A stretch of DNA of 64,000 bases from Cognatishimia sp. SS12 (GTDB taxonomy: Bacteria; Pseudomonadota; Alphaproteobacteria; Rhodobacterales; Rhodobacteraceae), in the NCBI RefSeq assembly GCF_028369055.1, contig NZ_JAQNCZ010000001.1, positions 806,001 to 870,000 on the forward strand. Direction: 5' to 3'. Positions 1 to 64,000 of this stretch are shown in pieces (the first letter of the stretch is position 1; every line of letters begins with the position of its first letter). A program made the position numbers and the translations under genes. The notes beneath the pieces were generated by a model. It saw nothing but the letters and a program-made list of their open reading frames with translations. It had not been told where the DNA came from and did no database searches.

Positions 1-1691
1 ATCGCGCGGTGCAGGATCAACTGTCTGCGCTTCAGGCCCAAACCGGGCAGCGCATCACATTCACGCAGGCGCAGGCCTTTGGTCTGGATCGTCAAATTCT
101 GGGCACTTTGGTGGCAGAACGCGCGCTGGACGCCGAAGCCGAACGGCTTGGCCTGTCGATGGGGGATGAAAACCTGCGACGCGAAGTGTTGTCGATCCCG
201 GCCTTTCAATCGCTGGATGGCAGTTTTGACCGCGAAGCCTATCGGTTTGCGCTGCAAAATTCGGGTATGAACGAAACCGAATTTGAAAATTCCCTGCGCG
301 AAGATGCGGCGCGCGGCTTGCTGCAAAGCGCGATTGTGGGCGGCGTTGAAATGCCACGCACCTACGCCAATGCCCTGCTGGCCTATCTGGGCGAGCAACG
401 CAGTTTTACCATGGCAATCCTGGGCGAAGCGCAGCTGGAAACCGAAATCGGCACTGCGGATGAGGCCACGCTCAAGACCTTCTATGATGAAAATATCGAA
501 GCTTTCATGCGTCCGGCCACCCGCGACATCACCTATGTGGCGCTGGTGCCGTCCATGCTGATTGACAGCGTTGAGATCGACGACGCCACGCTGAAGGCCG
601 AATATGACGCACGCGATGCTGAATTCAACCAACCAGAGCGGCGGCTGGTCGAGCGCCTGGTGTTCGGAACCAGCGAAGAAGCGGCCAATGCCTTGGCGGA
701 TGTTACGGCCGGTGAAACCTCGTTTGAGGATCTGGTCGAGGCGCGCGGTCTGACCCTTGCGGATGTGGATCTGGGCGATCTTAGCGCCGACGAGCTGAGC
801 GACGCGTCTGTGCCGGTCTTTGCTGCCGAAACTGGCGAAGTTGTCGGCCCGATCCAAACCGATCTTGGCCCGGCGCTGTTCCGGGTGAATGCGGTGCTGG
901 AGGCGCAAAATGTCAGCTTCGAAGAGGCTCTGCCGCAGCTGCGTGACGCACTGGCACTGGATCGTGCGCGCCGTGTGATTGACGCGCAGATCAACGACAT
1001 CGACGATCTCTTGGCCGGTGGTGCCTCGCTTGAGGACGTGGCCGCAGAAACCGACATGGAGCTGGGCACCATCAATTTCCACGCAGGATCGGACGAGGAT
1101 ATTGCCGGCTACGCGGGCTTCCGCCAAGTGGCGCAAACCGTGACCGAAGAGGATTTCCCGCAGATCGAACAGCTGGAAGATGGCGGTATCTATGCCCTGC
1201 GCCTTGATGGCACAACCGACGCGGCCCCTGCCCCCTTTGACGCGATCAAGGATGAGGTTCAGGCCGCTTGGCAGCAGGATGCGCTGAACGTGGCGCTGAG
1301 CGCGCAGGCAAATGCGATCGTGGCTGAAATGAACGCGGGCACCGACATCATTGCGCTGGGTCTGCCGGTCTTTACCGAACAGCAGCTGACGCGCGGCGGC
1401 TTTGTGCCGGACGCCCCCGAAGCCTTGCTCGACACCGTCTTTGAGATGACCGAGGGCGAGGTGCGCACGCTGAATGTCGATGGGCGTAGCTTTGTGATTG
1501 AGCTGGACGCGATTGCCCCAGCGGATATGGAAAACCCTGAAAACGCCACCCTGGCGAACCTTGTGGCGCAGCAAAGCGCGCAAGCGCTCGCGCAGGATAT
1601 TTTCCAGGCCTATTCCAACCACATCCGCGCAGCGGCTGACATCGAAATTGACCAACACGCGCTGGCGGCTGTCCACGCGCAACTGCAGTAA
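1..1691 (+). CDS. Peptidylprolyl isomerase PpiD/SurA type, 5' partial
   Basis: This is the C-terminal part (about 560 residues) of a periplasmic folding chaperone of the PpiD/SurA class; the reading frame is already open at the first base, so the N-terminus and membrane anchor lie outside the window. What remains has the SurA_N-like helical region (LTLEQA-style segment around RITFTQAQAFGLDRQIL, then EAERLGLS), a parvulin-like middle region and a long acidic C-terminal part. Such proteins help outer-membrane and periplasmic proteins fold. The GTG at base 9 is not a credible start because coding continues upstream in frame. It ends 16 bases before trpE, so the two are probably co-transcribed; ppiD-trpE adjacency is common in Rhodobacterales (from memory, not checked). 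Confidence 0.8.
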   Translation, partial: RAVQDQLSALQAQTGQRITFTQAQAFGLDRQILGTLVAERALDAEAERLGLSMGDENLRREVLSIPAFQSLDGSFDREAYRFALQNSGMNETEFENSLREDAARGLLQSAIVGGVEMPRTYANALLAYLGEQRSFTMAILGEAQLETEIGTADEATLKTFYDENIEAFMRPATRDITYVALVPSMLIDSVEIDDATLKAEYDARDAEFNQPERRLVERLVFGTSEEAANALADVTAGETSFEDLVEARGLTLADVDLGDLSADELSDASVPVFAAETGEVVGPIQTDLGPALFRVNAVLEAQNVSFEEALPQLRDALALDRARRVIDAQINDIDDLLAGGASLEDVAAETDMELGTINFHAGSDEDIAGYAGFRQVAQTVTEEDFPQIEQLEDGGIYALRLDGTTDAAPAPFDAIKDEVQAAWQQDALNVALSAQANAIVAEMNAGTDIIALGLPVFTEQQLTRGGFVPDAPEALLDTVFEMTEGEVRTLNVDGRSFVIELDAIAPADMENPENATLANLVAQQSAQALAQDIFQAYSNHIRAAADIEIDQHALAAVHAQLQ

Positions 1692-1707
1692 CCCGAAAGG
1701 CTGACCC

Positions 1708-3219
1708 GTGGCTTTGATCCCGTCTTTTGACGCCTTTGAAACCGCCTATGAGGCGGGCAAAAATCAGGTGGTTTACACCCGCTTGGCCGCTGATCTGGAT
1801 ACCCCTGTTTCCCTGATGCTGAAGCTGACCGGCGCAAAACGGGATGCCTTCATGCTTGAGTCTGTCACCGGCGGCGAAGTCCGCGGGCGGTATTCGATCA
1901 TCGGGATGAAGCCTGACTTGATCTGGCAGTGCCATGACAAAGCCAGCCGCATCAATCGCAACGCACGTTTTGACAGCGAAAGCTTTGACGCGCAGCCGGG
2001 TGATCCGCTGGCCAACCTGCGCGCGCTCATCGAAGAAAGCAAAATTGACCTGCCCGATGATCTGCCGCAGGCCTCGGCCGGTCTGTTCGGGTTTCTGGGC
2101 TATGACATGATCCGCCTGGTTGAGCATCTGCCAAATGTGAACCCGGATCCCCTGGGCCTGCCGGACGCCTGCATGATGCGCCCGTCTGTGGTTGCCGTGT
2201 TGGACGGGGTCAAAGGCGAAGTGACCGTGGTCTCCCCCGCCTGGGTCACGGAGGGGCAATCCGCCCGCGCCGCCTATGCCCAGGCTGCTGAGCGGGTGAT
2301 GGATGCTGTACGCGATCTGGAACGCGCCCTGCCGCAAGCGGCGCGCGAAATGGGTGATGCGAAATCGGTCGGCGAACCGGTGAGCAATTTCACCAAAGAA
2401 GGCTACAAAGCCGCCGTTGAAAAAGCCAAGGATTACATCCGCGCCGGCGATATCTTTCAGGTGGTCCCGGCGCAGCGCTGGACACATGATTTCCCGCTGC
2501 CGCCCTTTGCGCTTTATCGGTCGTTGCGGCGCACGAACCCGTCGCCCTTCATGTTCTATTTCAATTTTGGCGGCTATCAGGTGATTGGGGCCAGCCCGGA
2601 AATTCTGGTGCGTGTCTTTGGCAATGAAGTCACCATTCGCCCCATCGCAGGCACCCGCCCGCGCGGGGCCACTCCCGAAGAGGACCGCGCCAATGAAGCA
2701 GACCTGCTGGCCGACAAGAAAGAGCTGGCCGAGCACCTGATGCTGCTGGATCTGGGGCGCAATGACACTGGCAAGGTCAGCAAGATCGGCACGGTGCGCC
2801 CGACCGAAGAATTCGTGATCGAGCGCTACAGCCACGTCATGCACATCGTTTCCAATGTCGTGGGCGAGCTGGCCGAGGATCAAGATGCGCTGAGTGCGTT
2901 TTTCTCTGGCATGCCCGCAGGCACGGTATCCGGGGCCCCCAAGGTGCGCGCAATGGAAATCATCGACGAACTTGAGCCGGAAAAGCGCGGCGTTTATGGC
3001 GGCGGTGTCGGCTATTTCAGCGCCGGGGGCGACATGGATATGTGCATCGCCCTGCGCACCGCAATCGTCAAAGACGAAAAGCTTTATGTGCAGGCTGGCG
3101 GCGGCGTGGTCTATGACAGCGACCCAGAAGCCGAATACATGGAGACGGTGCATAAATCCAACGCCATCCGCCATGCCGCCGAAGACGCAGGACGTTTCGA
3201 AGATTTTGGCAACGGATAG
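1708..3219 (+). CDS. trpE: Anthranilate synthase component I
   Basis: TrpE (503 aa) converts chorismate plus ammonia from TrpG to anthranilate, the first committed step of tryptophan synthesis in the cytoplasm. An N-terminal domain (about 25-170) is followed by the chorismate-binding domain (about 235-490), recognisable by IAGTRPRGATPEED, the DLGRNDTGKV stretch and PAGTVSGAPKVRAMEI near residue 403. The GTG start at 1708 has a GAAAGG ribosome site 8 bases upstream and gives the family-typical start ALIPSFDAFETAY. No leader peptide or attenuator is visible, since the preceding chaperone gene ends only 16 bases away. It is followed by a strong terminator and is separated from trpG by about 4.2 kb of minus-strand genes, so trpE and trpGDC are two transcription units. 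Confidence 0.97.
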   Translation: MALIPSFDAFETAYEAGKNQVVYTRLAADLDTPVSLMLKLTGAKRDAFMLESVTGGEVRGRYSIIGMKPDLIWQCHDKASRINRNARFDSESFDAQPGDPLANLRALIEESKIDLPDDLPQASAGLFGFLGYDMIRLVEHLPNVNPDPLGLPDACMMRPSVVAVLDGVKGEVTVVSPAWVTEGQSARAAYAQAAERVMDAVRDLERALPQAAREMGDAKSVGEPVSNFTKEGYKAAVEKAKDYIRAGDIFQVVPAQRWTHDFPLPPFALYRSLRRTNPSPFMFYFNFGGYQVIGASPEILVRVFGNEVTIRPIAGTRPRGATPEEDRANEADLLADKKELAEHLMLLDLGRNDTGKVSKIGTVRPTEEFVIERYSHVMHIVSNVVGELAEDQDALSAFFSGMPAGTVSGAPKVRAMEIIDELEPEKRGVYGGGVGYFSAGGDMDMCIALRTAIVKDEKLYVQAGGGVVYDSDPEAEYMETVHKSNAIRHAAEDAGRFEDFGNG

Positions 3220-3241
3220 CGGCCATATCTACGCAAGTATT

Positions 3242-3281
3242 AAAGGCGCGGCAGTATTCCCTGCCGCGCCTTTTCTTTTTT
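3242..3281 (+). terminator. Rho-independent terminator after trpE
   Basis: A 13-bp GC-rich stem (3242-3254 with 3261-3273) with a 6-base loop is followed by a T-rich tract at 3271-3280. The stem starts with AAA, so the minus strand also ends in a short U run, and it can serve the convergent glycine-zipper gene too. Confidence 0.9.
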
Positions 3282-3308
3282 CCGTGTCAGTTCTCGCGCC
3301 GTGGCGGC

Positions 3309-3947
3309 TTAGTTGGAGTCCACCAGAATATTAGACGTCACGCCCGCCTCAAGCAGGGCGACCTGCATATCCTGGACCTCATCGACATCATCGGTGCTGT
3401 GAATCAGCACATCATTGACGATCAGCGAATAAAGCGGCGCGGCCGGGCGCTCAATCACGGGGCGCAGGCTGGCGGGGCGCACGCCCAGATAGTTGTCAGC
3501 GGCGCGGCGCGATTTGGGGCCCCATTTGCCATCCTGGGATACGCCGATGGTGTACTGCACGTCTTTGACCAGCTCTTTGCTGACCGAACGGCCCGCGTTC
3601 AGATCAAAGATCGCGTTTTCAAGCCGCGCGCGGTCGTTGATGCGCGCGGGGACATAGACGTTCTTGCAGGTCTCAACGTCCTTATAGCGCGTGACCGTGC
3701 GGCGGCTGTTCTCATGCCCCACAACGCCGCCAATCACGGCACCCGCAGCGGCCCCGGCGTTTTTGTCGGTGACAACTTTGCCGATGACGCCGCCAATCAG
3801 CGCACCGCCGATGACCTTTTCAGGTTGGCCGCCTTTTACGGTGGCCTGATAGGGCACCGAGGTGGTTGTGCAGCGCGTCTGATAGCTCCCCGCAAACGCC
3901 TGCGATGCGATCAGCAGCGATGCCGCTGCCGTTACCAGAATTTTCAT
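3309..3947 (-). CDS. Glycine-zipper envelope protein with signal peptide
   Basis: A 212-residue exported protein. Residues 1-19 (MKILVTAAASLLIASQAFA) form a Sec signal peptide. Residues about 45-77 hold a glycine-zipper 2TM segment (GGALIGGVIGKVV, then GAAAGAVIGGVVG) like that of the Rickettsia 17-kDa antigen family, which inserts into membranes. Around residues 140-160, DGKWGPKSRRAADNYLG resembles the core of PG_binding_1 repeats, so a peptidoglycan-binding role is possible; the C-terminal 50 residues are not recognised. I place the start at the second in-frame ATG because it begins the signal peptide directly and AAGGATG lies just before it; an ATG five codons upstream is possible. It converges on trpE across a shared terminator. 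Function in envelope integrity is inferred. Confidence 0.8.
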   Translation of the reverse strand: MKILVTAAASLLIASQAFAGSYQTRCTTTSVPYQATVKGGQPEKVIGGALIGGVIGKVVTDKNAGAAAGAVIGGVVGHENSRRTVTRYKDVETCKNVYVPARINDRARLENAIFDLNAGRSVSKELVKDVQYTIGVSQDGKWGPKSRRAADNYLGVRPASLRPVIERPAAPLYSLIVNDVLIHSTDDVDEVQDMQVALLEAGVTSNILVDSN

Positions 3948-3951
3948 GGTC

Positions 3952-4176
3952 TCATCCTTCATTCATTTTGATGCGGCGGCGTGTCTTGGCTGTGCCCCCC
4001 GCCGGTTTCACGCGCGGCAGATCTTTGTGATTCTGCGCAGCGCGTTTGGCCATTACCTGGGGTTCAGTTAGGCGAGAGTGGTCTTGATATTCAATATCAT
4101 GGCCATTTTGGGCGCTTTTGACCCGGATCGCGGGCGGTTTTCTTCTTATGTCAGCCGCGGCTTGCCGCTCAGCCAT
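3952..4176 (-). CDS. Small basic hypothetical protein
   Basis: A possible 74-residue, strongly basic, hydrophilic protein with no signal peptide or membrane segment; the C-terminus reads RVKPAGGTAKTRRRIKMNEG. It fills the gap between the methyltransferase and the glycine-zipper gene on the same strand. AAGG lies 8 bases before the ATG, and its stop codon sits inside the ribosome-site region of the next gene (AATGAAGGATGAGACC), an arrangement compatible with coupling. I do not recognise the family and have only the reading frame, spacing and ribosome site as support, so it may not be expressed. Confidence 0.35.
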   Translation of the reverse strand: MAERQAAADIRRKPPAIRVKSAQNGHDIEYQDHSRLTEPQVMAKRAAQNHKDLPRVKPAGGTAKTRRRIKMNEG

Positions 4177-4217
4177 GATACGGGCCTTGGGGGGCTGCCC
4201 GCGCAGCAGAAGCTAAG

Positions 4218-4868
4218 CTAGGCCCCTTCAACACATTCATCGACTTTGCGCGCCACCAAAAAGACCGAGCCGGGTTTCTCTGGTCGCCAGTCAGTTTCGA
4301 TCCGAAACCCATGGGCAGTGATGTGGTCTTTCAATTGCGCGATGCGAAACGGATGGAGCTTGGGGATCAGGCCAGTGTGCCCCAGCGCAGGCCAGAACAC
4401 CCGCCCAAGGCCACGCATTTCGCCAAGACAAACGGTGGAGGAAAAGAACAGCCCCCCTGATTTCAGCATCTGATTCACCCGCGTCAGCGTTTGGTTCACA
4501 TCTTTCACCAGATGCAGGATCGACATGCCCAAGACCACATCATAGGCCGCGCCCGCATCTGGGATCGGCCAATCTTCGATGGCAGCGACCGCAAAATTCA
4601 CCCTGCGGCAGCTTTGATCCCAGGCCTTTTCCTTGGCAATCGCGATCATCTCGCTGGAAAAATCAATGGCATCCACATGGGCCACGCGCGGCGCGTGGAT
4701 CAGCGCTGTGGTGCCTGTGCCGCAGCCAAACTCCAGCAGGCGATCCGTGGGTTTCAGGTGGCTCGCGGTAACGGCAAGCTTGTGTTCATAAGCGGATTGA
4801 TCCGCAACCGGGCTGCGCGCATAGCCGCGCGCCATTTTGTTCCAGAAAAACGTGGGAGACAGTAGCAT
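4218..4868 (-). CDS. Class I SAM-dependent methyltransferase
   Basis: A 216-residue single-domain methyltransferase of the Rossmann-fold class. Motif I is LLEFGCGTG at residues 44-52, followed by the acidic end of beta strand 2 (HVDAIDFSSEM) that holds the ribose of S-adenosylmethionine, and motif IV as YDVVLGMSILHL. The family member is generic (Methyltransf_11/25 style); the N-terminal FFWNKMARGYARSPVAD is typical of small-molecule or lipid methyltransferases such as UbiE-like proteins, but nothing in the sequence fixes the substrate. It is the first gene of a short minus-strand group and has about 100 bases of non-coding DNA upstream, in which I see no clear promoter. Confidence 0.85.
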   Translation of the reverse strand: MLLSPTFFWNKMARGYARSPVADQSAYEHKLAVTASHLKPTDRLLEFGCGTGTTALIHAPRVAHVDAIDFSSEMIAIAKEKAWDQSCRRVNFAVAAIEDWPIPDAGAAYDVVLGMSILHLVKDVNQTLTRVNQMLKSGGLFFSSTVCLGEMRGLGRVFWPALGHTGLIPKLHPFRIAQLKDHITAHGFRIETDWRPEKPGSVFLVARKVDECVEGA

Positions 4869-4972
4869 GTCAAAGCTCCTAATTTTGGCAAATCTTTCCC
4901 GGGCACAGCCGCGCCATGCGCAAAACTGCGGTCTCGGGTAAATTGATCGGTAATCGGTGCGGCGGCGGTCAG

Positions 4973-5191
4973 TTAGGTGGCGTCTTGAATGTCAAACACC
5001 TCTTCCAGAGGTTTGTTGAACACCCGCGAAATCAGGATCGCCAGTTCCAGCGTCGGTGAATATTTCGCGTTTTCAATGGCCACGATGGTCTGGCGTGTCA
5101 CCCCCACCCGCTCGGCCAGATCTTTTTGGGTCATCTCATCCGCATCAAACCGCAGGCGTCTGATCTGATTGGTGATTTTCAGTTTACCCAT
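4973..5191 (-). CDS. Small XRE/YozG-type transcriptional regulator
   Basis: A 72-residue stand-alone helix-turn-helix protein of the Cro/CI (HTH_3) class. The HTH is DLAERVGVTRQTIVAIENAK at about residues 24-43, followed by the YSPTLELAILISRVFNKPLEEVF segment typical of the YozG subfamily. Its ATG lies three bases after the stop of the upstream membrane-protein gene, so translation is probably coupled. Members of this family are very often encoded next to a small four-helix membrane protein and repress their own operon; that pairing is what is seen here. The cue sensed is unknown. Confidence 0.92.
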   Translation of the reverse strand: MGKLKITNQIRRLRFDADEMTQKDLAERVGVTRQTIVAIENAKYSPTLELAILISRVFNKPLEEVFDIQDAT

Positions 5192-5194
5192 GTC

Positions 5195-5644
5195 TTAGTA
5201 GCCCCGGCGATAGCTGATGAACTTCACCATATCGGCCCCAAAAGAACCAAGCGCCATCGCAAAATAGATAATGTTAAAGCCGACAAGCGCCGTGCTGCCC
5301 ATCGCCAGCGCAATCACCGAAGAGATAAACCCCACCCCGGCGCAAACGACAATCGCGAAAATCGCGCGGCGATCAAAGAGTTTGTCTCTTTCATCGACAA
5401 CAAAACTGGGTTTGGCCGTGCCGGTGAAGATGGCCCAGAGAATGTTAAACACAATGGTGCCGACAATGGTTGCGGCAATGCTGATCGGGATCACCCAGAT
5501 CACCATCCGCGCCCAGACATTCACCGCGTCCGGCCCGTCAAATTGACCAGCCGCGCTCATCTCTAGCAGGCGCAGGATGACATAGCTGCTGGTCAGCAAA
5601 TTCACGAGGATCGAGACCACGTTATTTCGATCTTGGTAGGTCAT
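5195..5644 (-). CDS. Four-helix membrane protein paired with XRE regulator (DUF2178-like)
   Basis: A 149-residue inner-membrane protein with four hydrophobic segments at about residues 7-25, 45-70, 92-112 and 118-138. Between the second and third helices lies VVDERDKLFDRRA, an ERD/DERD cytoplasmic-loop pattern I associate with DUF2178-like proteins that accompany YozG-type regulators. It is the promoter-proximal gene of the two-gene operon; the regulator follows after three bases. A plausible job is to modulate the regulator at the membrane, but no function is established from sequence. The upstream 200 bases are notably AT-rich for this genome. Confidence 0.75.
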   Translation of the reverse strand: MTYQDRNNVVSILVNLLTSSYVILRLLEMSAAGQFDGPDAVNVWARMVIWVIPISIAATIVGTIVFNILWAIFTGTAKPSFVVDERDKLFDRRAIFAIVVCAGVGFISSVIALAMGSTALVGFNIIYFAMALGSFGADMVKFISYRRGY

Positions 5645-5760
5645 TTTTAAGTTCCTTCACGGGGTGCCGCGGACGGCACGGGTGTCTGATAATTTCGACT
5701 CAAAGTAAGATTTATTATACCTAGTGTCAAATATTTCATACACACCAAGACGGCACAAAG
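5645..5760 (-). promoter_or_regulatory. AT-rich promoter region of the membrane protein/XRE operon
   Basis: The region upstream of the operon is AT-rich. On the minus strand it contains TATAAT, a perfect -10 match, at about 5715-5720, with TTGACA only five bases upstream of it (about 5726-5731). Five bases is too short for a paired -35, so TTGACA may pair with a later weak -10, or be part of an operator. No clear hexamer sits 17 bases from TATAAT. I take this as the operon promoter and probable autoregulatory site, at low confidence on the exact elements. Confidence 0.4.
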
Positions 5761-5851
5761 ATCTTTGCAAATGAAATCAACGACATGTGGCGGCGACCGC
5801 TTATCGTTGACGACTCAAATTCTCTGTAGGAAGCCCGCGCCGGTCGGCGGA

Positions 5852-7288
5852 TCAGCCGTCTTGCTGTGCCAGCAGCAGCGCTGATACCGGCGCGATGGCC
5901 ACCGTGCTGGCGCGATCCTGCAGCGCCCAGCTGGCCAGCGCCTGAATGGTGATCGGCTGAAGCCGCCCCATCATCACCACACCAGAACTTTGCCGCGCCT
6001 TAAACGCTGCCTGATCCAGAAAGCGGCGCATCACCACTTCGGTCTGCCCCTTGCTGTCAAAATCGCGAAACACCGTAAGCGCAGGCACGCCTTCGCGCAC
6101 CGCAAGTTTCTGCGCGGTATTCAGCCCCTGCGGCTGCAAAACCAGCCCATGGCCACTTTGCCCGGCATAGGCAATCACCTGTTCTGCGACGGCGCGGCTT
6201 TCCTGTAGGCCAGTCTCAAGCCCCTCCAGCAGCCCCACCGCTTGGGGCACGGCAGCGAGCTGCCCGGCCAGGTTCACTTCGATCTCGCTGGCAGAAACAC
6301 CCTGTGGCAGGTTCACAACGGAAAACACCTCAATGCCAAACCCGCGATAGGCCGCCGCGCGCGCCGCCGCCTCAGGGTGCAATGCATCAATGGCCACGCT
6401 CAGCGCGATGGGAAAATCCGCCAGCGTCGCCAGATCAACCAGACTGTCAGGGTCATCCAGCAGCAAGACCGACATCAAAGGTTTTTCGCCGTCATAATCA
6501 AAAGCCTGCGCAAAATCACGCAGGGGCATGGCCTCTGGCGCAGTCACAGCCTCAACAGCCTCTGTCTCGGGGGCATCCCCAATGCGGGGCAGCCGCGACG
6601 AGGTGCGCTGGGGGAACGCATCGCTCAGGTCTTGCGCCGGTTTCAGCAATGCGCCGCCCTCAAGCGCGGCAATCGCCTCTGGTGCAGTGGTATCCACTTC
6701 GGGCGCGGCATCTGCCGTAATCGGCGTATCCTGTTGCTTTGGCGCTGTGCCGCGCGCTGCTTCGCCCTCGCCGGTGGGGGCACGGGGCGCAGGCGTCGGC
6801 TCGGGCGCACCAAAACCGGCAGTTTCCGGTGTTGCCGGGCTCTGCGGTTGGGCCGGGTCGACAGAAATCGAAGGTTCATTTTCCGCGCCGGGTGCGGTGA
6901 TCGGCTGGGCCTGCGGGCTGGGCAACACAGGCACGTCATCTTGTACCGTGGCCGGGGCCTCGCCAATGGGTGCGGGCGTCAAGGCCCCCGCCTCGGGCGC
7001 ACCGGGCTGCGGTTTGGGCGCAGGGGCACGATCAGCATTCGGGGCAGAATCACGCCCTGTGGCCGGCGCTGGTGCCTGCGCCACAACGTCTGCCTCAACC
7101 GGGGCATCGGTTTGCGAGCCGCCGGGCACATCAACGTTTGCGGGCGCTGCAGGTTGGCTTGCTGAGGGGCTTTCTGCCAGTGGCCGTTCCAACGTGGCGG
7201 GCAAAGGGGATAACAAAGACAGGACCGCCGCAACCACAAGCCCCACCACTCCGCCAAAGATCAACCCGGTCAAAATTCCACGTAGCAT
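5852..7288 (-). CDS. Divergent polysaccharide deacetylase (YibQ-like)
   Basis: A 478-residue envelope protein. A membrane anchor at residues 2-25 ([19 protein letters not shown]) is followed by a long Pro/Ala/Glu-rich, disordered linker to about residue 245, then a divergent polysaccharide deacetylase domain of the YibQ (Deac_2) type, with strands such as [22 protein letters not shown] and [13 protein letters not shown]. Canonical metal ligands are not obvious, as expected for this divergent branch, so enzymatic activity is uncertain. I start it at the ATG just before the anchor, preceded by GAGGG at 8 bases; an in-frame ATG 35 codons upstream would add a charged extension in front of the anchor. 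It stands alone and diverges from trpG. Confidence 0.8.
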
Positions 7289-7443
7289 GCTCTTGCCCTC
7301 AGATTTCAGCGTTGCGCTGGCCTTTTTTCGTCTGGCGGCTGCCCCCGCCTCTTGACCCTCTGGGCCAAGCCTGTCCATGTATACCGCGACCATGGGCGGG
7401 GTTAATACCCTGTTCTTACGATGACAACATAAAGTGTGGTGCC

Positions 7444-8025
7444 ATGCTGCTTCTGATCGATAATTACGACAGCTTTACCTATAACCTCGTGCATTATTTG
7501 GGCGAGCTGGGGGCCGACGTGAAGGTCTGGCGCAATGACGCCCTGACCACGCAGGACGCCATGGGCCTGAAACCCGAGGGGATTCTGCTGTCCCCCGGTC
7601 CCTGCACACCAAATGAAGCCGGCATCTGCCTGTCATTGATCGAAGCCGCCGCCGAAACCAAGACCCCGCTGATGGGCGTCTGCCTTGGGCATCAGTCCAT
7701 CGGCCAGGCCTTTGGCGGCAATGTGGTGCGTTGCCATGAGGTTGTGCATGGCAAGATGGGCACCATGCATCACCACGGCAAAGGCCTCTTCAAAGGCCTG
7801 CCGACACCGTTTGAGGCGACGCGCTATCATTCGCTGATTGTCGAGCGTGAGACACTGCCCGACTGCCTTGAGATCACCGCCGAGCTTGAGGACGGCACCA
7901 TCATGGGGCTGCAACACAAAGAACTGCCCATCCAAGGCTGCCAATTCCACCCGGAATCCATTGCCTCAGAACATGGGCACGCGATGCTGAAAAACTTCCT
8001 TGATCTGATGAAGGTGCCAGCATGA
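7444..8025 (+). CDS. trpG: Anthranilate synthase component II (glutamine amidotransferase)
   Basis: TrpG (193 aa) releases ammonia from glutamine for TrpE. It is a class I glutamine amidotransferase: N-terminal [15 protein letters not shown], nucleophile Cys80 in GVCLGHQ, and the His-Glu pair in CQFHPESI near residue 170. The length matches free-standing TrpG. The ATG start has only a weak ribosome site (AAAGTG). Its TGA overlaps the trpD ATG by four bases (ATGA), showing translational coupling. It opens the trpG-trpD-ung-trpC-moaC-moeA string. It may also serve as PabA if the genome lacks a second copy; that cannot be judged here. Confidence 0.97.
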
Positions 8026-9044
8026 GCGACGCGCTGAAACCGCTGATTGATGCCGCCGCCAAAGGCCCGCTGAGCCGGGCAGAGGCCGGTGAAGCCTTTG
8101 AGATTCTGTTCAACGGCGATGCAACCCCCAGCCAGATTGGCGGTTTTCTGATGGCACTGCGCACGCGCGGTGAAACCGTGGATGAATATGCCGCGGCGGC
8201 GGCCGTGATGCGCGCCAAATGTGTGCCGGTGAAAGCGCCTGCAGGCGCGATTGATATCGTTGGCACTGGCGGGTCGGGCAAACACACGCTGAATATTTCC
8301 ACCGCGTCGATCTTTACGGTCGCGGGCGCCGGCGTGCCGGTGGCCAAACATGGCAACCGCAAGGCCAGCAGCAAATCCGGCACCGCCGATGTGCAAAGCG
8401 AACTGGGCATCAATGTCATGGTCGGGGCTGAGGTTGTGGAACAGGCACTCACTGACTGCGGCGTGGGCTTCATGATGGCCCCGATGCACCACCCGGCGAT
8501 CAAACATGTGATGCCCACCCGGCTTGAGCTGGGCACCCGCACAATTTTCAACATCCTTGGCCCGCTGACCAACCCAGCGGGCGTCAAACGGCAACTGACA
8601 GGCGCATTTTCACGCGAATTGATCAGGCCCATGGCCGAAACCCTGGGCCAGCTTGGGTCGGAACGTGCGTGGCTGGTGCATGGCTCAGACGGTACTGATG
8701 AGCTGACGATCACCGGCGTCAGCTATGTCTCGGCCTTGGAAACAGACGGCAGCGTGCATGATTTTGAACTGCACCCCGAAGAGGCTGGCCTGCCGGTGCA
8801 CCCGTTTGACGAGACGGTGGGCGGCACGCCCGAACATAACGCCAAAGCTTTGCGCGCTGTGCTCGATGGGGCCGAAGGGGCCTATCGCGACGCGGTACTG
8901 CTCAACTCGGCCGCCGCGCTGGTTGTGGCTGATGCCGCGCCGGATCTGAAAACCGGGGTGGAAATCGCCAAGGACAGCATCGCCTCTGGCAAAGCCAAGG
9001 CCAAGCTTGCGTGCCTGGCTAAGATCACCTGCAGCGCCGCCTGA
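8022..9044 (+). CDS. trpD: Anthranilate phosphoribosyltransferase
   Basis: TrpD (340 aa) joins anthranilate to phosphoribosyl pyrophosphate, the second step of tryptophan synthesis. The helical N-terminal domain (about 1-70) is followed by the catalytic domain with the PRPP-binding glycine loop [11 protein letters not shown] at about residue 81, [16 protein letters not shown], and the anthranilate-contacting [10 protein letters not shown] segment. Length is standard. It overlaps trpG by four bases. Downstream is the uracil-DNA glycosylase gene rather than trpC, whose start is 15 bases after the trpD stop. Confidence 0.97.
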
Positions 9045-9059
9045 TTGGCAGGTCGCTTT

Positions 9060-9701
9060 ATGATCCCTGAGGCTTGGGCGCATCTGCCGTTCTTTGACAC
9101 CAATTGGCCCGCGATCCAAGCCGCGCTGGCCGCAGACCGCCGCGATATTCTGCCGCCTGCGCCCCACCGTTTTGCCGCGCTTGCGGCCTGCCCACCCGAT
9201 CAAACCCGCGTGGTGATCTTGGGCCAAGACCCCTATCCAACACCGGGCCATGCCCATGGTCTGGCGTTTTCGGTGGCCCCGGATGTGACGCCATTGCCCC
9301 GCAGCCTTGGCAATATATTCAAGGAACTGCAGGACGATCTTGGCGCGGTGCCCAAAACCGGGGACCTGCGCGGATGGGCTCGTCAGGGGGTGCTGCTGCT
9401 TAACACCGTGTTGACCGTGCCGGCGGGCGAAGCCAATGGACATAAGGCGCTGGGATGGCAGGCCTTGGCGCATCAGGTGCTTGCCGCCACGTCAAAACGG
9501 CCAACGGCTTATGTTCTTTGGGGAAAACAAGCACAGAGTCTTGCCAAGCATATTCACCCGGGCAATCATTTGATGATAGAAACGGCCCATCCGTCACCGC
9601 TTTCGGCGCGGCGGGGCTTTTTCGGGTCGCGCCCGTTTTCACGTATTAATAATTGGCTCGCCGCCCGTGGCCAGCCGCAAATCGACTGGACCGCACAATG
9701 A
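9060..9701 (+). CDS. ung: Uracil-DNA glycosylase, family 1
   Basis: Ung (213 aa) removes uracil from DNA at the start of base-excision repair. The catalytic-water loop GQDPYP is at residues 55-60 (Asp57), and the minor-groove intercalation loop [18 protein letters not shown] carries the second catalytic residue, His. [16 protein letters not shown] is the usual region before it. I use the ATG at 9060, preceded by GGCAGG; a TTG directly after the trpD stop (9045) would add five residues. Its last bases overlap trpC (ATGA), so the DNA repair gene is embedded in the trp operon and should be translated with it. Confidence 0.95.
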
Positions 9702-10510
9702 CCGCCACCGTTCTGGACAAAATCAAAGCCTATAAGCTGGAAGAGGTTGCCGCCGACAAAGCCGCCAAACCCTATAGCGAAGTCGAAGCAGAGGCCCAGG
9801 CTGCCAGCCCGACGCGCGGTTTTGCCGATGCGATGATGAAAGCCAGCCGCGAAGGCTATGGCCTGATCGCCGAGGTCAAAAAAGCCAGCCCCTCCAAAGG
9901 GCTTATTCGCGAAGATTTCAATCCGCCCGAATTGGCGAAAGCCTATGAAGATGGTGGCGCGACCTGTCTGTCGGTCCTGACAGACACCCCCAGCTTTCAG
10001 GGGGCCAAAGAGTTTTTGGTACAGGCGCGCGAGGCCACTGCGCTGCCCGCCCTGCGCAAGGATTTCATGTATGACACCTATCAGGTCGCCGAAGCGCGCG
10101 CGCTTGGGGCCGATTGCATTTTGATTATCATGGCTTCGGTGTCCGACGCGCAGGCCCAAGAGCTGGAAAGCGCCGCGTTTGAATGGGGTATGGATGTGCT
10201 GCTTGAGGTGCATGACGCCGAAGAGCTGGCGCGCGCAAGCCGCCTCAAATCACCGCTGATGGGCATCAACAACCGCAACCTCAAGACCTTTGAAACCACG
10301 CTGGACACCACGCGCACGCTGTCAAAACAAGTGCCCGCCGATCGTCTGATTGTCTGCGAAAGCGGGCTCAGCACTCCGGCGGATCTGGCGGATATGGCCC
10401 GCTACGGCGCGCGCAGTTTCCTGATCGGCGAAAGCCTGATGCGCCAAGAGGATGTCACCGCTGCCACCCGCGCACTGCTGGCTGATCCGCTGATGCCGGG
10501 TGGCATGTAA
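9698..10510 (+). CDS. trpC: Indole-3-glycerol phosphate synthase
   Basis: TrpC (270 aa) closes the indole ring from carboxyphenylamino-deoxyribulose phosphate. The TIM-barrel motifs are clear: [13 protein letters not shown] (catalytic Lys on strand 1), [11 protein letters not shown] (catalytic Lys/Asp), [11 protein letters not shown] and CESGLS. Length is normal and there is no fused TrpF, so phosphoribosylanthranilate isomerase must be encoded elsewhere. The ATG overlaps the ung stop by four bases and the TAA overlaps the moaC ATG by one base. Confidence 0.97.
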
Positions 10511-11007
10511 TGGCCGAGAAAACGCCCAGCCCCAGCGATCTGACGCATTTTGACGCCAAGGGTGAAGCGCATATGGTCGACGTGTCCGAAAAGGCGGTCA
10601 CAGCGCGTATCGCCACCGCCGAAGGCCACATTAAGATGGCGCAACAAACCTTTGATATCATTTCCGAAGGCCGCGCCAAAAAGGGCGACGTTCTGGCCGT
10701 GGCGCAGTTGGCCGGGATCATGGGGGCCAAACAGTGCAGCACGCTGATCCCCCTGTGCCATCCGTTGCCGATCACAAAAGTTTCGGTTGATCTGACGCTC
10801 GATGCAGATCTGCCGGGCGTGCGCATTTCTGCAACCGTCAAGACCACCGGCCAGACCGGGGTTGAGATGGAGGCGCTGACCGCCGTGAATGTCGCCGCCC
10901 TGACCGTCTATGACATGACAAAAGCTGTCGACAAACATATGGAGATCGGCGGCATTCGCGTCACTTTGAAAGACGGCGGCAAATCCGGCCGATTTGAAGC
11001 GTCATGA
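10510..11007 (+). CDS. moaC: Cyclic pyranopterin monophosphate synthase
   Basis: MoaC (165 aa) converts the MoaA product 3',8-cyclo-7,8-dihydro-GTP to cyclic pyranopterin monophosphate, an early step of molybdenum cofactor synthesis. The conserved stretches [20 protein letters not shown] and [20 protein letters not shown] contain the active-site residues. It starts on the last base of trpC and overlaps moeA by four bases, so the Mo-cofactor pair is translationally attached to the trp genes. Confidence 0.96.
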
Positions 11008-12179
11008 TTCCTGTCAGCGCCGCGCTGGATCAGCTCTTTCAGCTTGTCACCACGGTGGGCACCGAAGAGGTGCCCCTTGCCAAGGCCAATGGCCGGGTGC
11101 TGCGTGCCGACGCTGTGGCGCGGCGTGATCAACCGCCCTTTGATGGCTCTGCCATGGATGGCTATGCGGTCAAAAATGCAGAGGCCGTGCCCGGCGCGCG
11201 CCTGACAGTGATCGGCGAAAGCGCGGCAGGGCATGGTTTCGCCGACACCGTTGGCGCAGGGCAAGCCGTGCGAATTTTCACCGGCGCGCCGGTGCCCGCA
11301 GGGACGGACCGGGTGATCATCCAAGAAGATGTCAGCCGCGATGGCGACACCATCACCCTCGGCGACACTCTGGATCAGGGCCACCACATCCGTCCGCGCG
11401 GCGTTGATTTTGCCGATGGCAGCGCATTGACCGCGCCGCGCCTGTTGCGCCCGGCTGATATCGCTCTGCTCGCCGCGATGAACATTCCGGCCGTCACCGT
11501 ATCGCGGCGGCCCACTGTGGCGCTGATCTCAACCGGCGATGAACTGGTGATGCCCGGCGGCACCCCAGGCCCGGATCAGATCATGGTGTCCAACACCTTT
11601 GGGCTCGCCGCGTTGCTTCGTGATCTGGGCGCTGCGCCGCGCATGTTGCCGATTGCCCGCGACACGCAGCCCAGCCTAGAGATGGCATTTGAATTGGCCG
11701 CTGATGCGGATCTGGTTGTGACCATCGGCGGTGCATCGGTTGGCGATCATGATCTGGTGGGCAAAGTCGCAGCAGATCTTGGGATGGCGCGCAGTTTTTA
11801 CAAGGTGGCCATGCGCCCCGGCAAACCCCTGATGGCCGGTCGGCTGAAAAGCGGCGCGATGATGGTGGGACTGCCGGGCAATCCGGTCTCAGCCATGGTT
11901 TGTGGCCATGTGTTCCTCGCCCCGGTGCTGCGCGGCTTCCTTGGCCTGCCGATGGGCCCCGCCCCCCGCCGCCGCGCGCCGCTGGCGGCCGATCTCGCGG
12001 CCAATGGCCCGCGCGAGCATTACATGCGCGGCACGCTGACAGAGGGCGCCGTGTCTCTCGCCGCCCAGCAGGACAGCTCTTTGCTCAGTGTTTTGTCCTC
12101 GGCCAATGTTCTGGTCATCCGCCCCCCTTCGGCACCCGCCGTCCCGGCCGGGACCATGGTGGATTACATCGAAATTTAA
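11004..12179 (+). CDS. moeA: Molybdopterin molybdenumtransferase
   Basis: MoeA (391 aa) inserts molybdate into adenylylated molybdopterin. The N-terminal domain has [11 protein letters not shown]; the central MoCF domain holds [22 protein letters not shown] and [11 protein letters not shown]; the C-terminal beta-barrel (MoeA_C) follows from about residue 320. The start codon overlaps the moaC stop (ATGA). It is the last gene of the operon that begins at trpG; the SOS-controlled lexA promoter follows within 90 bases. Confidence 0.96.
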
Positions 12180-12209
12180 CGATGAATTTGGGGAACAAAC
12201 CCCAAACAG

Positions 12210-12238
12210 TTGACACAAAACAAGAACAAGACTAGAAC
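12210..12238 (+). promoter_or_regulatory. lexA promoter overlapped by an SOS box
   Basis: A direct repeat GAAC-N7-GAAC occupies 12224-12238, the alphaproteobacterial LexA site. It lies inside a promoter candidate: TTGACA at 12210-12215 and TAGAAC at 12233-12238, 17 bases apart, so LexA bound here would cover the -10. This fits negative autoregulation of lexA 30 bases downstream. Confidence 0.8.
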
Positions 12239-12268
12239 AAAGCCAGAGTTATTGGCGGAGGCGAGCAG

Positions 12269-12982
12269 ATGCTGACCAAGAAACAGCGCGACCTTTTGGC
12301 GTTTATCCACACCCGTTTGCAAAAGGACGGGGTGCCCCCGAGTTTTGATGAAATGAAAGATGCGCTCGATCTGCGCTCCAAATCTGGCATTCATCGCCTG
12401 ATCACCGCTTTGGAAGAACGCGGATTTATCCGCCGCCTTGCCCACCGGGCCCGCGCGATTGAGATCGTCAAATTGCCTGAGGGCATGGGCGCCGCCCCGG
12501 CCAAACCCATGGGCGGCTTTGCGCCCAAGGTGATTGATGGGCCGCACCCCTCGCCCGCGAAACCGGCCAATGTCACCCCGGAAGAGGTGCAGGTCTATGC
12601 CCGCGAATTGCCGGTCATGGGCCGCATTGCTGCCGGCGTTCCGATTGAGGCGATCAGCCATGTCCATCACCATGTGGCGGTGCCCGGCCAAATGTTGTCT
12701 GGCGGCAAGCCGCATTACGCGCTTGAGGTCAAAGGCGATTCGATGATCGAAGCGGGCATCAACGATGGCGATGTGGTGATTATTCGCGAAACCCAGACCG
12801 CGCAGAATGGCGATATCGTTGTTGCGCTGATCGAGGATGAGGAAGCGACCTTGAAAACCTTCCGTCGCAATGGCTCCTCCATCGCGCTGGAGGCGGCGAA
12901 CCCCGCTTATGAAACCCGCGTTTTTCCCGATGACCTGGTCAAGGTGCAAGGTCGTCTGGTTGGTTTGATTCGCAGCTATTAA
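12269..12982 (+). CDS. lexA: SOS repressor LexA
   Basis: LexA (237 aa) represses DNA-damage genes and cleaves itself when RecA filaments form. The winged-helix domain is at 1-65, with the recognition region [18 protein letters not shown] long proline-rich linker (about 70-105) precedes the S24 peptidase domain. The scissile bond is Ala122-Gly123 in GRIAAGVP; the catalytic dyad is Ser158 (GDSM) and Lys196 (ATLKTF). All parts needed for self-cleavage are present. The linker makes it longer than the enterobacterial protein, as usual in alphaproteobacteria. The gene carries its own SOS box upstream, and a matching box precedes uvrA in this window. Its stop overlaps that of comEC on the opposite strand. 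Confidence 0.97.
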
Positions 12983-15150
12983 GGCTGATGCCAGCGCCGG
13001 GCGCTGCGACTCTGCCGGATGATATAGGGCGTGGGATACCGCCCGCCTGCCCCATCGGCGCGCAGCCACTCGGCTTTTTCGGGTGATCTGATGCTGACCG
13101 AAAGAGCCCCGGTGCGCGCCAGGCTGTCTGCGTCAAATATCCGGCACTTTGCAAGGGATCTGGCCAGCGCAGGATCTGCGCCCCTCCCAAACGGCAGCGC
13201 CGAAACGATGATATCCCCCGGGCGGCAGCCCTCGCGGGCGAGCATTTCCAACATAATCGCAAGCTCTGCCTTGTTGCTCACATGCCAAAGCAGCGCGTGC
13301 CCATGGCGCGGGGCCGCGTGATCTGCGGGCTGGGCGAGGGAATGTGCAGGCTGCATGATGGGGAGTGGGACCACATAAATATCATCGCGCAAAGAGGTCA
13401 GCCGCGCGGCGGCGACCTCTTGGTGCGCAGCATCACCGTCATTTTGCAGCCAGGCCGCGGCAATAAAACCCTGCCCCCGGCTACGGCTCAGCGCGCGACC
13501 TTCCGGGGTCATCAGCCCCACGAGGCGACCATTTTCAGCTATCAGCAGATCGGGACGCGGGCTATTGGCCCAAACGACCAGGGCCATCAAAAGCACCCCG
13601 CCCCCAAGCCAACGGCCACGCCCCTGCCAGAGTAGCAGTACCAGAAAACCAAAGCACAGCGCCAGCATCGCCGCAGCTGGCGGCGCGGGCACGTGCCGCA
13701 GCCCGCCCTCCAGACCGGACACCCAATGGGCGACCCCCAAAATCCAGCGCAGCCCAAGCCCCATGACCCAGAACCCAACAAAGGACAGCCCCAAGGGCCA
13801 CAGCAAGAGCGCCGCCAAAGCGGCCGGCATCACCAAAAGCCCCATCATTGGCACCGCCAAGAGGTTGGCAAGAAGCCCAAAGGGCACCAGAATATTGAAG
13901 CTCGCCGCCGAAAACGGCGCCGTGGCCAACCCGGCAACCGCCGAAGACACGACCACCCCGGCGGCCCAGCGAAACACCCAATGGGCGCGCTGCAACGGCA
14001 GATGACGCAGCGCCTCAAACACCGCAATCAAAGCGCCGGTCGCGGCAAAGGACATTTGAAAGCCCACGCTGAGCAGGCTTTCTGGGCGCACACCCAATAC
14101 GATCAGCGCTGCCACCGCAAGGGCGCGCATCGAAAACGCCTGCCGCTCAAGCAGGACCGCCACCAGCGCAACAAGCGCCATAATATAGGCGCGCTGCGTG
14201 GCAATGCTGGCCCCGGAGAGCAACAGATAGCCCGTGGCCACCATCAGCGCGACAATCGCCGCATAGCGTTTTACCGGGTGGCGCAGCGCCACGCCGGACA
14301 TAAGGCAAAGCCCAAAGCGCGCGGCCGCAAAGCTGACAGCGGCCAGCAACCCCATATGAAGGCCCGAAATCGCCAGCAAATGCGCCAGGTTGCTGCGCCG
14401 CAACGCGCGCAGATCCTTGGGCAGAATGCCGCTGCGATCCCCGGTCATCAACGCCGCCGCCACCCCGCCAAGCCGCGGCGCAAGCTGGGTCAGAATATGG
14501 TCCGTAATGCCCTGCCGCAGCCCGGCGACCGAGGGGCCGGCGCGCGGCGCGCGCAGCGCCAAGACCGGCACGCGGCTATATCCCGTCGCGCCAATCCGCG
14601 AAAAATAGGCATGGCGCTGAAAATCAAAACCGCCCGGCTCCACCGCGCCACTGGGCGGGGCCATCCAGACCGTCGCGCTCACAAATTGCCCGGCACGGGG
14701 CGACAGAAACGATTGCGCCGCTTGCATGGAAAACCGCAGCCTGTGTGGTGTTTGCGCCGGGGGCTGCCCGGCCATCACCGGATTTTCTAGAGTCAGGCGC
14801 AGCGTGCCCGCGGCGCTGCGATCCACCAAAACCACCCGCCCACTGACCGCGCCATAATAAGGTTTGGCAAGACGCGGCGCGTTCACATAATCGCTGCGCA
14901 AATCCATCCAGAGAAACCCGGCCAGGCCAATGGCACAGGCAAGCGCAAACCAGCGCGCCACATGCAGCCGCCACGCCAGAACGATGCAAGCCATCAAAAG
15001 CAGGCTCAGTGCCGCGCGGGCGGTGCCACTCGGCGGCGCATCCAGTGCAAAAAACACGCCAATTCCGCACCCAAAGGCAACAGGCACCCAAGGGAATAAC
15101 GCGCCATCCTGGGCCAGAATGGCAGATTTCAAACCGGCGGATATGTGCAA
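12979..15150 (-). CDS. comEC: ComEC/Rec2 DNA-uptake channel protein
   Basis: A 723-residue polytopic inner-membrane protein related to ComEC, the channel that carries single-stranded DNA into the cytoplasm during transformation and, in Rhodobacter, during gene-transfer-agent uptake. N-terminal helices and the DUF4131/OB-like region (about 20-190) precede the Competence domain, which begins with [20 protein letters not shown] and continues through about ten helices. The C-terminal 170 residues show none of the HxHxDH metal-site pattern of the metallo-beta-lactamase domain found in many ComEC proteins, so this copy lacks the putative nuclease domain. Its TAA shares three bases with the lexA stop on the other strand. 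The start is the ATG 70 bases from the gltX start on the opposite strand. Confidence 0.9.
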
Positions 15151-15220
15151 GCCTTGTTCTCTTTCAGAGGGGCCGCTAGACAGGCGGCAACATTAGCTCA
15201 ATTCTCGTTACCGAAAGGTT

Positions 15221-16636
15221 ATGCCCGCAATGCCCGGCACCGTTGTCACCCGTTTCGCCCCTTCGCCCACCGGATTTCTGCACATCGGTGGCGCGCGCAC
15301 CGCGCTGTTCAACTGGCTTTATGCCCGCGGGCGCGGCGGCAAGTTCCTGCTGCGTATCGAGGACACGGACCGCGAGCGCTCCACCCCTGAGGCAACAGCC
15401 GCGATCCTGCAGGGCATGGAATGGCTTGGCCTGGATTTTGATGGCGATGTGATCAGCCAATTTGACGGCGCGGCGCGCCATGCCGAGGTGGCGCAGCAGC
15501 TTCTGGCAGACGGCAAAGCCTATAAATGTTTTGCCACGCAAGAGGAAATCGCGGCCTTCCGCGAGGCCGCGCGCGCCGAGGGCAAATCAACGCTTTATCG
15601 CAGCCCATGGCGCGATGCGGCCCCTGAAACCCATCCTGACGCGCCTTATGTGGTGCGCATCAAGGCCCCGCTTGAGGGTGAAACCGTGATCAAGGATCAG
15701 GTGCAGGGGGATGTGCGCATCCGAAATGATCAGCTGGATGACATGGTACTGCTGCGCTCTGATGGCACGCCGGTTTATATGCTGGCTGTGGTTGTGGATG
15801 ACCACGATATGGGCGTCACCCATGTCATTCGTGGCGATGACCACCTGAACAACGCGGCGCGGCAGATGATGATCTATGACGCCATGGGCTGGGATGTGCC
15901 GGTTTGGGCGCATATCCCGCTGATTTTCGGGCCGGATGGCAAGAAACTGTCCAAACGCCACGGGGCCACGGGCGCGCAGGAATATCAGGCGATGGGCTAT
16001 CCGGCTGCGGGCATGCGCAACTACCTTGCGCGCCTGGGCTGGAGCCATGGCGATGACGAATTTTTCAACGATGCACAGGCGCAAGAGTGGTTTGACCTGG
16101 ACGGGATCGGCAAAGCCCCGGCGCGGTTTGACTTTAAAAAGCTGGAAAATATCTGCGGGCAGCATATCGCTGTTATGGACGATGCCGCACTGCTGCATGA
16201 ATTGCAGGGCTATCTGGCGGCAAGTGGCCAAATTGCGCTGGATGACGCCACGGCGAGCAAAATGCTTGAGGGGATGTATTGCCTAAAAGATCGCGCAAAG
16301 ACATTCCCGCAACTTCTTGAAAAAGCGGAATTTATCACAGCATCTCGCCCAATTGAGCCTGACGAGAAAGCCGCAAAAAATCTTGACGATGTATCCCGTG
16401 GTATACTGAAAGAATTGACGCCGCAGCTGCAAAATGCTAGCTGGACGCGAGACGGGCTTGAGGCTGTCACCAACTCTTTCGCAGATGAGAGGGAGATCAA
16501 ATTCGGCAAGATGGCTGGCCCGCTTCGGGCCGCGCTTGCCGGGCGAGCGGTGACGCCAAGTGTATTTGACATGATGCTGGTTCTCGGCCGCGAGGAATCC
16601 CTCGCCCGGCTTGAGGAGGCAGCGCAAACTTCATAG
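15221..16636 (+). CDS. gltX: Glutamate--tRNA ligase
   Basis: GltX (471 aa) charges tRNA-Glu (and, in bacteria lacking GlnRS, tRNA-Gln by the indirect route). The class I signature HIGG is at residues 21-24 within [17 protein letters not shown], and the second signature is KLSKR at 242-246. The anticodon-binding helical domain occupies about 320-470. AAAGG lies just before the ATG. It diverges from comEC and is followed by a short terminator before gltA. Confidence 0.97.
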
Positions 16637-16640
16637 GGAT

Positions 16641-16663
16641 CTGGGCAGTTTTGCCCTTTTTCC
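16641..16663 (+). terminator. Short terminator between gltX and gltA
   Basis: A five-bp stem GGGCA/TGCCC (16643-16647 with 16652-16656) is followed by a run of five T residues. The stem is short, so read-through into gltA is possible. Confidence 0.5.
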
Positions 16664-16724
16664 TATGGCACTGACACGTGCCAGCGGCGACCTGTGCCCA
16701 CGGCAATTAGAGGAAGGGAAACTT

Positions 16725-18020
16725 ATGACCGACAGTACCAAATCTGCGACGCTCTCCATTGATGGCGCCACCTATGAACTGCCGATCTTCTCGCCCACAG
16801 CCGGGCCTGATGTTGTTGATATCCGCAAGCTTTATGCGCAGGCGGGCGTGTTCACCTATGACCCCGGCTTTACCTCGACCGCGTCCTGCGATTCGACCAT
16901 CACCTTTATTGATGGCAACAAAGGCGAGCTGCTGCACCGCGGCTATCCGATTGACCAGTTGGCGTCCCAATCCCATTACCTCGAAGTGTGCTATCTGCTG
17001 CTTTATGGCGAACTGCCAACAGCGGCCCAGCTCGAAGATTTCGAAACCCGCGTGACCCGTCACACGATGGTGCATGAGCAAATGCACAACTTCTTCCGCG
17101 GGTTCCGCCGCGACGCGCACCCAATGGCCACCCTCGTGGGTGTGGTTGGCGCGATGTCGGCCTTCTATCACGACTCCACTGACATCAGTGACCCATGGCA
17201 GCGCGAAGTGGCTGCGATCCGCCTGATTGCAAAACTGCCGACCATCGCGGCAATGGCCTATAAATATTCGATCGGTCAGCCGTTTGTGTATCCGCGCAAT
17301 GATTTGGATTATGCCGCGAACTTCCTGCACATGTGTTTCTCTGTGCCTGCCGAAGATTACCAAGTGAACCCAATCCTGTCGCGCGCGATGGACCGCATCT
17401 TTACGCTGCATGCGGACCACGAGCAAAACGCCTCGACGTCGACTGTTCGTCTGGCGTCCTCCTCTGGCGCGAACCCATTTGCTTGTATCGCTGCGGGCAT
17501 CGCCTGCCTTTGGGGTCCGGCACATGGCGGCGCAAACCAGGCTTGCCTCGAAATGCTGAAAGAGATCGGCACACCAGATCGCATCCCGGAATTCATCGCC
17601 CGCGCCAAGGACAAGAACGATCCGTTCCGCCTGATGGGCTTTGGCCACCGCGTCTATAAAAACACCGACCCGCGCGCCAAAGTTCTGAAGCAATCCGCCG
17701 ACGAAGTGCTGGAGCTGCTGGGCGTTGAAGACAACCCGCTGCTGCAGGTCGCCAAAGAGCTGGAGCAAACCGCGCTCAATGATCCGTATTTCGTGGAAAA
17801 GAAACTGTTCCCGAATGTGGATTTCTATTCCGGGATCATCCTGGAAGCGATGGGTTTCCCGACCTCTATGTTCACACCGATCTTTGCGCTGAGCCGCACG
17901 GTCGGCTGGGTCTCGCAGTGGAAAGAGATGATCGGCGATCCGCAAAACAAAATCGGTCGCCCGCGTCAGCTGTACCTTGGCTCGACCGAGCGCAACTATG
18001 TGAATATCGAAGACCGGTAA
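16725..18020 (+). CDS. gltA: Citrate synthase, type II
   Basis: GltA (431 aa) condenses oxaloacetate with acetyl-CoA at the entry to the TCA cycle. The N-terminal beta domain ([20 protein letters not shown]) marks the hexameric Gram-negative type. Catalytic regions are [30 protein letters not shown] (His) and [16 protein letters not shown] (His plus substrate arginine). AGGAAGGG stands six bases before the ATG chosen; in-frame codons upstream overlap the gltX terminator and lack family similarity. A strong terminator follows, so this is a single-gene unit with its own promoter or partial read-through from gltX. Confidence 0.97.
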
Positions 18021-18045
18021 GCCGGCTTTCATACCCAATTTTCAA

Positions 18046-18080
18046 ACGCATCCGGCCTGCGCCGGGTGCGTTTTTTGTTT
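18046..18080 (+). terminator. Rho-independent terminator after gltA
   Basis: A stem of 11 bp (18046-18056 with 18061-18071) and a four-base loop, followed by a T run at 18071-18076. Confidence 0.9.
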
Positions 18081-18190
18081 CCACTTTAGCGCCAAACTGT
18101 TGCCAGCCCTTTTTTCGGCCCTCTCAACCTTGACCTGCATGGCACAACCACGACAGATCAAAGGACCACTTCGCAACGGGTTGGGCCTGA

Positions 18191-18823
18191 ATGGAATTTC
18201 TGCTTTTGCTTTTGCTGCCGGCCTTCGCCTATCTGGCGGGGGATTTTGGCATGCACCAAGCCGAAAGCGAAGATGAAGACCATGCGGAGGATGACCCGCT
18301 TGAACGGCTTGACTTTGCCCCGCTGAGCGACACGCAAACCGCAGAGGCCCATCAGGAAATCGCAGATCTTTTCCCGGACCTTATCCCGGCAGAGGCGCTG
18401 CAGGGCGCCGAGGGCCCCGAAGCTGCCTTTCACGAGGTCTGGGGCGATCACGCGCTGCAGACCGCGGCTGCAGGTACGCTGGGTCTGGCGTGGGGCGGCA
18501 GTTACAGCGTGCGCAATTTCAAAGGGCGGCAGTCCGCGCCGGGGTTTGACACCCTGGCTGAAATGGACAGCGCCGAGGTGCTGACACCGCCGCAAAGCCA
18601 CCTTGCCCCGATCCCAGTCGAAGATTTCCGGTTGGGGCGCGAAATGCTGCTGATTGAGGCGCGCGAGGATAGCGGCGTCATTTCTATCCTGCCGATGTCA
18701 AACGGCGATGCGCTGGTGCTGATGGGCGAACATCAGGTGCTGCGCGTGAAGGATGCCGGCGGCTATCTCATCGCTGACGACATCCGCCGCATTACCCCCG
18801 CGCGCAGACCATCTGCGGCTTAG
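18191..18823 (+). CDS. Hypothetical membrane-anchored acidic protein
   Basis: A 210-residue protein I do not recognise. Residues 2-18 (EFLLLLLLPAFAYLAG) form one hydrophobic N-terminal segment, likely an anchor. An acidic stretch follows (ESEDEDHAEDDPLE, about 26-40). The C-terminal half looks folded and beta-rich, with LGREMLLIEAREDSGVI, GDALVLMGEHQVLRV and GGYLIADDIRRI, the kind of alternation seen in small beta-barrel domains. Codon use is like its neighbours, so it is probably native. It stands between the gltA terminator and the end of the enoyl-CoA hydratase gene, with which its stop overlaps on the opposite strand (TTAG). Confidence 0.65.
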   Translation: MEFLLLLLLPAFAYLAGDFGMHQAESEDEDHAEDDPLERLDFAPLSDTQTAEAHQEIADLFPDLIPAEALQGAEGPEAAFHEVWGDHALQTAAAGTLGLAWGGSYSVRNFKGRQSAPGFDTLAEMDSAEVLTPPQSHLAPIPVEDFRLGREMLLIEAREDSGVISILPMSNGDALVLMGEHQVLRVKDAGGYLIADDIRRITPARRPSAA

Positions 18824-19611
18824 CGGCCTTCGTATTTCGCAGGCCGCTTTTCAAGAAACGCAACGACGCCCTCCTGAAAATCGCGGGTCTTGCCGCAGGC
18901 CCCCTGCAGCTTGGCCTCATGGGCCAGTTGGCTGTCCAGATTGTTGTTCCAGCTGGCGCGCATGGCTTCTTTGATCCGCGCATAGGTGGCGGTCGGCCCT
19001 GCCGCCAGATGCGCGGCGCGGGCGCGCCAGTGGTCCGCAAATTTGTCAGTGGGCACATGTTCATAAATCATGCCCCAGTCATCGGCCTGTTTGGCGCTGA
19101 TCGTATCGGCGAACAGGGCTGCGCCCATTGCCTTGGCCATGCCAATCTGACGCGGCAGCAAATAGGTGCCACCCGCGTCGGGAATAAGGCCAATGCGGGC
19201 AAAAGCCTGAATGAACACCGCGTCCGAGCTGGCAATCGCCACATCGGCGCTAAGCGCGAGATTGGCCCCCGCCCCCGCCGCCGCGCCGTTGACGGCAGCG
19301 ATGGTGGGCAGCGGACACTCCATAATCGCGCGGATCATGGGCGTATACTCATCGCGCAATGTGCGCTCCAGATCCAGCGTCGCGGCATTGCCGCCATCCC
19401 CAAGATCCTGACCCGAGCAAAACGCAGCACCTGCGCCAGTGATCACCAGCACACGGACACCAGCCGCTTGCCCATGCAAGGACATATCGCGCACCGCATG
19501 GGTGATTTCCGCCCGCATCTGCGCATTCAGCGCATTCATTTTTTCTGGGCGGTTCAGCGTTATCACTGCAACGCCGTCGTTCACATCCAATGTGATCGCT
19601 TGATAGTCCAT
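18820..19611 (-). CDS. Enoyl-CoA hydratase/isomerase family protein (PaaG-like)
   Basis: A 263-residue crotonase-fold enzyme. AFCSGQDLGDGG supplies the oxyanion-hole region and IPDAGGTYLLPR the acidic catalytic residue in the arrangement of PaaG, the ring 1,2-epoxyphenylacetyl-CoA isomerase; the usual Glu at the first hydratase position is not obvious, again as in PaaG. No other phenylacetate genes are nearby, so it may instead be a general enoyl-CoA isomerase. Start: the ATG giving DYQAITLDVNDGVAVITLNRP, the standard N-terminus; an upstream in-frame codon would add 16 unrelated residues. It is the last gene of the minus-strand run that includes ccmF and ccmH. Confidence 0.85.
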   Translation of the reverse strand: MDYQAITLDVNDGVAVITLNRPEKMNALNAQMRAEITHAVRDMSLHGQAAGVRVLVITGAGAAFCSGQDLGDGGNAATLDLERTLRDEYTPMIRAIMECPLPTIAAVNGAAAGAGANLALSADVAIASSDAVFIQAFARIGLIPDAGGTYLLPRQIGMAKAMGAALFADTISAKQADDWGMIYEHVPTDKFADHWRARAAHLAAGPTATYARIKEAMRASWNNNLDSQLAHEAKLQGACGKTRDFQEGVVAFLEKRPAKYEGR

Positions 19612-19677
19612 AGGGGCCTCACATGTTGTTGGCGTCAAGATAAGCGCTCTGCGCGCCATGTGAAGGGCAACCGCGCG

Positions 19678-20151
19678 TCAATCTTTCAAGATTTCGGCGA
19701 GCCGCTCTTTTTCTGCTTCCGTCAGGGTTGCTTCGGTCTGGGCCGGGGCCTTGGCACGGCGGCGCAGATAGCCCCCCCCCACCCCAAGGGCCACGATCAG
19801 CATCGCTGGACCCGCAGCCCACAAAAGCAGGTTGCTGCCCCCCGTGGCCGGGCGCAAAAGCACGTATTCGCCATAGCCCGCAAATTCGCCGGGGATGCCG
19901 TAAACAATATAGTCAATCACATCGGTGTCGCTGTCGCCCGCCAGCAGCCGCTCGCGCACCAATAGGCGCAGGTCGCGGGCGATATCGGCGTTGCTTTCAT
20001 CGATGTTCTCGTTGCGGCACACCAGACAGCGCAGGTTCTTGGAAATCTCTCTCGCGCGCAGCTCAAGCAACGGATCATCCAGCACTTCGTCCGGTTGCAC
20101 CGCATAGGCTGGCGTCACAAGCAGCAGCAGGATCAGGGCAAGGCGTTTCAT
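19678..20151 (-). CDS. ccmH: Cytochrome c maturation protein CcmH (thiol oxidoreductase)
   Basis: CcmH (157 aa), called Ccl2 in Rhodobacter, handles apocytochrome c thiols before haem attachment in the periplasm. It has a signal peptide (1-17), the redox motif LRCLVC with Cys42 and Cys45, and a C-terminal membrane helix near 105-127. The start overlaps the ccmF stop (ATGA). It has only the CXXC domain; a CcmI-like TPR part is not in this window. Confidence 0.95.
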   Translation of the reverse strand: MKRLALILLLLVTPAYAVQPDEVLDDPLLELRAREISKNLRCLVCRNENIDESNADIARDLRLLVRERLLAGDSDTDVIDYIVYGIPGEFAGYGEYVLLRPATGGSNLLLWAAGPAMLIVALGVGGGYLRRRAKAPAQTEATLTEAEKERLAEILKD

Positions 20152-22124
20152 TCTGCGGCCACCCCATCGGCGGCAGCGGCTTTGCGCGCCCCCGCCGCGA
20201 CACGATAGCGGCGATCCAAAAGGCTCAAGACCCCGCCGAGCGCCATCAGCGTACAGCCGATCCAGATCCAATTGGTCAGCGGCTTGATATAGGTGCGCAC
20301 CGTATGGCCGCCACCGGCCTGCGCATCGCCAATCACCACATAGACATCGCGCCACAGGCGATAATCAATCGCGGCCTCGGTGGTGGGCATGCCGGCAACC
20401 GGATAGACCCGTTTTTCGGGATTAAGCCGCGTGATGAACCGCGTGCCTTTCAACAGATCGACATCGGCCGTTGTGGTCAGGTAATTGGGTCCCTGCGCCT
20501 CGCGCACGTCCTTCAACACAAAGGTATAGGCCCCCAGCTGATAAGGCTGATCAATATAGGCCACGCGAATATCTTCCTGCTCCCAGGCCGTAAGCCCCGC
20601 GACCCCCAGCATCGTGATGCCGAGGCCCGCATGGGCGACCGCCTTGCCCCAATCGGCCCCCGGCAGGCGGCGTAGCCGTGCCAGCCGCGCGGGCAAAGCC
20701 CCCCGCCCAGTGCGGCCCATCAGGTCGATCCCAGCGCCCATGACCACCCAGGCTCCAAGCGCCAGACCAATCGGCCCCAAGAGGCTGCGCCCGCTTTGCA
20801 TCGCCCAGATCAGCCCCAATACCGCCAGCGCCAGCAGCGCCGCCGGCCAAAGCTTGCGGGCCATCCGGCCCAATGCGGCGCGTTTCCACGGCAACATGGC
20901 CCCCAGCGGCAGGATCACCCCGAGCGCCACCATGAAGGGCGTGAAGGCAAGGTTGAAAAACGGCGGCCCCACGCTGAGTTTGCGGTCAAACGCCAGCTCG
21001 GCCACCAGCGGCCAGATCGTGCCCACAAAGACCACAAAGCAGCTGACTGCCAACAGGATATTGTTCAGGATCAACGCGGTTTCGCGACTGACCATGCTGA
21101 AAATGCCCTTGGCCTCCATCGCGCCAGCGCGCAGCGAAAACAGTATCAGCGCCCCGCCCATAAAGATCGCAAGAATGGCCAGAATAAACACGCCACGCTC
21201 CGGATCATTAGCAAAGGCATGCACCGAGGTGATCACACCGGAGCGGACAATAAAGGTGCCAATCAGCGAAAACCCAAAGGCCAGGATGGCCAGCAGAATG
21301 GTCCAGCTTTTCAGGCTTTCGCGTTTCTCCACCACAATGGCCGAATGCAGCAGCGCCGCCGCCAAAAGCCAAGGCATAAAGCTGGCGTTTTCCACCGGGT
21401 CCCAGAACCAGAAACCGCCCCAGCCCAATTCGTAATAGGCCCACCAAGAGCCAAGCGCGATGCCGATGGTCAGGAAAATCCACGCCGCCAGCGTCCAAGG
21501 ACGCACCCAGCGGCCCCAGGCGGCGTCCACGCGCCCTTCGATCAGGGCGGCAACAGCAAAGGAAAAGGACAGGCTCAGCCCGACATAACCAAGGTAGAGA
21601 AACGGCGGATGAAAGGCGAGGCCCGGATCCTGCAGCAGCGGGTTCAGCCCCTGCCCGTCAAACGGCACATCCTGCATGCGCACAAATGGGTTTGAGGTCA
21701 GCAAGATAAAAGCGAAAAACGCCACCGCGACGCTGGATTGCACCGCCAATGCCCGCGCGCGCAGGCTGGGCGGCAAGGCCCCGCCAAACCACGCCAGACA
21801 GGCCCCGAACAACGTCAGGATCAGCACCCAAAGCAGCATCGAGCCCTCGTGATTGCCCCAGACGCCGCTGACCTTGTAGAGCATCGGTTTTAACGTATGC
21901 GAATTCAAATACACCAGCTGCAGCGAAAAATCTGACACCACAAAGGCATGGGTCAGCGCGCCAAAGGCAAAGGCGGTCAGCAGAAATTGCGTGATGGCCG
22001 CAGGCTCGGCCAGAGCCATCCAGCCTGCCCAGCGTTTCTGGGCACCAATCAAGGGGACAATCGCTTGCACCACGGCGGTGAAAGCGGCAAGGATCAGGGC
22101 GAAATGGCCAAGCTCGTTTAACAT
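20148..22124 (-). CDS. ccmF: Cytochrome c haem lyase subunit CcmF
   Basis: CcmF (658 aa), the large membrane subunit of the haem lyase of system I cytochrome c maturation, takes haem from CcmE and attaches it to apocytochrome c. About 14-15 membrane helices are visible, with the haem-binding WWD region WGGFWFWDPVENASFMPWL near residues 230-250 and a large periplasmic loop near the C-terminus (QEDIRVAYIDQPYQLGAYTF). Its stop overlaps the ccmH start. The gene just upstream is a phage-type holin, not another ccm gene. Confidence 0.97.
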   Translation of the reverse strand: MLNELGHFALILAAFTAVVQAIVPLIGAQKRWAGWMALAEPAAITQFLLTAFAFGALTHAFVVSDFSLQLVYLNSHTLKPMLYKVSGVWGNHEGSMLLWVLILTLFGACLAWFGGALPPSLRARALAVQSSVAVAFFAFILLTSNPFVRMQDVPFDGQGLNPLLQDPGLAFHPPFLYLGYVGLSLSFSFAVAALIEGRVDAAWGRWVRPWTLAAWIFLTIGIALGSWWAYYELGWGGFWFWDPVENASFMPWLLAAALLHSAIVVEKRESLKSWTILLAILAFGFSLIGTFIVRSGVITSVHAFANDPERGVFILAILAIFMGGALILFSLRAGAMEAKGIFSMVSRETALILNNILLAVSCFVVFVGTIWPLVAELAFDRKLSVGPPFFNLAFTPFMVALGVILPLGAMLPWKRAALGRMARKLWPAALLALAVLGLIWAMQSGRSLLGPIGLALGAWVVMGAGIDLMGRTGRGALPARLARLRRLPGADWGKAVAHAGLGITMLGVAGLTAWEQEDIRVAYIDQPYQLGAYTFVLKDVREAQGPNYLTTTADVDLLKGTRFITRLNPEKRVYPVAGMPTTEAAIDYRLWRDVYVVIGDAQAGGGHTVRTYIKPLTNWIWIGCTLMALGGVLSLLDRRYRVAAGARKAAAADGVAAE

Positions 22125-22192
22125 GGTCCAGCTATACGCCGGGCGCGCGGCAAGGCCAATTCAAATCGTTGTGCGGTTGCGGCACGTTTTGT

Positions 22193-22208
22193 CGCGCCCT
22201 AGGGCGCG
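22193..22208. repeat. Perfect 16-bp palindrome at the holin stop codon
   Basis: A perfect 16-bp palindrome with an 8-bp stem covers the last codon region of the holin gene. It has no adjacent U tract, so it is a weak terminator candidate at best; it could limit read-through or protect an RNA end between the holin gene and ccmF. Confidence 0.4.
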
Positions 22209-22720
22209 TCGCGCTGTCTTTGCCAATCCATCAGCGCAGCGTTGTCTTCGATGATGATCGGGGCCTCGGTGCGCGGGACAAAAGCCGCAGAGCGCCGCAG
22301 GCTTTCTGCCATGGCGCGCTGAAACTCCTGCCCTTTCATCTGATGCCGCGCGCCGAAATAAAAACTGACAATCACCCCGAGAAGCCACCAAAGCGGCTCG
22401 GGCACCAGCGCGATACCCTGCATCCGGGCCGCAAACCACACCGGGTCCACCATGGCGGCTACAAACAGCCCCAAGCACCCCAGCGCCATCAAGGGGCGTG
22501 GCAGGCGGTTGATCGCATCCATCAACCGATCAAACCGCCCGCGCGGTCCCGGCGCGACGGGGGTGAACTCTGCGCCAAACTGCGCCATCGCAGCGGCCGC
22601 GCGCGCCTGTTCTCGTACCGCGCCTGCCTCGGCGTTTTCCACAAAAACCTCGGCGGTGTCGCGTAGCACATTGCGCCCGCCGCCAAAGACCCATTCGACA
22701 ACGCGCGCGATCAGCCCCAT
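22199..22720 (-). CDS. GTA/phage-type 3TM holin family protein
   Basis: A 173-residue protein matching the 'holin of 3TMs, for gene-transfer release' family: an amphipathic N-terminal region (IARVVEWVFGGGRNVL, then RLMDAINRLPRPLM), two or three hydrophobic segments at about 76-96 and 106-124, and a hydrophilic tail. Holins make membrane lesions through which an endolysin reaches the wall. It starts inside the last codons of the endolysin gene (10-base overlap). In Rhodobacter capsulatus a homologous endolysin-holin pair lies apart from the main GTA cluster and releases GTA particles; I infer the same role here. Confidence 0.85.
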   Translation of the reverse strand: MGLIARVVEWVFGGGRNVLRDTAEVFVENAEAGAVREQARAAAAMAQFGAEFTPVAPGPRGRFDRLMDAINRLPRPLMALGCLGLFVAAMVDPVWFAARMQGIALVPEPLWWLLGVIVSFYFGARHQMKGQEFQRAMAESLRRSAAFVPRTEAPIIIEDNAALMDWQRQRDAP

Positions 22721-23310
22721 GCCGCCACCCGCGTCTTAAATTCAGCCTCCGACAGATGATAGCGCTGTGACATGAAGCTTTCGGCGCGCTTGATCCAGCC
22801 GCCCTTGCCCCCCGCACGGGTGCGGGCAAATTTACGCAAAGGCGCGCGCTGATCCGCCAGGCGCAGATAATAATTGCGCCGCGCAATGGCATAGGCATCC
22901 ACCAGATGATGCGGCGCAAGGGCGGCAGCCTCAGCCGCCGCGCGGGCCGTCTGCGGGCCGATGACCCCATCAACCGCAACGCTTTGGCCCATCTGCCCCA
23001 GCAGGCGCTGCAGGATTTTCACCGCATTGCGCCCGGCATTGACATACATGTCAAAGACGCTGGGCTGCAGTGGCTCGGGCAGGATCGCAATACCCGGCGC
23101 GGTGTAATAATGCTGAATGAAAATCTCAATCGCCTGCGCTTTGCTCAAGCGGCGCAGCGCCGCCACGCCCAGACTGTCATCCCCGCGCACGGCGCGCAGT
23201 GTCGCAAGCGTGACGCCATATTTGGTCGGCCCGCCCGGATCATCCGGATCATTCACATAGCCGCCCTCACGGGCGAGGATCTCTGTTGCGATGGCTTGAA
23301 TTCTGTCCAT
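22711..23310 (-). CDS. Holin-associated N-acetylmuramidase (GH108 endolysin)
   Basis: A 199-residue peptidoglycan hydrolase. The N-terminal glycoside hydrolase 108 domain has the signature EGGYVNDPDDPGGPTKYGV with catalytic Glu15; the C-terminal half carries DGVIGPQTARAAAEA, a peptidoglycan-binding-type segment (PG_binding_3). There is no signal peptide, so it needs the holin to reach the cell wall. The holin gene overlaps its end by ten bases. The pair sits between ccmE and ccmF, interrupting the cytochrome c maturation genes. Members are sometimes annotated as secretion activator proteins; given the holin partner I favour an endolysin for gene-transfer-agent release. Confidence 0.9.
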   Translation of the reverse strand: MDRIQAIATEILAREGGYVNDPDDPGGPTKYGVTLATLRAVRGDDSLGVAALRRLSKAQAIEIFIQHYYTAPGIAILPEPLQPSVFDMYVNAGRNAVKILQRLLGQMGQSVAVDGVIGPQTARAAAEAAALAPHHLVDAYAIARRNYYLRLADQRAPLRKFARTRAGGKGGWIKRAESFMSQRYHLSEAEFKTRVAAWG

Positions 23311-23415
23311 ATGCCCTCCGGCCTCGCTGCAGTTTTGCTGAGGTCAGAAGGCTCGCGCCTGGGTCTTAAGGCAGGGCCAGCGCAGCGCACGCGCCAGGTG
23401 CAACAGAGCCGCCCG

Positions 23416-23871
23416 TCAACTGGCGTCTTCGCCTTCGGGCGCAACATAAACGCCCTGCTCCTTGAGGGCATCAATCACCTCTTTAGGCATATATGTCTCA
23501 TCATGTTTGGCAAGAATTTCAGAAGCTTGAAAAACGCCACTGACGTAACGACCGGTGCCGACCATACCTTGATTTTCTTCAAAAAGATCGGGCAGCACCC
23601 CGGTAAAGGCCACCGGCACGCTTGCGCCGCCATCGGTGACATTGAAGGTCACGGTTTCACCTTGCCCGCGCTGTAGGCTGCCCTCTTCCACCAGGCCGCC
23701 GATGCGGAAGGTTTCATTTGGGGCGGGCGGCTCCGCGATCACTTGGCTGGGGGAGCGAAAGAAATTGATGCCGTCGCGCATGGCATACCCAATCAGCGCC
23801 GTGGACAGTGCAAGCGCCACTGCGGCAACCATGATCACCTGAATGCGACGTTTCTTTTTGAGGCCCTTCAT
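23416..23871 (-). CDS. ccmE: Cytochrome c haem chaperone CcmE
   Basis: CcmE (151 aa) carries haem covalently in the periplasm and hands it to CcmF. It has a basic N-terminus, a membrane anchor (about 10-30) and the OB-fold domain with the haem-binding His123 and axial ligand Tyr127 in AKHDETYMP. It follows argC by 31 bases on the minus strand and precedes the endolysin by 105 bases. CcmA-D and CcmG are not in the window. Confidence 0.97.
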   Translation of the reverse strand: MKGLKKKRRIQVIMVAAVALALSTALIGYAMRDGINFFRSPSQVIAEPPAPNETFRIGGLVEEGSLQRGQGETVTFNVTDGGASVPVAFTGVLPDLFEENQGMVGTGRYVSGVFQASEILAKHDETYMPKEVIDALKEQGVYVAPEGEDAS

Positions 23872-23902
23872 GTGCCCGCTCCTTGTTTTGTGGCCACCGC
23901 CC

Positions 23903-24931
23903 TTACGGGAAACAGGGCGCCAGCATCAGCCCTTCGGTCTCGGGCAGGCCCAGCATCAGGTTGGCGTTTTGCAACGCCTGCCCGCTGGAGCCTTTGGTCA
24001 GATTATCCAGCGCCGCCACCACGATGGCGCGCCCTTCGATCCGGTCTTTGACCACGCCGATGTGGCAGAAATTGCTGCCGCGCACGTGGCGCGTGCTGGG
24101 GGTCTGGCCAACAGGCAGCATCTCGATGAACGGTTCGGCCTCATAGGCGCTGCTCAGCGTCTGGTGGATCACCTCGGCATCGCCCTGCACATAGACCGTC
24201 GCCAGAATGCCCCGGTTGGCAGGCACCAAATGCGGCGTGAATTGCACTTTGACAGGGCGGCCCGCTAAGGCACTGAATTCCTGATCAAATTCGCCCAGAT
24301 GCCGATGGGTGCCACCGACCGCATAAGGATGATAGCCTTCGCTCAGCTCGGCGTGGAGCAGGTTCTCCTTAAGCGAGCGGCCAGCGCCGGAGACGGCACA
24401 TTTCAGATCCAGAATGATCTGGTCAAGGTCAATCACCCCAGCCGAAATCAGCGGGCGCAGCGCATATTGGCCGGTGGCGGCATTACAGCCGGTGCCCGCC
24501 ACTAGCCGCGCGGATTTGATCTCATCCCGGTAAAATTCGGTGAGGCCATAGACCGCCTCGGCCTGCTCTTCCAGCGCGTCGTGCTGCCCGCCGTACCATT
24601 TGACGTATTCTTCAGGATCGCGCAGCCGGAAATCAGCCGAGAGATCAACGACTTTCACGGTTTTGGGCAGAGCACGGATCACCTTTTGACTGGTCGCATG
24701 TGGCAGGCCGCAAAACACCAGATCGACATTGGCAAAATCTATCTGATCAATGGTGACCAGATCCGGCAGATCCAGATGGCGCAGATGCGGGAACACATCG
24801 GCCATGGCCATGCCCGCTTTGGAGTTGGCGGCCAGCGCGACAATCTCCATCGACGGATGGGTCGCGATCAGGCGCACCAGTTCGGCGCCGGTATAGCCAC
24901 TGGCCCCGAGGATTGCGATCTTATGGGTCAT
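23903..24931 (-). CDS. argC: N-acetyl-gamma-glutamyl-phosphate reductase
   Basis: ArgC (342 aa) reduces N-acetylglutamyl phosphate with NADPH in arginine synthesis. The Rossmann start is [17 protein letters not shown]; the catalytic cysteine is Cys149 in [11 protein letters not shown], a variant of the more usual NPGCYPT that I associate with one alphaproteobacterial ArgC branch. [11 protein letters not shown] supplies the catalytic histidine region. Length is standard. It lies between murI and ccmE on the minus strand. Confidence 0.95.
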
Positions 24932-25039
24932 GCTTTGACCTTTCTATTCCTTGGCTCCTGCCGGACATGCGCCGCAGAGCTTGGCCCAAGACCGGGCCGC
25001 ATAGTGTTTCAGAGGATTTAAGGCGCTTTGCGCCAATCA

Positions 25040-25852
25040 TCAAGCAGCGATGAACTCGACTTTTCGTCGCAGAAACTGCGTCGCGCGGTCGCTGACGCGC
25101 GCCGGATCGCCCGTGGTCAGGAACATGCTGTCGGTGCCGCTGCCAATCATCGTGGGGTGGCGGCGCAGGTAGTCGCCCAGACTGTCGGCCACCAGATTGG
25201 CTTGGCTATAGACTTTGACATCCTCGCCAAGCGCCGCCTGAAAGGCCTCTTCCATCCACGGATAATGGGTGCAGCCCAAAATCGCCGCCTCAGGATGGGG
25301 CATTTTGCGTTTCAGCGCGTCAACATGGCTGCGCACCAGTGCCTCGGCCAAGATCACGTCGCCATCTTCGATGGCGTCCACCACGCCGCCGCACGCCTGC
25401 GCCTCAACGTCAACGCCAATGGCGCGAAACGCCAGCTCGCGTTGAAAGGCGCGGCTGGACACGGTCGCAGGGGTCGCAAACAGCGCCACATGTTTGACGG
25501 CCACTTCGCGCGGCGGGCTGTTGTCGCCCCAACGCCGTTCTGTCAGCGCCTCAATCAACGGCACAAACACCCCAAGCACCCGCTTGTTTTCAGGCAGAAA
25601 GCTTTCCTGCATCCGGCGCAGGGCGGCGGCGCTGGCGGTGTTGCAGGCAAGGATCACCAGATCGCAGCCCGCGTCCCAAAGACGTTCCACCGATTTGGTG
25701 GTCAGATCATAGATGTCATCGGCATCACGCACCCCATAAGGCGCATGGGCATTGTCGCCAAAATAGACCAGCGGCACATCCGGCAGACGCTTGCTGACCG
25801 CATCATAAACGGTCAATCCACCCAACCCACTATCAAAGATCCCGACTGCCAT
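25040..25852 (-). CDS. murI: Glutamate racemase
   Basis: MurI (270 aa) makes D-glutamate for peptidoglycan. The two catalytic cysteines are in LACNTASA and GCTHYP, and the N-terminal [11 protein letters not shown] binds substrate. I start it at the ATG preceded by AAAGGTGGA; an upstream in-frame ATG would add 32 residues overlapping the acyltransferase gene with no family similarity. It follows the acyltransferase by 13 bases, so they are co-transcribed. Confidence 0.95.
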
Positions 25853-25865
25853 GGCGCATCCACCT

Positions 25866-26756
25866 TTATTGAGACTTAGTATCTCGGTATTTCTGTTCAA
25901 ATTCAAACCCATATGACGATGAGTCAAGGGGTGTCGGAGACAAAGCATATGTTTGCGCGCGCAGGAAGTCCATCAGCGCTTTGCTGTCAGACTGACGCGC
26001 CTGAATTTCGGCGCGCGCAATGGGCTTGCCGACGACAATGCGCACAGGCTGATCAACCCGCTTGCGAAATTCACGGATCAGGAAGCTCATGCGCAGGGTA
26101 TAATGCAGATGGCTCGCCAATTGAAAAAACCGCGTTGTGCTGCCGTCAAAGAAGAGCGGCACAACAGCGGCCTCTGATTTGGCAACCATCCGCGCCGTGA
26201 ACCCGCGCCACACAGGATCAAGCGGCACCCCTAACGGCGTGGCGGCAGTACTGACGGTGCCGCCCGGAAAAATGCCAATCGCCCCACCGTCCCGAAGATA
26301 CGACACAGCGGTTTTGCGCGTGGATAGGTTAAGCTGCATGGCGGCTTTGGTTTCGGAAAAATCAATCGGCAGCACCACCCGGTTGATGTCATCGGCTTTG
26401 CGAAACACCTGATGCGCCAGAATGCGGAAATCCCCGCGCAGCTCACTGAGGAGCTGGCCCATCATCAGGCCATCCAGAATGCCATAGGGGTGATTGGCAA
26501 TCAGCAAAAGCGGCCCCGTGCGCGGGATCAGATCAAGGCTGCCCCCCACCACCTCTAGCGTCAGCCCATAGCGGCGGCGCATCACATCCCAGAAATCGGC
26601 CCCAGCCGCGACCTCGGCCTCATAGCCTTTGGCGCGGCGGATCAGCCCGGGCCGCCCGGTCAGGTTTTCAAAGCTGCGGATCACAAATCGCCCCGCCGCC
26701 GTTTGGGCGGAATGGGCATAGCTGATATCCCGAACAATGGCGCGCTGCGAGGTCAT
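25866..26756 (-). CDS. Lysophospholipid acyltransferase family protein
   Basis: A 296-residue PlsC-fold acyltransferase. The catalytic histidine motif is NHPYGILDG (His89, Asp95) and the glycerol-phosphate/acceptor motif is IFPGGTVST near residue 155. The NHP(Y/F)G form and length place it with the hemolysin-like or OlsA-like acyltransferases used for phospholipid or ornithine lipid synthesis rather than with canonical PlsC; the precise acceptor cannot be told. A C-terminal tail ([13 protein letters not shown]) is unlike the core family. It is upstream of murI, and the ior terminator separates it from the gene behind it. Confidence 0.85.
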
Positions 26757-26778
26757 GCTGCCTTTTTAGAGGCGCGCA

Positions 26779-26812
26779 CAAAAAGACACAGCCCCGCAAT
26801 GGGGGCTGTGCG
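26779..26812 (-). terminator. Rho-independent terminator after iorAB
   Basis: On the minus strand a roughly ten-bp stem (26787-26796 with 26801-26810) is followed by a U-rich tail (TCTTTTTG). It ends iorAB transcription before the acyltransferase gene. Confidence 0.85.
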
Positions 26813-26851
26813 TTGTTTCAACATTGCTGTGATCAGAAGATCACGGGCTGA

Positions 26852-29800
26852 TTATTCCGCCGCGCGGGGCAGATCAGATGCCGGGGTGCGCAGCACCGCC
26901 AGCAGCTCTTCGCGGCGTTTGGCGGCCTTGGCTTCGTTGGCCGCTTTGACAGGACCATAGCCTTTGATCTGCATCGGCAGCTCGGCCAGGGCAATTGCCG
27001 CGTCATGGGCCGCGTCACCCTGTTGTGGCAACACCTCTGCCATGTCGTTTTCATACTGCTTGATCAGCGCGCGCTCCATCTTGCGCTCTTCGGTATAGCC
27101 AAAGACATCCAACGGCGTGCCGCGCAGGGATTTCAGCTTGGCCAACAGTTTGAACCAACGCAGCATGCCTTCGCCAAATTCGCGTTTCTGCGGGTGCCCA
27201 CCCGGCCCCATTTTGCTGAGCATCGGCGGCGCGAGGTGGAATTTCATTTTGAAATCCCCGCTGAATTGCTTGGCCGCTTTTTCGCGGGTTTCCAGATGCA
27301 TCCGCGCCACTTCGTATTCATCTTTGTAAGCCAGCAGTTTGAAATAGCCTTTGGCCACGGCTTCTTTCAGGCGCGCATCCGCAATCGGGTCCACCAACGC
27401 GCGGTATTTCTTAGCCAGACCTTTGCCCTGGTATTTTACCAGTTGATCTGCGCGGAAGGCGATTTTTTCCTCCAGCGATTTTGGCAGCGCAACAATACCT
27501 GGTGCCAGCAGTTTCTCGGCCTCAGCCGGATAAAGCGCCGCCCAGCGACCCAGTTCAAAGGCGCGTTTGTTTTCATCGACCTTTGCGCCATTCAGCGTGA
27601 TCGCATGCATAATCGCCTCATGGCTGACCGGGATCTGGCCCATTTGCCAGCTCGCGCCAAAGATCATCATGTTGGAATAGATCGAATCTCCCATGGTGAC
27701 GCGCGCCAGTTCCGACGCATCAAACAGCAAGAGCCCGTCTTGCAAACGCGCCTGCAATTGCAGCGCAAGGCGGTCGCCCGGGATGGTGAATTCGGTATTC
27801 CGCGTAAATTCGCCAGTGATGATTTCATGGCTGTTCACCACCGCGCCGGTGCGGCCCATGGTTGTCAGACCCAGCGTCTTGGCCCCGGCGCTGACCACCA
27901 GATCGCCGCCAATCAGCGCATCACATTCGCCGGTGGCGACGCGGATGGCGCTGATGTCATCGGGGGTTTCCGCCAGACGGCAGTGGATATGCACGGCCCC
28001 GCCCTTTTGCGCGAGACCTGCCATTTCCATCATGCCAGCGGCTTTGCCATCAATCTGTGCAGCCTGCGCCAGAACCGCGCCAATGGTCACGATGCCGGTG
28101 CCGCCCACGCCGGTCATCACCACATTGTGGGTGCCGGTGATGGGTTTGATTTCAGGCTGTGGCATGTCGGGCAATTCCAGACTGGCCGAGGCTTCCTTGC
28201 GGATCTTCGCGCCAGACAGCGTGACAAAGGACGGGCAGAAGCCGCTGAGACAGCTAAAGTCTTTGTTGCAGCTGGATTGGTCGATGCCGCGTTTGCGGCC
28301 CAGCTCTGTTTCAACCGGCACAATCGAGACGCAGTTGGATTGCACCCCGCAATCGCCGCAGCCTTCGCAGACATCGGTGTTGATAAACACGCGCTTGTCC
28401 GGATCAGGGAAAGCCCCGCGCTTACGGCGGCGGCGTTTTTCATTGGCGCAGGTCTGCACGTAAAGGATCGCCGAAACGCCGGCGATGGTTTTCATCTTGT
28501 CCTGCACATCCATGAATTCGGCACGTTCATGCACCATCAACCCGGATGGGAAGGCCTTAAGGTCGATGTCTTCTTTCTCGTCATAGACCAGCGCGATGTT
28601 TTTCACGCCCATGGCCTGCAATTCGCGCGCGATTTGCGGCGCGTCGATACCGCCATCAATGGGCTGACCGCCGGTCATCGCAACCGCGTCGTTATAGAGG
28701 ATTTTATAGGTGATATTGGTGCCGGCCGCCAAAGCCGCTCGGATCGCAAGCGAGCCAGAGTGCGTATAGGTGCCATCCCCAAGATTCTGGAAAATATGCT
28801 CGCGCTTAGAGAACGGCGCTTCGCCCACCCAGTTGACGCCTTCGCCGCCCATCTGGGTAAAGCCCACCGAATTGCGATCCATCCATTGCACCATGTAATG
28901 GCAGCCAATGCCGGCACCGCCGCGGCTGCCATCCGGCACGCGGGTCGAGGTATTGTGCGGACAGCCCGAGCAATAATGCGGCACGCGGTTGGCCAGATCT
29001 TCAGCGTTGTCGGCCTTTTTGGCCTCCATCAGCGCGCTCAGCCCGGCTTTGATGCCATCGGTGCCCCGGCCCTCTTCGATCAGGATATCACCGATCTTTT
29101 CGGCAATCATGATCGGGTCCAGCGCGCCACGTGTCGGGAACAGCTCTTCGCGGTGCATGCTGCCCGCGCCGCCCTTGTACCAGCCATAGACGCGGCGGCC
29201 CTGACGATCATCAAAGATCGCTTCTTTCACCTGCACTTCGATCAGCTTGCGTTTTTCTTCGACGATCACGATCAGATCAAGATCTTCGGCCCAGTCGTGA
29301 AAACCTTTCATATCCAGCGGGAAGGTTTGGCCAATCTTATAGGTGGTCAGGCCCAGGCGCTCTGCCTCTGCCTCGTCAATGTTCAGCAGCGACATCGCAT
29401 GGGTCAAATCAAGCCAGTTCTTACCGGCCGCCGCAAAACCGATTTTCGCGCCGGGTTTGCCCCAGACCCGTTTATCCATCTTGTTGGCGTGGGAAAACGC
29501 CTCTGCGGCGTAGCGCTTGTAATCGATCATGCGCACTTCTTGGTCGTGCGGCGTGTCAGGGGTGCGAATATTCAAGCCGCCCGCAGGCATCTGAAACTCC
29601 GGGGTGACAACATTGACCCGGTCAACACTGCCGTCAATGACAGCGGTGGCTTCGATCGTGTCCTTCATGGTTTTCAGACCCACCCAGACACCGGCAAAGC
29701 GCGAGAGCGCGAGGCCATAAAGACCATAGTCGATGATTTCCTGCACACCGGCAGGAGACACAACAGGCATGTAGGCATCCACCAAAGCCCATTCAGATTG

Positions 29801-30271
29801 GTGCAAGACGGTCGAGCTTTCGCCGGTGTGGTCATCGCCAAGCGCCATCAGAACGCCGCCGTGTTGGGAGGTGCCCGCCATATTGGCGTGGCGCATCACA
29901 TCGCCGGTGCGATCCACGCCCGGTCCCTTGCCGTACCAGAGGCCAAAGACACCATCGTATTTGCCTTCGCCGCGCATCTCTGCCTGCTGCGTGCCCCAAA
30001 GCGCCGTGGCTGCCAGATCTTCGTTCAGACCCGATTGAAAGGTCACATTGGCCGGCTCCAGATGTTTCTTGGCGCGCGTCATCACACTGTCAACCGCCCC
30101 AAGCGGAGAGCCACGATACCCAGAAACAAAGCCTGCCGTGTTCAGCCCCGCCGCTTCGTCGCGCGCCTTTTGCGTCAGCATCAAGCGGACAAGCGCCTGC
30201 GTGCCGTTCAGCAAAACCTGCTTTTTGGTCAGATCAAATTTATCGCTCAGCGATACTTTCTGGATGCTCAT
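26852..30271 (-). CDS. Indolepyruvate ferredoxin oxidoreductase, fused alpha and gamma subunits
   Basis: A 1139-residue enzyme that oxidatively decarboxylates aryl-pyruvates (indolepyruvate, phenylpyruvate) to acyl-CoA, passing electrons to ferredoxin; it acts at the end of aromatic amino acid transamination. In order: the pyruvate-ferredoxin N-terminal domain, the thiamine-diphosphate domain (GGEGVNWVGEAPF, LGDGTYTHSGSLAIRAAL), an iron-sulfur region with CEGCGDC and CNKDFSCLSGFC near 640-690, the gamma domain starting GVGGTGIVTIG near 735, and a C-terminal DUF6537-type extension. The fused form is usual in proteobacteria. It diverges from a LysR-type gene over a region rich in dyads, and ends at its own terminator. 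Confidence 0.93.
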   Translation of the reverse strand: MSIQKVSLSDKFDLTKKQVLLNGTQALVRLMLTQKARDEAAGLNTAGFVSGYRGSPLGAVDSVMTRAKKHLEPANVTFQSGLNEDLAATALWGTQQAEMRGEGKYDGVFGLWYGKGPGVDRTGDVMRHANMAGTSQHGGVLMALGDDHTGESSTVLHQSEWALVDAYMPVVSPAGVQEIIDYGLYGLALSRFAGVWVGLKTMKDTIEATAVIDGSVDRVNVVTPEFQMPAGGLNIRTPDTPHDQEVRMIDYKRYAAEAFSHANKMDKRVWGKPGAKIGFAAAGKNWLDLTHAMSLLNIDEAEAERLGLTTYKIGQTFPLDMKGFHDWAEDLDLIVIVEEKRKLIEVQVKEAIFDDRQGRRVYGWYKGGAGSMHREELFPTRGALDPIMIAEKIGDILIEEGRGTDGIKAGLSALMEAKKADNAEDLANRVPHYCSGCPHNTSTRVPDGSRGGAGIGCHYMVQWMDRNSVGFTQMGGEGVNWVGEAPFSKREHIFQNLGDGTYTHSGSLAIRAALAAGTNITYKILYNDAVAMTGGQPIDGGIDAPQIARELQAMGVKNIALVYDEKEDIDLKAFPSGLMVHERAEFMDVQDKMKTIAGVSAILYVQTCANEKRRRRKRGAFPDPDKRVFINTDVCEGCGDCGVQSNCVSIVPVETELGRKRGIDQSSCNKDFSCLSGFCPSFVTLSGAKIRKEASASLELPDMPQPEIKPITGTHNVVMTGVGGTGIVTIGAVLAQAAQIDGKAAGMMEMAGLAQKGGAVHIHCRLAETPDDISAIRVATGECDALIGGDLVVSAGAKTLGLTTMGRTGAVVNSHEIITGEFTRNTEFTIPGDRLALQLQARLQDGLLLFDASELARVTMGDSIYSNMMIFGASWQMGQIPVSHEAIMHAITLNGAKVDENKRAFELGRWAALYPAEAEKLLAPGIVALPKSLEEKIAFRADQLVKYQGKGLAKKYRALVDPIADARLKEAVAKGYFKLLAYKDEYEVARMHLETREKAAKQFSGDFKMKFHLAPPMLSKMGPGGHPQKREFGEGMLRWFKLLAKLKSLRGTPLDVFGYTEERKMERALIKQYENDMAEVLPQQGDAAHDAAIALAELPMQIKGYGPVKAANEAKAAKRREELLAVLRTPASDLPRAAE

Positions 30272-30311
30272 CTGGCGTCTCCCCTCGGCTCGATGACACT
30301 GTTAGTATAGC

Positions 30312-30386
30312 GCATATATTAGGTCACCAATTCTGACCCAACCAAGGGGTTTATGTGACATTTCGAATAAAACCTCGCGTCACATA
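30312..30386. promoter_or_regulatory. Divergent iorAB/LysR promoter region with two dyads
   Basis: The 170-base gap is AT-rich. On the minus strand TTGGTT and TAATAT are separated by 18 bases, a promoter for iorAB, and the dyad GGTCA-N7-TGACC (30322-30338) lies in its spacer. A second perfect 8-bp inverted repeat, TATGTGAC (30352-30359) and GTCACATA (30379-30386), stands just upstream. These are good operator candidates; which regulator binds them is not known. Confidence 0.5.
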
Positions 30387-30442
30387 TTTTGTTTTTTCCT
30401 AATTTCTTGTATGTGGCGAATGGGTTAGCGAAAGTTGCGCAT

Positions 30443-31348
30443 ATGGACTGGGATAAGCTTAGAATCTTTCACGCTGTTGCGGATGCGGGCAGCCTCACAC
30501 ATGCGGGCGATGCGCTGCATCTGTCGCAATCGGCGGTCAGTCGCCAGGTGCGCGCCCTCGAAGAGAGCCTGAACACCACGCTGTTTCACCGCCACGCGCG
30601 CGGACTGATTCTTACTGAACAGGGGGAATTGCTGTTTGACGCGACCCGCGCCATGTCCAAGCGGCTGGATGCCGCTTCGGCCCGCATTCGCGACAGCGAA
30701 GAAGAGGTCTTTGGCGAATTGCGCGTGACCACCACGCTGGGCTTTGGCACCCTCTGGCTCGCCCCACGGCTGCATAAGCTTTATGAAAAATACCCGGACC
30801 TCAATATCGACCTGATGCTTGAGGAAAAGGTGCTCGACCTGCCCATGCGCGAGGCTGATGCCGCGATCCGCATGAAAGAACCCAGTCAGGCCGATCTGAT
30901 CCGCAAACGCCTGATGAGTGTGCGCATGCGGCTTTATGCGACGCAGGATTATCTGGATCGCCAAGGCACGCCGGAAACCATGGACGATCTGGTAGACCAT
31001 CGCCTGATTTGCCAGAACATCGACGCCACGCAGGTCAGCGCCAGCTCTGCCTTGACGCAATCGATCCTGACCCATGACATTCCGTCGCGACTTATGGTGA
31101 ACAATTACTTTGGCGTCTTACAGGCGGTGCTGCACGATCTGGGCATTGGCATCCTGCCCGATTATGTGGTCGAAGAATCCCCGGATCTGGTGCGCGTCTT
31201 CCCTGACACGGAAAGCAGCGAAGTGCCGGTCTATCTGGCCTACCCCGAAGAATTGCGCCAATCCAAACGCATTCAGGCGTTCCGCGATTTCATTCAGGAA
31301 GAGATCCAGCTTCACCGCAAATTGCTGAAAGAACAGGGCAACGTGTGA
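30443..31348 (+). CDS. LysR-family transcriptional regulator
   Basis: A 301-residue LysR-type regulator. The winged HTH is at residues 4-62 (FHAVADAGSLTHAGDALHLS, then QSAVSRQVRALEE); the effector-binding periplasmic-binding-like domain follows from about 90. Start: the ATG giving MDWDKLRIF, the usual LTTR opening; an upstream in-frame start would add 18 residues within the promoter region. It diverges from iorAB, so aryl-pyruvate oxidation is a possible target, although this particular LTTR type is common in Rhodobacterales next to other genes and may act elsewhere. Confidence 0.9.
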   Translation: MDWDKLRIFHAVADAGSLTHAGDALHLSQSAVSRQVRALEESLNTTLFHRHARGLILTEQGELLFDATRAMSKRLDAASARIRDSEEEVFGELRVTTTLGFGTLWLAPRLHKLYEKYPDLNIDLMLEEKVLDLPMREADAAIRMKEPSQADLIRKRLMSVRMRLYATQDYLDRQGTPETMDDLVDHRLICQNIDATQVSASSALTQSILTHDIPSRLMVNNYFGVLQAVLHDLGIGILPDYVVEESPDLVRVFPDTESSEVPVYLAYPEELRQSKRIQAFRDFIQEEIQLHRKLLKEQGNV

Positions 31349-31398
31349 GCCATGCGCCACATGCATATCGGCTTTGACGCTTTCGGCGTCAGATTATC

Positions 31399-31427
31399 TT
31401 GAAAGTTTTCAAACTGACCACTATTTC
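31399..31427 (+). promoter_or_regulatory. Promoter with palindromic -35 for a candidate small RNA
   Basis: TTGAAA (31399-31404) and TATTTC (31422-31427) are exactly 17 bases apart. The -35 is the left arm of a perfect inverted repeat TTGAAA-GT-TTTCAA (31399-31412), so it may be an operator too. Transcription would begin near 31434. Confidence 0.45.
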
Positions 31428-31433
31428 ACCTCT

Positions 31434-31518
31434 CGAAGGCGATGATTGCTGAAAAGCGCATCATCTTCATACCTCCCTGTTGGACTTCGGCCGAGCTATT
31501 CGCTCGGCCTTTTTTTTG
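31434..31518 (+). ncRNA. Candidate small RNA or attenuator leader
   Basis: Between the LysR gene and the dioxygenase gene a predicted transcript of about 85 nt has a promoter at one end and a strong intrinsic terminator at the other. It can form a first hairpin (GATGAT at 31441-31446 with ATCATC), then a single-stranded linker containing CCTCCC, which could pair with ribosome-binding sites, then the terminator hairpin. This architecture fits a trans-acting RNA of the anti-Shine-Dalgarno kind known in alphaproteobacteria, though the repeated CCUCCUCCC of those families is not present. Alternatively it is an attenuated 5' leader of the dioxygenase gene, which begins 65 bases after the terminator. 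Confidence 0.4.
31489..31518 (+). terminator. Strong intrinsic terminator
   Basis: An eight-bp stem GGCCGAGC/GCTCGGCC (31489-31496 with 31502-31509), loop of five, followed by nine T residues. It lies 140 bases after the LysR stop and 65 before the next gene. Confidence 0.9.
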
Positions 31519-31582
31519 GCTGCATTGTTTTTTGCCGACAAGGCCCCATGTTGCCAATGCGAGGAAACAGGAGCCGAAAAAT

Positions 31583-32188
31583 ATGACCGCGCGACGCAAC
31601 TTTTTAAAACTGACAGCCGCCACCGGCCTGATGGCCGCGACCCCAGCAATGGCAGCCGTTGTCACCCCCAAAGCCACTGAAGGGCCTTATTACCCAAAGC
31701 CCGGCATGCGGTTTGACGATATCGACAATGACCTGGTGAAAATCGCCAGCAAAGTGATCGAAGCCGGGGGCGAGGTCATCCGCCTGACCGGACAGGTCAT
31801 GACCAAGGACGGCACAACAATCGAAGGCGCGCGTGTCGAAATCTGGCAAACGGATGCCAATGGCCGCTATCTGCACACGGGCGAGCGCAGCGCACAGCCG
31901 CGCGATGCTGCCTTTCAGGGCTTCGGTCACGACATCACCGGCCCCGACGGCCGCTACAGCTTTCGCACCATCAAGCCGGTGGCCTACCCCGGACGCACGC
32001 CCCACATCCACGTAAAGGCGTTTGTGGGCAGAACAGAGCTGACAACGCAATTCTATCTGGATGACGACGCGCAGAATGGCGCTGACCGGATCTACAGCCG
32101 CATGACACCCGCAGAACGCGAAGCCGTGACCATGCGCTTTTCCGTGGTCGACGGGCTGCCACAGGCCACGGTCGACATCGTGCTTTAA
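31583..32188 (+). CDS. Tat-exported intradiol ring-cleavage dioxygenase-like protein
   Basis: A 201-residue protein of the protocatechuate/catechol dioxygenase (intradiol) fold. The first 25 residues are a Tat signal (RRNFLK, then a hydrophobic stretch ending PAMAA), so it acts in the periplasm, unlike classical cytoplasmic enzymes. The four non-haem Fe(III) ligands are present: Tyr96 (GRYLH), Tyr135 (AYPGR), His141 and His143 (PHIHV). It is shorter than PcaG or PcaH and has no partner subunit nearby. The substrate is unknown. The ATG at 31583 is preceded by CAGGAG and starts the signal peptide; an in-frame upstream ATG would run through the terminator hairpin. Confidence 0.85.
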   Translation: MTARRNFLKLTAATGLMAATPAMAAVVTPKATEGPYYPKPGMRFDDIDNDLVKIASKVIEAGGEVIRLTGQVMTKDGTTIEGARVEIWQTDANGRYLHTGERSAQPRDAAFQGFGHDITGPDGRYSFRTIKPVAYPGRTPHIHVKAFVGRTELTTQFYLDDDAQNGADRIYSRMTPAEREAVTMRFSVVDGLPQATVDIVL

Positions 32189-32225
32189 CGCGCCCATTCC
32201 CCGGCGCAAAAGTTGATGCAATCAG

Positions 32226-32252
32226 GCGCGCGGCAGGGCTTTCCCTGCCCGC
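32226..32252 (+). terminator. GC-rich hairpin between the dioxygenase gene and purL
   Basis: A perfect nine-to-ten-bp GC-rich stem (CGGCAGGG with CCCTGCCCG) with a short loop, followed by only a short T stretch. It may slow or end transcription from the dioxygenase gene; not a textbook terminator. Confidence 0.4.
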
Positions 32253-32300
32253 GGATTTGCCTTATGAGGGCGCCAAGATTGCCTTAGGGGACATGAGCAG

Positions 32301-34460
32301 ATGCAAGATCCAGAAATCACCGAAGACGTCATTGCAGCACACGGGTTCACCCCCGAGGAATATGCAGAGGTGATCAACATTCTGGGCCGCGACCCGACAT
32401 TCACCGAAATGGGTATTTTTTCGGCGATGTGGAACGAACATTGTTCCTACAAATCCTCCAAGAAATGGCTACGCACCCTGCCCACCGAAGGCCCGCAGGT
32501 GATCTGCGGCCCCGGTGAAAACGCCGGCATCGTTGATATTGGCGACGGTCAGGCTGTGGTCTTCAAAATGGAAAGCCACAACCACCCATCGTATATCGAA
32601 CCTTACCAAGGTGCGGCCACAGGCGTGGGCGGCATTCTGCGTGACGTGTTTACCATGGGCGCGCGCCCCATTGCGGCAATGAACTCTCTGTCCTTTGGTG
32701 AAACTTCACATCCGAAAACCAAACAATTGGTCAACGGCGTGGTCGAAGGCATCGGCGGCTATGGCAATTGCTTTGGCGTTCCGACCGTCGGCGGCGAAGT
32801 CCGTTTTCACCCGGCCTATAATGGCAACTGTCTGGTCAACGCCTTTGCTGCCGGTTTGGCGGACAGTGACAAGATTTTCTACTCGGCGGCTTCGGGCGTC
32901 GGTATGCCTGTTGTGTATCTCGGCGCAAAAACCGGGCGCGATGGCGTCGGCGGGGCGACCATGGCCTCCGCAGAGTTTGACGACACCATCGAAGAAAAGC
33001 GCCCCACCGTTCAGGTGGGCGACCCCTTCACCGAAAAACGCCTGATGGAAGCCACGCTGGAGCTGATGCAGACCGGCGCTGTGATTTCGATCCAGGATAT
33101 GGGCGCAGCAGGTCTGACCTGCTCAGCTGTGGAAATGGGTGACAAAGGCGGTCTGGGCGTACGCCTTGATCTTGAAAACGTGCCGCAGCGCGAAGAGAAC
33201 ATGACCGCCTATGAAATGATGCTGTCTGAATCACAAGAACGCATGCTGATGGTTCTGAAACCAGAGCTGGAAGAAGAAGCGCGCGCGGTCTTTGTGAAAT
33301 GGGATCTGGATTTTGCCATCGTCGGTGAAACCATCGCCGAAGACCGCTTTTTGATCATGCACAACGGCGAAGTCAAAGCAGACCTGCCACTGTCCAAACT
33401 CTCCTCCACCGCGCCAGAATATGACCGCCCCTGGGTGGCCACCCCGGCGGCCGAAGAATTGGCCGACGTGCCTGAGATTGACGCGATTGACGGGCTGAAG
33501 GCGCTGATTTCCTCGCCCAACTATGCGGGCAAACAATGGGTCTATGACCAGTATGACTCCATGGTGATGGCCGACACCGCGCGCGGCCCTGGCAAGGGCT
33601 CTGGTCTGTTGCGGGTGCATGGCACCGGCAAGAAACTGGCCTTCACCTCTGATGTGACCCCGCGCTATGTCAAAGCCAACCCGGTTGAAGGCGGCAAGCA
33701 GGCCGTTGCCGAGGCCTATCGCAACCTCACTGCTGTGGGGGCAAAGCCGCTGGCCACCACCGACAACATGAATTTTGGCAACCCTGAAAAGCCCGAGATC
33801 ATGGGGCAATTCGTTGGGGCCATTCAGGGCATCGGCGAAGCGGTCAAAGCGCTGGATATGCCCATCGTGTCGGGCAACGTCTCGCTTTACAATGAAACCG
33901 ACGGCAAAGGCATTCTGCCAACGCCAACCATCGGGGCCGTGGGCCTGATTGCCGCAAATGAAGAGCCAATTGATGGCGAGGTCCGCGAAGGCCATGTTGC
34001 CCTGCTGATCGGCGAGACCATCGGGCATCTGGGGCAATCCGCCCTGCTGGCCGAAGTGTTCAACCGCGAAGAAGGCGACGCGCCTGCGGTGGATCTGGCG
34101 GCCGAAAAGCTGAATGGCGAATTCATCCGCAACAACCGCGACATGATCAAAGCGTGTACCGATCTGGCCGACGGTGGCCTGGCGCTGGCCGCGTTTGAGC
34201 TGGCCGAACAGGCGGGCGTTGGCGTGGTGCTGGATGCCGCAGACACCGCTGCATTGTTTGGCGAAGATCAGGCGCGTTACCTGGTGGCCTGTAACTTTGA
34301 TCAAGCCGAAGAGCTGATGACCCGCGCCGCCGCTGCAGGCGTGGCGATCCAGTCGGTGGGCAAATTCACCGGCGATGTGGTGCGCTTTGGCAATTCCGAA
34401 GCCGCGCTGGCAGAGCTGGCGCAGATCTTCCGCAGCAGTTTCGCTGCCGCGGTCGCCTAA
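32301..34460 (+). CDS. purL: Phosphoribosylformylglycinamidine synthase subunit PurL
   Basis: PurL (719 aa) makes formylglycinamidine ribonucleotide from FGAR, ATP and ammonia in purine synthesis. This is the small form that works with separate PurS and PurQ, neither of which is in the window. [13 protein letters not shown] contains the active-site His47; two AIR-synthase-like halves follow, the first with [11 protein letters not shown] and [12 protein letters not shown], the second from about residue 425. AGGGGAC precedes the ATG. It is followed within 4 bases by the cysteine-rich gene, and further down by bolA and grxD, an order common in alphaproteobacteria. Confidence 0.97.
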
Positions 34461-34463
34461 ACA

Positions 34464-35000
34464 ATGTTGGGGCAGACCGCGCTCTTCCCCGATTTCACCG
34501 CTGATTGCACAAGATGCGCCGCGCTCTGTTGCGTGGCGCTTCATTTTGACAAGGGCGATGCCTTCGCCTTTGACAAACCCGCAGGCACACCCTGCCCCAA
34601 CCTCGCCCCTGACAGTTTTGGCTGCCGTATCCACGCCGACCTGATGAACAAGGGCTTTGGTGGCTGCGTGAAATTTGACTGCCGCGGTGCAGGCCAGCGC
34701 GTCACCCAAGAGGTTTTTGCAGGCATCACATGGCGCGACGCGCCGGATCAGATGCGCCAGATGATCGATGCGTTTCGCATGATGCGCCGCCTGCATGAAA
34801 CGCTTGAGGCCATCGCCCTGCTGCAACGCTATCCCCTCAGCCCGCCGCAAAGCCAGCAGCTTGATGCCTTTCTAGCAGAGCTGACGGCCCCCGAAAGCGG
34901 CTGGACCGTCAGCAGCCTGACCGCGCTGGACGCCAGCGACGTGTTTGACCGATTTAAGGCCGCCCTGCCCGCGTTTCGCAGCGCCGTGTCGCGCGCCTAA
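34464..35000 (+). CDS. Cysteine-rich YkgJ-like hypothetical protein
   Basis: A 178-residue protein with a cysteine cluster at its N-terminus: Cys15, Cys18, Cys22, Cys23, Cys44, Cys54, Cys68 and Cys73, beginning CTRCAALCC. The CxxCxxxCC pattern resembles the YkgJ (UPF0153) zinc or iron-sulfur binding type and the N-terminal part of some actinobacterial pentapeptide-repeat proteins. The remainder (about 90-178) is alpha-helical and lacks repeats. It starts four bases after the purL stop, so it is co-transcribed with purL; a metal-binding or Fe-S role next to bolA/grxD is tempting but unproven. Confidence 0.7.
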   Translation: MLGQTALFPDFTADCTRCAALCCVALHFDKGDAFAFDKPAGTPCPNLAPDSFGCRIHADLMNKGFGGCVKFDCRGAGQRVTQEVFAGITWRDAPDQMRQMIDAFRMMRRLHETLEAIALLQRYPLSPPQSQQLDAFLAELTAPESGWTVSSLTALDASDVFDRFKAALPAFRSAVSRA

Positions 35001-35081
35001 ACGGTTGCGGCCCCCGTTACTCCCGCCTAGGCTGAAGTGAACGAACTTTTTTCAACGGACCCGATTTCGCAAGGCGAATTG

Positions 35082-35957
35082 ATGACGAAACATCTGATCT
35101 TCATGATCGGCGCGCATAAGACCGCCTCCACCCATTTTCAGCGCTCGATGAGTCAAAACGCCGCCCTGATGGCAGAGCATGACGTTGCGGTGATTGCGCC
35201 GCAAATCATTGGCAGCAACCTTTTCCCACTGGCCAATCTACTGCGCGAGCGTATTGATCCGCGTCTGACCGCGGGTGCGGGCGACGCTTTTCTAGAGCAT
35301 TACGTTGGCGAGGCCGGTACCGCCCTTCTGATGAATGAAAACATCTCAGGCAATCTACGCCCCAATATGCTGATGGAAGGCGATCGCTTTTACCGCTTTG
35401 CGCCAAAACGCATGGCGCGGCTGGCGCAGCTATTTCCCGGTCAACGCCACACCATTTCGCTGGCGATTCGCAACCCGGCGCGGTTTCTCGTGTCGGCTTG
35501 GCAGGAGAACATGAAAGGTCATGCCTTCAACAGCTTTGACAGCTACGTCAGCGGCATTGATTTGACCGCGCTCAGTTGGTCCAACCTGATCTTCCGCCTG
35601 CGCAAGACCATTGATGGGCCGGTGGACTTCATGGTTTGGCGCTATGAGGATTATGAAACCGCGCGCCAAGAGTTGATCACGGAGATCGCCGGGGAGGCCT
35701 GCGCCGCGCAGATCGCTTGGTTGGATCGGGCCGCCAATCAGGGTCTGTCAGCGCAGGGGCTGGCCTATCTTGAGGCGCTCGGCGAGGACATCACAGCAGA
35801 AAACCGCGCCGCCGCAGAGAAGCTTTTCCCGCGTGGGCCGGATTTTCCGGGGTTTGCGCCCTATTCAGACAAGGCCCTCGCCGATCTGACTGCGCGCTAT
35901 GACGCCGACTGGGAGGTGATCCAGCAGATGCCGCATTGCCGGACATTTCCAGCGTAG
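35082..35957 (+). CDS. Sulfotransferase-like P-loop protein
   Basis: A 291-residue protein with the marks of the sulfotransferase superfamily: a 5'-phosphosulfate loop IGAHKTASTHFQ (residues 9-20) and a 3'-phosphate segment AIRNPARFLVSAW (128-140). Overall similarity is to the scattered bacterial sulfotransferase-like proteins of Rhodobacterales, which are often near polysaccharide genes; here there are none. Whether it transfers sulfate, and onto what, is unknown. I use the ATG at 35082, which has AAGGCGA at the right distance and begins the P-loop strand; a GTG 15 codons upstream is possible. Confidence 0.7.
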   Translation: MTKHLIFMIGAHKTASTHFQRSMSQNAALMAEHDVAVIAPQIIGSNLFPLANLLRERIDPRLTAGAGDAFLEHYVGEAGTALLMNENISGNLRPNMLMEGDRFYRFAPKRMARLAQLFPGQRHTISLAIRNPARFLVSAWQENMKGHAFNSFDSYVSGIDLTALSWSNLIFRLRKTIDGPVDFMVWRYEDYETARQELITEIAGEACAAQIAWLDRAANQGLSAQGLAYLEALGEDITAENRAAAEKLFPRGPDFPGFAPYSDKALADLTARYDADWEVIQQMPHCRTFPA

Positions 35958-36038
35958 CCCCAGTAAAACAACGTGCAGGCACCCTTGCGCTCGCTGCGGC
36001 GCGCACATAAGTTGACAGAAAATATCAAGGATATCTTC

Positions 36039-36275
36039 ATGGCCATCACCGCATCTGAAATCGAGCATTTGCTCCGTGACGCTTTTCCCGGCGGCAAAAT
36101 CACCGTGCAGGGCGACGACGGCGCGCATTTCGCCGCTGAGGTGATCGACAAAAGCTTTCGTGGCATGAACCGGGTGCAGCAACAGCGCGCCGTCTATGCC
36201 GCCCTCAAAGGCAAGATGGATGGCTCCAATGGTGAGCTGCACGCCCTGGCCCTGACCACCAAGGCCCCTGAATAA
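36039..36275 (+). CDS. BolA family iron-sulfur regulator/chaperone
   Basis: A 78-residue BolA/IbaG-type protein with the [27 protein letters not shown] core, including the conserved His that can ligate a [2Fe-2S] cluster shared with a monothiol glutaredoxin. The glutaredoxin gene follows 70 bases downstream, the classical partner arrangement. The upstream in-frame region is not BolA-like, so the ATG at 36039 (AAGGA upstream) is the start. Confidence 0.95.
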
Positions 36276-36345
36276 ACCAGACAATTGCCAGCCGCGCGCT
36301 GGCCCGATGCCGCCCGATCAAGGCATCACAACAAAGGATGACGCA

Positions 36346-36708
36346 ATGAGCGACGCAAAAACCCGTATCGAGGAAACCGTCAACGCCCATGATGTGGTGC
36401 TGTACATGAAAGGCACCAAGGAAATGCCGCAATGCGGGTTCTCCAGCCGCGTGGCCGGTGTTCTGAACTACATGGGCGTGGAATACACCGATGTGAACGT
36501 CTTGGCCGATGAAGACATTCGCCAAGGCATCAAGGATTATTCCGACTGGCCAACCATCCCGCAACTCTACGTCAAAGGTGAATTTGTTGGCGGCTGCGAT
36601 ATCGTCACCGAAATGACCCTCTCCGGTGAGCTGGACACCATGTTTGACAACAAGGGCGTCACCTACAGCAAAGAGATGGCCGAAAAAATCCGCGAAGCCA
36701 ACGCCTAA
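36346..36708 (+). CDS. grxD: Monothiol glutaredoxin, Grx4 type
   Basis: GrxD (120 aa) binds and transfers [2Fe-2S] clusters with glutathione and BolA. The CGFS active site has Cys30 in [30 protein letters not shown] is the glutathione-binding cis-Pro region. Length is standard. It is followed by a strong terminator and pairs with the BolA gene just upstream. Confidence 0.97.
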
Positions 36709-36734
36709 GCGCAGCTGGCGCAGATCACATTCGG

Positions 36735-36766
36735 AAAAGGCGGCTCATAGAGGCCGCCTTTTCTTA
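36735..36766 (+). terminator. Rho-independent terminator after grxD
   Basis: A ten-bp stem beginning AAAAGGCGGC (36735-36744 with 36753-36762) followed by TTTTCTT. The A-rich left arm makes it usable on both strands, also for zapA. Confidence 0.9.
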
Positions 36767-36790
36767 TTCAACAACAGTACTTTACCAATT

Positions 36791-37186
36791 TTAAGACGCG
36801 GCTTTTTCTTCCACCGTGGTTGCCAGCGCTTCGGCACGGGCGGCAAGCTCTGCCAGGCTGTCCTTGACGGATGAGGGCACCACCGGCACCTCAACCTTGT
36901 CCGGCACGGGCGCGGGGGCGTTCTTGATCCGCTCCACCTCGGCGGTCTGCTCCGCCAGTTTGGCTTCGAGCTCGCGCATGCGATCTTCCATCCCGGCCGA
37001 TTTATCCGCCAGCATCAGCCCCGCCATCAACAGCATCCGCGCTTCGGGGATACGGCCAATCTGGCTGGTCAGCACCCGCGCCTCATCGTCCAGCATCTTG
37101 GCCGCCGATTGCAGAAAATGCTGCTCGCCCTCTTGGCAGGCCACTTCGAAGGCGCGCCCGCCAATGCTGATTTCTACTTCTGGCAT
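36791..37186 (-). CDS. zapA: Cell division protein ZapA
   Basis: ZapA (131 aa) bundles FtsZ filaments at the division site. The N-terminal globular part is EVEISIGGRAFEVACQEGEQHFLQ, followed by a coiled coil (about 55-100); the C-terminal third is longer and Ala/Pro-rich compared with E. coli ZapA. Its ATG overlaps the stop of an upstream coiled-coil gene (ATGA), showing tight coupling between the two. Confidence 0.92.
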   Translation of the reverse strand: MPEVEISIGGRAFEVACQEGEQHFLQSAAKMLDDEARVLTSQIGRIPEARMLLMAGLMLADKSAGMEDRMRELEAKLAEQTAEVERIKNAPAPVPDKVEVPVVPSSVKDSLAELAARAEALATTVEEKAAS

Positions 37187-37800
37187 CAGACCGTTTCCTC
37201 CAGCTCGTCAAACTCAGCTGCCTCGCCCAACAGCGGTTGCAGGGTTTTCAGGATCACATCAGTTTCGGCGCGCTCCAGCTCATGGGCGGCGCGCTCTGCG
37301 TCAAGTTCCGTTTGCAGCGACTGGTTGATCACCTCTGCATCCACGACCTTTTCGGCAGCGGCCTGCCTGAGGGCGACGGTATTGCTGCGCAGCTGTTTGT
37401 TTGATCGGCGCATACGCACCACACGGCTGTTCAGCCCTTCCCAAGCTTCGCGTTCTGCCACCGCAGCCGCGCGCAACTGGGCGATTTCGGCGGCATGCGT
37501 CTCTTTTAGGGCCGCAATATCAGAATCTTCTCCCGTCGCGGCAGGTGTGGCCGCCGGCAAGGGCGATGGTTCAGACAAGCGTTTGAGGTCCGAAATTTCC
37601 GACAAGAGCGCCTTTTTGTCGTCACGCTCCGCCTCAAGCGCCGCTTTGAGCGCCGCGATTTCGCTCTGTGCCGCAGCAAGCGCCTCGGCCCCGTCAGCCC
37701 CCGATTCGCCGTTGTTGCCAGTGTCGATGTGATCCAAGCCGCGCGCAATGCGATCCAGCGCTGCGGACAGCCTGTTTTCAAGATCTGCGATCTCGCTCAT
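37186..37800 (-). CDS. Coiled-coil protein coupled to zapA
   Basis: A 204-residue, almost wholly helical, heptad-rich protein (MSEIADLENRLSAALDRIA, then AALEAERDDKKALLSEISDL, then AERAAHELERAETDVIL), broken by a Pro/Ala segment near residue 80 (PSPLPAATPAATG). There is no signal peptide or membrane segment, so it is cytoplasmic. Its TGA overlaps the zapA ATG, so the two are made together; a division-site partner of ZapA, analogous to ZapB, is a reasonable inference, not a recognised assignment. Start: ATG at 37800 with AAAGGACGAG just upstream; the frame is open further but the upstream sequence is not heptad-like. Confidence 0.8.
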   Translation of the reverse strand: MSEIADLENRLSAALDRIARGLDHIDTGNNGESGADGAEALAAAQSEIAALKAALEAERDDKKALLSEISDLKRLSEPSPLPAATPAATGEDSDIAALKETHAAEIAQLRAAAVAEREAWEGLNSRVVRMRRSNKQLRSNTVALRQAAAEKVVDAEVINQSLQTELDAERAAHELERAETDVILKTLQPLLGEAAEFDELEETV

Positions 37801-38057
37801 TCGCCTCGTCCTTTCATCCCTCACGTCCCCGATGCGGCCCAATGGTGCCCAATGCAGCGCGCATCCCAACAGCCGCTGCGCGAATCGCGCAATCAGCTGG
37901 CTTTCAGCGATTTTACCCAAAGGTCTGACAAAATGCGCCCCCTTTAACATCAAAGACTTGCAGCCTGTGCTTAAACCTGCCGACACGCCGGTTCTTGATC
38001 TTATGGGCCAGCCTGCTATTGAGCGCATAACAAGCGATAATTTAAAGGACGTTGCCC

Positions 38058-40073
38058 GTGGACATCGCCGCTCTGAAAGCCAAAAATCCGGATCATTGGA
38101 TGAAAGCCACCGCCATTCGCGCCCTGGCGCTGGATGCGGTTGCCGCCGCAAATTCCGGCCACACCGGCATGCCCATTGGCATGGCGGACGTGGCCACCGT
38201 GCTGTTTGAAAAGCACCTGAAATTTGATGCGGCCAATCCGCAGTGGCCAGATCGCGATCGCTTTATCCTGTCGGCGGGACATGGCTCCATGCTGATCTAT
38301 GCGCTGCTCTACCTGTCGGGCGACAAGCAAGTCACCCTCGATCAGATCAAGAATTTCCGCCAACTTGGTGCGCTGACCGCCGGCCATCCGGAAAACTTCC
38401 TGATTGACGCGGTGGAAACCACCACAGGCCCGCTGGGTCAGGGTATCGCGAATTCGGTTGGCTTTGCCATCGCCGAAGAAATCCAGCGCGCCCAGTTCGG
38501 CAAAAAGATCGTTGATCACCACACCTACGTGATCGCGGGCGATGGCTGTCTGATGGAAGGCATCAGCCAGGAAGCCATCGGCATCGCAGGTCGGCATCAG
38601 CTGGGCAAGCTGATTGTTCTTTGGGACAACAACAACATCACCATTGATGGCACGGTTGACCTGTCGGATCGCACCAATCAGGTGCAGCGCTTCAAAGCCT
38701 CTGGCTGGCATGTGCAGGAAATCGACGGCCATGACCCCGAGGCCATCGATGCGGCCCTGACCGCCGCCAAGAAATCCAAGAAACCCTCGATGATCGCCTG
38801 CAAAACCCATATTGCTCTGGGCCACGCGGCGCAGGACACCTCCAAAGGGCACGGGGCGCTCACCGATCCAGAGCAGCTCAAAGCCGCAAAAGACACCTGG
38901 GGCTGGCCACATGGCTCCTTTGAAATCCCTGCCGATCTGAAATCCGCCTGGGAGGCCATCGGTGCCCGCGGCAGCGAAGAGCGCACCGCCTGGAACGCGC
39001 GCTTTGCCGACGTATCCAGCCAGAAACAGGCAAAGTTCAACCGCGCCTATGCGCAGGAAACCCCAAAGAAGCTTTCCGCCGCCATCAAGGCCCTGAAAAA
39101 GAAAACCTCAGAAGAGCAGCCCAGCGTCGCCACGCGCAAATCTTCGGAAATGGCGCTGAAGGTGATCAACAGCATCATGCATGAAACGGTCGGTGGCTCG
39201 GCGGATCTCACCGGGTCCAACAACACCAAGACCGATGATCTGGGCATGTTTGACACCACCAACCGCGGTGGCCGCTATATCTATTGGGGCATCCGTGAAC
39301 ATGGCATGGCCGCTGCGATGAACGGCATGAACCTGCATGGCGGCATGCGCGCTTATGGCGGTACCTTCATGGCCTTCACCGACTACGCCCGCCCCTCCAT
39401 GCGTTTGGCGGCCCTGATGAAGGTGCCAACGGTCTTTGTCATGACCCATGACTCAATCGGCGTCGGCGAAGATGGCCCAACACACCAGCCGGTGGAACAT
39501 GTGGCAATCTCGCGCAGCACGCCCAACACCTATGTGTTCCGCCCCGCAGACACGGTGGAAACCGCCGAGGCCTGGGAAATCGCGATCAGCAGCACCTCGA
39601 CCCCATCGGTGATGGCACTGACGCGCCAGAACCTGCCAACCGTGCGCACCGAACACAAACTCAAGAACCTGACCGAACAGGGTGCCTATGTGCTCGCCGA
39701 AGCCGAAGGCAAACGCCAGGCCATCCTGATCGCCACCGGATCTGAGGTTTCCGTGGCGCTGAAAGCGCGCGACATTCTTCAGGCCGAAGGCATCGGCACC
39801 CGCGTGGTCTCCATGCCTTGCATGGAGCTTTTCGCCGCGCAGGACGAAAGCTATCGCCGCAAGGTGCTGCCTGCTGGCCCCGTGCGCGTCGGCATCGAGG
39901 CCGGCGTACGCCAAGGCTGGGATCAATGGCTGCTGGGCGAACGTGGCAAAAACGGCAAAGCCGACTTTGTGGGCATGGACAGCTTTGGGGCCTCTGCCCC
40001 TGCGGGCCAGCTCTTTGAAAAATTCGGCATCACCGCCGAAAACGTGGCAGAAAAAGTCAAAGCGATGCTGTGA
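38058..40073 (+). CDS. tkt: Transketolase
   Basis: Transketolase (671 aa) moves two-carbon units in the pentose phosphate pathway (and the Calvin cycle where present). The thiamine-diphosphate motif [13 protein letters not shown] through [10 protein letters not shown] is at about 155-190; the pyrimidine-binding part with [18 protein letters not shown] is near 465; the C-terminal regulatory domain follows. I use the GTG at 38058, eight bases after AAAGGAC; a TTG two codons earlier also fits. It diverges from the zapA pair. A weak promoter candidate (TTGATC-N16-TATTGA, about 37996-38023) lies upstream. Confidence 0.96.
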
Positions 40074-40094
40074 GCCTTGCACCACAGCAAAAAC

Positions 40095-40128
40095 CAAGGG
40101 CGCCCCAATCGGAGCGCCCTTTTTTTAT
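40095..40128 (+). terminator. Rho-independent terminator after tkt
   Basis: An eight-bp stem (AAGGGCGC, 40096-40103, with GCGCCCTT, 40114-40121) followed by seven T residues. Confidence 0.9.
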
Positions 40129-40201
40129 TCGGCCCATTCATCTTTTCAAAAATACTCCCGCCGGAGGCACCCGCCGGTGCCGCCCATTCTGCAGGCGCGG
40201 C

Positions 40202-41164
40202 TTATGTACCCGGGCGCAGCGCCTGATAGGCAGGCAGGATCACACGGGTCACAAGCGGAATAAGCACAAAGCCAAGCGCGAGTCCAAAGACGCCATCCAT
40301 GGTGGCCTTGCTCAGCCACTCCACAAATCCTTCCCAAGCAGCGGGTACAGCGTGCCCGGCCGCATAGGCCCAGTCGTGGATGTGATGCCCCAGCCAGCCA
40401 AAGCCAAGCTCTTCCATCCCGTGCACAATGATCGACCCACCGACCCATAACATGGCGGCGGTGCCGACAATCGTCAGCAGTTTCATGAATTTTGGCATGG
40501 TTTTCACAACGCCCTGCCCAAAACCGCGCGTCAGGGCAAGACGGCCGTTTTGGCTCAGCCAAAGGCCGACATCATCTGCCTTCACAATCAACGCGACCGA
40601 TCCATAGACAGCCACGGTGATCCCGATGCCCACCACCGCGAGCGTTGCGGCCTCCATCCAGAAATTGCTTTCCGGGATCGCCGCCAGCGCAATGGTCATG
40701 ATCTCAGCGGACAGAATGAAATCGGTTTTGATGGCCCCGGCGACCTTTTCCTCTTCAAGATGCGCAGGATCGCCCGGTTTGTCTTCGGGAAACACAGGGT
40801 GATCATCATGGGGCACCAACAGGTGATAGATCTTCTCTGCGCCTTCAAAACACAGATAGGCCCCGCCCAGCATCAACAAGGGCGCAATCAGCCAAGGTGC
40901 AAAATTTGCCAAGAGAAGCCCAATGGGCAACAGGATCAGGATCTTGCTTTTGAAAGACCCCTTGGCGATTTTCCAGATGATCGGCAGTTCGCGTGCCGCT
41001 TCAAAGCCATGTACATATTTTGGCGTGACCGCTGCATCGTCGATCACCGCGCCCGCAGCCTTGGCCCCGGCTTTGGCAGCCTGCGCCGCCACATCGTCAA
41101 TCGACGATGCCGCCACTTTGGCAATGCCCGCCACATCATCCAGCAGCGCCAACAACCCACTCAT
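40202..41164 (-). CDS. DUF808 family inner-membrane protein
   Basis: A 320-residue polytopic protein of the DUF808 (YedI-like) family, recognisable from the N-terminal SGLLALLDDVAGIAKVAASSIDDVAAQAAKA and PKYVHGFEAARELPIIWKIAKGS. Six or seven helices follow, from about residue 75. The family has no established function. It is a single minus-strand gene between the transketolase terminator and coaD. Confidence 0.9.
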   Translation of the reverse strand: MSGLLALLDDVAGIAKVAASSIDDVAAQAAKAGAKAAGAVIDDAAVTPKYVHGFEAARELPIIWKIAKGSFKSKILILLPIGLLLANFAPWLIAPLLMLGGAYLCFEGAEKIYHLLVPHDDHPVFPEDKPGDPAHLEEEKVAGAIKTDFILSAEIMTIALAAIPESNFWMEAATLAVVGIGITVAVYGSVALIVKADDVGLWLSQNGRLALTRGFGQGVVKTMPKFMKLLTIVGTAAMLWVGGSIIVHGMEELGFGWLGHHIHDWAYAAGHAVPAAWEGFVEWLSKATMDGVFGLALGFVLIPLVTRVILPAYQALRPGT

Positions 41165-41203
41165 ATAACGTCCCCCTGAACATCCATTGGGGGAAACATA
41201 GGC

Positions 41204-41695
41204 TCAGCGTACCCGATCGACCAGTGCCTGACGCACGCTTGGCGTGACAAATTTGCTGACGTCCCCGCCCAAACGCGCGATTTCCTTAACCAATTTGGAG
41301 GCAATCGCCTGATGCTGCGCATCGGCCATCAGGAACACGGTCTCAACGCTGGCGTCCAGCGCGCGGTTCATGCCGACCATCTGATATTCATATTCAAAAT
41401 CCGCCACCGCGCGCAGCCCGCGCACAATCACCTGGGCGCCCACTTCTTTGGCGCAGTCGATCAGCAGGTTTTCAAACGGATGGGCCACAATCTCGGTGCC
41501 GGTTTCACGCGACAGGGCCTCGCATTCGGCCTCAATCATCGCCACGCGCTCCTCCAAAGAGAACATGGGCCCCTTATCGCGATTGATGGCTACGCCAATC
41601 ACCAGCCGGTCCACCAAAACCGCCGCACGGCGGATAATATCAACATGGCCCAAAGTGATGGGGTCAAAGGTTCCGGGGTACAATCCAGTGCGCAT
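41204..41695 (-). CDS. coaD: Phosphopantetheine adenylyltransferase
   Basis: CoaD (163 aa) makes dephospho-CoA from 4'-phosphopantetheine and ATP, the penultimate step of CoA synthesis. The nucleotidyltransferase signature is GLYPGTFDPITLGH (TLGH at 14-17), followed by VIRGLRAVADFEYEYQM. I start at the ATG giving MRTGLYPGTFD, with GGAG upstream; an in-frame start ten codons earlier lacks similarity. Length matches the family. Confidence 0.97.
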   Translation of the reverse strand: MRTGLYPGTFDPITLGHVDIIRRAAVLVDRLVIGVAINRDKGPMFSLEERVAMIEAECEALSRETGTEIVAHPFENLLIDCAKEVGAQVIVRGLRAVADFEYEYQMVGMNRALDASVETVFLMADAQHQAIASKLVKEIARLGGDVSKFVTPSVRQALVDRVR

Positions 41696-41827
41696 CCATG
41701 CTCTCCGAAATTTTATTTTGCGCAAGCAACCTTACTGGACCCACAATTGCAAGAGAACAATGCGTCGCCACGCAGAACTACGGGGGGGATGGCGCAGCGT
41801 CATTGCCCCCACGCAGCCATAGTGGGC

Positions 41828-42262
41828 TTAATGCCCCATGATCATGCCTTCGAGCGCATCTTTTTCCATCGCCACTTCGGACAGGCGCGCCTTGACGACA
41901 TCGCCCAGGGTGATCAGGCCAATCAATTTGCCCTCTTCGACAACCGGCATGTGGCGAAAGCGCCCTTCGGTCATTTTTTCCAGCACGCCCACGGCATCAT
42001 CCGCCAGGCTGCACGTGACGAGTTTGGAGGTCATCAACTCATCCACCTGATCGCTCATGCAGGCGGCCCCGCGATTGCCAAGTTCGCGCACAATGTCACG
42101 CTCTGAGAGAATGCCATCTGCGGTTTCGCCGTCACCGGAGACCACGACGGTACCAATTCTGCGGTCAGCAAGGATCTTGGCCGCATCCCGGACCAGCGTA
42201 CCTGGCTGAACCGTTACAACGCGCGCGTCACCTTTTTCCTTCAGAATTTGTTGTACCAGCAT
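41828..42262 (-). CDS. CBS-domain pair protein
   Basis: A 144-residue protein consisting of two CBS domains: the first from about residue 12 (VTVQPGTLVRDAAKILADRR, GILSERDIVREL), the second from about 76 (LVTCSLADDAVGVLEKM, LIGLITLGDVVKARL). Such pairs bind adenosine nucleotides and regulate partners. It has no fused output domain, and its partner is not evident; the coaD neighbour is separated by 130 bases and may be coincidental. Confidence 0.92.
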   Translation of the reverse strand: MLVQQILKEKGDARVVTVQPGTLVRDAAKILADRRIGTVVVSGDGETADGILSERDIVRELGNRGAACMSDQVDELMTSKLVTCSLADDAVGVLEKMTEGRFRHMPVVEEGKLIGLITLGDVVKARLSEVAMEKDALEGMIMGH

Positions 42263-42323
42263 ATAAGGAACTCTCCGTAAAATAATTTCGTCAACTTGAG
42301 CGTCGCCGCAAGAATCGCAAAAG

Positions 42324-43217
42324 TCAAGTCAGCCCCTCCAGCCGCGCCACCTCCTGACGCAGGCCAGCGCTCAGGGCTTCGGCAAAGCGATTGAGGCGTT
42401 CCAATCGTTTGTCATCTTCGTGGCGCACAAGGTAAAACGCCCGCGTGAGGCAGACCGCGGGATGCAGCACACGGTGCAATTCAGGCGCAAAGGGCATGGC
42501 GAAATCATGCACGATACCCACCCCGCTGCCCTGCTGCAACCAGTTGAGCTGCACAGACACCGAATTGGAGGCGAGCCGGGGCGTGCCCAGCCCCAGTTCT
42601 TTGAGGTAATCCAATTCCTTGTCAAAGATCATGTCGGGGATATAGCCCACCAGTGGATGATCTTGCAGCGCGGCCAGATCCGTGATGGCCGGATGGGTCG
42701 ACAGATAAGACCCCGCCGCCGCGAGGCTCAGCTGATAGTCAGTGATTTTCTGCACCATCAACCGGCCTGCGGTGGGCGGGCTGACAGCGACAACAAAATC
42801 CGCTTCGCGTTTTGACAGGCTAAAGAGTCGCGGCAGGGCGACAATCTGAATTTCCAGTTCCGGGTTGTCCTCGGCAATGCGGGCGCAAACCTGCGGCAAC
42901 AGAAAATTCGCCGCCCCATCCGGCGCGCCAATGCGGATCTGCCCGGTCAACGCGCCGGTTGTGCCGCTCATTTCCTCATCTGCCATCTGCATGGATTGTT
43001 CGGCCCGGATCGCATGGACCAACAGCCGTTGCCCCATATCGGTCAGCGCATACCCGGTGGGGGATTTTTGAAACAGCGGCGTGGCGTAAGCCTCTTCCAG
43101 CCGCCCGATGCGCCGCCCCACTGTCGCCGGATCCATCCGCAAGCGTTTGCCCGCTTTGGACAGGCTTTCATCGCGGGCCACCGCCAGAAACACCCGCAAA
43201 TCATCCCATTGCGCCAT
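42324..43217 (-). CDS. LysR-family regulator next to mmsA
   Basis: A 297-residue LysR-type regulator; the winged HTH is at about 4-62 (FLAVARDESLSKAGKRLRMD, PATVGRRIGRLEE) and the effector domain follows. AAAGGAGG precedes the ATG. It diverges from mmsA over 107 bases containing a repeated TTGCAAAAT element, so it is a good candidate for control of the methylmalonate-semialdehyde dehydrogenase gene and possibly the valine degradation genes. Confidence 0.92.
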   Translation of the reverse strand: MAQWDDLRVFLAVARDESLSKAGKRLRMDPATVGRRIGRLEEAYATPLFQKSPTGYALTDMGQRLLVHAIRAEQSMQMADEEMSGTTGALTGQIRIGAPDGAANFLLPQVCARIAEDNPELEIQIVALPRLFSLSKREADFVVAVSPPTAGRLMVQKITDYQLSLAAAGSYLSTHPAITDLAALQDHPLVGYIPDMIFDKELDYLKELGLGTPRLASNSVSVQLNWLQQGSGVGIVHDFAMPFAPELHRVLHPAVCLTRAFYLVRHEDDKRLERLNRFAEALSAGLRQEVARLEGLT

Positions 43218-43231
43218 GCCGCGCCCCTCCT

Positions 43232-43287
43232 TTGCAAAATTGCAAAATGAATTTGAGATATTTTATCTTTTAGGCTCCATTTTGCAA
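43232..43287. promoter_or_regulatory. TTGCAAAAT repeats in the LysR/mmsA promoter region
   Basis: TTGCAAAAT occurs twice in a row (43232-43240 and 43240-43248, an 8-base period) and a perfect 10-bp inverted copy, CATTTTGCAA, lies at 43278-43287. The two inverted arms (43240-43249 and 43278-43287) are separated by 28 bases of AT-rich DNA. This is what an operator for the divergent LysR regulator would look like. Confidence 0.6.
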
Positions 43288-43324
43288 GACTAGACTGGCC
43301 GCAAGAGTGGATTAGGAGGATCCG

Positions 43325-44824
43325 ATGCAAGAGCTGACCCATTATATCAACGGTGCCCACGTCAAAGGCACATCCGGCCGTTTTGCCAATGTGTACAACC
43401 CCGCCACGGGCGAGGTGCAGGCCAAGGTGCCGCTGGCGAGCAAAGCAGAGCTCGACAATGCCGTTGAGATCGCTGCCGAAGCGCAAGTGGCCTGGTCCAA
43501 AGTCAATCCACAGCGCCGCGCACGTGTGATGATGGCCTTTGTTGGCCTGCTGAACCGCGACATGGACAAGCTGGCCGAGGCGCTGAGCCGCGAGCACGGC
43601 AAAACCATCCCTGATGCCAAGGGCGACATTCAGCGCGGCTTGGAAGTGGTGGAATATTGCGTCGGCGCACCGCAAATGCTGAAGGGCGAATTCACCGACA
43701 GCGCCGGCCCCGGCATCGATATGTATTCCATGCGCCAGGCGCTGGGTGTCACGGCGGGCATCACCCCATTCAACTTCCCGGCCATGATCCCGATGTGGAT
43801 GTTTGCTCCGGCGATTGTCTGCGGCAACGCCTTTATCCTGAAACCATCAGAGCGTGACCCATCGGTGCCGCTGATGCTGGCCGAGCTTCTGGAAGAAGCG
43901 GGCCTGCCCAAAGGCATCCTTCAGGTGGTGAACGGCGACAAGGAAAGCGTCGACGCGATCCTTTACAATGACACCATCCAGTCTGTGGGCTTTGTCGGCT
44001 CGACCCCGATTGCCGAATATATCTATGGCACCGGCTGTGCGCAGGGCAAACGGGTGCAATGTTTTGGCGGTGCAAAAAACCACATGATCATCATGCCGGA
44101 CGCGGATCTGGATCAGGCCGCAGATGCGCTGGTGGGCGCGGGCTATGGCGCAGCTGGCGAACGCTGCATGGCCATCTCGGTCGCTGTCCCGGTGGGCGAA
44201 GAGACCGCAGACCGCCTGATCGAAAAGCTGGTGCCACGCATTGAAGCCCTCAAGGTTGGTCCCTACACCGCAGGCGATGATGTCGACTACGGCCCGGTTG
44301 TGACCGCCGCCGCCAAAGACAATATCCTCAGCCTGGTGCAAACTGGTATCGATCAGGGCGCCGAACTTGTGGTGGATGGCCGCGATTTTAACCTGCAAGG
44401 GTACGAAGACGGCTTTTTCGTCGGCGCGCATCTCTTTGACCGCGTGACCCCGGACATGGATATCTACAAGAAAGAGATCTTCGGTCCGGTGCTGTCGACC
44501 GTGCGCGCCGCGTCGTATGAAGAGGCGATTGCCCTGGCGATGGACCACGAATATGGCAATGGCACCGCGATCTACACCCGCGATGGGGACACGGCGCGTG
44601 ATTTTGCCAATCGCATCAATATCGGCATGGTGGGCATCAACGTGCCAATCCCCGTGCCGCTGGCCTATCACACCTTTGGCGGCTGGAAGAAATCTGCCTT
44701 TGGCGATCTCAATCAGCACGGCCCGGATGCATTCAAATTCTACACCCGCACAAAAACCATCACCTCGCGTTGGCCATCCGGCATCAAGGAAGGTGGCGAA
44801 TTCAACTTCAAGGCGATGGAATAA
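43325..44824 (+). CDS. mmsA: CoA-acylating methylmalonate-semialdehyde dehydrogenase
   Basis: MmsA (499 aa) oxidises methylmalonate or malonate semialdehyde to propionyl- or acetyl-CoA in valine and inositol breakdown, without needing the usual hydrolysis. It is an aldehyde dehydrogenase-fold enzyme: TAGITPFNFPAMIPMWM, FVGSTPIAEYIYG, and catalytic Cys281 in GAAGERCMAIS. The ITPFNFP pattern with this Cys context is characteristic of the MMSDH branch. AGGAGG precedes the ATG. It heads the valine cluster. Confidence 0.96.
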   Translation: MQELTHYINGAHVKGTSGRFANVYNPATGEVQAKVPLASKAELDNAVEIAAEAQVAWSKVNPQRRARVMMAFVGLLNRDMDKLAEALSREHGKTIPDAKGDIQRGLEVVEYCVGAPQMLKGEFTDSAGPGIDMYSMRQALGVTAGITPFNFPAMIPMWMFAPAIVCGNAFILKPSERDPSVPLMLAELLEEAGLPKGILQVVNGDKESVDAILYNDTIQSVGFVGSTPIAEYIYGTGCAQGKRVQCFGGAKNHMIIMPDADLDQAADALVGAGYGAAGERCMAISVAVPVGEETADRLIEKLVPRIEALKVGPYTAGDDVDYGPVVTAAAKDNILSLVQTGIDQGAELVVDGRDFNLQGYEDGFFVGAHLFDRVTPDMDIYKKEIFGPVLSTVRAASYEEAIALAMDHEYGNGTAIYTRDGDTARDFANRINIGMVGINVPIPVPLAYHTFGGWKKSAFGDLNQHGPDAFKFYTRTKTITSRWPSGIKEGGEFNFKAME

Positions 44825-44851
44825 CCCCGACCTAAGCTGCCCCAAAACAAG

Positions 44852-44889
44852 TACATGGCCCCGCCGAAAAGACGGGGCCTTGTATTTTC
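44852..44889 (+). terminator. Probable terminator after mmsA
   Basis: A seven-bp stem GGCCCCG/CGGGGCC (44857-44863 with 44873-44879), extended by flanking pairs (ACAAG/CTTGT) across a bulge, then TTGTATTTT. The U tract is interrupted. Confidence 0.65.
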
Positions 44890-44965
44890 AGTGCGTTACA
44901 TTCGGCACCATGTGACGCCCAGAAGTCACGGATAGTTATTTTTTTCTTAACATATTGCCGACAAG

Positions 44966-44973
44966 CATAATAC
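44966..44973 (+). promoter_or_regulatory. Possible -10 for the SpoIIAA-like gene
   Basis: CATAAT/TAATAC stands about 40 bases before the ATG in an AT-rich stretch, with TTAACA about 15 bases upstream as a weak -35. A promoter is expected here because mmsA ends at a terminator; the elements are only fair. Confidence 0.3.
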
Positions 44974-45012
44974 TGCCGATGCTATTTCTACCCATGATAG
45001 AGCGACCGTTCC

Positions 45013-45456
45013 ATGCCAACCGTCACGACGCCCATCGCAAACGACAACCTTCTGTTCGTACAATGCTATGGCGTTGTCACGTTGCAGGACCTGATGGATT
45101 GGCGTGTCGACGATCGCGTTTCCCCCGACTGCAAAGGGCGGCTTGTGACGCTTGTGGACCTGTCCGGCGTGACAGAAACTGACCTGAATTTTGAGCAGCT
45201 CAATGTTATTCACGGCCGCCTTGCGCGCCACTATGCAACGCTCGCACTGACGCTGCGGCTTGTTCTGTTTGCGCCCAATGACCTTAGCTTTGGCATGGCG
45301 CGCATCATCCAATCGCTGAGCGCAGAGGCCGCGTTTCTTGACGTCGAGATCTTTCGCACCGAGGCCAAGGCCTCATTTCATTTGCCCGCCGGGTCCGGCA
45401 CGCTGGCGCACTATCGCAATTTATCAGAGTCTCACCACGCGCGCCTCATCAGTTGA
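45013..45456 (+). CDS. SpoIIAA/STAS-like hypothetical protein
   Basis: A 147-residue soluble protein. The pattern of alternating short strands and helices (NLLFVQCYGVVTLQDLMDW, LVTLVDLSGVTET, LRLVLFAPNDLSFG) is like SpoIIAA-like/STAS modules that bind small partners, but no characteristic phospho-Ser motif is present, so the assignment is by shape only. It lies alone between the mmsA terminator and a hairpin after its own stop. Role unknown. Confidence 0.6.
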   Translation: MPTVTTPIANDNLLFVQCYGVVTLQDLMDWRVDDRVSPDCKGRLVTLVDLSGVTETDLNFEQLNVIHGRLARHYATLALTLRLVLFAPNDLSFGMARIIQSLSAEAAFLDVEIFRTEAKASFHLPAGSGTLAHYRNLSESHHARLIS

Positions 45457-45474
45457 GGGCGGATCATCCGCCCC
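45457..45474 (+). terminator. Hairpin directly after the SpoIIAA-like gene
   Basis: GGGCGG-ATCAT-CCGCCC (45457-45473) begins immediately after the TGA. There is no T tract, so this may stabilise or delimit the transcript rather than end it alone. Confidence 0.4.
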
Positions 45475-45579
45475 ACCACTCATCTCATTTTATCGGCGGC
45501 TCTGCCCTTGCCCCCGCCAAAAAATGCTGCCTTACTCCTTGATATAAAAAGAAAGCGATACAAGCGCGGAGGAGGAAAA

Positions 45580-46713
45580 ATGGCCATCAAGCCCCCCGAT
45601 TTCACCATTGGCGTCGAAGAAGAATACCTGTTGGTCGACAAGGACTCTCTGGACCTCGCCCCTGCCCCACAGGCGCTGATGGAGGAATGCACCGCCGCGC
45701 TTCAGGATCAGGTCAGCCCCGAGTTTCTGGATTGCCAGATCGAGATTGGCACCCGCGTCTGCAAAAATGTCGCCGAGGCGCGCGAAGACCTGAAACATTT
45801 GCGCAGCACCGTTGCCAAGGTTGCGGGCAAATACAACCTCGCGCCCATCGCCGCCTCTTGCCATCCGTTCAGCGATTGGCGCGACCAGCATCATACCGAT
45901 AAAGAACGCTACAATGCGCTCAAGACCAGCCTGGGCGGCGTTGCGCGGCGCATGCTGATCTGCGGCATGCATGTGCATGTCGGGATCGAAAGTCGCGAAA
46001 TGCGCATCGATCTGATGAACCAGCTCAGCTATTTTCTACCGCATCTTCTGGCGTTGTCCGGCTCCTCGCCCTTCTGGCAGGGTGATGACACCGGGCTGTC
46101 TTGCTATCGCCTGACAGTTTTTGACAACCTGCCGCGCACCGGGCTTCCGCAGGTGATGGACAGCTGGGGGCAATGGGAACGGTCCATCCAGGCACTGGTG
46201 ATGCTGGGGGTGATTGAGGACAGCTCCAAGGTCTGGTGGGATCTGCGCCCCTCCAGCAAATTTCCGACGCTGGAAACCCGCATCTGCGATGTCTCCCCCC
46301 GGCTGGAAACCACGCTGACGCTTGCCGCGCTCAACCAGGCGCTGGCGCGTATGCTCTACCGATTGCAAACCCGCAATCAGCGCTGGCGGCTGTATGACAA
46401 TTTCCTGATCAAGGAAAACCGCTGGCGCGCGCAGCGCTATGGCACCAGCGAGGGGCTGATTGATTTTGGCCGCCGCGAAATCATTCCCTTTGACGATCTG
46501 ATGTGCGAGCTGACCGAATTGCTCGAAGAAGACAGCGCCTTTTTTGACAGCACGGCAGAGATTGAACACGCCTGCGACATCGCCCGCCAAGGCAATAGCG
46601 CCGAAACTCAGCGCAAGGTTCTGGCCGAGTCGATGGCCGCCGGCAAATCGCAGCAAGATGCTATGCGGGACGTGGTGCGCCACCTGACCGAAGAATTCCA
46701 CGCGGATTTATAA
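45580..46713 (+). CDS. Carboxylate-amine ligase, YbdK/GCS2 family
   Basis: A 377-residue ATP-dependent carboxylate-amine ligase (glutamate-cysteine ligase type 2 family). The opening is [21 protein letters not shown]; the ATP/substrate regions include [10 protein letters not shown] and [17 protein letters not shown]. coli YbdK has weak glutamate-cysteine ligase activity; the native substrate of this subfamily is often unknown, so glutathione synthesis is only a possibility. AGGAGG stands before the ATG; an upstream in-frame codon is less likely. It lies between mmsA and the acyl-CoA dehydrogenase, unrelated in pathway as far as can be seen. Confidence 0.88.
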
Positions 46714-46722
46714 GCCTAGGCT

Positions 46723-46739
46723 GGGCGCACCCCGCGCCC
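46723..46739 (+). terminator. Hairpin after the carboxylate-amine ligase gene
   Basis: GGGCGC-ACCCC-GCGCCC at 46723-46739, ten bases after the stop. No T tract follows; a weak or factor-assisted terminator. Confidence 0.4.
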
Positions 46740-46810
46740 GGCCGCTAACGACGCGACGTCGCGCCGTCGCTTTGTGCCTGACACATTTGAGAAACACTCC
46801 TATTATTAAA

Positions 46811-46832
46811 CAAACGTTCAATTGTTGATTGG
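46811..46832. promoter_or_regulatory. Imperfect dyad before isobutyryl-CoA dehydrogenase gene
   Basis: An AT-rich imperfect palindrome centred on TTCAATTGTTGA lies 10-30 bases before the start codon, where a repressor of the acyl-CoA genes (a TetR-type, for example) could bind. No such regulator is in the window. Confidence 0.35.
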
Positions 46833-46841
46833 GAGACTTCG

Positions 46842-47981
46842 ATGGACTTTGCGCTTTCCGAAGAACAGACATTGATTTTCGACATGGCCAAAAGCTTTGG
46901 CGAAGAACATATCGCGCCTTTCGCGCAAGAATGGGAAGCGGCGGGCACGATCCCCAAAGACCTCTGGCCCAAACTGGCAGAGCTGGGTTTTGGCGGACTC
47001 TATGTCTCTGAAAACTACGGCGGCTCAGGCCTGTCGCGTCTGGACGCAACGCTGGTGTTTGAAGCGCTGGCCATGTCTTGCCCGGCTGTTGGGTCTTTCC
47101 TATCGATCCACAATATGTGCGGCGGCATGCTGGACAAATTCGGCTCCGAAGCGCTGAAGCAGAAATACCTGCCAGCGCTGTGCAGCATGGATAAGATCTT
47201 TTCCTACTGCCTGACCGAACCCGGATCAGGTTCGGATGCGGCGGCGCTTAAGACACGCGCAGAAAAGACCGATGATGGCTATGTGCTCAACGGGGCCAAA
47301 GCCTTTATCTCGGGCGGTTCCTACTCTGACGCCTATATCGTCATGTGCCGCACGGGCGAAGGCGGACCGAAAGGCATTTCAACCGTGGTGATCGAAGATG
47401 GCAGCGCGGGCCTCAGCTTTGGCGCGCCGGAACACAAGATGGGCTGGAAAGCCCAGCCCACCACCACCGTGCAAATGGATGATTGCCAAGTGCCGGACGA
47501 AAACCTTGTGGGCGACGAAGGGCGCGGTTTTGCCTATGCGATGGCCGGGCTTGATGGCGGCCGCCTGAATATTTCGGCAGGCGCGCTTGGCGGCGCGCAA
47601 AAGGCACTCGATCAGACCGTGCAATATATGTCGGAACGCAAGGCCTTTGGCCGCAGCATCGACCAGTTTCAGGCGCTGCAATTCCGTCTTGCGGAGTATG
47701 AAACCAAGCTGCAAGCCGCCCGCACCTTTCTGCGTCAGGCAGCCTGGAAGCTTGACAACAAGGCCCCGGACGCCACCAAATTCTGCGCTATGGCCAAGCT
47801 GATGGTGACAGATGTGGCCTTTGAGGTCGCCAACGGCTGTCTGCAGCTGCATGGTGGGTATGGCTATCTTGCCGATTATGGCATCGAAAAAATCGTGCGC
47901 GATCTCAGGGTGCATCAGATCCTTGAGGGCACCAACGAGGTCATGCGCCTGATCGTGGCGCGACAGCTGATCAACAGCTAA
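46842..47981 (+). CDS. Acyl-CoA dehydrogenase (probable isobutyryl-CoA dehydrogenase)
   Basis: A 379-residue FAD-dependent acyl-CoA dehydrogenase. Signatures are YCLTEPGSGSDAAAL for the flavin region and, near the C-terminus, HQILEGTNEVMR with the catalytic base Glu362. GGSYSDAYIVMCRTG and the neighbouring 3-hydroxyisobutyryl-CoA hydrolase and mmsB point to isobutyryl-CoA, the valine-derived substrate (IBD, MmsC). Butyryl- or other short branched acyl-CoA cannot be excluded. It is followed by the hydrolase gene after 20 bases; operon. Confidence 0.88.
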   Translation: MDFALSEEQTLIFDMAKSFGEEHIAPFAQEWEAAGTIPKDLWPKLAELGFGGLYVSENYGGSGLSRLDATLVFEALAMSCPAVGSFLSIHNMCGGMLDKFGSEALKQKYLPALCSMDKIFSYCLTEPGSGSDAAALKTRAEKTDDGYVLNGAKAFISGGSYSDAYIVMCRTGEGGPKGISTVVIEDGSAGLSFGAPEHKMGWKAQPTTTVQMDDCQVPDENLVGDEGRGFAYAMAGLDGGRLNISAGALGGAQKALDQTVQYMSERKAFGRSIDQFQALQFRLAEYETKLQAARTFLRQAAWKLDNKAPDATKFCAMAKLMVTDVAFEVANGCLQLHGGYGYLADYGIEKIVRDLRVHQILEGTNEVMRLIVARQLINS

Positions 47982-48001
47982 GGCGACGGAAAGACCGATT
48001 G

Positions 48002-49030
48002 ATGAGTGATATCCAGACCCGAAAAATTGGCGTCGCCGGGCGCATCACCTTCAGGCGCCCCAAGGCGCTGAATGCCCTCTCTCACGAGATGGCGCTGCAG
48101 ATCGAAACCGCGCTGGATGCCTGGCGCGATGACCCGGAAGTGCAGCTGATCCTCATTGACGCCGAAGGCGACAAGGCGTTCTGCGCGGGCGGTGATATTG
48201 CGGCACTCTATCACAGTGGCCGCGCCGGGGATTATGAGGTTGGCCGACAGTTCTGGCGCGATGAATATCGCATGAACGCCAAAATCGCCGACTACCCCAA
48301 ACCGATCGTGTCCCTGATGCAGGGCTTCACCATGGGCGGCGGCGTGGGCGTCGGCTGTCATGGCAGCCACCGGATTGTCGGCGAAAGCTCCCAAATTTCC
48401 ATGCCGGAAACTGGGATTGGTCTGATCCCGGATGTGGGCGGCAGCCTGCTTTTGGCCCGCGCGCCGGGGCAGCTTGGCCCCTATCTCGGTTTGACCGCCG
48501 GGCGGCTCAACGCCGCAGATGCCATCCTGTCCGGCTTTGCGGACAGCTTCGTGCCCGAAGAGGCCTGGCCAGACTTGATTGCACAGCTTGAGGCAACCGG
48601 CGATCTGGGCGTTATTGCCGAGATGGCGCAAGAACCAGGCACCGGCCCCTTGGGAGCCAACGCCGCGCAGATCGATGCGCTTTTTGCGGGTGAGACTCTG
48701 GCTGAGATCACCGCAGCTCTGCGCGCCGACGACACCGAAGTTGCCGCCAAGGCGCTAAAAGCCTTGATGCGCAATTCGCCCCTGTCGATGGTGGCAACAT
48801 TGGAGCTGATCAAACGCGCCCGCGAATCTGGCGATATCCGCGACGCCCTGCGCGCGGAATACCGTTTTACCCATCGCGCGATGGCGGACAGCGATTTTCT
48901 CGAAGGCGTGCGCGCCGCCGTGATCGACAAAGACCGCAGCCCACAATGGAGCGAGACTCTGGACGCCCCGAACACGGCGGCGGCGCTGGCCCTGCTGGCA
49001 CCGCTGGGGGCGGATGAACTGACATTTTAA
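48002..49030 (+). CDS. 3-hydroxyisobutyryl-CoA hydrolase/enoyl-CoA hydratase family
   Basis: A 342-residue crotonase-fold protein. KAFCAGGDIAALY and MPETGIGLIPDVGGS place it in the ECH_2 branch, which contains 3-hydroxyisobutyryl-CoA hydrolase, and the length (longer than simple hydratases) fits that. In context it would release 3-hydroxyisobutyrate for MmsB. The ATG at 48002 is used; a TTG one codon upstream is also possible. It overlaps the pathway order dehydrogenase-hydrolase-mmsB. Confidence 0.9.
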   Translation: MSDIQTRKIGVAGRITFRRPKALNALSHEMALQIETALDAWRDDPEVQLILIDAEGDKAFCAGGDIAALYHSGRAGDYEVGRQFWRDEYRMNAKIADYPKPIVSLMQGFTMGGGVGVGCHGSHRIVGESSQISMPETGIGLIPDVGGSLLLARAPGQLGPYLGLTAGRLNAADAILSGFADSFVPEEAWPDLIAQLEATGDLGVIAEMAQEPGTGPLGANAAQIDALFAGETLAEITAALRADDTEVAAKALKALMRNSPLSMVATLELIKRARESGDIRDALRAEYRFTHRAMADSDFLEGVRAAVIDKDRSPQWSETLDAPNTAAALALLAPLGADELTF

Positions 49031-49053
49031 GGACATTTACGGGAGGAATGGCC

Positions 49054-49926
49054 ATGCGTATCGGATTTATCGGACTGGGCAATATGGGCGGCCCGATGGC
49101 AGCCAATCTGGCCAAGGCCGGTCACGAGGTGATCGGCTTTGATATGGCGGATGTGGCAATCGACGGCGTCCGCCTTGTCGCCTCTGCCACCGCGGCGGCG
49201 ACCGACGCCGATGTAGTGATCACCATGCTACCCAATGGCGCGATCTTGCGCGCGGTGGCTAATGACGTCATCCCTGCGATGCGTGCTGGGGCCACGTTGC
49301 TGGACTGCTCCACCGTCGACGTAGACAGCGCGCGCGCGGTTGCGGCGCAGGCCGAAGCGGCAGGCCTGCTGGCGGTGGATGCGCCGGTTTCCGGCGGCAT
49401 TGGCGGCGCGGCTGGCGGTACGCTCACCTTTATGGCCGGCGGCGGTGCCGAGGCTTTTGCATCGGTCGCGCCGCTCTTTGACATCATGGGGCAAAAGGCG
49501 GTGCACTGCGGCGACGCGGGCGCTGGTCAGGCCGCCAAGATCTGCAACAACATGATCCTTGGCGTCACCATGATAGCCACCTGCGAGGCCTTTGCCCTTG
49601 CCGACAAACTGGGGCTGGACCGGCAAAAGATGTTTGACGTGGTCAGCACCTCCTCCGGCTATAGCTGGAGCATGAATGCCTACTGCCCCGCCCCCGGTGT
49701 CGGCCCGCAAAGCCCGGCAGACAACGGCTATGTTCCCGGTTTTGCCGCCGAGCTTATGTTAAAAGACCTCCGCCTGTCACAACAGGCCGCTGGCTCTGCG
49801 GATGCAGACACGCCGATGGGCGCGCTGGCCGAGGCGCTCTATACGCAGTTTGTCGAGGACGAAGATGGCGCGGGACGCGATTTTTCGGCCATGCTGCCGC
49901 GGTTTGAAAAAAGAAACCGCGCTTGA
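49054..49926 (+). CDS. mmsB: 3-hydroxyisobutyrate dehydrogenase
   Basis: MmsB (290 aa) oxidises 3-hydroxyisobutyrate to methylmalonate semialdehyde with NAD. The NAD-binding loop is GFIGLGNMGGPMA; DAPVSGGIGGAAGGTL is the substrate-binding region, and the catalytic Lys is in GQAAKICNNMILG. I use the ATG at 49054, seven bases after GGGAGG; an ATG at 49048 lies too close to that site. It completes the set with mmsA, the dehydrogenase and the hydrolase. Confidence 0.95.
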   Translation: MRIGFIGLGNMGGPMAANLAKAGHEVIGFDMADVAIDGVRLVASATAAATDADVVITMLPNGAILRAVANDVIPAMRAGATLLDCSTVDVDSARAVAAQAEAAGLLAVDAPVSGGIGGAAGGTLTFMAGGGAEAFASVAPLFDIMGQKAVHCGDAGAGQAAKICNNMILGVTMIATCEAFALADKLGLDRQKMFDVVSTSSGYSWSMNAYCPAPGVGPQSPADNGYVPGFAAELMLKDLRLSQQAAGSADADTPMGALAEALYTQFVEDEDGAGRDFSAMLPRFEKRNRA

Positions 49927-49996
49927 TCCAGATCATATTCCATAGACAGAATATGACATAGGCTTTCCGGGAAACCTGACCTGAAGGGAGACCGGG

Positions 49997-50191
49997 ATGT
50001 TTGATATCAATGTTGGCACCGTGGACCGTGCCCTGCGCATTCTTATTGGCGCGCTGCTGATTGTTGGCGCGCTGATGGGCTATGGGCTTTGGATGTGGAT
50101 TGGCGTTGTGCCGCTGCTCACAGGCCTGATGCGGCGATGCCCGCTTTACAGCCTGTTTGGTCTGTCCACCTGCCCGCATAAGCCCAGCTGA
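49997..50191 (+). CDS. Small DUF2892 membrane protein
   Basis: A 64-residue inner-membrane protein of the DUF2892 (YgaP C-terminal-like) family: FDINVGTVDRALRILIGALL, then GLWMWIGVVPLLTGLMRRCPLYSLFGLSTC, two helices and the RCPLY-x-LFGxSTC motif with two conserved cysteines. In other proteins the module accompanies rhodanese domains in sulfide handling; here it stands alone, so the role is open. AAGGGAGA precedes the ATG. Confidence 0.88.
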   Translation: MFDINVGTVDRALRILIGALLIVGALMGYGLWMWIGVVPLLTGLMRRCPLYSLFGLSTCPHKPS

Positions 50192-50200
50192 GGCGCCGGC

Positions 50201-50971
50201 CTATGGTTCCAGCGCGGTGAGCGCCACGCGCGTTGCCTCATCTGCCGGAAAGAACAGTTCGATGCGCAGATCAGCCATGGCGATATCTTCGGTGGCTCCG
50301 AATTGGCTGATGGTGGAGAAGAGCGACAGCTGCTGATCCGCCAATTGATAGACAGCTGGCATCATCGCAGGCAGCGCCCCCAGTGCGGGCGCTGCTTCTG
50401 TACCAGCCACGCGCGATTGCAGCGCCGCAATCGCCGCTTCCAGCACCGCGTCGCGCCCAAAATGCGCCAGCTCGGTGCGCAGCCGCGCCAAGGCCAGCGC
50501 CTCCACTTCTGCCACATTAACGATCGCGGCGCGCAGGGCGATGTTGTGTAGAACGGCCTCGATCAGGCTATCCCCCTCTTTGATCCCCACTGCACCAAAC
50601 ATCAGGGCGGCGACCGGGTTCATCGCCACAAGGCCCCAATGCCGGTCAAGCGCGATCGCCGGGTATGGGGCATGGCGCGTCAGCATCCAATCCACCGCCT
50701 CTTTCAGCGGGGCCAACTCTGCCGCGCTGAGTGCGCGGGCCTCATAAGCCGGGGCCAGCCCGACCGCCGCCAACATCTGGTTGCGCGCGCCGCGCGGCAC
50801 ATTGAGATCTTCACAAAGACGCAGCACCATGGCGCGGCTGGGACGGGCACGCCCGGTTTCCAAAAAGGAAATATGCCGCGCCGACACCCCGGTGGACAAC
50901 GCAAGGTCAAGCTGACTGCGATGCCGCACCCCGCGCCATGATTTGAGCGTTTCAGCAAATGACTGCTGCAT
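50201..50971 (-). CDS. XRE-family regulator with MmyB-like ligand domain
   Basis: A 256-residue regulator. The N-terminal HTH (about 8-65; SQLDLALSTGVSARHISFLE) is followed by an MmyB-like ligand-binding domain (about 90-245; YPAIALDRHWGLVAMNPVA), which in a related Streptomyces protein binds a fatty acid. CAGGAGG precedes the ATG; an upstream start would add 17 residues over the palindromic region. It diverges from a membrane protein gene and very likely represses or activates it from the palindrome between them. Confidence 0.92.
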   Translation of the reverse strand: MQQSFAETLKSWRGVRHRSQLDLALSTGVSARHISFLETGRARPSRAMVLRLCEDLNVPRGARNQMLAAVGLAPAYEARALSAAELAPLKEAVDWMLTRHAPYPAIALDRHWGLVAMNPVAALMFGAVGIKEGDSLIEAVLHNIALRAAIVNVAEVEALALARLRTELAHFGRDAVLEAAIAALQSRVAGTEAAPALGALPAMMPAVYQLADQQLSLFSTISQFGATEDIAMADLRIELFFPADEATRVALTALEP

Positions 50972-51023
50972 GGGACCTCCTGCGATTGGCAGCAGCATAG
51001 GCCGCATCCTGCGCGAATACACC

Positions 51024-51036
51024 TACCTCAAAGGTA
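51024..51036. promoter_or_regulatory. Palindrome between the MmyB-like regulator and its neighbour
   Basis: A perfect inverted repeat TACCT-CAA-AGGTA at 51024-51036 is centred in the 137-base divergent gap, about 50 bases before the regulator start and 70 before the membrane protein start. It is the best operator candidate for the XRE/MmyB-like regulator. Confidence 0.55.
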
Positions 51037-51108
51037 ATTGATTGGCCGCTGCCGCGCCGCGTATCAGAGCGGGCATAGGCAACCAAATTGCGAAACAGGA
51101 GATGTCCG

Positions 51109-51546
51109 ATGACACATGACACAGCAACCCGCGCGCTTTTATTTGCCCATGGCGCTGCCATTGCGATGGGGGCCTTCATGGTGCTCACCGTCGTCACCGG
51201 CCTTTATGGGGGGCTGAATTTTGCCGTGGATCTGATCTATCTGCCGCTGGATGGATCGCAATCCATCACCCCAGGTGCGGCGGCGCTGCTCAGCGCGGTG
51301 TCGGGCGGGATCATGCTGGGCTATGGGGTTCTTGGCTGGGGCGTCACCAAACATGTCTATGCGCATGATCCGCAGCTGGGCGGGCGCCTTTTGGGCGCAG
51401 GCATTCTGGGCTGGTACATCAGCGATTGCGCTGGATCGCTAGCGGGGGGCGCGTGGTTCAACATTCCGCTCAACAGCCTGTTTTTGGCGCTCTTTCTGGG
51501 GCCTCTGCTGCTGAACCGGGCGCGCAGATCACCCCGCGCGGCCTGA
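51109..51546 (+). CDS. Small four-helix membrane protein, hypothetical
   Basis: A 145-residue inner-membrane protein with four hydrophobic segments (about 10-35, 60-80, 94-112, 118-135). I do not recognise the family. AGGAG precedes the ATG at 51109; an in-frame ATG seven codons earlier is possible. It is the sole plus-strand gene facing the MmyB-like regulator, so it is the likely regulated target; in other bacteria such regulators often control an adjacent small membrane or oxidoreductase gene. Confidence 0.75.
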   Translation: MTHDTATRALLFAHGAAIAMGAFMVLTVVTGLYGGLNFAVDLIYLPLDGSQSITPGAAALLSAVSGGIMLGYGVLGWGVTKHVYAHDPQLGGRLLGAGILGWYISDCAGSLAGGAWFNIPLNSLFLALFLGPLLLNRARRSPRAA

Positions 51547-51557
51547 CACTGACCACG

Positions 51558-52457
51558 CTAGGCGCGCGCCGCTGACAAGGCTGTCGCGACCTGATGGGCA
51601 AACTTGAGCGCCGCAACCGGCAAGGTGCGCCCCCGAAGATGCCCCAGGTAAAGATCGCCGCCCAAAACGTCGCGCTCCGAAACCGGCACAAAGGTCATGT
51701 CGGGGCGCGCGAGGGTATTGAGGCCGACGGGGATCTGAAAGCCGATTCCCTGCCCGTAGGCCGCGAAATGGCGTACCATGTCAAAACTGTCGGTCTCCAG
51801 CGCCGGCTCAAGTTTGCGGCCCAATTTCGCGGCCGCCTGATCCAAAAGCACCCGGACCCCAAATTGCGGCGCAGGCAGAACAAGGTCGTATTCCATACAA
51901 TCGCGCAACCGCAGGCTTTCTCGCCCCGCCAGCGGATGCGCCGTGGACATCAGCGCCATGACCGGTTGATGCACCGCATGCAGCACCTCAAAGTCCACCA
52001 TATGCGCTGGTTCAAAAACCAGGGCCAAGTCACTGTCAAAGTTGACCAAATCCTGTTCGGCCTGAATACGATCGCGCACGTTGACTGTGAAGGTCACATT
52101 CGGAAACTCTGCCCGGTAGCGCGAAATCTCGCGCGGCAGAAAATAGGGCAGCAGCGCCTGCGAACAGGCTATTTTAACGTGGCCCCGGCGCACCCCCGAC
52201 AGATCCGCCACTTGGCTGTGCACCCGCGCAAGGTCCTGTCGTTGTTGGCGAATATGGTGCAACAACAGCTCTCCCGCCGGGTTGAGACGCATGCCGCGCG
52301 GCAGCCGTTCAAAGATCTCAGAGCCAAATTCATCCTCAAAGGTCTGGATGCGCCGATTGAGGGCCGAGGCGGTGATATTGGTATCTTCCGCCGCTTTGCG
52401 GATGGAGCCGGACCGATGCACCGCTTCGATCATGTCGTAAATCATCAGATGGCGCAT
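51558..52457 (-). CDS. LysR-family regulator of the ABC/allophanate hydrolase operon
   Basis: A 299-residue LysR-type regulator; winged HTH at about 4-62 (MIEAVHRSGSIRKAAEDTNI, ASALNRRIQTFEDEFG), effector domain from about 90. AGGACAGTAGG precedes the ATG at 52457; an upstream in-frame start would add eight residues. It diverges from the substrate-binding protein gene over about 146 bases holding a striking inverted and direct repeat, so it probably controls the importer operon in response to the transported compound or a product. Confidence 0.92.
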   Translation of the reverse strand: MRHLMIYDMIEAVHRSGSIRKAAEDTNITASALNRRIQTFEDEFGSEIFERLPRGMRLNPAGELLLHHIRQQRQDLARVHSQVADLSGVRRGHVKIACSQALLPYFLPREISRYRAEFPNVTFTVNVRDRIQAEQDLVNFDSDLALVFEPAHMVDFEVLHAVHQPVMALMSTAHPLAGRESLRLRDCMEYDLVLPAPQFGVRVLLDQAAAKLGRKLEPALETDSFDMVRHFAAYGQGIGFQIPVGLNTLARPDMTFVPVSERDVLGGDLYLGHLRGRTLPVAALKFAHQVATALSAARA

Positions 52458-52498
52458 CCTACTGTCCTTACCGCTCTGCAACTACCACTTCGGGTTGA

Positions 52499-52552
52499 GT
52501 GATGCATTTTTTGCATCACTATAGTTCATTCTTAGCATTTGTTTGCATCACT
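52499..52552. promoter_or_regulatory. TTGCATCACT operator array in the divergent promoter
   Basis: A perfect 8-bp inverted repeat GTGATGCA-TTTTT-TGCATCAC spans 52499-52519, and a further direct copy of TTGCATCACT lies at 52543-52552, exactly 32 bases (three helical turns) after the copy at 52511-52520. Three half-sites on one face of the DNA are typical of a LysR regulatory and activation site. Confidence 0.65.
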
Positions 52553-52603
52553 TCCTAGTGGCACCGTTCCTGCATCTCTCCTCCCATGCGCAAAGGACCT
52601 GCC

Positions 52604-54226
52604 ATGACCGAAACTTCTCGCAGAACGTTCCTCAAATATTCCGGTGCCACCGTGGGTGCCGCGATGCTGCCCTTTCTCAAGGCGATGCCCGCCCAGGCCG
52701 CGACTGGCGGCACAATCGTTGTTGTGTCTGGCCAGACCATCAACAGCCTGGATCTGCATCGCACCGGCACCAACCGCGCCTCTTATCAGGTGGCGGTGAA
52801 CTGCTATGACCGTCTTGTCAGCTTTGGCACCAAAGCGGCCCCCGGTGGCGGCTTGTCTTATGATTATACGGTGATCGAACCCGAACTCGCCGAAAGCTGG
52901 ACCACCTCTGACGACGGTCTGACCATGACCTTCAAACTGAAACCCGACGCCACATTCTGGGATGGCCGCAAGGTCACAGCCGCGGATGTGAAATGGTCGT
53001 TTGACCGCGCGGTCTCTGCGGGCGGCTTCCCCTCGGTTCAGATGAAAGCAGGCGGTCTTTTGCGGCCTGACCAATTCGAAGCGGTCGATGACGAAACCTT
53101 TGTGATCAAACTCGACAAACCATCCAAGCTGACGCTGCCAGACCTCGCCGTGCCGGTGCCATTTATCATCAACGCCGAAGTCGCCAAGGCCAATGCCACC
53201 GACGATGACCCATGGGCGATGGACTATTTGCACACCACGCCTGCAGGCTCCGGGGCCTTCAAGGTGGCGCGTTGGGATCAGGGTCAACAGCTGGTCTATG
53301 AACGCAATGACGCTTGGGTTGGTGGCCCGCTGCCAAGCTTTGAGCGCGTGATCGTGCGAGAAGTGCCAAGCCCGGCCACCCGCCGCGCCTTGGTGGAACG
53401 GGGCGATGTGCAGATGTCCTTCAACATCCCCAACAAAGACGCCGCAGAGCTGGATGCAATGCCGGGCGTGGATGTCTATTCCACCCCGATTGAAAACTGC
53501 ATGCATTGCCTGTGCCCCAACTTCAATTTTGAGCCTTTCCAGGATGCCAATGTGCGCAAAGCGCTGGCCTACGCGATCCCCTATGAGGCCATTTTCCAGA
53601 CCGCCGCTTATGGGCGCGGCGCACCGCTCTGGGGGGGCGATGCAGAGATCAGCGATACCGCCTGGCCACGCAAATCTCCCTTTATGACGGATCTGGCCAA
53701 GGCCAAGGAGCATATGGCCGCCTCAGGCTTTGCCTCTGGCTTTGAAGTGCCGCTTTCCATCAGCTTGGGTCTGGCCGACTGGATGGAACCCACGGCGCTC
53801 TTGTTGCAGGAATCCTTTGCTGAAATCGGCATCAAAACCCAGATCGAAAAAATCCCAGGTGCCAACTGGCGTTCGGCCGCACTGGTGGAAAAGCGCCTGC
53901 CGCTGCACCTTGAGAATTTCGGCGGCTGGCTGAATACCCCAGATTACTATTTCTTCTGGGCCTATAAACACGGGCATCTGTTCAACTCATCCAACTACCT
54001 GAACGAAGAGATCGAGAAGCTGGTGGATGACACGCTGCACATTGCGGTGGATGATCCGGCCTATGCGCCGAACATCAAACGGATGATGCAGATCGCCTTT
54101 GAAGACCTGCCGCGCATTCCGCTTTGGCAACCGGCGCTCAACGTGGCCATGAACGGGGCTGACGGCTATGAATTCTGGTTCCACCGCCAGCTGGACGTGC
54201 GTCCACTGACATCGGCGACCAGCTGA
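52604..54226 (+). CDS. ABC transporter substrate-binding protein, peptide/opine type
   Basis: A 540-residue periplasmic binding protein of the SBP_bac_5 (DppA/OppA-like) family. A Tat signal, SRRTFLKYSGA followed by a hydrophobic stretch to PAQAA (about residue 35), indicates export in folded form. Family marks include NSLDLHRTGTNRASYQ, MTFKLKPDATFWDGRKVTAADVKWSFDRAV, and PGVDVYSTPIENCMHCLCPNF with three cysteines, which is unusual. AAAGGACC precedes the ATG. It heads an operon of importer and amidase genes; ligand unknown. Confidence 0.92.
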   Translation: MTETSRRTFLKYSGATVGAAMLPFLKAMPAQAATGGTIVVVSGQTINSLDLHRTGTNRASYQVAVNCYDRLVSFGTKAAPGGGLSYDYTVIEPELAESWTTSDDGLTMTFKLKPDATFWDGRKVTAADVKWSFDRAVSAGGFPSVQMKAGGLLRPDQFEAVDDETFVIKLDKPSKLTLPDLAVPVPFIINAEVAKANATDDDPWAMDYLHTTPAGSGAFKVARWDQGQQLVYERNDAWVGGPLPSFERVIVREVPSPATRRALVERGDVQMSFNIPNKDAAELDAMPGVDVYSTPIENCMHCLCPNFNFEPFQDANVRKALAYAIPYEAIFQTAAYGRGAPLWGGDAEISDTAWPRKSPFMTDLAKAKEHMAASGFASGFEVPLSISLGLADWMEPTALLLQESFAEIGIKTQIEKIPGANWRSAALVEKRLPLHLENFGGWLNTPDYYFFWAYKHGHLFNSSNYLNEEIEKLVDDTLHIAVDDPAYAPNIKRMMQIAFEDLPRIPLWQPALNVAMNGADGYEFWFHRQLDVRPLTSATS

Positions 54227-55245
54227 TGAGCCCGCGTGCAAAAATGATCCTGGGCCGCGTGGCCCAGGCGATCCCGGTGATCTTGGGCGTCGTTGTCATA
54301 TCGTTTGTGCTGACACGCGCCCTGCCCGGCGATCCGGCGGCCTATTTCGCCGGACCGGCCGCGGATGCCGAGTCGATTGCAGAAATTCGCGAAGCTCTGG
54401 GTTTGGACAAGCCCTTGTTGCAGCAGTTTTTTTATTACGTCGGCGATCTTGCCCGCGGCGAGCTGGGCACCTCGCTGACCACGGGGCAGACCGTGCTGGC
54501 CGACCTGGCGGCGCGCCTTCCGGCCTCGCTGGAACTGACCCTTGTTGCGCTGCTCCTGTCCTGCGCGATTGCCATTCCGCTGGGCGTTTTGGCCGCCACA
54601 CGGCCGGGCACATGGGTGGATCACCTCTGCCGAGTTCTGGTGACGGCGGGCGTGTCGATGCCAACGTTTTTCACCGGCATCGTGCTGATTTATGTGTTCT
54701 ACTATCTGACCGGTCTGGCCCCTTCGCCGCTGGGGCGGCTTGATTTCATTTATCTTTCACCACCGCATGTCACCGGCTTTTACCTGATTGACGCGGCTGT
54801 GGCGGGCGACTTTGAAACCTGGTTTGGCGCGCTCAAGCAGCTGATCCTGCCCGCAACCACCCTGGCCCTGTTCACGCTGGCCCCCATCGCCCGCATGACA
54901 CGCGCGGCCATGCTTTCGGCGCTGTCTTCGGATTTCATCCGCACCGCGCGCGCCGCCGGGCTGGGCAGCCGCAAGGTGCTCTATGGCTATGCCTTCCGCA
55001 ACGCCCTGCTGCCCGTTGTGACCACGCTGGGCATGGTGTTTTCCTTCACGCTTGGCGCAAACGTGCTGGTTGAAAAGGTCTTTGCCTGGCCCGGCATCGG
55101 CTCCTACGCGGTCGAGGCGCTGGTCGTCTCAGATTATGCCGCCGTGCAGGGCTTTGTGCTGGCAATGGCCCTGCTCTTCGTTGTCCTCAACCTCATTATC
55201 GACATCGCCTATGCGCTGATCGACCCCCGGATCGGATTGAATTGA
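54226..55245 (+). CDS. ABC transporter permease, DppB type
   Basis: A 339-residue inner-membrane permease (BPD_transp_1) with about six helices. The N-terminal LGRVAQAIPVILGVVVISFVLTRALPGDP is typical of DppB/OppB; the EAA loop is in TRAAMLSALSSDFIRTARAAG. Its start overlaps the previous stop by one base and the following permease start overlaps its stop, so the three genes are coupled. Confidence 0.95.
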   Translation: MSPRAKMILGRVAQAIPVILGVVVISFVLTRALPGDPAAYFAGPAADAESIAEIREALGLDKPLLQQFFYYVGDLARGELGTSLTTGQTVLADLAARLPASLELTLVALLLSCAIAIPLGVLAATRPGTWVDHLCRVLVTAGVSMPTFFTGIVLIYVFYYLTGLAPSPLGRLDFIYLSPPHVTGFYLIDAAVAGDFETWFGALKQLILPATTLALFTLAPIARMTRAAMLSALSSDFIRTARAAGLGSRKVLYGYAFRNALLPVVTTLGMVFSFTLGANVLVEKVFAWPGIGSYAVEALVVSDYAAVQGFVLAMALLFVVLNLIIDIAYALIDPRIGLN

Positions 55246-56138
55246 TGGCTGATATGACTGCCCCCGAGACCCCGCGCGCGCCGGCGCACCAAGGCGATAC
55301 GACGCTGGGACATATTGCCTATGTGCTGCGCGATAACCCCGTGACGCTTCTGGCCTTTGCCATGCTGGCCTTTTTCCTCGGCTGCGCCGTCTTTGGCCCT
55401 GCCTTGGTGCCCTATGACCCGCTTGCCACCCATGCCGCCCGCGCCTTGGAAGCGCCCAGCTGGGATCATTGGTTTGGCACCGACAATCTGGGCCGCGATG
55501 TCTTTAGCCGCGTCATTGTCGCCACACGGCTCGATCTGACAATCTCGGTCGCCGCTGTGGCGCTGAGCTTTGCGCTTGGCTCGGTCCTTGGATCAATCGC
55601 AGGTTATTGGGGCGGATGGCTGGATGCGGTGCTGAACCGGTGCCTTGATACCATCATGGCCTTTCCGCTGTTTGTGCTGGCCATGGGCGTTGTGGCGGCG
55701 CTTGGCAATACGGTTGAAAACATCATCTACGCCACGGCGATCATCAACATTCCGTTTTACGCCCGGCTGGTGCGGGCCGAGGTGAACATCCGCCGGCACG
55801 CGGGCTTTGCCCAAGCGGCCAAATTGGCGGGCAACAGCGATCTGCGGGTCTTGGCTGTACATATCTTTCCCAATGCGCTGCCCCCAATGATGGTGCAGGT
55901 GTCCCTCAACCTGGGCTGGGCCATTCTGAATGCAGCCGGGCTGAGCTTTATTGGTCTTGGCGTGCGCCCGCCCACCCCGGAATGGGGGATCATGGTCGCT
56001 GAGGGCGCAAATTTCATTGTCTCGGGTGAATGGTGGCTCGCGCTGTTCCCAGGCCTTTGGCTGATGCTGGCCGTCTTTACCTTCAATCTGCTCGGCGACG
56101 GTCTGCGTGACATCGTTGATCCCCGCAAAAGGACCTGA
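55245..56138 (+). CDS. ABC transporter permease, DppC type
   Basis: A 297-residue permease (BPD_transp_1, OppC_N type). HWFGTDNLGRDVFSRVIVATR is the diagnostic segment, and the EAA loop is VRAEVNIRRHAGFAQAAKLAG. ATG at 55245 shares one base with the preceding stop; a TTG one codon before is possible. It precedes the ATPase by three bases. Confidence 0.95.
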   Translation: MADMTAPETPRAPAHQGDTTLGHIAYVLRDNPVTLLAFAMLAFFLGCAVFGPALVPYDPLATHAARALEAPSWDHWFGTDNLGRDVFSRVIVATRLDLTISVAAVALSFALGSVLGSIAGYWGGWLDAVLNRCLDTIMAFPLFVLAMGVVAALGNTVENIIYATAIINIPFYARLVRAEVNIRRHAGFAQAAKLAGNSDLRVLAVHIFPNALPPMMVQVSLNLGWAILNAAGLSFIGLGVRPPTPEWGIMVAEGANFIVSGEWWLALFPGLWLMLAVFTFNLLGDGLRDIVDPRKRT

Positions 56139-56141
56139 GCC

Positions 56142-57770
56142 ATGCTGTCCATCAACAACCTGTCCGTGGCCTTCAAGACCCGCAAGGGCGAGGTCAACGC
56201 TGTGCGCGGCATCTCCCTGAATGTCGCCAAGGGCGAGACGCTTGGCATTGTCGGAGAAAGCGGCTCTGGCAAATCCGTGACCTCATATGCGCTGATGCGC
56301 ATTCTGGATGCAGGGGGCGAGATCCGCACGGGCGATGTGACCTACAGCGGCATCGACCTGCGCGCCGCCTCGGAAAAAGACATGCGCGACATCCGGGGGC
56401 GGGAAATCTCGATGATTTTCCAGAACCCGCGCGCGGCGCTCAACCCCATTCGCCGCGTCGGGCATCAGATCGAAGATGTGTTGATCCGCCACGCCCAAGC
56501 CACCCGTCAGGATGCCAAAGAAAAAGCCATCGCCGCCCTCAAAGCGGTCAAGATCAACGATGCGGCCGCCCGCTATGACGCTTATCCCTTTGAGCTCTCC
56601 GGGGGCATGTGCCAACGCATTGTCATAGCCATTGCGCTGGCCTGCAAACCCCGGCTTCTGATTGCGGATGAGCCGACCACCGGGCTGGATATCACAACGC
56701 AAAAGGCGGTGATGGACTTGGTCGGGGACCTCGCGAAAGCTCGTGGTATGGGCATGATCCTGATCACCCACGACCTTGGGCTTGCCTCGCAATATTGCGA
56801 CCGGATTGTTGTCATGAAAGACGGGCTGATCGTCGAAGAAGACGTGCCCGCGCAGCTGTTCACCAACCCACAGCACGCCTACACACGCAAGCTCGTTGAT
56901 GCGACCCCGCGCCTTGGGGCCTCGCTCCGCACGCTCTTGCCGCCCGAGGCCCGCCGCCCGGAGCCGAAGCTCCGGGTGCAAAGCAACCCGCTGCTCGAAG
57001 TGCGCGATCTGGTGAAAACCTATCCCGGCAAATCCGGCCCCGTGCAGGCCGTCAAAGGCATTTCATTTGACATCAACGCCGGGCAATCGCTGGGGCTGGT
57101 TGGGGAAAGCGGCAGCGGAAAATCAACCACCTCGGAAATGATTGTGCGCCTGCAGGATCCGTCCTCGGGCAATATCATCTTTGACCGCCAGGACATCGCG
57201 GCCACCCCCTCTGCCCGCTTTATGCGCCACCCGATGCGGCGAGATATCCAGATGGTGTTTCAGGACGCCACCGACAGCCTCAATCCGCGCGGCACCGCAG
57301 CGGCGGCGATTGCCGAACCGCTGGCGCGGATCGATGGCATGCGCGGCAGCAAGCTGAGCGCGCGTGTCGCCGAATTGGCCGAACTCGTGGGCCTGCCACA
57401 ACCGCTGCTGAGCCGTTTTCCGCACCAGCTCTCTGGCGGCCAGAAAGCCCGTGTGGGCATTGCCCGCGCCATCGCGCTGGAGCCGAAGCTTTTGATTTTG
57501 GATGAACCCACCGCCGCGCTGGATGTGTCGATTCAGGCCATTGTATTGAACCTGCTGGTCGACCTGCGGGCGCAGATGGGCATGTCCTATCTCTTTGTCA
57601 GCCATGATCTCAACGTTGTGCGGCTGCTCTGTGACGAAGTGCTGGTTATGAAACAGGGCGACATCGTCGACCGTGGCCCCACCGCCCAAGTGATGGACAC
57701 CCCCAGCCACCCCTATACCCGCGCGCTGATCGAGGCCGCGCCCCAGCCCCCCAAATCTGTCGCAGCTTAA
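56142..57770 (+). CDS. ABC transporter ATP-binding protein, two fused ATPase domains
   Basis: A 542-residue protein carrying both ATPases of a peptide-type importer (DppD-DppF-like). First domain: Walker A GESGSGKS at 38-45, signature LSGGMCQRIVIA, Walker B LLIADEPTTGLD. Second domain from about residue 285: GESGSGKSTT, signature LSGGQKARVGIARAIA, LLILDEPTAALD. The oligopeptide C-terminal extension follows each. Both domains look intact. It closes the transporter; the amidase follows after 17 bases. Confidence 0.95.
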   Translation: MLSINNLSVAFKTRKGEVNAVRGISLNVAKGETLGIVGESGSGKSVTSYALMRILDAGGEIRTGDVTYSGIDLRAASEKDMRDIRGREISMIFQNPRAALNPIRRVGHQIEDVLIRHAQATRQDAKEKAIAALKAVKINDAAARYDAYPFELSGGMCQRIVIAIALACKPRLLIADEPTTGLDITTQKAVMDLVGDLAKARGMGMILITHDLGLASQYCDRIVVMKDGLIVEEDVPAQLFTNPQHAYTRKLVDATPRLGASLRTLLPPEARRPEPKLRVQSNPLLEVRDLVKTYPGKSGPVQAVKGISFDINAGQSLGLVGESGSGKSTTSEMIVRLQDPSSGNIIFDRQDIAATPSARFMRHPMRRDIQMVFQDATDSLNPRGTAAAAIAEPLARIDGMRGSKLSARVAELAELVGLPQPLLSRFPHQLSGGQKARVGIARAIALEPKLLILDEPTAALDVSIQAIVLNLLVDLRAQMGMSYLFVSHDLNVVRLLCDEVLVMKQGDIVDRGPTAQVMDTPSHPYTRALIEAAPQPPKSVAA

Positions 57771-57787
57771 TTCGGAAAGACCCAGAT

Positions 57788-59566
57788 ATGACCAAAGACA
57801 TGCCCCTGACCCTCACTGCGCTGCGTACGGCTTATGACAAAGGTGCAACCCCCGCCGACATCATCCACGAGGTCTACCGCCGAATTGACGCCACCGAGGA
57901 CCCGGCGATTTTCATCCACCTGCGCCCGATGCAGGAAGTCCTGGACGAGGCCGAAGCGCTGCCCGCGCGCTCAGACGCGCAGCCGCTCTGGGGCGTGCCC
58001 TTTGTGGCCAAGGACAATATCGACGTGGCCGGGCTCCCGACAACAGCCGCCTGCCCAGATTATGCCTATACGCCCGAGGTCGACGCCTTTGTGGTGGCAA
58101 AACTGCGCGCAGCCGGGGCTTTGGTCATCGGCAAAACCAACCTTGATCAATTTGCAACGGGCCTTGTGGGCGTGCGATCCCCCTATGGGGTGCCTAAGAA
58201 CGCCATTGACCCCGAGATTGTGCCCGGTGGCTCCTCCAGCGGCTCAGGTGTGGCCGTCGGCCATGGCTTTGTCACCTTCTCGCTTGGCACGGACACCGCA
58301 GGATCCGGGCGCGTGCCTGCCGCGTTAAACAACATTGTCGGGCTGAAACCTTCGCTCGGCGCGCTGTCGGCCTCTGGCGTGGTGCCGGCCTGCCGCACGC
58401 TCGATACGATTTCGATTTTCGCCGCCAATGTGCATGACGCCTTTGCCGCCTTTCAGATCGCCAGCGGCCTTGACCCGGCGGATGCCTATTCCAAGGACAT
58501 CGCCCCCGGCCTGCTGACCGAACTGCCCGAAAGTTTCACAGTTGGAGTGCCCGATGCCGCCTCGCGCATCTTCTTTGGCGATGTTGTGCAGGCCGCCAGC
58601 TATCAAGACAGCCTGACCCGGCTGAGCGCCCTGGGCGCACAGATTGTCGAATTGGACTTCACGCCCCTCTATGCAGTTGCCGAGATGCTCTATGACGGGG
58701 CCTGGGTGGCCGAACGCTATACGGTGATCGAAGATCTGATGCGCAACAAGCCCGAGGCGCTGCATCCCACCACAGCACAAATTGTCGGGGCGGCCCAATC
58801 CCTATCGGCAGCGGATGCTTTTCGCGGCATCTATCGCCTGAAAGAGCTGGAGCGCGCAGCGCAGAGCCTGCTCGCGGGGGTCGATATGCTGTGCGTGCCG
58901 ACCATCCCGACATTTTACACCGTGGCCGAGCTTGAGGCTGATCCGGTTACGCCCAATTCCAACCTTGGTACCTATACGAATTTTGTGAACCTGCTCGATA
59001 TGTGCGGCATCGCCGTGCCTTCCGCGGCCCGCAGCGACGGGCGGCCCGGGTCTGTTACCTTGCTGGCCCCCAGTGGTCAGGACGCGCAGATCGCCAGCCT
59101 GGCCGCGGCCTTTGCCGAGGAACCACTTGCCCCGGCCCCCGAAACAGCACTGCCGGACGAAATTGCGCTGGCAGTCTGCGGGGCGCATATGTCGGGCATG
59201 GCGCTTAATCACGAGCTGACCGCGCGCGGCGCGCGTCTGTTGCGCGCGACCACCACTGCGCCACGATACCGGCTTTATGCGCTTGCCGGTGGCCCGCCGC
59301 AGCGGCCCGGTCTCTTGCGCATTGAAAAAGGGGCCGAGATTGAAGTGGAGGTCTGGGCCCTGCCGAAAACCGCGATGGGCGATTTTCTGGCCGGAATACC
59401 AGCCCCGCTGTCCATCGGAACTGTCGAGCTGCAAAACGGCGACGCCACCCACGGCTTTCTGGTGGAAACGTCAGGCGTTCAGGGGGCCGAGGATATCACC
59501 CATCTTGGCAGTTGGCGCAAATTCTTGGCTGCGCCCGATACGCAGGTGCCGGCCCACGCCACATAG
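57788..59566 (+). CDS. atzF: Allophanate hydrolase (amidase-signature plus C-terminal domain)
   Basis: A 592-residue allophanate hydrolase, which splits allophanate to ammonia and carbon dioxide. The amidase-signature domain (about 10-440) has the Ser-cisSer-Lys triad: Lys75 (FVAKDNID), Ser150 in GGSSSGSG, and the nucleophile Ser173 in DTAGSGR. The C-terminal domain (about 460-592; LAVCGAHMSGMALNHELTARGA) is the AtzF-type decarboxylating domain, so both half-reactions are encoded. There is no urea carboxylase gene nearby, so the allophanate source is not urea via this locus. It is the last gene of the importer operon. Confidence 0.92.
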   Translation: MTKDMPLTLTALRTAYDKGATPADIIHEVYRRIDATEDPAIFIHLRPMQEVLDEAEALPARSDAQPLWGVPFVAKDNIDVAGLPTTAACPDYAYTPEVDAFVVAKLRAAGALVIGKTNLDQFATGLVGVRSPYGVPKNAIDPEIVPGGSSSGSGVAVGHGFVTFSLGTDTAGSGRVPAALNNIVGLKPSLGALSASGVVPACRTLDTISIFAANVHDAFAAFQIASGLDPADAYSKDIAPGLLTELPESFTVGVPDAASRIFFGDVVQAASYQDSLTRLSALGAQIVELDFTPLYAVAEMLYDGAWVAERYTVIEDLMRNKPEALHPTTAQIVGAAQSLSAADAFRGIYRLKELERAAQSLLAGVDMLCVPTIPTFYTVAELEADPVTPNSNLGTYTNFVNLLDMCGIAVPSAARSDGRPGSVTLLAPSGQDAQIASLAAAFAEEPLAPAPETALPDEIALAVCGAHMSGMALNHELTARGARLLRATTTAPRYRLYALAGGPPQRPGLLRIEKGAEIEVEVWALPKTAMGDFLAGIPAPLSIGTVELQNGDATHGFLVETSGVQGAEDITHLGSWRKFLAAPDTQVPAHAT

Positions 59567-59654
59567 CGGTTATTCGCTGAAACCCGGGCGCTGAGGAACT
59601 TCCCCTGCCGCTGATCGTTATCCCCCTGTAGAGGAAAGAAAACATCAGGAGGCT

Positions 59655-60056
59655 ATGATGAAAGCAGCTGCATTTATTCTGAGCGCCGCTTTGGCCGCCA
59701 CTGCGCCCTTCGCCGCGCTGGCCGACAATGGCAAGGACAAGGGAAAGGGTCACGGCAAGGTGAAACATACCGCGCAAAGCAGTGCCGCGCAGCACTGTCC
59801 CCCCGGGCTGGCGAAAAAGAACCCACCGTGTATTCCGCCCGGTCAGGCCAAGAAGCACCCGGACTATGCCGATGCGCCATATGTCGAGGGGGATCTGATC
59901 GTGGTGGAAAACTACGCCCGGCTTGAAAACCCGGAACGCTACGGACTTGAGGCCGATGAAACCTACTACCGGGTTGGCGATTATCTCTATCGCGTCGACG
60001 AAGAAAGCGCCGAAGTGCTGGATCTGGTTGGCGCGATCGCAGCGGTGCTGAACTAA
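59655..60056 (+). CDS. Small secreted basic protein with PPGLAKK/PPGQAKK repeats
   Basis: A 133-residue exported protein. A signal peptide (about 1-23, ending ALADNG) is followed by a Lys/Gly-rich stretch (DKGKGKGHGKVKH) and the short repeat CPPGLAKKNPPC-IPPGQAKK with two cysteines; the C-terminal 70 residues are acidic and folded (VVENYARLENPERYGLEADETYYRV), ending DLVGAIAAVLN. Proteins with this layout resemble RcnB-like or nickel/cobalt-homeostasis periplasmic proteins common in Rhodobacterales, but I cannot assign a function. AGGAGG lies just before tandem ATG codons at 59655 and 59658. Confidence 0.7.
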   Translation: MMKAAAFILSAALAATAPFAALADNGKDKGKGHGKVKHTAQSSAAQHCPPGLAKKNPPCIPPGQAKKHPDYADAPYVEGDLIVVENYARLENPERYGLEADETYYRVGDYLYRVDEESAEVLDLVGAIAAVLN

Positions 60057-60076
60057 GCCATCAGAGCCATTTCAAA

Positions 60077-60114
60077 AGAAAACGCGCCGGTAATTTCCGG
60101 CGCGTTTTTTTTAT
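60077..60114. terminator. Bidirectional terminator between the secreted protein and uvrA
   Basis: A nine-bp stem ACGCGCCGG/CCGGCGCGT (60082-60090 with 60097-60105), loop TAATTT, followed by eight T residues; A residues precede it, so it works on both strands. The T run meets the uvrA stop. Confidence 0.9.
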
Positions 60115-62969
60115 TCTGCAGCGACTTTCTTGGCCGACAACATTGGTTTCAAGTAATGCCCGGTGTGGCTGCGCGCCACCTCGGCCACCTCTTCGGGCGT
60201 GCCTTTGGCGACAATCTCGCCGCCGCCATCGCCGCCCTCGGGGCCGATGTCGATGATATGATCAGCGGTTTTCACCACATCAAGATTGTGTTCGATCACC
60301 ACAACCGTGTTGCCCTGATCCACCAGCTCATGCAGCACCTCTAGGAGTTTGCGCACATCTTCGAAATGCAGACCTGTGGTCGGCTCATCCAGAATGTAGA
60401 GCGTGCGCCCGGTGGAACGTTTGGCGAGTTCTTTTGACAGCTTCACCCGCTGCGCCTCACCGCCAGAGAGCGTGGTCGCCTGTTGCCCGACCTTGATATA
60501 GCCAAGGCCAACGCGGGCCAGCGCATCCATCTTGTCGCGAATAGACGGCACCGCCTGAAAGAAGGTCTGCGCATCTTCGACGGTCATATCCAGCACATCC
60601 GCGATGGATTTGCCTTTGAATTTAATCTCCAGCGTTTCGCGATTATAACGCGCGCCATCGCAGGTTTCGCAGGTCACATAGACGTCAGGCAGAAAGTGCA
60701 TCTCGATCTTGATGACACCATCGCCCTGACAGGCCTCGCAGCGCCCGCCTTTAACGTTAAAGCTAAAGCGCCCCGGCTTATAGCCGCGCGCCTTGGACTC
60801 AGGCAGGCCGGCAAACCAGTCCCGGATCGGTGTAAAGGCCCCGGTATAGGTCGCCGGGTTGGAGCGCGGCGTGCGGCCAATCGGGCGTTGATCGATGTCA
60901 ATCACCTTATCCAGATGCTCCAGCCCCTTGATCGTCTCGCAAGGCGCAGGCGTCTGCCGCGCGCCGTTGAGCCGCATGGAGGCGGTCTTGAACAGGGTTT
61001 CAATCGTCAGCGTGGATTTGCCACCGCCCGACACGCCGGTGACGCAGACAAATTTGCCGAGCGGGAAATCTGCGGTGACATTCTGCAAGTTGTTGCCAGT
61101 GGCCTTGACCACCTGCACCGATTTGCCATTGCCCGTGCGACGTTCGGCCGGGACGGAAATTTCGCGCTTGCCCGACAGATACTGCCCAGTGAGCGAGGCG
61201 GCATCAGCGATAATATCCGCGGGCGTGCCCTGGGCCACAACCTGGCCGCCATGCACCCCCGCGCCGGGACCGATGTCAAAGACATAATCCGCCTCGCGGA
61301 TCGCCTCTTCGTCATGTTCGACCACGATCACGGTATTGCCCTGATCGCGCAGGTTTTTCAACGTGCCAAGCAGCCGGTCATTGTCGCGCTGGTGCAGGCC
61401 AATTGACGGCTCGTCCAGCACGTAAAGCACCCCGGTCAGGCCAGACCCGATCTGCGAGGCCAGCCGGATACGCTGGCTCTCGCCGCCCGAAAGCGTACCG
61501 GAGCTGCGCGACAGCGACAGGTACTCCAGCCCCACATTGTTGAGAAAGCCCAGACGCTCACGGATTTCTTTGACAATGGCGCGGGCGATTTCGTTTTTCT
61601 GCGCACTCAGGCTCTCTGGCACCGCTTCGATCCAACCGAGCGCTTCGCGGATCGACAGCTGCACAATATGGCCGATGTGCTTTTCAGCGATCTTCACTGC
61701 CAGCGCTTCGTCGCGCAGACGATGGCCGCGACAGGCCCCGCAGGGGCGATTGTTCTGATAGCGTTCAAATTCTTCGCGAATCCAGTTTGAATCCGTTTCG
61801 CGATAGCGGCGTTCCATATTGGGGATCACGCCTTCGAAAACGCGCGTCACCTGATAGACCCGGCCGCCCTCATCATAGCGGAATGCGATTTCCTCTTCGC
61901 CCGACCCATAGAGGAACACCTGCTGCACATGTTTGGGCAGGTTCTTCCACGCGGTGTTCTTGTCAAATTCGTAATGTTTTGCAATGGCTTCGATGGTCTG
62001 CAGGAAATAGGGCGATTTGCCCTTGCGCCACGGGGCCAGCGCGCCGTCATAGACCTTCAGCGTTGCATCCGGCACCACCAGACGTTCGTCAAAGAACAGC
62101 TCCATCCCCAGACCGTCACATTTCGGGCAGGCCCCGAATGGCGCGTTAAACGAAAACAGCCGCGGTTCAATTTCCGGGATGGTAAAGCCGCTGACCGGGC
62201 AGGCAAATTTCTCTGAAAAGGTGATGCGCTCGGCCTCGCCTTCGCTCGGGGCGGTTTCCAGAATGGCAATGCCATCCGCCAGATCCAGCGCGGTGCGCAG
62301 CGAATCCGCCAGCCGCGTTTCCAGCCCTTCGCGCACTACGATCCGGTCGACCACCACGTCGATATCATGGCGGAATTTCTTGTCCAGCGTCGGCGGCGTG
62401 TCGAGCTCATGGAATTCGCCATCGACCTTGACGCGCTGAAAGCCCTGTTTGCGCAGCTCAAGAAATTCTTTTTTGTATTCGCCTTTGCGGTCACGCACGA
62501 TCGGAGCCAACAGATAGCCGCGCGTGCCCTCCTCCAGTGCCATGATGCGATCCACCATGTCCTGCACCTGCTGCGCCTCGATCGGCAGACCGGTGGCCGG
62601 CGAATAGGGCGTGCCGACGCGGGCAAACAGCAACCGCATATAGTCGTAGATTTCGGTCACAGTCCCGACGGTAGAGCGCGGGTTTTTCGATGTGGTTTTC
62701 TGCTCAATCGAAATCGCCGGGCTGAGGCCGCTGATGTGATCCACATCCGGCTTTTCCATCATATCAAGGAACTGGCGCGCATAGGCCGACAGGCTTTCAA
62801 CGTAACGGCGCTGCCCTTCGGCATAAATCGTGTCAAACGCGAGCGAGGATTTACCGGACCCCGACAGGCCGGTGATCACCACCAGCTGATCGCGCGGAAT
62901 ATCCACGTCGATGGATTTCAGATTATGCTCGCGCGCGCCGCGCACTTCGATGTTTTTCAGCTCAGCCAT
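60111..62969 (-). CDS. uvrA: Excinuclease ABC subunit A
   Basis: UvrA (952 aa) recognises bulky DNA damage and loads UvrB in nucleotide excision repair. Two ATP-binding modules are intact: [19 protein letters not shown] at the N-terminus with [16 protein letters not shown], and [15 protein letters not shown] near 645 with [19 protein letters not shown]. Zinc fingers CPVSG...CPKCD and CEACQGDG...CETCDGARY are present. Start: ATG giving [18 protein letters not shown]; the upstream in-frame ATG adds 18 unrelated residues. An SOS box lies upstream. Confidence 0.97.
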
Positions 62970-63034
62970 GCGGCCCCCAAGACTTATCCCCCTACAAATA
63001 GGGGAGCGGGCGCGAGTCTCCAATAGGAAATAGT

Positions 63035-63049
63035 GAACAAAATGTGAAC
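63035..63049 (-). promoter_or_regulatory. SOS box upstream of uvrA
   Basis: On the minus strand GTTC-N7-GTTC (plus-strand reading GAAC-N7-GAAC, 63035-63049), about 66-80 bases before the uvrA start. It matches the lexA site in this window, so uvrA is a LexA target. A weak -35/-10 pair (TTCACA-N17-TATTGG) overlaps it. Confidence 0.8.
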
Positions 63050-63138
63050 ACGTAAATATATCGCGCGCTGCTGACGGTTTCTGTCAGTGAGGAAGTAAGA
63101 CTGCCTGCGCCCGGACCGCGGGGTGGACTTATTTCGAT

Positions 63139-63912
63139 TTAGGTCAACGTATCCCAGGCCTCAACGAAACTTTCGTAATCCATGCGCAGCCGAAGATATT
63201 GCACCCGCGAGAATCGCTGAAAGCTGGAGTTATTCTCGTCCTTTTTAGCCCCTAAGGCATCCCGAATGAACGAAAGCGCCCGCATGGTCTCATCCAGCCT
63301 TGCGCCATAGACCGGCTCATGATGCGCGACGCGGTTCCGCGCGGCATAAATCACTTCCAATGCCCGGGAAATATCGCCACGTCGCAGCGATTTGTTCGGA
63401 AACACTTTCTTTAAGGACCGTTTCCAAAGATCCGTTTCATACTCACTCGAATAGAGGCGCTTCCAAAATGAAAACGTGGTCTGCGAAATGATTTGACCGT
63501 GCGAAACAACGAACAAAGCCTGTCGTTTTTTGACAATGTTCTTATGTGCCAATTCGGCGGGCACTCCATTCGGAAAGGCTTTTGTGTCAAGCTCTGCTTT
63601 TTCTTTATAGCTCAGCTTGGAATAGGCTGCCTTTTGCGCTTGGCTGGTCGCAGTGCTGATCGCTTTCTGCTCTCGCGGCAACAAAGGCAAGGCCGTATGC
63701 CCGGGAAGAAGCCAATCAAAATCGCCAAAATCATAGCTGAGCCTCTGATTGGTGGTGTTGCGCAGCGACAGTTCGAGCAAGGCAATCATCGACATGAGAG
63801 AGGCCGCAAGTTGCAAAGTGTGATTGTGCAGCGCAATCGCTTTCTTTTGGCTATCCGTATGATCTAAATAAGTTTTCAGACGTTCGGCAGAAATGAAATC
63901 GATGTAATCCAT
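63139..63912 (-). CDS. Abi-like HEPN-domain protein
   Basis: A 257-residue protein of the Abi-like (Abi_2, AbiD/F type) family: the N-terminal helical ALLELSLRNTTNQRLSYDFG and the C-terminal HEPN motif RNRVAHHEPVY, with Arg192 and His197 in R-x4-H form, the putative ribonuclease centre. Lactococcal members block phage by abortive infection; others are of unknown role. It has no antitoxin partner on either side within the window. Base composition is lower in GC than its neighbours, which suggests acquisition. It follows the uvrA SOS box and has an AT-rich upstream region reaching the window end. Confidence 0.85.
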   Translation of the reverse strand: MDYIDFISAERLKTYLDHTDSQKKAIALHNHTLQLAASLMSMIALLELSLRNTTNQRLSYDFGDFDWLLPGHTALPLLPREQKAISTATSQAQKAAYSKLSYKEKAELDTKAFPNGVPAELAHKNIVKKRQALFVVSHGQIISQTTFSFWKRLYSSEYETDLWKRSLKKVFPNKSLRRGDISRALEVIYAARNRVAHHEPVYGARLDETMRALSFIRDALGAKKDENNSSFQRFSRVQYLRLRMDYESFVEAWDTLT

Positions 63913-64000
63913 GTGTGTCCAAATTCTTTGATGCTTGTAATGATTACTCGAAATTGCTAAATATAAAATTGAAAGGCAGGGGATCAGGTCGGCAGCGCCG
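63913..64000. other. AT-rich non-coding region at the right edge
   Basis: The 88 bases upstream of the Abi-like gene are AT-rich to about 63975 and then GC-rich. No gene is visible; a promoter for the Abi-like gene is expected but no convincing pair of elements is seen. Confidence 0.5.

Follow-up and report, generated by a model that had tools for sequence, protein, structure and literature searches.

The small RNA locus, its identity and its conservation

Within the window—the whole 64,000-nucleotide stretch of DNA that we analysed—a small RNA locus occupies the + strand between the stop codon of a LysR-type regulator gene at 31348 and the start of an intradiol dioxygenase gene at 31583. The LysR frame is open from a TTG at 30389, with the homologous start at the ATG at 30443, giving a gene of 30443..31348 (+ strand; Pfam HTH_1 and LysR_substrate). 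The TAT-type dioxygenase gene (31583..32188, + strand; Pfam PF00775), which we regard as a neighbour and not as part of the system, is followed by purL (32301..34460, + strand; Pfam AIRS, AIRS_C and FGAR-AT_linker), a downstream neighbour that serves as a synteny marker.

The RNA gene would cover 31433..31517 (+ strand, about 85 nt), with its start placed by aligning the published SorY start onto the window, one base away from the original estimate, and its end placed at the terminator; a transcript of about this length lying wholly between genes, as the original prediction had it, fits both positions. It consists of a 5' hairpin (31435..31468, + strand), a pairing linker CATACCTCCCTGTTGGACT that carries an anti-Shine-Dalgarno seed (31468..31486, + strand), and an intrinsic terminator with T8 (31489..31517, + strand). 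A terminator scan recovered the strong terminator that had been described here, with a stem of 8 pairs at 31489-31509 followed by 8 T, and the CCTCCC-bearing linker likewise lies where it had been placed. Folding of the RNA from 31430 to 31520, proposed earlier as a check, gave -31.7 kcal/mol (z -2.94), with 1 of 200 shuffles equally good; in this fold, and also in an RNAalifold consensus, the CCUCCC is partnered in a 2-bp CC/GG mini-helix round UGUU.

No Rfam family matches the window at curated thresholds. An E-value search returned SorY (RF02651) at 31436-31517, across model positions 1-83 of 83, with 61.9 bits (E 2.2e-12), which falls below the gathering cut-off of 111 bits—a cut-off that is reached by 1 of 295 family genomes (G059, C4:1632645, 115 bits), at the published R. 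sphaeroides locus. In G059 the SorY-model match lies at 1632645 and the match at the place of SorX at 2598232; since these positions agree with the published SorY start at 1,632,642 and SorX 5' end at 2,598,224 (PMC6238624), we took this genome as R. sphaeroides 2.4.1. Its gene order is IOR-LysR-sRNA-purL, and the window has the same order plus the dioxygenase. Judged by place and sequence, the window gene is a SorY orthologue despite failing the Rfam cut-off: it shares with R. sphaeroides SorY the synteny, linker, terminator, a candidate promoter whose predicted start falls on the homologous base and predicted TRAP-transporter targets, and differs in its diverged 5' hairpin sequence and its sub-threshold Rfam score. 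SorY, studied in R. sphaeroides, thereby gains a counterpart in a roseobacter-type relative, and the comparison reveals which of its parts are conserved. StsR of R. sphaeroides had been our first candidate as an RpoH-driven small RNA and was dropped once Rfam pointed to SorY.

A DNA search with 31380-31530 found matches in 107 of 119 same-family genomes and in 1 of 75 others searched, some of which span only the linker and terminator at ~80% identity and may be SorX. The sequence ACCTCCCTGTTGGAC was unchanged in 58 of 59 loci (29 best DNA hits plus 30 best SorY-model hits), as the original prediction had anticipated for a conserved CCUCCC linker in an RNA gene. Across 144 oriented loci—a set that contains duplicates (thirteen locus pairs are identical) and 80 of at least 118 linker-selected loci—125 had a LysR gene no more than 500 nt upstream (among the 136 loci with room, 122 had it and 14 lacked it), and 92 had purL no more than 5 kb downstream (91 among the 133 with room). 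Together with the Rfam SorY/SorX matches, the breadth of the DNA matches and the retention of the 5' hairpin bear out the earlier proposal of a small RNA with an anti-Shine-Dalgarno linker.

Conservation of the hairpins presents a more mixed picture. In 126 of the 129 unique orthologues the first 38 nt fold more stably than their own shuffles (mean -14.0 vs. -7.1 kcal/mol), a control that leaves the shared ancestry of orthologues in place, and the 5' hairpin is at the same time the most variable part of the RNA, its sequence having diverged. For covariation we used alignment A1, from which three of the 84 non-redundant rows (L177 and the Sulfitobacter rows L036 and L061) were left out, leaving 81, and in which the linker is invariant partly by construction, at least 118 source loci having been chosen by linker. 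RNAalifold on A1 recovered the terminator, 2 of whose 7 predicted pairs show compensatory changes, and the 2-bp helix, but not the 5' hairpin. The earlier expectation of conserved hairpins thus stood for 5' folding and for two terminator pairs, and did not stand for the 5' hairpin in the consensus fold. The CCUCCC was fully open in 0 of the 129 orthologue folds, part of it always being paired, and on average 67% of ACCUCCCUGUUGGA was unpaired.

Other descriptions of the same DNA can be weighed against this conservation. A SorX- or alphaR8 (MmgR/SisA)-type RNA in place of SorY would share the ACCUCCCUGUUGGAC linker and terminator plan of SorX, whose model (RF02784) scores 42.4 bits here, under its cut-off of 46.6. 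SorX in R. sphaeroides is processed from a 3' UTR, and the genome of the window carries its own SorX elsewhere on another contig (G000:C5:380322, 71.7 bits, over cut-off), so the window gene is not SorX. As for the alphaR8 RNAs (MmgR, SisA-D; Rfam suhB, RF00519), reported to combine a weak hairpin, a single-stranded CCUCCCU core and a terminator, the core and terminator plan are again held in common; the suhB/MmgR model reaches only 24.7 bits at the window locus, and sisA, whose linked gene encodes an N-formylglutamate amidohydrolase, is not described beside LsrB in the available text (PMC12559287). We consider an assignment to either type very unlikely. The original prediction had also entertained attenuation in a leader of the dioxygenase; in such a leader, be it of that gene or of purL, the terminator would stop transcription unless a signal allows read-through. 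The transcript is indeed directed at the dioxygenase, with the terminator 65 nt before the gene start. This reading falls because all 144 oriented loci keep the RNA and none shows the dioxygenase, a count in which 133 loci, eight congeners among them, had room for the gene to be seen and 11 were too short to judge; the linker-to-purL distance, where purL was found, varies from 112 to 4290 nt, and SorY of R. sphaeroides is reported to have its own promoter and a mapped start (PMC6238624). The attenuator is largely refuted, and we give it hardly any probability. A small coding RNA, finally, would use the ATG at 31442, which opens a frame that runs into the dioxygenase (ORF 31442-32188); that ATG sits inside the 5' hairpin, the part that varies most among orthologues, which themselves lack the dioxygenase, and the chance of a coding function is close to nil.

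Between the sRNA and purL the dioxygenase was seen in the window genome and in none of the eight congeners examined. Four Sulfitobacter loci (L036:861-948, L061:7710-7797, L084 and L095) carry an identical linker with a different 5' hairpin (CCCGAAG...CCGGG), with no upstream LysR found at L036, L084 or L095 and with L061 too short for judging; their RNAs are perhaps a separate SorY relative. An Alteromonadaceae-labelled contig (L097) has the SorY linker at its very end and is perhaps a misbinned Rhodobacterales contig.

Promoter, upstream box and LysR-type regulator

The letters on which a promoter had been proposed, TTGAAA at 31399-31404 and TATTTC at 31422-31427 with a 17-nt spacer, are present, and in this respect the proposal stood; a sigma-70 scan was silent, and the RpoH-type pattern CTTGAA-N16-nCTAnnT is the better fit. 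We accordingly describe the candidate promoter as RpoH-like, CTTGAA-N16-ACTATTT at 31398..31426 on the + strand (31398-31403 and 31420-31426), on the basis of sequence and orthologue anchoring. Among 114 unique orthologues with a LysR gene upstream, which define all promoter and box counts given here, CTTG-N17-20-TA anchored 98, with a spacing of N20 in 93 of these and an identical T two bases past the TA in 98/98.

The perfect inverted repeat around the -35 (TTGAAA-GT-TTTCAA), which had been put forward as a sign of regulated expression, exists in the window and is present in only 2 of the 114 orthologues; as an operator it is therefore not conserved. The conserved element is instead a box ~36 nt further upstream of the -35: a VtlR/LsrB-box-like sequence of the form GCAT-N3-GG-N3-T (GCATATCGGCTTT; 31363..31375, + strand), found in 79 of 114 orthologues compared with a shuffle mean of 1.4 and maximum of 5 (50 shuffles). 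The published VtlR form, GCAT-N3-TG-N3-T, a single base away from the window box, which has GG in place of TG, shows a much weaker excess (9 of 114; shuffle mean 1.9, maximum 5). The box lies 35 or 36 nt from the -35 in 72 of the 74 orthologues where both were found. Column by column, the information content averages 0.89 bits within the box, 0.42 in the stretch from there to the -35 and 0.10 over the 25 most distal upstream columns. Overlapping the box is an inverted repeat TTTGACGC-N-GGCGTCAGA (31373..31393, no strand assigned), also picked up by the terminator scan, which occupies the place of ATGCTGC-N-GCGGCAT half sites in relatives; the strict form of that pattern occurs in 31 of 114 orthologues, with a maximum of 1 in shuffles. 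The window's LysR-IOR intergenic region yielded no such box.

Relative to the predicted start at 31433, the box spans -70 to -58. The abcR1 LsrB box of S. meliloti is reported at -61 to -49, and abcR2 of that species is reported to have an RpoH1 promoter close to CTTGAA-N16-CCTATAT (PMC8844928).

The LysR-type protein encoded upstream has as its best PDB match 9HH1 (E 1.9e-75; next 6e-30), the structure of A. tumefaciens LsrB (PMC11975290). In the reciprocal direction, the best match of LsrB was the SorY-adjacent LysR both in the window genome (43%, E 3.7e-76; next 8.2e-37) and in R. sphaeroides G059 (43%, E 2.8e-74; next 4.7e-36). A 76-row tree separates LsrB, 7 Rhodobacterales and 48 other-family LysR proteins from 20 paralogues with moderate branch support (91/73, the bootstrap not having settled), and A. 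tumefaciens LsrB nests among the other-family proteins. On this sequence evidence the LysR upstream of the sRNA is an LsrB/VtlR orthologue. The title of an earlier paper reportedly calls VtlR highly conserved among alphaproteobacteria. Orthologues outside Rhizobiales, as identified by these comparisons, disagree with the statement, in the part of the source available (section 31), that LsrB is unique to Rhizobiales (PMC11975290). The sRNA gene thus stands directly downstream of an LsrB orthologue and has an LsrB-type box, the arrangement of an AbcR-like module.

The cysteines of LsrB are rarely retained in these proteins: the C273 position is A in 119/119 Rhodobacterales proteins and C in 0/48 from other families, and the C144 position is C in 2/119 and 5/48, respectively. 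Another cysteine (HRLICQ) is common to 99 of the 119 Rhodobacterales orthologues.

Predicted targets

We searched nine genomes of the genus for the anti-seed followed by a start codon (AACAGGGAGG-N3-10-ATG) and identified 10 sites besides the sRNA gene, 5 of which precede genes for TRAP DctP binding proteins (of which four resemble one another in sequence), the other five not being transporters; a reversed control pattern gave 0 sites in the same genomes. The single site in the window genome precedes an AraC-like regulator (named by eye).

We additionally calculated pairing energies between the linker and gene start regions. In the window genome, the mean pairing energy is -17.1 kcal/mol for nine DctP start regions, compared with -11.6 for 92 control ORFs (p = 3.5e-6), and in R. 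sphaeroides nine DctP regions average -17.6 vs. -13.9 for 37 controls (p = 0.006). DctP genes have stronger Shine-Dalgarno sequences generally (p = 0.00045); with Shine-Dalgarno-matched controls the difference persisted in both the window genome (7 DctP vs. 18 controls, p = 0.0015) and R. sphaeroides (5 vs. 9, p = 0.012). Of 200 seeds with shuffled flanks, 25 did as well in the window genome and 3 in R. sphaeroides; in the former genome the preference for DctP beyond the CCUCCC core is not clearly specific.

The best of the nine R. sphaeroides DctP sites reaches -24.2 kcal/mol, below all 37 controls. For the protein encoded there, all 139 residues supplied could be aligned to PDB 2HZK (E 3.1e-90). 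We take 2HZK to be TakP; the entry itself says SmoM. SorY is reported to affect takP mRNA in R. sphaeroides (PMC6238624). A possible takP counterpart in the window genome (L333) has the same first codons and pairs moderately, at -16.8 kcal/mol. The candidate targets, as judged from complementarity, are TRAP-transporter solute-binding proteins.

These observations suggest a mechanism in which an RNA of ~85 nt would start near 31433 from its own promoter and end at the terminator (31489-31517). Its linker, complementary to extended Shine-Dalgarno sequences, would pair at ribosome-binding sites, probably with the help of Hfq and chiefly on mRNAs of TRAP-transporter solute-binding proteins, and the resulting repression may lower organic-acid uptake under stress, by analogy with SorY and takP in R. 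sphaeroides. Two inputs probably act on transcription of the gene: a core promoter of the RpoH type, presumably read by a sigma factor of that kind, and activation by the LsrB/VtlR-type LysR, which would bind at the box at 31363-31375. We hold it highly probable that the locus is the sorY gene of a roseobacter-type Rhodobacterales member, with TRAP targets, an RpoH-type promoter and LsrB input.

The place downstream of LsrB in other families

A model built from 81 SorY orthologues (R1) was run on 48 of 57 LsrB-type loci (E 1.2e-65 or better, own family left out). It matched 28 of the 48 at E < 1e-3 and 35 at E <= 1, and the best match at those 35 loci lies on the LysR strand downstream of the LysR gene (at L245 the distance is blurred by an interrupted LysR frame, and at L229 the match is to the terminator only); L242 carries one further match on the opposite strand. 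Among 20 LysR paralogue loci there was none at E < 0.05, the best being 0.067. Thirty aligned RNAs from these other families have ACGTCTCCCAGACGTGAAGCCTCCCTGTT and the terminator in common, and at the 25 of 48 loci scanned with Rfam no family exceeded its cut-off (best SorX 43.2, suhB 35.1 and SorY 35.0 bits).

From alignment A3 of 30 R1 matches we built a second model (R2), whose scores at those same loci are not independent. R2 matched at E <= 0.001 in 57 of 115 class genomes. Counting best R2 matches, with the weakest secondary ones left out, 37 of the 57 genomes that have an LsrB-type LysR (own family excluded) carry the RNA on the strand of that gene, 117-511 nt downstream of it, where in each case it is the best R2 match of the genome, and 20 have no RNA there; of the 43 genomes with R2 at 55 bits or more, 11 have the RNA elsewhere or show no LsrB-type LysR. 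Against the window gene, R2 scores 24.9 bits.

AbcR (ar15, RF02345) was considered as the identity of the LsrB-adjacent RNA in these families and rejected, with 0 of 115 class genomes over cut-off and one weak match (E 0.008) away from the contig of LsrB; the window genome has no ar15 match either. In the Rhizobiales-type order of G187, ar15 exceeded its cut-off in 7 of 199 genomes, and an LsrB-type LysR precedes the RNA on the same strand at 9 of the 12 such loci fetched; R2 matched ar15 loci weakly (best E 0.025). AbcR1 and AbcR2 are located between SMc01226 and lsrB in S. meliloti (PMC3712013). They resemble the window RNA in their slot beside LsrB, on the same strand at the fetched loci, as well as in anti-Shine-Dalgarno motifs, transporter targets and an LsrB box (abcR1) or RpoH1 promoter (abcR2), as reported (PMC8844928). 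They differ in sequence, in the two tandem copies of S. meliloti, and in targets, ABC transporters for AbcR compared with TRAP transporters for SorY.

We somewhat favour the interpretation that, in alphaproteobacteria, the position downstream of LsrB/VtlR is an ancient slot housing an anti-Shine-Dalgarno sRNA that LsrB activates and that shuts down solute uptake. Its present forms would be SorY in Rhodobacterales, AbcR in Rhizobiales and, elsewhere, an unnamed RNA that has ACGTCTCCCAGACGTGAAGCCTCCCTGTT and a terminator and takes no Rfam family over its cut-off. The competing view, in which the window RNA is a sigma-factor-driven SorY, the upstream LysR is unrelated and the box serves something else, seems to us doubtful, though it has observations on its side. 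SorY has been placed in an RpoE/RpoHI/RpoHII network in which LsrB is unnamed in the accessible text (PMC8307010); the window protein is missing the LsrB cysteines, its box is one base off the VtlR consensus, and upstream of the R2-type RNAs of other families an LTTR-like repeat is found at 14 of 35 loci only (shuffles mean 0.6, maximum 3), 21 being without the pattern. Against this view stand the near-constant distance of the box from the -35, the lack of such a box in the LysR-IOR region and the recurrence of the LysR-sRNA gene pair in other families. LsrB/VtlR is, moreover, reported to drive abcR1 (PMC8844928, PMC7486931), although in S. meliloti 1021 lsrB was reported to have no effect on AbcR (PMC7486931).

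If the ancient-slot interpretation is true, SorY would be under the control of both LsrB and RpoH, and the signal for LsrB may vary between orders, given that nearly all Rhodobacterales proteins examined lack the A. tumefaciens LsrB cysteines. The slot offers a testable reason why anti-Shine-Dalgarno RNAs recur together with LsrB, and would join three literatures, on SorY and photooxidative stress, on AbcR, LsrB and host interaction, and on alphaR8 RNAs. A literature search, to which subscription papers were mostly beyond reach, found no paper joining SorY to VtlR or AbcR; one Salmonella paper is said to mention SorY once and LsrB three times, and another reportedly mentions both SorY and MmgR. 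What is new here is that the LysR upstream of SorY is, by the comparisons above, an LsrB/VtlR orthologue, with a SorY-like RNA slot in other families.

Strong R2-type RNAs were also observed away from an LsrB-type LysR, at G170:C15, at G406:C12 (two copies) and in G131, G123, G144, G169 and G386, and these are possibly unlinked copies of the unnamed RNA. At L205:2601-3185, three tandem R1 matches lie 3' of the LsrB-type LysR of G158.
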